A DNA stretch of 10,513 nt from an uncultured Eubacteriales bacterium (GTDB lineage: Bacteria; Bacillota_A; Clostridia; Peptostreptococcales; Anaerovoracaceae), in contig CACYHM010000016.1 of the NCBI GenBank assembly GCA_902774195.1, forward strand, positions 1-10,513, read 5' to 3'. Positions within the stretch are counted from its first letter, which is position 1. The number at the start of each line of letters is the position of its first letter. The notes under the pieces are model-generated. The model was not told the DNA's origin. It did no database searches and saw nothing but the letters and a program-made list of their open reading frames with translations. Below, piece after piece: positions 1 through 10,513 of this stretch. A program made the translations under genes and the position numbers.

Positions 1-29
1 GATTTGACGAAGAAAGTTTTTCAGGACCA

Positions 30-290
30 TTAAATGTCTCTTCCGTCATACTTTTTCGTCATCATCCTGATGAAATCATTATGAGCTTCATTTATAGCTC
101 TGTATTCAGCGGTAGTAATCCGTCCATTCATGTAATCGCTCGTAGCTTCTTTCCATTTGGCATCCAGTTCTACGGCGCGTTTACGTTCTTCTTCAGTCAG
201 CTGTTCCATAGTATACCCGCCTGCTACGGATTCGATATCCTCTATTCCCAGCTTCTTAAGCTCATCCTTGTAACATTTCTTGTCTTCCAT
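30..290 (-). CDS. Double-glycine leader peptide (paralogue A)
   Basis: An 86-residue protein with an N-terminal leader ending KLGIEDIESVAGG; the Gly-Gly is residues 24-25. Hydrophobic residues sit at -12, -7 and -4 and an acid at -8 from the cleavage point, as in leaders cut by C39-peptidase ABC exporters. The putative core (26-86) is highly charged, has no cysteine, is probably helical and contains GRITTAEY, which resembles the G-x-IT-x-x-E-Y/F pattern of SHOCT-type helical hairpins (inference). The ATG is preceded by GGGAGG about 8 nt upstream. A terminator at 403-440 separates it from the other four peptide genes, so it probably has its own promoter, though I could not find a convincing one. 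It is a close paralogue of the 703-957 product: 49 of 84 aligned positions are identical by hand count. Function is unknown; a secreted peptide precursor is the best reading. Confidence is high for the gene and moderate for the role. Confidence 0.8.
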   Translation of the reverse strand: MEDKKCYKDELKKLGIEDIESVAGGYTMEQLTEEERKRAVELDAKWKEATSDYMNGRITTAEYRAINEAHNDFIRMMTKKYDGRDI

Positions 291-402
291 TTCTTTATCC
301 TCCCTTGTTTAGATCAGGTATTGTCTTTGTCAGCAATTTTTTTATCCATACCATATACAATTTTACGTATCAGGAGGAGACAGGGCAAGTGACACTCCTC
401 AG

Positions 403-440
403 CACAAAAAGAGAGCCTGCAGGTTTGACCCCGCAGGCTC
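403..440 (-). terminator. Rho-independent terminator after the peptide gene at 464
   Basis: Read on the minus strand, an 8-bp perfect stem (GAGCCTGC at 433-440 with GCAGGCTC at 413-420) encloses a 12-nt loop and is followed by TCTTTTTG. It begins 23 nt after the stop codon of the 464-658 gene. It should end the transcript covering the genes from 1596 down to 464 and isolate the last peptide gene (30-290). Confidence 0.8.
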
Positions 441-463
441 GCTGAAAGCTTAGCTCAGCCAAT

Positions 464-658
464 TCACAGACCCTTGCAATACTTTTCCCAGTACTCTTCT
501 CCGTAATACATATATGTGTCGAAGTCAGGGTCGTTAGGGTCCAGAGTGAAGTGCCTCTCTCTCCCGCCGGCGACTTTTTCGAGCAGGTCAGGATTTAATT
601 CAAAGTTTTCATCACTGTTGCTGAAATACCCGTCATTCTGTGGATTCTTCTTTGTCAT
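464..658 (-). CDS. Double-glycine leader peptide (short core, C)
   Basis: A 64-residue protein. The leader ends ELNPDLLEKVAGG with Gly-Gly at residues 31-32, giving a short 32-residue core (33-64) that is rich in Asp, Tyr and Glu and has one Cys (C61). I chose the ATG at 658 because AAGGAG lies 6 nt before it. A longer reading would use a GTG at 706 that overlaps the upstream stop and would add 16 residues without a good binding site. Residues 40-59 align without gaps to residues 68-87 of the 1330-1596 product, 10 of 20 identical, with a DPN..D.D..M.Y...YW.K pattern. The ELxPDLLE leader block is shared with the 1037-1306 product. It is the last gene of the multi-peptide unit, 44 nt after the 703-957 gene, and is followed by a terminator. 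A secreted RiPP or bacteriocin-like precursor is inferred; the activity is unknown. Confidence 0.78.
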   Translation of the reverse strand: MTKKNPQNDGYFSNSDENFELNPDLLEKVAGGRERHFTLDPNDPDFDTYMYYGEEYWEKYCKGL

Positions 659-702
659 GACTTTCTCCTTTACTGTTTCCTCCGTTGCTCCGGGACTACC
701 CG

Positions 703-957
703 TCACTTTCTATCGTACTTATTTATCATCATCCTGTGGGTCTCTTTCATCTCATCAGTTATAGCATCGTATTCAGCGTCAGTGATCCGGCCCTCTCCGA
801 GATCGCACAAGGCTTTTTTCCATTTTCTGTCCACTTCGATGATGCGCCTGCGGTCTTCTTCCGTCATGTCTTTCAATAAATATCCGCCGGCTACGGATTC
901 GAGATCCTCTATTCCCAGCTTCTGAAGTTCATCCTTGTAATATTTATTGTCTTCCAT
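703..957 (-). CDS. Double-glycine leader peptide (paralogue B)
   Basis: An 84-residue protein with leader KLGIEDLESVAGG (Gly-Gly at 24-25) and a 59-residue charged, probably helical core containing GRITDAEY and one Cys. The start is taken at the internal ATG at 957, because AAGGAG lies 9 nt upstream and because it then begins MED like its paralogue at 30-290. The longer reading from 999 would add 14 residues. Leader identity to the paralogue is 21 of 25 but core identity is only 28 of 59 (hand counts), the typical behaviour of RiPP precursor families in which the enzyme-recognised leader is constrained. It lies 79 nt after the 1037-1306 gene; I found no strong promoter in that gap, so co-transcription is likely. 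Its function is unknown. Confidence 0.8.
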   Translation of the reverse strand: MEDNKYYKDELQKLGIEDLESVAGGYLLKDMTEEDRRRIIEVDRKWKKALCDLGEGRITDAEYDAITDEMKETHRMMINKYDRK

Positions 958-1036
958 TTCTATGGACTCCTTATATCCTTCTGTCATCCTGCTTTTCATG
1001 TTATGTACCGTTTTATCAGATATTGTAATTTAAGTA

Positions 1037-1306
1037 TTAATCATCCCATTCAATTTTTCTCTTTTGACATAACTCGCATTCATAGACAGAGTTATATCCC
1101 CAGATCACGCCCTTTTTTCTGCCGATAAATTTCCATTTGTGCTGACATCCGGTATCTATTCCTTCTCCTCCTCCTCCTGAAGCTCCCTCCAGCAGGTCAG
1201 GTGAAAGCTCGATCTTATTATCCGCGATGAATTTCATCCGCTCTTCGTGAGTTTTACATTTTCTTGCTTCTTCAAGCATCTCTTCTGTGAGTTCATCTAT
1301 CTTCAT
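1037..1306 (-). CDS. Nif11-like/double-glycine leader peptide with zinc-ribbon-like core (D)
   Basis: An 89-residue protein. Residues 1-45 form a long leader: a helical, acidic stretch (LTEEMLEEARKCKTHEER) and then IELSPDLLEGASGG with Gly-Gly at 44-45. This size and layout recall Nif11-type leaders of Clostridia (family knowledge); I cannot run the domain model. The core (46-89) starts with a glycine-rich patch and then has C54-x-H56 and, 20 residues later, C77-x-x-C80, a CxH...CxxC arrangement expected to bind zinc. Aromatic residues W58, W69, Y71, Y75 and W87 surround it. A GAGGA binding site sits 7 nt before the ATG, and the gene begins 23 nt after the 1330-1596 gene, so the two are probably one transcript. 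Either a secreted metal-binding peptide or an intracellular zinc ribbon with a fortuitous GG is possible; the shared leader block with the 464-658 product favours export. Confidence 0.75.
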   Translation of the reverse strand: MKIDELTEEMLEEARKCKTHEERMKFIADNKIELSPDLLEGASGGGGEGIDTGCQHKWKFIGRKKGVIWGYNSVYECELCQKRKIEWDD

Positions 1307-1329
1307 TGTGTCTTCCTCTTTACTATAGT

Positions 1330-1596
1330 TCAGATTTTCCCCCAGTACTTGTCAAAATATGCCATGATCTCATCATAGTCTTCCGGATTCGGATCTGTTG
1401 AAAGCAGCGTAGGCTGCTTGCGCCATACAGCCTGTATGTCTCTTTCCGCAATTTCCTTATCAGGCTCCATACTATGAAGGCCTATCATGTACTGCCTGAG
1501 CTGGTCGTATCTGACCGCGCCGCCTGCGACTCCATCCAGTTCATCAATATCGATCTTATACTTCCCGATGAATTCTTCTAATTGTTTTTCATTCAT
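1330..1596 (-). CDS. Double-glycine leader peptide (E)
   Basis: An 88-residue protein. The leader MNEKQLEEFIGKYKIDIDEL leads to DGVAGG, with Gly-Gly at 25-26, I at -12, E at -8, L at -7 and V at -4. The 62-residue core contains no cysteine and ends with DPNPEDYDEIMAYFDKYWGK (68-87), which matches the core tail of the 464-658 product at 10 of 20 positions. I placed the start at 1596 because GGGAGG lies 6-7 nt upstream. The alternative ATG at 1611 overlaps that binding site. This is the first peptide gene, 88 nt after the zinc-ribbon gene ending at 1685, with a possible promoter in the gap. It is probably a secreted peptide precursor; the modification and activity are unknown. Confidence 0.77.
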   Translation of the reverse strand: MNEKQLEEFIGKYKIDIDELDGVAGGAVRYDQLRQYMIGLHSMEPDKEIAERDIQAVWRKQPTLLSTDPNPEDYDEIMAYFDKYWGKI

Positions 1597-1623
1597 ATCA
1601 GAACCTCCCATATTTATGATCTA

Positions 1624-1652
1624 TACATACGATATACGGGTTTGCGTTTCAA
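1624..1652 (-). promoter_or_regulatory. Possible promoter for the peptide cluster
   Basis: On the minus strand TTGAAA (1647-1652) is followed after 17 nt by TATGTA (1624-1629), with TATAGA overlapping as an alternative -10. The -35 box lies inside a short dyad, GTTTG-AAACG-CAAAC. The -35 is good and the -10 mediocre, so the call is weak. If false, the peptide genes would be transcribed from the acyltransferase operon upstream, since I see no terminator between 1685 and 1596. Confidence 0.35.
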
Positions 1653-1684
1653 ACGGAGACATGGCAAGCGGCTTCTCAGGCACT

Positions 1685-1975
1685 TCAGAAAAACTTTCCA
1701 TGCTCATCTTTGAACACGAAGTCCGAGGTGCCGCCGCAGGCCATGCACTTGAAAGACCTGTATCCGAAGCCTTCTCCGCAGCCCCCGAAGCCCGTCTGCA
1801 GGTCTCCGGAACCGCAGAAAGCACATTTCAGTTCCGCATCGCCCAGGCGGTCATCGACCGCCCTGTGCTGACCGTAGTTCGGCAGCTTCCTCAGATCTGT
1901 TATGTTTTGTTCTTCATGACTGAGATCCACGCGCCGCGCATCGTCTTCAGTCATCACCCATTTGCCATCCGCCAT
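1685..1975 (-). CDS. Small zinc-ribbon protein, unknown function
   Basis: A 96-residue protein with two CxxC knuckles, C51-AF-C54 and C77-MA-C80, 22 residues apart, plus C66 in the glycine-rich linker (GFGGCGEGFG). This is the classic layout of a zinc ribbon (inference from spacing; the fold was not tested). The first 45 residues are charged and contain no recognisable domain. There is no double-glycine leader, signal peptide or membrane segment, so it is probably cytoplasmic. AGGTGG lies about 4-6 nt before the ATG. It follows the PlsC-like gene by 21 nt and is likely in the same operon. It lies just upstream of the peptide cluster, one member of which (1037-1306) also has a zinc-ribbon-like core with GY.S...C..C spacing. 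I do not recognise a named family. Confidence 0.75.
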   Translation of the reverse strand: MADGKWVMTEDDARRVDLSHEEQNITDLRKLPNYGQHRAVDDRLGDAELKCAFCGSGDLQTGFGGCGEGFGYRSFKCMACGGTSDFVFKDEHGKFF

Positions 1976-1996
1976 AGATCCACCTGCTTCTCCCGG

Positions 1997-2743
1997 TCAT
2001 TTCCTGTTTACGGGATAATCCTTCTTCGGTATATTCGGATACGGCACCACCGTATGCTCCGGCAGCGCTCTTGCGATGTCCGTTATCTCTTTCATCAGGT
2101 ATCCGTTTATCCTTTTTCTCTCTTCGTTCTTCGGAGCGCTGCTGTCGAATCTTACAGGCCTGCCCAGATACATGCCCTTCAGCGCCGGAGCAATATACAG
2201 CGGCACAAAGCAGATCTCCTTGCCCGTCTTTTTGTGATACATACGGGCGACGTCTGTGTAGCGTTCCTGGAATTCGTACAGTATATCGTTATACGGAACA
2301 TTATGCTCCGGGAATATCACTACGCTTATCCCCTGCACGAGTTTGTCCACAGTAGTCCGGAAAGTCGACATAACGCGGGTCCCGTGATAGACGCCTATGC
2401 AGTTCGCGTTGTTGAACACACAGACAGAGACCGGTGCTATGAGATACGAAAGGATGCGAAAGAACCACCTGTTATACGCAGGCTTGTTCGACCAGAAGTC
2501 CTGAAACGCATAGGCCGGAACCTCTTTCAGATGCATCATCTCGCCTGCGCACCAGGTATATCTTTCGGCCGGAAAGTAAAGCTCGCAGCTTATCGGCCCG
2601 TTCATCTTACAGTGATTTCCCACCGCTATGAAAGGCTCGCCTTCAGGAAGGTTCTCTGTCCCGTGTGCCGTGATCTTCGGGTAAAACAGCTTTACCAGCC
2701 AACGTATTATTCTGTAGCAGCGATAGGATATACGCTCTTTCAT
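1997..2743 (-). CDS. PlsC-like lysophospholipid/1-acylglycerol-3-phosphate acyltransferase family protein
   Basis: A 248-residue protein of the PlsC/LPLAT fold, which transfers acyl groups to lysophosphatidic acid or related acceptors at the membrane. Residues 38-50 (FIAVGNHCKMNGP) hold the first acyltransferase block with H44. The usual HX4D is not met: the Asp position is G49, preceded by N48. The later FPEG-type block reads FPEHN at 144-148, followed by a PLYIAPALKG segment (181-190). The length fits the family, and a hydrophobic patch at 97-110 could be membrane-associated. The missing Asp suggests a divergent clade rather than a damaged gene, since the frame is intact and the other blocks are present. 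The gene starts 9 nt after the stop of the E2-like gene and has no clear ribosome binding site, so translational coupling is likely. The substrate cannot be told from sequence. Confidence 0.82.
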   Translation of the reverse strand: MKERISYRCYRIIRWLVKLFYPKITAHGTENLPEGEPFIAVGNHCKMNGPISCELYFPAERYTWCAGEMMHLKEVPAYAFQDFWSNKPAYNRWFFRILSYLIAPVSVCVFNNANCIGVYHGTRVMSTFRTTVDKLVQGISVVIFPEHNVPYNDILYEFQERYTDVARMYHKKTGKEICFVPLYIAPALKGMYLGRPVRFDSSAPKNEERKRINGYLMKEITDIARALPEHTVVPYPNIPKKDYPVNRK

Positions 2744-2752
2744 CGCGTGGGG

Positions 2753-3643
2753 CTAAAACTCTACAGGCTCGCCCATAGGCCTCTCAAGGAGTTCAGGCTC
2801 CTCGAGCAGCTTCTTCAGCAGGCGGACCGACTTTGAGCAGTAGTATCCGTCGGAGATCCTCTCATCGATGGTGAGGCCGATATCGACGCTCATGCGCATC
2901 TCCATCCTGCCCTTCTCATCATAGTAAGGTCTCTCTTTCATCTCTCCGATGATGACGAACACCGATGTAGTGCCCCAGTTGGTGAGATGATGGTATCCCG
3001 CTTTCAGCTTTATTGAGCCGAGGTTCGAGAGCACGACCGACTGCTGGAACGGATCAGTGGCGATCACCGACTGAGGCATCCAGCCGTGTCTGTCGAGGAA
3101 TCTCGCCCCGGTGCCGAGCAGCTTCTTCAGAGGCAGCGGAGTCTTCTGAAGCATGTCCATGCTTTCAGTGGACTGGTCCTTGCCCTCGTGACGGACATAA
3201 GATACCTGCCTGTATATCTCATCGTGCACGCTGTCAAGCGTGAAATCCTCTTTCGAATGTATTACCGCCAGCGCTTCATCACCGTCATCGGAGAAGATCT
3301 TCTTCACCGTGAATGCCGCGGTCACCTCGTTGCGCTGATACAGATTGTAGTTCGCGATAAAGCGGTTCAGCTGCGGGCGCAGGGTGATGGTCTTCAGTAC
3401 AGCAGTTACCATCAGCTGAAAGAAGTTGTATTTGTATTCCGGGCCGGCTGCATTCTTCTTTTCGAGAAAGGCCATGGCATTCGTCAGATCGATCTGCTCT
3501 GAGATGTAAGCCTCGTTGTCGCAGCGGTTAGGGTACATCAGAGGCATTATGAAATGCATCGAATCGATGTCCTTAAGCAGTTTCCCGTCCCTTCTGTCTC
3601 CCCATGCAGGAAGTCTTATCCCTTTGATATTGATCATATTCAT
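2753..3643 (-). CDS. Standalone 2-oxoacid dehydrogenase E2-type acyltransferase-fold protein
   Basis: A 296-residue protein resembling the catalytic domain of dihydrolipoamide acyltransferases (chloramphenicol-acetyltransferase fold). It has no lipoyl or peripheral-subunit-binding domain. Recognisable blocks are FFQLMVTAVLKTITLRPQLN (74-93), NEVTAAFTVKK (105-115), SVVLSNLGS (202-210) and DERISDG (260-266). The last corresponds to the DHRxxDG active-site motif, but the catalytic His is Glu261; Asp265 and Gly266 are kept. It is therefore unlikely to work as an E2 subunit, and no E1 or E3 gene is nearby. It may acylate another acceptor or act non-catalytically. The ATG at 3643 was chosen because homology begins there; an upstream TTG at 3736 lies inside the predicted -35 box. 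A strong AGGAGG at 3688-3693 is oddly 44 nt upstream of this ATG with no start codon nearby. It is the first gene of an operon with the PlsC-like gene. Confidence 0.75.
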   Translation of the reverse strand: MNMINIKGIRLPAWGDRRDGKLLKDIDSMHFIMPLMYPNRCDNEAYISEQIDLTNAMAFLEKKNAAGPEYKYNFFQLMVTAVLKTITLRPQLNRFIANYNLYQRNEVTAAFTVKKIFSDDGDEALAVIHSKEDFTLDSVHDEIYRQVSYVRHEGKDQSTESMDMLQKTPLPLKKLLGTGARFLDRHGWMPQSVIATDPFQQSVVLSNLGSIKLKAGYHHLTNWGTTSVFVIIGEMKERPYYDEKGRMEMRMSVDIGLTIDERISDGYYCSKSVRLLKKLLEEPELLERPMGEPVEF

Positions 3644-3706
3644 ACGGCGCCCGTGTCCCCTGTCTTCAAGCCGGACCGGTCCGCCTTCCTCCTTTTCACA
3701 GGATAT

Positions 3707-3736
3707 ATGATAATAAAAAACGGCTGTATGTTTCAA
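3707..3736 (-). promoter_or_regulatory. Predicted sigma-A promoter of the E2-like/PlsC operon
   Basis: On the minus strand TTGAAA (3731-3736, 5 of 6 to consensus) is followed after 18 nt by TATCAT (3707-3712, 5 of 6). Transcription would begin near 3700, about 57 nt before the ATG at 3643. The -35 lies in the loop and right arm of the hairpin at 3721-3742, so a dyad-binding regulator could act here. The same bases can also be read as a hairpin plus U-tract terminator. Confidence 0.45.
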
Positions 3737-3742
3737 CAGTCG
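3721..3742. repeat. Hairpin, copy 1 of a repeated dyad (second copy at 9652-9675)
   Basis: Arms CGGCTGT (3721-3727) and ACAGTCG (3736-3742) enclose an 8-nt loop. Six A residues precede it (3715-3720), so on the minus strand it is followed by TTTTTTATT, like an intrinsic terminator. The 18-mer at 3722-3739 matches 9654-9671 at 17 positions. No minus-strand gene ends shortly before it: the nearest is at 4815, more than 1 kb away and antisense to the gene at 3757. Confidence 0.55.
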
Positions 3743-3756
3743 TTTGATGTGATACT

Positions 3757-4818
3757 ATGTTCCATGAGGATATGAAACAGACTGACAAGAGGATCGCAAA
3801 ATCTATCAGGATCTCTGTCATCCTGCTGTGCGCGGCAGGAATGCTTTTGATTGCCGCACGGTATGCAGGCGGCTTTGCGCAGTGGTACAGCGTCAATGTC
3901 TATTCTCTGATCACAGCGACCGCAGGCCGTCTTTCCGGCGCAGCGCCGTTCTCGGTCGCCGAAGCCGCAGTCTGCGTCCTGCCTTTTATCATCATCGCGG
4001 ATCTCATCCGCTGCCGCAAGAGACTCAGAGAAGCCTTTTCACGCATCCTTCTGCTCGTATCTGTGCTTTTCTTCCTTTACGCTGCAAACTGCGGAGTAAA
4101 CTACCACAGAGACACGTTCGCAGATACAGAGGCTCTGTCCGGTGCGGAGTTTACAAAAGATCAGCTGGCGGAATTCTGTGAATACATAATCTCAAATCTG
4201 TATGAATGCGGTCCGTATCCTGAATATCCTCAGGGCAGCGAACTTGCCGGTGAGGCACGTAAGTCCATGACAAAGCTTTCGGAGCATGAGCCGTCACTCC
4301 GCGGGTATTATCCTGCCCCAAAGCAGCTCACCGTACTTTCCGGAGCTTTCTCAGCCATGGGTGTCAGCGGTATCTACTCACCTTTCACCGTTGAAGCAAA
4401 CATAAACGGAGAGATGCCGGATATGGAAAAGCCCTTTACCGCGTGCCATGAGCTTTCACACCTGAGGGGATACATGAATGAAGGGGAGGCCAGCTATATA
4501 GGCTGGCTGGCCTGCACAGGATCTGACGATCAGTCATTCAAAAGAAGCGGGTGGCTCATTGCATGGGTATATGCAGGAGGCACCCTTAAAAGAGTCGATC
4601 CCGAGAGATATGACAGTCTGCGCGCAAAGCTTCCTTCGTACGCCGTCTCCGAGATCGAGGCCAACGATCTGTTCTGGTCTTCTCATGTAACAAAAGCTTC
4701 TGAAATACAGGACCGGGTCAACGATGCCTATCTGAAGGCGAACGGTCAGAAAGGCGGCATACAGTCGTACGGCATGCTGACCACGCTTATGCTGATGCAT
4801 TACTATTCAGCCCGCTAG
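3757..4818 (+). CDS. DUF3810-like membrane zinc metallopeptidase
   Basis: A 353-residue protein, the only plus-strand gene. Three hydrophobic segments lie near 18-36, 66-84 and 96-112, followed by a large domain with ACHELSHLRGYMNEGEAS, whose HELSH (231-235) is a gluzincin-type HExxH zinc motif; E242 or E244 could be the third ligand. This arrangement fits the DUF3810 family of membrane-anchored putative peptidases (recognised from memory; no search run). Its substrate is unknown. The start is uncertain: ATG at 3757 and ATG at 3772 are both in frame and neither has a good ribosome binding site. A hairpin (3721-3742) sits just upstream. It is divergent from the E2-like operon and converges with the phosphatase gene, their stop codons sharing the tetramer CTAG at 4815-4818. 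No terminator follows it. Confidence 0.8.
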   Translation: MFHEDMKQTDKRIAKSIRISVILLCAAGMLLIAARYAGGFAQWYSVNVYSLITATAGRLSGAAPFSVAEAAVCVLPFIIIADLIRCRKRLREAFSRILLLVSVLFFLYAANCGVNYHRDTFADTEALSGAEFTKDQLAEFCEYIISNLYECGPYPEYPQGSELAGEARKSMTKLSEHEPSLRGYYPAPKQLTVLSGAFSAMGVSGIYSPFTVEANINGEMPDMEKPFTACHELSHLRGYMNEGEASYIGWLACTGSDDQSFKRSGWLIAWVYAGGTLKRVDPERYDSLRAKLPSYAVSEIEANDLFWSSHVTKASEIQDRVNDAYLKANGQKGGIQSYGMLTTLMLMHYYSAR

Positions 4819-6410
4819 TCTCCTATGTATTCAAAGCAGAGCATCGTCATGTCGTCGAACTGCTCGGCTTTGCCGACAAAGACAGCGACAGCCTGCTCTA
4901 CGGCGCACAGGATGTCATCCGGATCGGCATCGGCCGCACTGTTCAGTGCCGCAAGGGTCCTGTCCATGCCGAACAGTTCAAAGTGGCTGTCGGTGGCTTC
5001 AGGAACGCCGTCCGTGTATACAAAGAGCTTTGTTCCCGGCTCCATCTTCAGCTCGTATTCCTTATACTTCATTCCTTCCAGCCCGCCTACGACGAAGCCG
5101 TGCTCATCCTTCAGGATCTCGAACTTTTCGCCCGGTTTTTTGACTATAGGGTACTCGTGGCCTGCGTTTGCAGCGACCATGGTACCGTTCTTCACATCAA
5201 CGATACCGAGCCAGACAGAGATGAACATTCCCTCTCTGTTATTGCTGCATATCAGCTGGTTGACCGCTTCAAGCACTTCCTTAGGGCTGTGTCCCGACAT
5301 GACCTGCGTCTGTATCATGCTCTTGACCATCATCATGAACATGGCTCCCGGGATCCCCTTGCCTGAAACATCCGCCATGACAAGCGCCAGGTGGTCATGA
5401 TCCACGAAGAAAAAGTCGTAGAAGTCTCCGCCGACCTCCTTGGCAGGGGTCATGCTGGCATAGATGCTGAACTCTTCGCGCTCCGGGAAGGCCGGGAATA
5501 TGCTCGGCAGCATATCCGCCTGTATGCGGTTTGCCAGGGAGAGTTCTGTATTGACCCTCTCCTTTTCGGCAGATATCCTGCTGTTTTCATCGATGTAGGC
5601 CCGCAGTTTCTCATCCATTTCTTCAACAGAACGCGCCACGCTCTCTATCTCGTCGCCTGTATGGACATCTATCTGCACACTCTCTTTGCGGTCCAGGTTG
5701 TCAACGAGCCCGCTTACCGCTTGCTGCAGAGTTTCAAGCGGTTTTATTATCTGCCTGCGAACGGAATAGTAATAGAGCGCCATGGCCATCAGCATGATGA
5801 CGCATACGGCCGCGACTACGTTTTTCAGTACCGCGATTATCCCTTCGCGGATATGCGGTATCAGCAGGTCAGCCGCCACGATCGCCACTGTATTTCCCTT
5901 GCTGTCCTTCAGAGGAGAAATAGCAGTTGCAAGGTCCATGTCTTTATAGCGATATGCCCGGAACTGTTCCTTGCTGTCGTTATACGCGGCTTCGGCAGCA
6001 TCCTGCGGATAATCCGATGAATACTCCCACAGGTCGAGCAGCGGTCTTGCATCGTGCTCCGGCTGAGCATCCCATACATAAAGAAGCCCGTTCTCCTGCG
6101 GGATCACTACATATAAATATCTCAGCCCGGCGTCTTCTGCTATCACATTAAGGAGCCGGCTTATCTCATTATAGTAATCATCGGTCTTTCCTGTTTCTAC
6201 ATACTCACTGACCTTGTCCCCGTCAATGAAATCCGCAGCCATGCGGGTGTATGAGTACGAAAAATCCGCGTACGTCTGCAGGCTTTTCTGCCAGAAAATA
6301 GAAGCAACAGCAGCACCGATGCCCACTATGAGCACCAGAGCAAGCATGAGCATCCTCATGATCGTCCTGTTGGCAAGCCGCCCTGTTTTAGTTTTTTTCT
6401 TATCGTCCAT
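4815..6410 (-). CDS. Membrane sensor phosphatase: extracellular domain, HAMP, SpoIIE/PP2C
   Basis: A 531-residue protein. A transmembrane helix at about 18-40, an extracytoplasmic sensor region of roughly 150 residues (Cache-like by size and position, not proven) and a second helix at about 193-215 are followed by HAMP and coiled coil (216-300) and a SpoIIE-type PP2C Ser/Thr phosphatase domain (about 310-528). Metal-binding acids are visible: D329 and D332 in GGDFYD, D347 in ADVSGKG, D467 in TDGVPEA, and D519-D520 in QFDDMTM. Family members dephosphorylate anti-sigma-factor antagonists in partner-switching pathways. No anti-sigma kinase or STAS gene lies in the window, so the target is unknown. 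GGGAG lies about 6-7 nt before the ATG, and an extended -10 promoter lies just upstream. It ends on the same CTAG as the convergent peptidase gene, with no terminator between them. Confidence 0.92.
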   Translation of the reverse strand: MDDKKKTKTGRLANRTIMRMLMLALVLIVGIGAAVASIFWQKSLQTYADFSYSYTRMAADFIDGDKVSEYVETGKTDDYYNEISRLLNVIAEDAGLRYLYVVIPQENGLLYVWDAQPEHDARPLLDLWEYSSDYPQDAAEAAYNDSKEQFRAYRYKDMDLATAISPLKDSKGNTVAIVAADLLIPHIREGIIAVLKNVVAAVCVIMLMAMALYYYSVRRQIIKPLETLQQAVSGLVDNLDRKESVQIDVHTGDEIESVARSVEEMDEKLRAYIDENSRISAEKERVNTELSLANRIQADMLPSIFPAFPEREEFSIYASMTPAKEVGGDFYDFFFVDHDHLALVMADVSGKGIPGAMFMMMVKSMIQTQVMSGHSPKEVLEAVNQLICSNNREGMFISVWLGIVDVKNGTMVAANAGHEYPIVKKPGEKFEILKDEHGFVVGGLEGMKYKEYELKMEPGTKLFVYTDGVPEATDSHFELFGMDRTLAALNSAADADPDDILCAVEQAVAVFVGKAEQFDDMTMLCFEYIGD

Positions 6411-6442
6411 GGTGATCTCCCTGCCCTTTTATACCTGCTCAA

Positions 6443-6451
6443 AGTATATCA
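6443..6451 (-). promoter_or_regulatory. Extended -10 promoter of the phosphatase gene
   Basis: On the minus strand TGATATACT fits TGnTATAAT with one mismatch. No good -35 lies 16-18 nt upstream, as expected for an extended -10 promoter. Transcription would begin near 6436, giving a leader of about 25 nt to the ATG at 6410. The site lies just below the terminator of the ABC operon, consistent with an independent unit. Confidence 0.5.
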
Positions 6452-6479
6452 TATTCATATGCCATGCGTTTTCATTTCA

Positions 6480-6510
6480 AGAGAAAAGGCCCGGCCTCAA
6501 TGGCCGGGCC
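6480..6510 (-). terminator. Rho-independent terminator of the ABC exporter operon
   Basis: A perfect 9-bp all-G/C stem (GGCCCGGCC at 6488-6496 with GGCCGGGCC at 6502-6510) with a 5-nt loop is followed on the minus strand by TTTTCTCTT. It starts 12 nt after the stop codon of the permease gene. Confidence 0.9.
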
Positions 6511-6522
6511 GCATTCCCGCTT

Positions 6523-8880
6523 CTAATCTGTTCCCTTAAGGGCCTCCACCATGTTTATCCTCCGGTTCTTTCCGGCTATCATCAGGCCAACGACCACTGC
6601 TGTACCGAGGTTCAGAGCTGTTGCAAGCAATATGCTGACAGGCCCTACCGTGGTCTCCATCTCATACTCTGCAGCAAGCAGGTCCATCAGATAAGTCAGC
6701 GCCCATATGCCCGCAGGTATGCCCAGCAAAGTCCCGGCCAGAGCTATCCAGAGATTCTGTGAGATCAGCAGCCTCCCGATCGCTTTGTTCCTGAAGCCCA
6801 GCACCTTGAGTGTCGCCATCTCGCGATAGCGCTCCATATAGCTCATGATCCCCAGGTTGTACAGCACGATCAGGCACAGCAGTACGGACGCAGCGACAAG
6901 AACGATAATGAAAAAGTAAAAGATCTGCATGAATGTATCGAACGAGTCGATTATATCCTGCTTGCTCTGTACGCTTGTGATCTTACTGCTGCCAGCGATA
7001 CTGTCCTTGCCGGTCATGGTGTACACGCTGTTTATCCTGTATGAGTCGCTGTCTGTCAGGCCGATCGATCCTGCATATTTCTCACTCATCGAGATGCTCT
7101 CCGTAAGAGAGCCGTTTACACCGGCGATCAGCACCTCGTAGCTTTCATCCGTACCATATGGTTCTACTATCACGGTATCTCCGGGCTTTACACAAAAATC
7201 CCGGGCCAGTCTTTTACATATGAGTGCGCCATCTTCCGGCAGCGGGATGACATTCGAATCTTCATCTATGAATCTGTACAGCCCGTGTGTGATGCTATAG
7301 ACATCGACTGAGACAGTTTTATCATCTGCCCTGGCACTCACAGAAGCGCTGTAATCCCCGTCGAGTTCTTCAGCCAGTCTTACTGAGTCTTCATTATCGG
7401 CATCTGATGACATGAAGATCTTCGAAGAATATACCGCGGTCCCGTCATAGAAGGTAGCCAGAAAGTTCTTCATCGTCTCGTTCATGCCAAACGACGCGAC
7501 AAGCATCAGCATGCATCCGAACGTGCCGATAAATGACATTGCGCTCCGGGATCTGTGGCGGAATATATCTCTCAGATTCCACTTTGTACCGAACCTCATC
7601 CTTTTCCAGAGCGCCGTATTCTCGATAAGCAGTCTGCGGATGTGACCCGGAGTATACGGGCGCAGAGTCTCTGCAGCAGTTCCGCGCAGCATATCTTTGA
7701 CCGACAGATATCCTACGAGGATCGTGAACAGGACTATCACAAGGACTATCGCCCATATCCACACAGGTATATGTATCGTCCAGTCAGGCATCACAAAATA
7801 TGTGCCCATCATGCCGTCCTGAGACATCACCATTTTGCAGAGCATATACCCTAATATAACGCCGAGTATCGATCCGATAACAGATATTACGACAGCATAC
7901 GATGTATAGTGCCGGATTATCCTTCTGTCCCTGAAGCCAAGAGCTTTGAGCGTGCCGATCTGTGTTTTTTCGCTTATAGTGATCCTGTTCATCGTGGTTA
8001 TCATCGTCAGGATCGCTATCGCAAGGAAGAGCACCGGCAGTACTGCGCCCATCGTCTTGCCTTCATTCATCTCGCCCCTCGATTCTGAGTAGGACACGTT
8101 CTCGTCTTTCGTAAGTATCAGAAGCGTGCGCCCCAGAGCCTTGTCAGCAGCCTTCTGCATCTCATGTCTGTCCATGGAAGAGTTGACATTCACCTGACAG
8201 AAGATATTGTCACATGCCTCTTTGACAGCGATACTCATCACGTCTTCATCGATATCGGGTTCTTCTTCCTTTATCTGCTGCCTTATCACCTTTCTCAGCA
8301 TCTCAGGCGAGGCATATACATATCCATAAGTATTGAAGTCAGGCATCACCTGTGATTCATCGCGCACGCAGATGAGGTACTCAGCCGATTCGATCAGTCC
8401 CCTGACTGTACCGGTGAATTCCATGTCCTCGAAAGTTACGGTCAGCTTGTCGCCCGGCTTTATTCCGTTCAGCTCTGCGTACTTGTCCAAGAGCCAGAAG
8501 CCTTCCGCATCCCATCTGTCATATTCTTCGCCTTCTGTCACGACGAAGCCTGACGTATGAGCGCTCTCAGTTACGGTAAGAGCAAGCTGATCATCCGAGC
8601 CCGCAACATCAGCATTGACGGAAAGGAATCTGCTTACCCCGGTCACTCCCTCTATGTCCCTTATCCTGTCCACATCGGCAGAAGAGATCCCGTCCTCATC
8701 TATGATCCTGTAGTCGGCAAATCCGCAGTCCTTGAAAAAAGCATCCGTATCTTTTCCGATGGTCACCCATTCGGCATTGAAACCTACGAAAACCCCGACA
8801 CCCAGAGCGATCAGAAGGATCATAGAAATGAACTGGACTTTGTATACTTTTGCAGTTCTCCATAGTTTTCGTCCCAGCAT
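6523..8880 (-). CDS. ABC transporter permease, two FtsX/MacB-type modules
   Basis: A 785-residue membrane protein. Eight hydrophobic segments are visible, near 17-37, 279-297, 328-349, 372-393, 448-466, 653-677, 709-731 and 747-770, with two large extracytoplasmic domains (about 38-278 and 467-652). The cytoplasmic coupling motif occurs twice, as GTLKALGFRDRRIIR (309-323) and ATLKVLGFRNKAIGR (689-703), which shows an internal duplication of the FtsX module. Such permeases work by mechanotransmission: they move lipoproteins or peptides, confer antimicrobial-peptide resistance, or control cell-wall hydrolases. The substrate here is unknown. The start is taken at 8880, where TAATG overlaps the ATPase stop and GGTGG is 7 nt upstream; the alternative ATG at 8886 has its binding site too close. 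There is no C39 peptidase domain, so it is not a classic double-glycine peptide exporter. Confidence 0.9.
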   Translation of the reverse strand: MLGRKLWRTAKVYKVQFISMILLIALGVGVFVGFNAEWVTIGKDTDAFFKDCGFADYRIIDEDGISSADVDRIRDIEGVTGVSRFLSVNADVAGSDDQLALTVTESAHTSGFVVTEGEEYDRWDAEGFWLLDKYAELNGIKPGDKLTVTFEDMEFTGTVRGLIESAEYLICVRDESQVMPDFNTYGYVYASPEMLRKVIRQQIKEEEPDIDEDVMSIAVKEACDNIFCQVNVNSSMDRHEMQKAADKALGRTLLILTKDENVSYSESRGEMNEGKTMGAVLPVLFLAIAILTMITTMNRITISEKTQIGTLKALGFRDRRIIRHYTSYAVVISVIGSILGVILGYMLCKMVMSQDGMMGTYFVMPDWTIHIPVWIWAIVLVIVLFTILVGYLSVKDMLRGTAAETLRPYTPGHIRRLLIENTALWKRMRFGTKWNLRDIFRHRSRSAMSFIGTFGCMLMLVASFGMNETMKNFLATFYDGTAVYSSKIFMSSDADNEDSVRLAEELDGDYSASVSARADDKTVSVDVYSITHGLYRFIDEDSNVIPLPEDGALICKRLARDFCVKPGDTVIVEPYGTDESYEVLIAGVNGSLTESISMSEKYAGSIGLTDSDSYRINSVYTMTGKDSIAGSSKITSVQSKQDIIDSFDTFMQIFYFFIIVLVAASVLLCLIVLYNLGIMSYMERYREMATLKVLGFRNKAIGRLLISQNLWIALAGTLLGIPAGIWALTYLMDLLAAEYEMETTVGPVSILLATALNLGTAVVVGLMIAGKNRRINMVEALKGTD

Positions 8881-9581
8881 TACCATTCCACCTCTTCTGC
8901 TGATAATGGATCCGGCTGTTCATCGACGGATGTGACCTTGCCGCTCCTTATGTGTATCACTGTATCCGCCATCCTGGCGATATTCTGGTTGTGCGTCACT
9001 ATGATTATCGTCTTGCCGTATTCCCTCGCCATTCTGAGAAGGAGTTTGAGCACTACAACGCCCGTTTCGGAATCGAGTGCTCCGGTAGGCTCATCGCAAA
9101 GCAGTATGCTCGGATTCTTTGCCAGCGCCCTGCAGATGGAAACTCTCTGCTGCTCTCCTCCGGACAGCTCGTGCGGGAACTGATGCGAATGATCGTCAAG
9201 GCCTACCTCTGCAAGGAGTTCTTCGGCGCTCATGTGATCGGGCGCTATCTCGTCTACCAGAGAGATGTTTTCAAGCACGGTGAGCGTCGGTATCAGATTG
9301 TATGACTGAAATACGAACCCCACCTTTGCCGCTCTGTAGTCTGCCAGCTCATCGCTGGAAAGAGTGGATATATCCGTTCCGTCTACGACTATCGTGCCTT
9401 CCGTAGGGTTGTCCAGACCTCCGAGCAGGTTGAGGAATGTACTCTTGCCTGCTCCGGACGGACCCAGGATGACCACAAACTTTCCCTTTTCGATCTCCAG
9501 GTCGACATCCGACAGCGCGTTCTGTGTATGGTCGCCTGTCACATATGTCCTTGTTACATTTTTGAATTGAACTATTTTCAT
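8880..9581 (-). CDS. ABC transporter ATP-binding protein, LolD/MacB type
   Basis: A 233-residue ATPase with all motifs: Walker A GPSGAGKS (40-47), Q-loop FQ (91-92), signature LSGGEQQ (139-145), Walker B ILLCDE (159-164) and switch His in VTHN (H197). The length and motif context fit the LolD/MacB/FtsE group, which powers FtsX-fold permeases. It overlaps the permease gene by one base in TAATG, so the two are translationally coupled and very likely form one complex. GAGGG lies 6 nt before the ATG at 9581. Upstream is a dyad next to a TATATT box that could be a repressor site, followed further upstream by the end of the GNAT unit. No two-component or MarR-type regulator gene is in the window. 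Confidence 0.93.
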   Translation of the reverse strand: MKIVQFKNVTRTYVTGDHTQNALSDVDLEIEKGKFVVILGPSGAGKSTFLNLLGGLDNPTEGTIVVDGTDISTLSSDELADYRAAKVGFVFQSYNLIPTLTVLENISLVDEIAPDHMSAEELLAEVGLDDHSHQFPHELSGGEQQRVSICRALAKNPSILLCDEPTGALDSETGVVVLKLLLRMAREYGKTIIIVTHNQNIARMADTVIHIRSGKVTSVDEQPDPLSAEEVEW

Positions 9582-9598
9582 CGTTGACCCTCATAAAA

Positions 9599-9620
9599 AA
9601 TATAGTTAGTTAAGTCTAAC
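9599..9620 (-). promoter_or_regulatory. Possible -10 box with adjacent operator dyad for the ABC operon
   Basis: TATATT (minus strand, 9599-9604) lies 18 nt before the ATPase start. Directly behind it is a 5-bp perfect inverted repeat, GTTAG (9605-9609) and CTAAC (9616-9620), with a 6-nt spacer. TTAG...CTAA dyads of this size, placed between -10 and -35, are typical of MarR-family sites (general knowledge). The -35 (TTATTG at 9621-9626, 16 nt away) is poor, which would suit a weak or activated promoter. Confidence 0.35.
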
Positions 9621-9643
9621 CAATAATACCACTTCTGATAAAT

Positions 9644-9675
9644 AAAAAAAAGGGGCTGTATATTTCAACAGCTTC
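9644..9675 (-). terminator. Terminator of the SDR-GNAT unit; hairpin copy 2
   Basis: On the minus strand the stem GCTGT (9668-9672) with ACAGC (9655-9659), plus an outer G-C pair across two A-C mismatches, is followed by eight T residues (9644-9651). It begins about 46 nt after the GNAT stop codon, a normal distance. The stem is short. The 18-mer 9654-9671 matches the hairpin at 3722-3739 at 17 positions. Confidence 0.55.
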
Positions 9676-9721
9676 CTTCTGCATCGCACAGGCGCATTGT
9701 ACTGATAAGTGAAACTTCGTT

Positions 9722-10198
9722 TTACAGTTCGCGGTAGTACGGATAGATGTTTTCGTAATGTCCGTCCTTCATCCGGAATCCTCCGGGTATCGCCCCAAGC
9801 TGTATGAACCCCAGGCGTTCGTAGAGATGTCTGGCGTGGATGTTGCTCTCGACTACCGCGTTGAACTGCAGGACACGGAAGCCGAGTCTTCTTCCGGTCT
9901 TCAGGCTGTCCTTCACCAGCTGTTCTCCTATACGCCGGCCCCGCTTGTCTGATGAAACCGCATAGCTGGCATTGCAAAGGTGTCCGCATCTTCCCAGATT
10001 ATTGGGATGAAGGATATACAGTCCCGCTATCTTCCCATCGGTCTCGGCGACCCCTGTATAGCTTTGCTCCGCGAAAAAGGCTTTGCCGCTTTCCGTATCC
10101 AGGCACTCCTCCCACGGAAAAGCGTTGCCCTCCTCAATCACTTCATTCCATATGCGGATCATATCCGGTATATCATCCTGTCTGTATTGTCTGATCAT
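9722..10198 (-). CDS. GNAT family N-acetyltransferase
   Basis: A 158-residue protein of normal length for the family. It begins MIRQYRQDDIPDMIRIWNEV, the usual first strand and helix. Acetyl-CoA binding motif A is YAVSSDKRGRRIGEQLV (79-95), with R86-G87 and G91 for pyrophosphate contact. Motif B includes N119 and LYERLGF (125-131). An acetyl group from acetyl-CoA would go to an amine; the acceptor (amino acid, antibiotic, protein N-terminus or polyamine) cannot be told. AGAGGT lies about 8 nt before the ATG. It starts 12 nt after the stop of the dehydrogenase gene, so the two are probably co-transcribed, and is followed by a hairpin with a U-tract. Confidence 0.92.
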   Translation of the reverse strand: MIRQYRQDDIPDMIRIWNEVIEEGNAFPWEECLDTESGKAFFAEQSYTGVAETDGKIAGLYILHPNNLGRCGHLCNASYAVSSDKRGRRIGEQLVKDSLKTGRRLGFRVLQFNAVVESNIHARHLYERLGFIQLGAIPGGFRMKDGHYENIYPYYREL

Positions 10199-10210
10199 TT
10201 ATCGGCACCT

Positions 10211-10513
10211 CTATTTCGGCAGATATAGTTTGCTCAATATGAACTCTTTGCCCCGGTCAGGCATGATGCGAAGCAGCTGCATCAGCGCTTTGTACTCTAT
10301 TCCCACCGGAACTCTTGCCGGAGGGTCCTTCCTGCCCGCCAGTGCCAGCGCGGTCTTCGCAACACTTTCGGGCGATCTGCCGCCTTGTTCATCCGCAGCC
10401 ATTTTAGCCACACTCTTTTTCAATCTGATGCCGTAAGTATCAGATCTGTTGTCAGAGTTCTGCATGATCCTGGCAGCTGTAAAGCCTGTCTTTGTATCTC
10501 CCGGTTCAATGAT
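10211..10513 (-). CDS. Short-chain dehydrogenase/reductase, C-terminal part (5' end outside window)
   Basis: The last 100 residues of a protein whose start lies beyond position 10513. It begins IIEPGDTKTGFTAAR, the segment following the catalytic YxxxK helix in SDR enzymes, where PG-x-T/V-x-T-x-F closes over the NAD(P) nicotinamide. It continues with SPESVAKTALALAGRKDPPA, then VGIEYKALMQLLRIMPDRG and a basic C-terminus, as in classical SDRs of about 250-280 residues. The Rossmann fold and catalytic residues are outside the window, so the substrate and cofactor preference cannot be judged. An internal ATG at 10465 is not the real start, because the reading frame is open to the window edge with good family similarity. 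It is followed by the GNAT gene 12 nt later. Confidence 0.85.
   Translation of the reverse strand: MIEPGDTKTGFTAARIMQNSDNRSDTYGIRLKKSVAKMAADEQGGRSPESVAKTALALAGRKDPPARVPVGIEYKALMQLLRIMPDRGKEFILSKLYLPK

What the first reader, a model, noticed from the sequence alone, without database searches (positions are those of the whole stretch)
30..1596. Cluster of five double-glycine leader peptides with long, charged, unusual cores
Five consecutive small minus-strand genes, each with its own ribosome binding site, encode products with hydrophobic residues at -12, -7 and -4 before a GG. This fits C39-peptidase leader rules (established knowledge). The cores (32-62 residues) are acidic or charged, mostly cysteine-free and poor in Ser/Thr, so they fit neither lanthipeptide nor typical class II bacteriocin cores. 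No maturation enzyme, immunity protein or C39 exporter is in the window. It may be a little-described family of exported peptides in Clostridia.
Basis: partly seen in the sequence, partly recalled or inferred. Interest (0 to 1): 0.78.

Follow-up and report, generated by a model that had tools for sequence, protein, structure and literature searches.

The report
Co-regulated exported small proteins, rumen bacterium
Five neighbouring genes in an uncultured gut-type bacterium appear to make small proteins carrying an export-and-cut tag, switched on from a promoter that related bacteria place before many scattered genes of the same sort; what the released proteins do is not known.

Summary
In detail: five small genes at 30-1596 encode proteins with C39-type double-glycine (GG) leaders. 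The filter used gives 1 hit in 1.25 Mb of control DNA and 33 in 404 kb around C39 exporters. No family model matches them above cut-off. The window's genome is not held; its nearest held relative (G001, 86% DNA identity beside the cluster) has an NHLM-type C39 exporter and, scattered over its genome, relatives of all three core types.

New: both transcription units in the window start with [TG]GTCTCC-N17-GTATA. In six relatives that encode a particular ECF sigma factor (in at least three of them at the NHLM exporter locus) 17 of 35 exact sites lie directly before GG genes, against 0 of 56 sites examined elsewhere. In these six, and in a seventh judged by eye, a gene close behind the sigma gene encodes a small protein that itself carries a GG leader.

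Best reading: an ECF-controlled regulon of small, probably unmodified proteins that share one exporter. FlgM-like, export-coupled control of the sigma is the bold reading, untested. Function of the cores is unknown; no export, cleavage or sigma recognition was shown.

The parts
30..290 (-). P1: 25-aa GG leader + 61-aa core of family A (hairpin by analogy with P3)
   Evidence: core similarity to P3, G001 and G002 peptides
464..658 (-). P2: 32-aa GG leader + 32-aa core of family B
   Evidence: core similar to P5 (0 of 1000 shuffles reach it); leader resembles that of G001 L169 by eye
703..957 (-). P3: 25-aa GG leader + 59-aa core of family A
   Evidence: AlphaFold2: residues 1-30 pLDDT about 51-56, residues 31-80 about 83-91 with helices 33-55 and 60-81
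1037..1306 (-). P4: 45-aa leader (to the first GG of a GGGG run) + 44-aa Cys/His core of family C
   Evidence: core matches G001 L168:4052-4489 (E 2.5e-14; z 18.5); model with three strands, mean pLDDT 72
1330..1596 (-). P5: 26-aa GG leader + 62-aa core of family B
   Evidence: core similar to G001 L170:1471-1743 (2 of 1000 shuffles reach it)
1633..1661 (-). promoter-like motif TGTCTCC-N17-GTATA, 36 nt before the P5 start; would drive P5-P4-P3-P2
354..382 (-). promoter-like motif TGTCTCC-N17-GTATA, 63 nt before the P1 start
413..440 (-). intrinsic-terminator-like hairpin (11 pairs) with T run, between P2 and P1
   Evidence: 5 terminator-like sites found in 1-3800, 3.0 expected from shuffles

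Best explanation
P1-P5 are precursors of small exported proteins. Each has a leader that the peptidase domain of a C39 (NHLM-type) ABC exporter would bind through residues -12, -7 and -4 and cut after GG, and a core that is pushed out and is probably not modified. The genes form two transcription units (P5-P4-P3-P2 and P1), each started by a [TG]GTCTCC-N17-GTATA promoter that a dedicated ECF sigma factor, encoded at the exporter locus in several relatives, most likely recognises. The same sigma would switch on a genome-wide scatter of GG genes and some proteins with signal-peptide-like starts (by eye). Shown by sequence: leaders, core families shared across species, the shared motif, its tie to the presence of the sigma gene. 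Inferred: recognition by that sigma, export, cleavage, absence of modification, and presence of sigma and exporter in the window's own genome. Function of the cores, my lean: envelope or community-interaction factors (about 0.45), interference competition next (about 0.35).
For: Leaders fit the C39 rule (Val-4, Leu-7, Leu-12 in the LahT structure, PMC6363468 passages). GG ORFs: 33 in 404,201 bases (26 loci) around C39/NHLM genes against 1 in 1,248,105 control bases. G001 has NHLM ABC1 and ABC2 matches just under the curated cut-offs (791.7 of 853.3 for a frame called short, 707.3 of 709.4) and a partial HlyD match far under it, and the Cys motif. All three core families recur in G001, family A also in G002. 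Leader and core are separable: P0016 carries the P1/P3 leader on a Cys-rich core; L168 carries the P4 core on a long leader with a sub-cut-off Nif11 match. Motif: 2 in the window, both before GG units; G001 11 sites genome-wide (reversed pattern 2), 8 directly before GG genes. Test in genomes not used to find it (G002, G155, G170, G176, G187): 9 of 24 sites directly before GG genes, against 0 of 56 examined sites in other genomes (Fisher p 5.6e-6; 1.8e-5 after collapsing near-identical sites to 47). Genus: the 5 of 47 genomes with the sigma have 11, 9, 5, 5 and 2 sites; the other 42 have 35 in all, at most 3 each. Spacing is 17 in 9 of 12 upstream regions.
Against: The window's own genome is not held; exporter and sigma there are inferred from G001, another species by 85.6% DNA identity. 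The motif was found on window and G001 data, so their counts are not independent. 18 of 35 sites in sigma genomes are not directly before a GG gene; the reversed-pattern control gives 10 in the same six genomes, so some sites are chance. Some GG genes lack the exact motif, e.g. L101 and L170. Exporter and sigma do not always go together: G005, G008 and G010 have C39 matches but 0, 1 and 1 sites, and of the 11 family genomes over the NHLM ABC1 cut-off only G155 has the sigma. In 369,895 bases of 20 longer G001 contigs the filter gave one hit, spurious by eye. P1/P3 cores diverge freely (dN 0.44, dS 0.65), P3 against L101 is not significant (57 of 1000 shuffles), and P0139 carries the P5 leader joined to another reading frame of the P5 gene. 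SPASM matches occur in all 7 genomes searched, in G187 on contigs with motif sites, so modification is not excluded. The second G001 C39 match lacks the Cys.
Confidence: 0.78

Rival explanations
1. They are RiPP precursors: the cores are modified by an enzyme encoded elsewhere before export.
For: Nif11-type leaders are known mainly from RiPPs (general knowledge); SPASM matches in 7 of 7 genomes searched, in G187 on contigs C8 and C87 that also carry motif sites; a G187 GG peptide core is Cys- and aromatic-rich.
Against: No maturation enzyme among the window ORFs scanned and none recognised among 6 Pfam-scanned genes of the G001 exporter locus. Cores A and B have 0 or 1 Cys and few Ser/Thr. The A core is predicted to fold on its own. 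LanM and YcaO were not searched genome-wide.
Confidence: 0.12
2. They are classical class II bacteriocins that permeabilise membranes.
For: GG leaders, several small peptides together, fast-changing cores.
Against: No bacteriocin family match; charged cores; no immunity-like gene recognised in the window; other genes behind the motif include Fic, papain-like and DUF5666 proteins.
Confidence: 0.1
3. The motif is recognised by the housekeeping sigma or another regulator, and the tie to the ECF gene is indirect; the peptides are exported all the same.
For: No binding was shown; GTATA resembles part of a -10 box; L101 and L170 lack the exact motif.
Against: Site excess follows the presence of the sigma gene in 47 genus genomes (rank test p 1.3e-4); the motif also lies just before the sigma-linked GG gene in G001 and G176 and before the sigma gene in G170.
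Confidence: 0.2
4. Ordinary cytoplasmic small proteins with a chance GG, possibly antitoxin-like (weak VbhA match of P1).
For: P1 matches PF18495 VbhA at E 2.2e-4; a Fic gene follows a motif site in G001.
Against: The VbhA score of 21.6 is below the cut-off of 25.9 and P3 does not match; leaders are conserved while cores change; GG ORFs are about 100-fold denser at C39 loci than in control loci.
Confidence: 0.03

Closest known systems
NHLM/NHLP-Nif11 export system (TIGR03793/03794/03796/03797/03798; Haft et al. 2010, PMC2887384, passages read)
   Same: Same exporter families in G001 and other relatives; leaders ending in GG; several substrates per genome; precursor genes sometimes far from the enzyme genes; hypervariable cores.
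   Different: The five window leaders match neither the NHLP nor the Nif11 model; cores are long, partly folded and without a recognised modification enzyme; the words sigma, promoter and regulon do not occur in that paper's main text.
LahT/LahA of Lachnospiraceae C6A11 (PMC6363468, passages read)
   Same: C39 protease of a clostridial exporter, tolerant of diverse cores, reads residues -4, -7, -12.
   Different: LahA are lanthipeptide precursors in one cluster; here no lanthipeptide enzyme was recognised, and in G001 the GG genes are scattered.
EbfG1-4 and PteB of Synechococcus elongatus (PMC4997328, abstract and outline)
   Same: Small GG proteins whose efficient secretion depends on a peptidase transporter; they serve biofilm development.
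   Different: Cyanobacterial; no sequence comparison was made; 'sigma factor' and 'promoter' do not occur in its main text.
RtgAB with rtg GG peptides of pneumococcus (PMC7018657, outline and passages)
   Same: A C39 exporter with a co-regulated set of GG peptides.
   Different: Regulated by an Rgg/SHP-like system and encoded in one locus; here an ECF-type promoter and dispersed genes.
FlgM export-coupled anti-sigma control (recalled, no call)
   Same: Would be the analogue if the GG-leader protein behind the sigma restrains it.
   Different: FlgM leaves through the flagellar apparatus; anti-sigma activity was not shown here.

Membership tests
GG peptides exported by C39 (PCAT) transporters | leader ending GG with hydrophobic residues at -4, -7, -12 | tested here: met
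   5 of 5; Ala at -4 in P4
GG peptides exported by C39 (PCAT) transporters | C39 exporter with catalytic Cys in the same genome | tested here: inconclusive
   Window genome not held; present in nearest held relative G001
GG peptides exported by C39 (PCAT) transporters | cleavage after GG and export | not testable with these tools
   needs proteomics
Nif11-like leader precursors (TIGR03798, PF07862) | score above the curated cut-off | tested here: not met
   No match for P1-P5; L168, with the P4-type core, scores 23.4 against 32.3 and 21.9 against 23.8
NHLP leader precursors (TIGR03793) | score above the curated cut-off | tested here: not met
   No match for P1-P5
RiPP | modification enzyme beside the precursor | tested here: not met
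   None among the 14 window ORFs scanned; DNA beyond position 1 is not held
Class II bacteriocin | match to a described bacteriocin family | tested here: not met
VbhA antitoxin (PF18495) | score above the gathering cut-off | tested here: not met
   P1 21.6 bits against 25.9; P3 none
ECF sigma regulon proposed here | [TG]GTCTCC-N17-GTATA before the transcription unit | tested here: met
   Both units
ECF sigma regulon proposed here | linked ECF sigma gene in the same genome | not testable with these tools
   Window genome not held
Anti-sigma factor (for the GG-leader protein behind the sigma) | homology to a described anti-sigma family | tested here: not met
   No anti-sigma match in Pfam or among PDB sequences
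Anti-sigma factor (for the GG-leader protein behind the sigma) | binding to and inhibition of the sigma | not tested

The most novel reading that the evidence does not exclude
Transcription is coupled to export as with FlgM: the small protein encoded just behind the ECF sigma, which itself carries a C39 GG leader in all seven sigma-bearing genomes seen (six by search, one by eye), restrains the sigma; a free, working NHLM exporter cuts or removes it, the sigma is released, and the scattered GG genes (P1-P5 among them) are transcribed only when they can be exported.
Probability: 0.2. Interest if true: 0.92.

Novelty: new variant of a known kind. Interest (0 to 1): 0.7.

Why it matters
Small GG genes far from any exporter or modification enzyme are easily missed by mining that relies on neighbours. 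A shared promoter string with one fixed spacing gives a neighbour-free way to list likely substrates of such an exporter. It makes two questions testable: whether NHLM exporters in gut Clostridia serve many unmodified, folded small proteins, and whether their production is gated by export.

Tried and rejected
Close relatives of the peptides by DNA pattern: none confirmed in genome contigs or viral contigs with alignment A1; P1 found nothing in plasmids. Family libraries: no match above cut-off for P1-P6 in NCBIfam or Pfam, only weak ones in PADLOC and PHROGs; weak XkdX, SHOCT, Hha and VbhA matches set aside. Rfam: none in the window. Foldseek against PDB: no match at E 0.001 for the P4 or P3 models; the P4 zinc-ribbon idea rests on its Cys/His pattern and three strands only.

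Dropped as not significant: likeness of the P4 core to L149 (413 of 1000 shuffles reach it), L170a (133) and L171 (97) and to G187 L326 (209), and of P5 to G176 L320 (54; P2 against L320: 2 of 1000). P3 against L101 (57) is also not significant, though P1 against L101 is (0). P0014 was first taken for a different core on the P1/P3 leader; the alignment shows that it is a divergent family A member, so only P0016 is used for that point.

Anti-sigma homology of the sigma-linked GG protein: a profile of its first 36 residues gave 13 of 345 order genomes at E 0.01. Four are the same gene beside the same kind of sigma (G001, G155, G187, G420; the G420 sigma judged by eye); six further loci opened hold an unrelated protein of about 270 aa; four places were not opened. 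So anti-sigma function rests on gene order alone.

The first GG filter was looser: 14 hits in 80 control loci, mostly spurious, 5 in reversed DNA; 39 in 430,780 bases at C39 and G001 loci, 1 reversed. The acidic-residue condition was then added. One search counted only sites inside returned loci (56 sites, one per locus), not all sites in genomes without the sigma; 17 of the 56 had an ORF with RBS within 250 nt; one of the 56 (L232, G010) is from a genome that was not searched for the sigma; related genomes share some sites (47 after collapsing).

Full report
Observation. The leaders end ...LGIEDIESVAGG...LNPDLLEKVAGG...LGIEDLESVAGG...LSPDLLEGASGG and ...IDIDELDGVAGG. Residues -12, -7 and -4 are L/I, L/I and V (Ala in P4), as in the substrate bound to the C39 protease of LahT (Val-4, Leu-7, Leu-12; 13 C-terminal leader residues suffice; PMC6363468, passages). 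A scan for RBS, hydrophobics, at least two acidic residues and GG finds all five, 1 in 1,248,105 bases of 80 control loci (the genuine L001 peptide), 0 in 400,000 bases of G003, 1 (spurious by eye) in 369,895 bases of 20 longer G001 contigs, 33 in 404,201 bases (26 loci) around C39/NHLM genes, and 0 in reversed or complemented DNA of these sets. Twenty shorter G001 contigs (126,581 bases) gave 2, both plausible.

Organism. No genome is held for the window. The neighbour at 2753-3646 has relatives whose source names, where given, are Anaerovoracaceae and Mogibacterium (2 of 120 listed), and its best genome match, 96% identical, is rumen MAG RUG13917 (L001, genome G001). DNA identity to L001 is 85.6% over 2,057 bases, so G001 is a close but different species. 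At the same place after the P6 gene G001 has another GG peptide; against P3 its core is at most weakly similar (46 of 1000 shuffles; the others were not tested).

Core families. P1 and P3 share a core (A) with G001 peptides: P1 with all three tested (0 of 1000 shuffles), P3 with two (3 and 7 of 1000), not with L101 (57); both match one G002 peptide. P2 and P5 share a core (B), also in G001 L170. P4 (C) matches G001 L168 (E 2.5e-14) and L224. The P3 model shows a loose leader (pLDDT 51-56) and a helical hairpin core (83-91). Leader and core are modular: P0016 carries the P1/P3 leader on a Cys-rich core, and L168 carries the P4 core on a long leader with a sub-cut-off Nif11 match. Between P1 and P3 dN is 0.07 in the leader and 0.44 in the core (NG86; dS 0.24 and 0.65).

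Exporter. PF03412 matches lie in 5 of 11 close relatives. In G001 one lies in an NHLM locus: ABC1 791.7 bits (cut-off 853.3, from a frame called short at its start), ABC2 707.3 (709.4), and a partial HlyD far below its cut-off; its C39 has the LECGAA motif. The second, at C23, has Asn where the Cys should be. Of 148 family genomes 11 exceed the NHLM ABC1 cut-off. Such systems are known to serve several hypervariable precursors, and precursor genes can lie far from the enzyme genes (PMC2887384, passages). Elsewhere GG leaders sit on folded domains: L106 carries a bacterial SH3 core (PF08239, E 3.6e-8) beside an NHLM exporter.

Promoter. Comparing upstream regions showed [TG]GTCTCC-N17-GTATA before P5 and P1 and before most of the G001 GG genes then known. 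P5-P4-P3-P2 is one unit closed by a terminator-like hairpin at 440-413, P1 another. Spacing 17 occurs in 9 of 12 upstream regions, 10 in one, any other from 11 to 24 in none. G001 has 11 sites genome-wide (reversed pattern: 2), 8 directly before GG genes. Because the motif came from these data, the test is in other genomes.

Sigma. An ECF sigma (Sigma70_r2 E 1e-17, r4_2 E 1.2e-7) lies at L099:3490-4020 in the G001 exporter locus; homologs lie at exporter loci in G155 and G002 too. At E 1e-20 it is found in 2 of 148 family genomes (G001, G155) and 5 of 47 genus genomes (G001, G002, G170, G176, G187). These five have 11, 9, 2, 5 and 5 sites (reversed pattern 2, 3, 0, 2, 2); the other 42 have 35 together, at most 3 each (rank test p 1.3e-4). 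Outside G001 and G155, 146 family genomes have 44 sites (my count). In the five sigma genomes other than G001 (G002, G155, G170, G176, G187) 9 of 24 sites are directly before GG genes; with G001, 17 of 35; 0 of 56 examined in other genomes (near-identical sites collapsed: 0 of 47, p 1.8e-5). Other sites precede a papain-family protein (G187; a look-alike in G002), a DUF5666 protein (G176; a look-alike in G002) and a Fic protein (G001). Not every exporter genome has this sigma: of the 11 family genomes over the ABC1 cut-off only G155 does, so other control must exist.

Sigma-linked GG protein. In G001, G002, G155, G170, G176, G187 and G420 (the last by eye) a gene just behind the sigma (the second in G155 and G420) encodes a small protein with an N-terminal stretch (F, H, K invariant in the six aligned) joined to a GG leader. 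That is where anti-sigma genes often lie (general knowledge). In G002 the stretch is followed by a longer, Nif11-looking part (by eye). In the DNA held and the loci opened this stretch turned up only beside this sigma. Its role is inference; no homology to a known anti-sigma was found.

Mechanism. I read P1-P5 as substrates of an NHLM-type C39 exporter and members of an ECF sigma regulon. Function of the released cores is open: no immunity gene recognised in the window, a soluble-looking predicted fold and signal-peptide-like proteins behind the same motif lean to envelope or community roles (compare EbfG proteins, PMC4997328, abstract) over pore-forming bacteriocins. A precedent for a C39 exporter serving a co-regulated peptide set is RtgAB (PMC7018657, passages).

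Novelty. Exporter type and GG leaders are known; the core families match no family model, and I found no paper on the promoter or the sigma link. Searches on 'anti-sigma + double-glycine + exporter', 'ECF sigma + TGTCTC' and 'NHLM + bacteriocin + rumen' returned no paper; two broader ones held 37 and 110 papers, of which I saw the first 10 titles and abstract starts each, none joining sigma control with Nif11 or GG leaders of this kind. A 2026 survey of rumen isolate bacteriocins does not contain the words Nif11, NHLP or Mogibacterium in its main text (PMC13289728, term counts and passages). The library is open-access only.

Noticed in passing
window 1685-1975 (-): P6, a conserved 96-aa CxxC/CxxC protein without GG leader, sits between the cluster and the acyltransferase-like genes and is kept in L001.
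   Followed up: partly
L336:3010-3732 and 2544-2783 (G001:C71): A Fic protein gene (PF02661) follows a motif site and is followed by a peptide with a Nif11-looking leader; P1 has a weak match to the Fic antitoxin VbhA.
   Followed up: partly
G187:C8 and G187:C87: SPASM (radical SAM type) matches on the same contigs as motif sites, so part of the set in that species may be modified.
   Followed up: no
L106:9429-9746 and 8947-9240: GG leaders beside an NHLM exporter in G005; the first core is a bacterial SH3 domain, the second looks similar by eye.
   Followed up: partly
L100 (G001:C23): Second NHLM-type exporter whose C39 domain lacks the catalytic Cys and whose ABC1 frame appears split; no GG ORF found in the 19.9 kb held.
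   Followed up: partly
L099:4552-9663: DUF7005, a clostripain-family (C11) protein and DUF6765 genes lie between sigma and exporter in G001.
   Followed up: no
P0139 and P0013: Metagenomic proteins with the P5 or P1/P3 leader whose cores change abruptly; the end of P0139 equals another reading frame of the window's P5 gene.
   Followed up: partly
G001 contigs C59, C101, C120, C133; window position 1: Several GG genes of G001 lie on contigs of 5.7-9.4 kb, and P1 ends 29 bases from the window's start; near-identical leaders may break assemblies.
   Followed up: no
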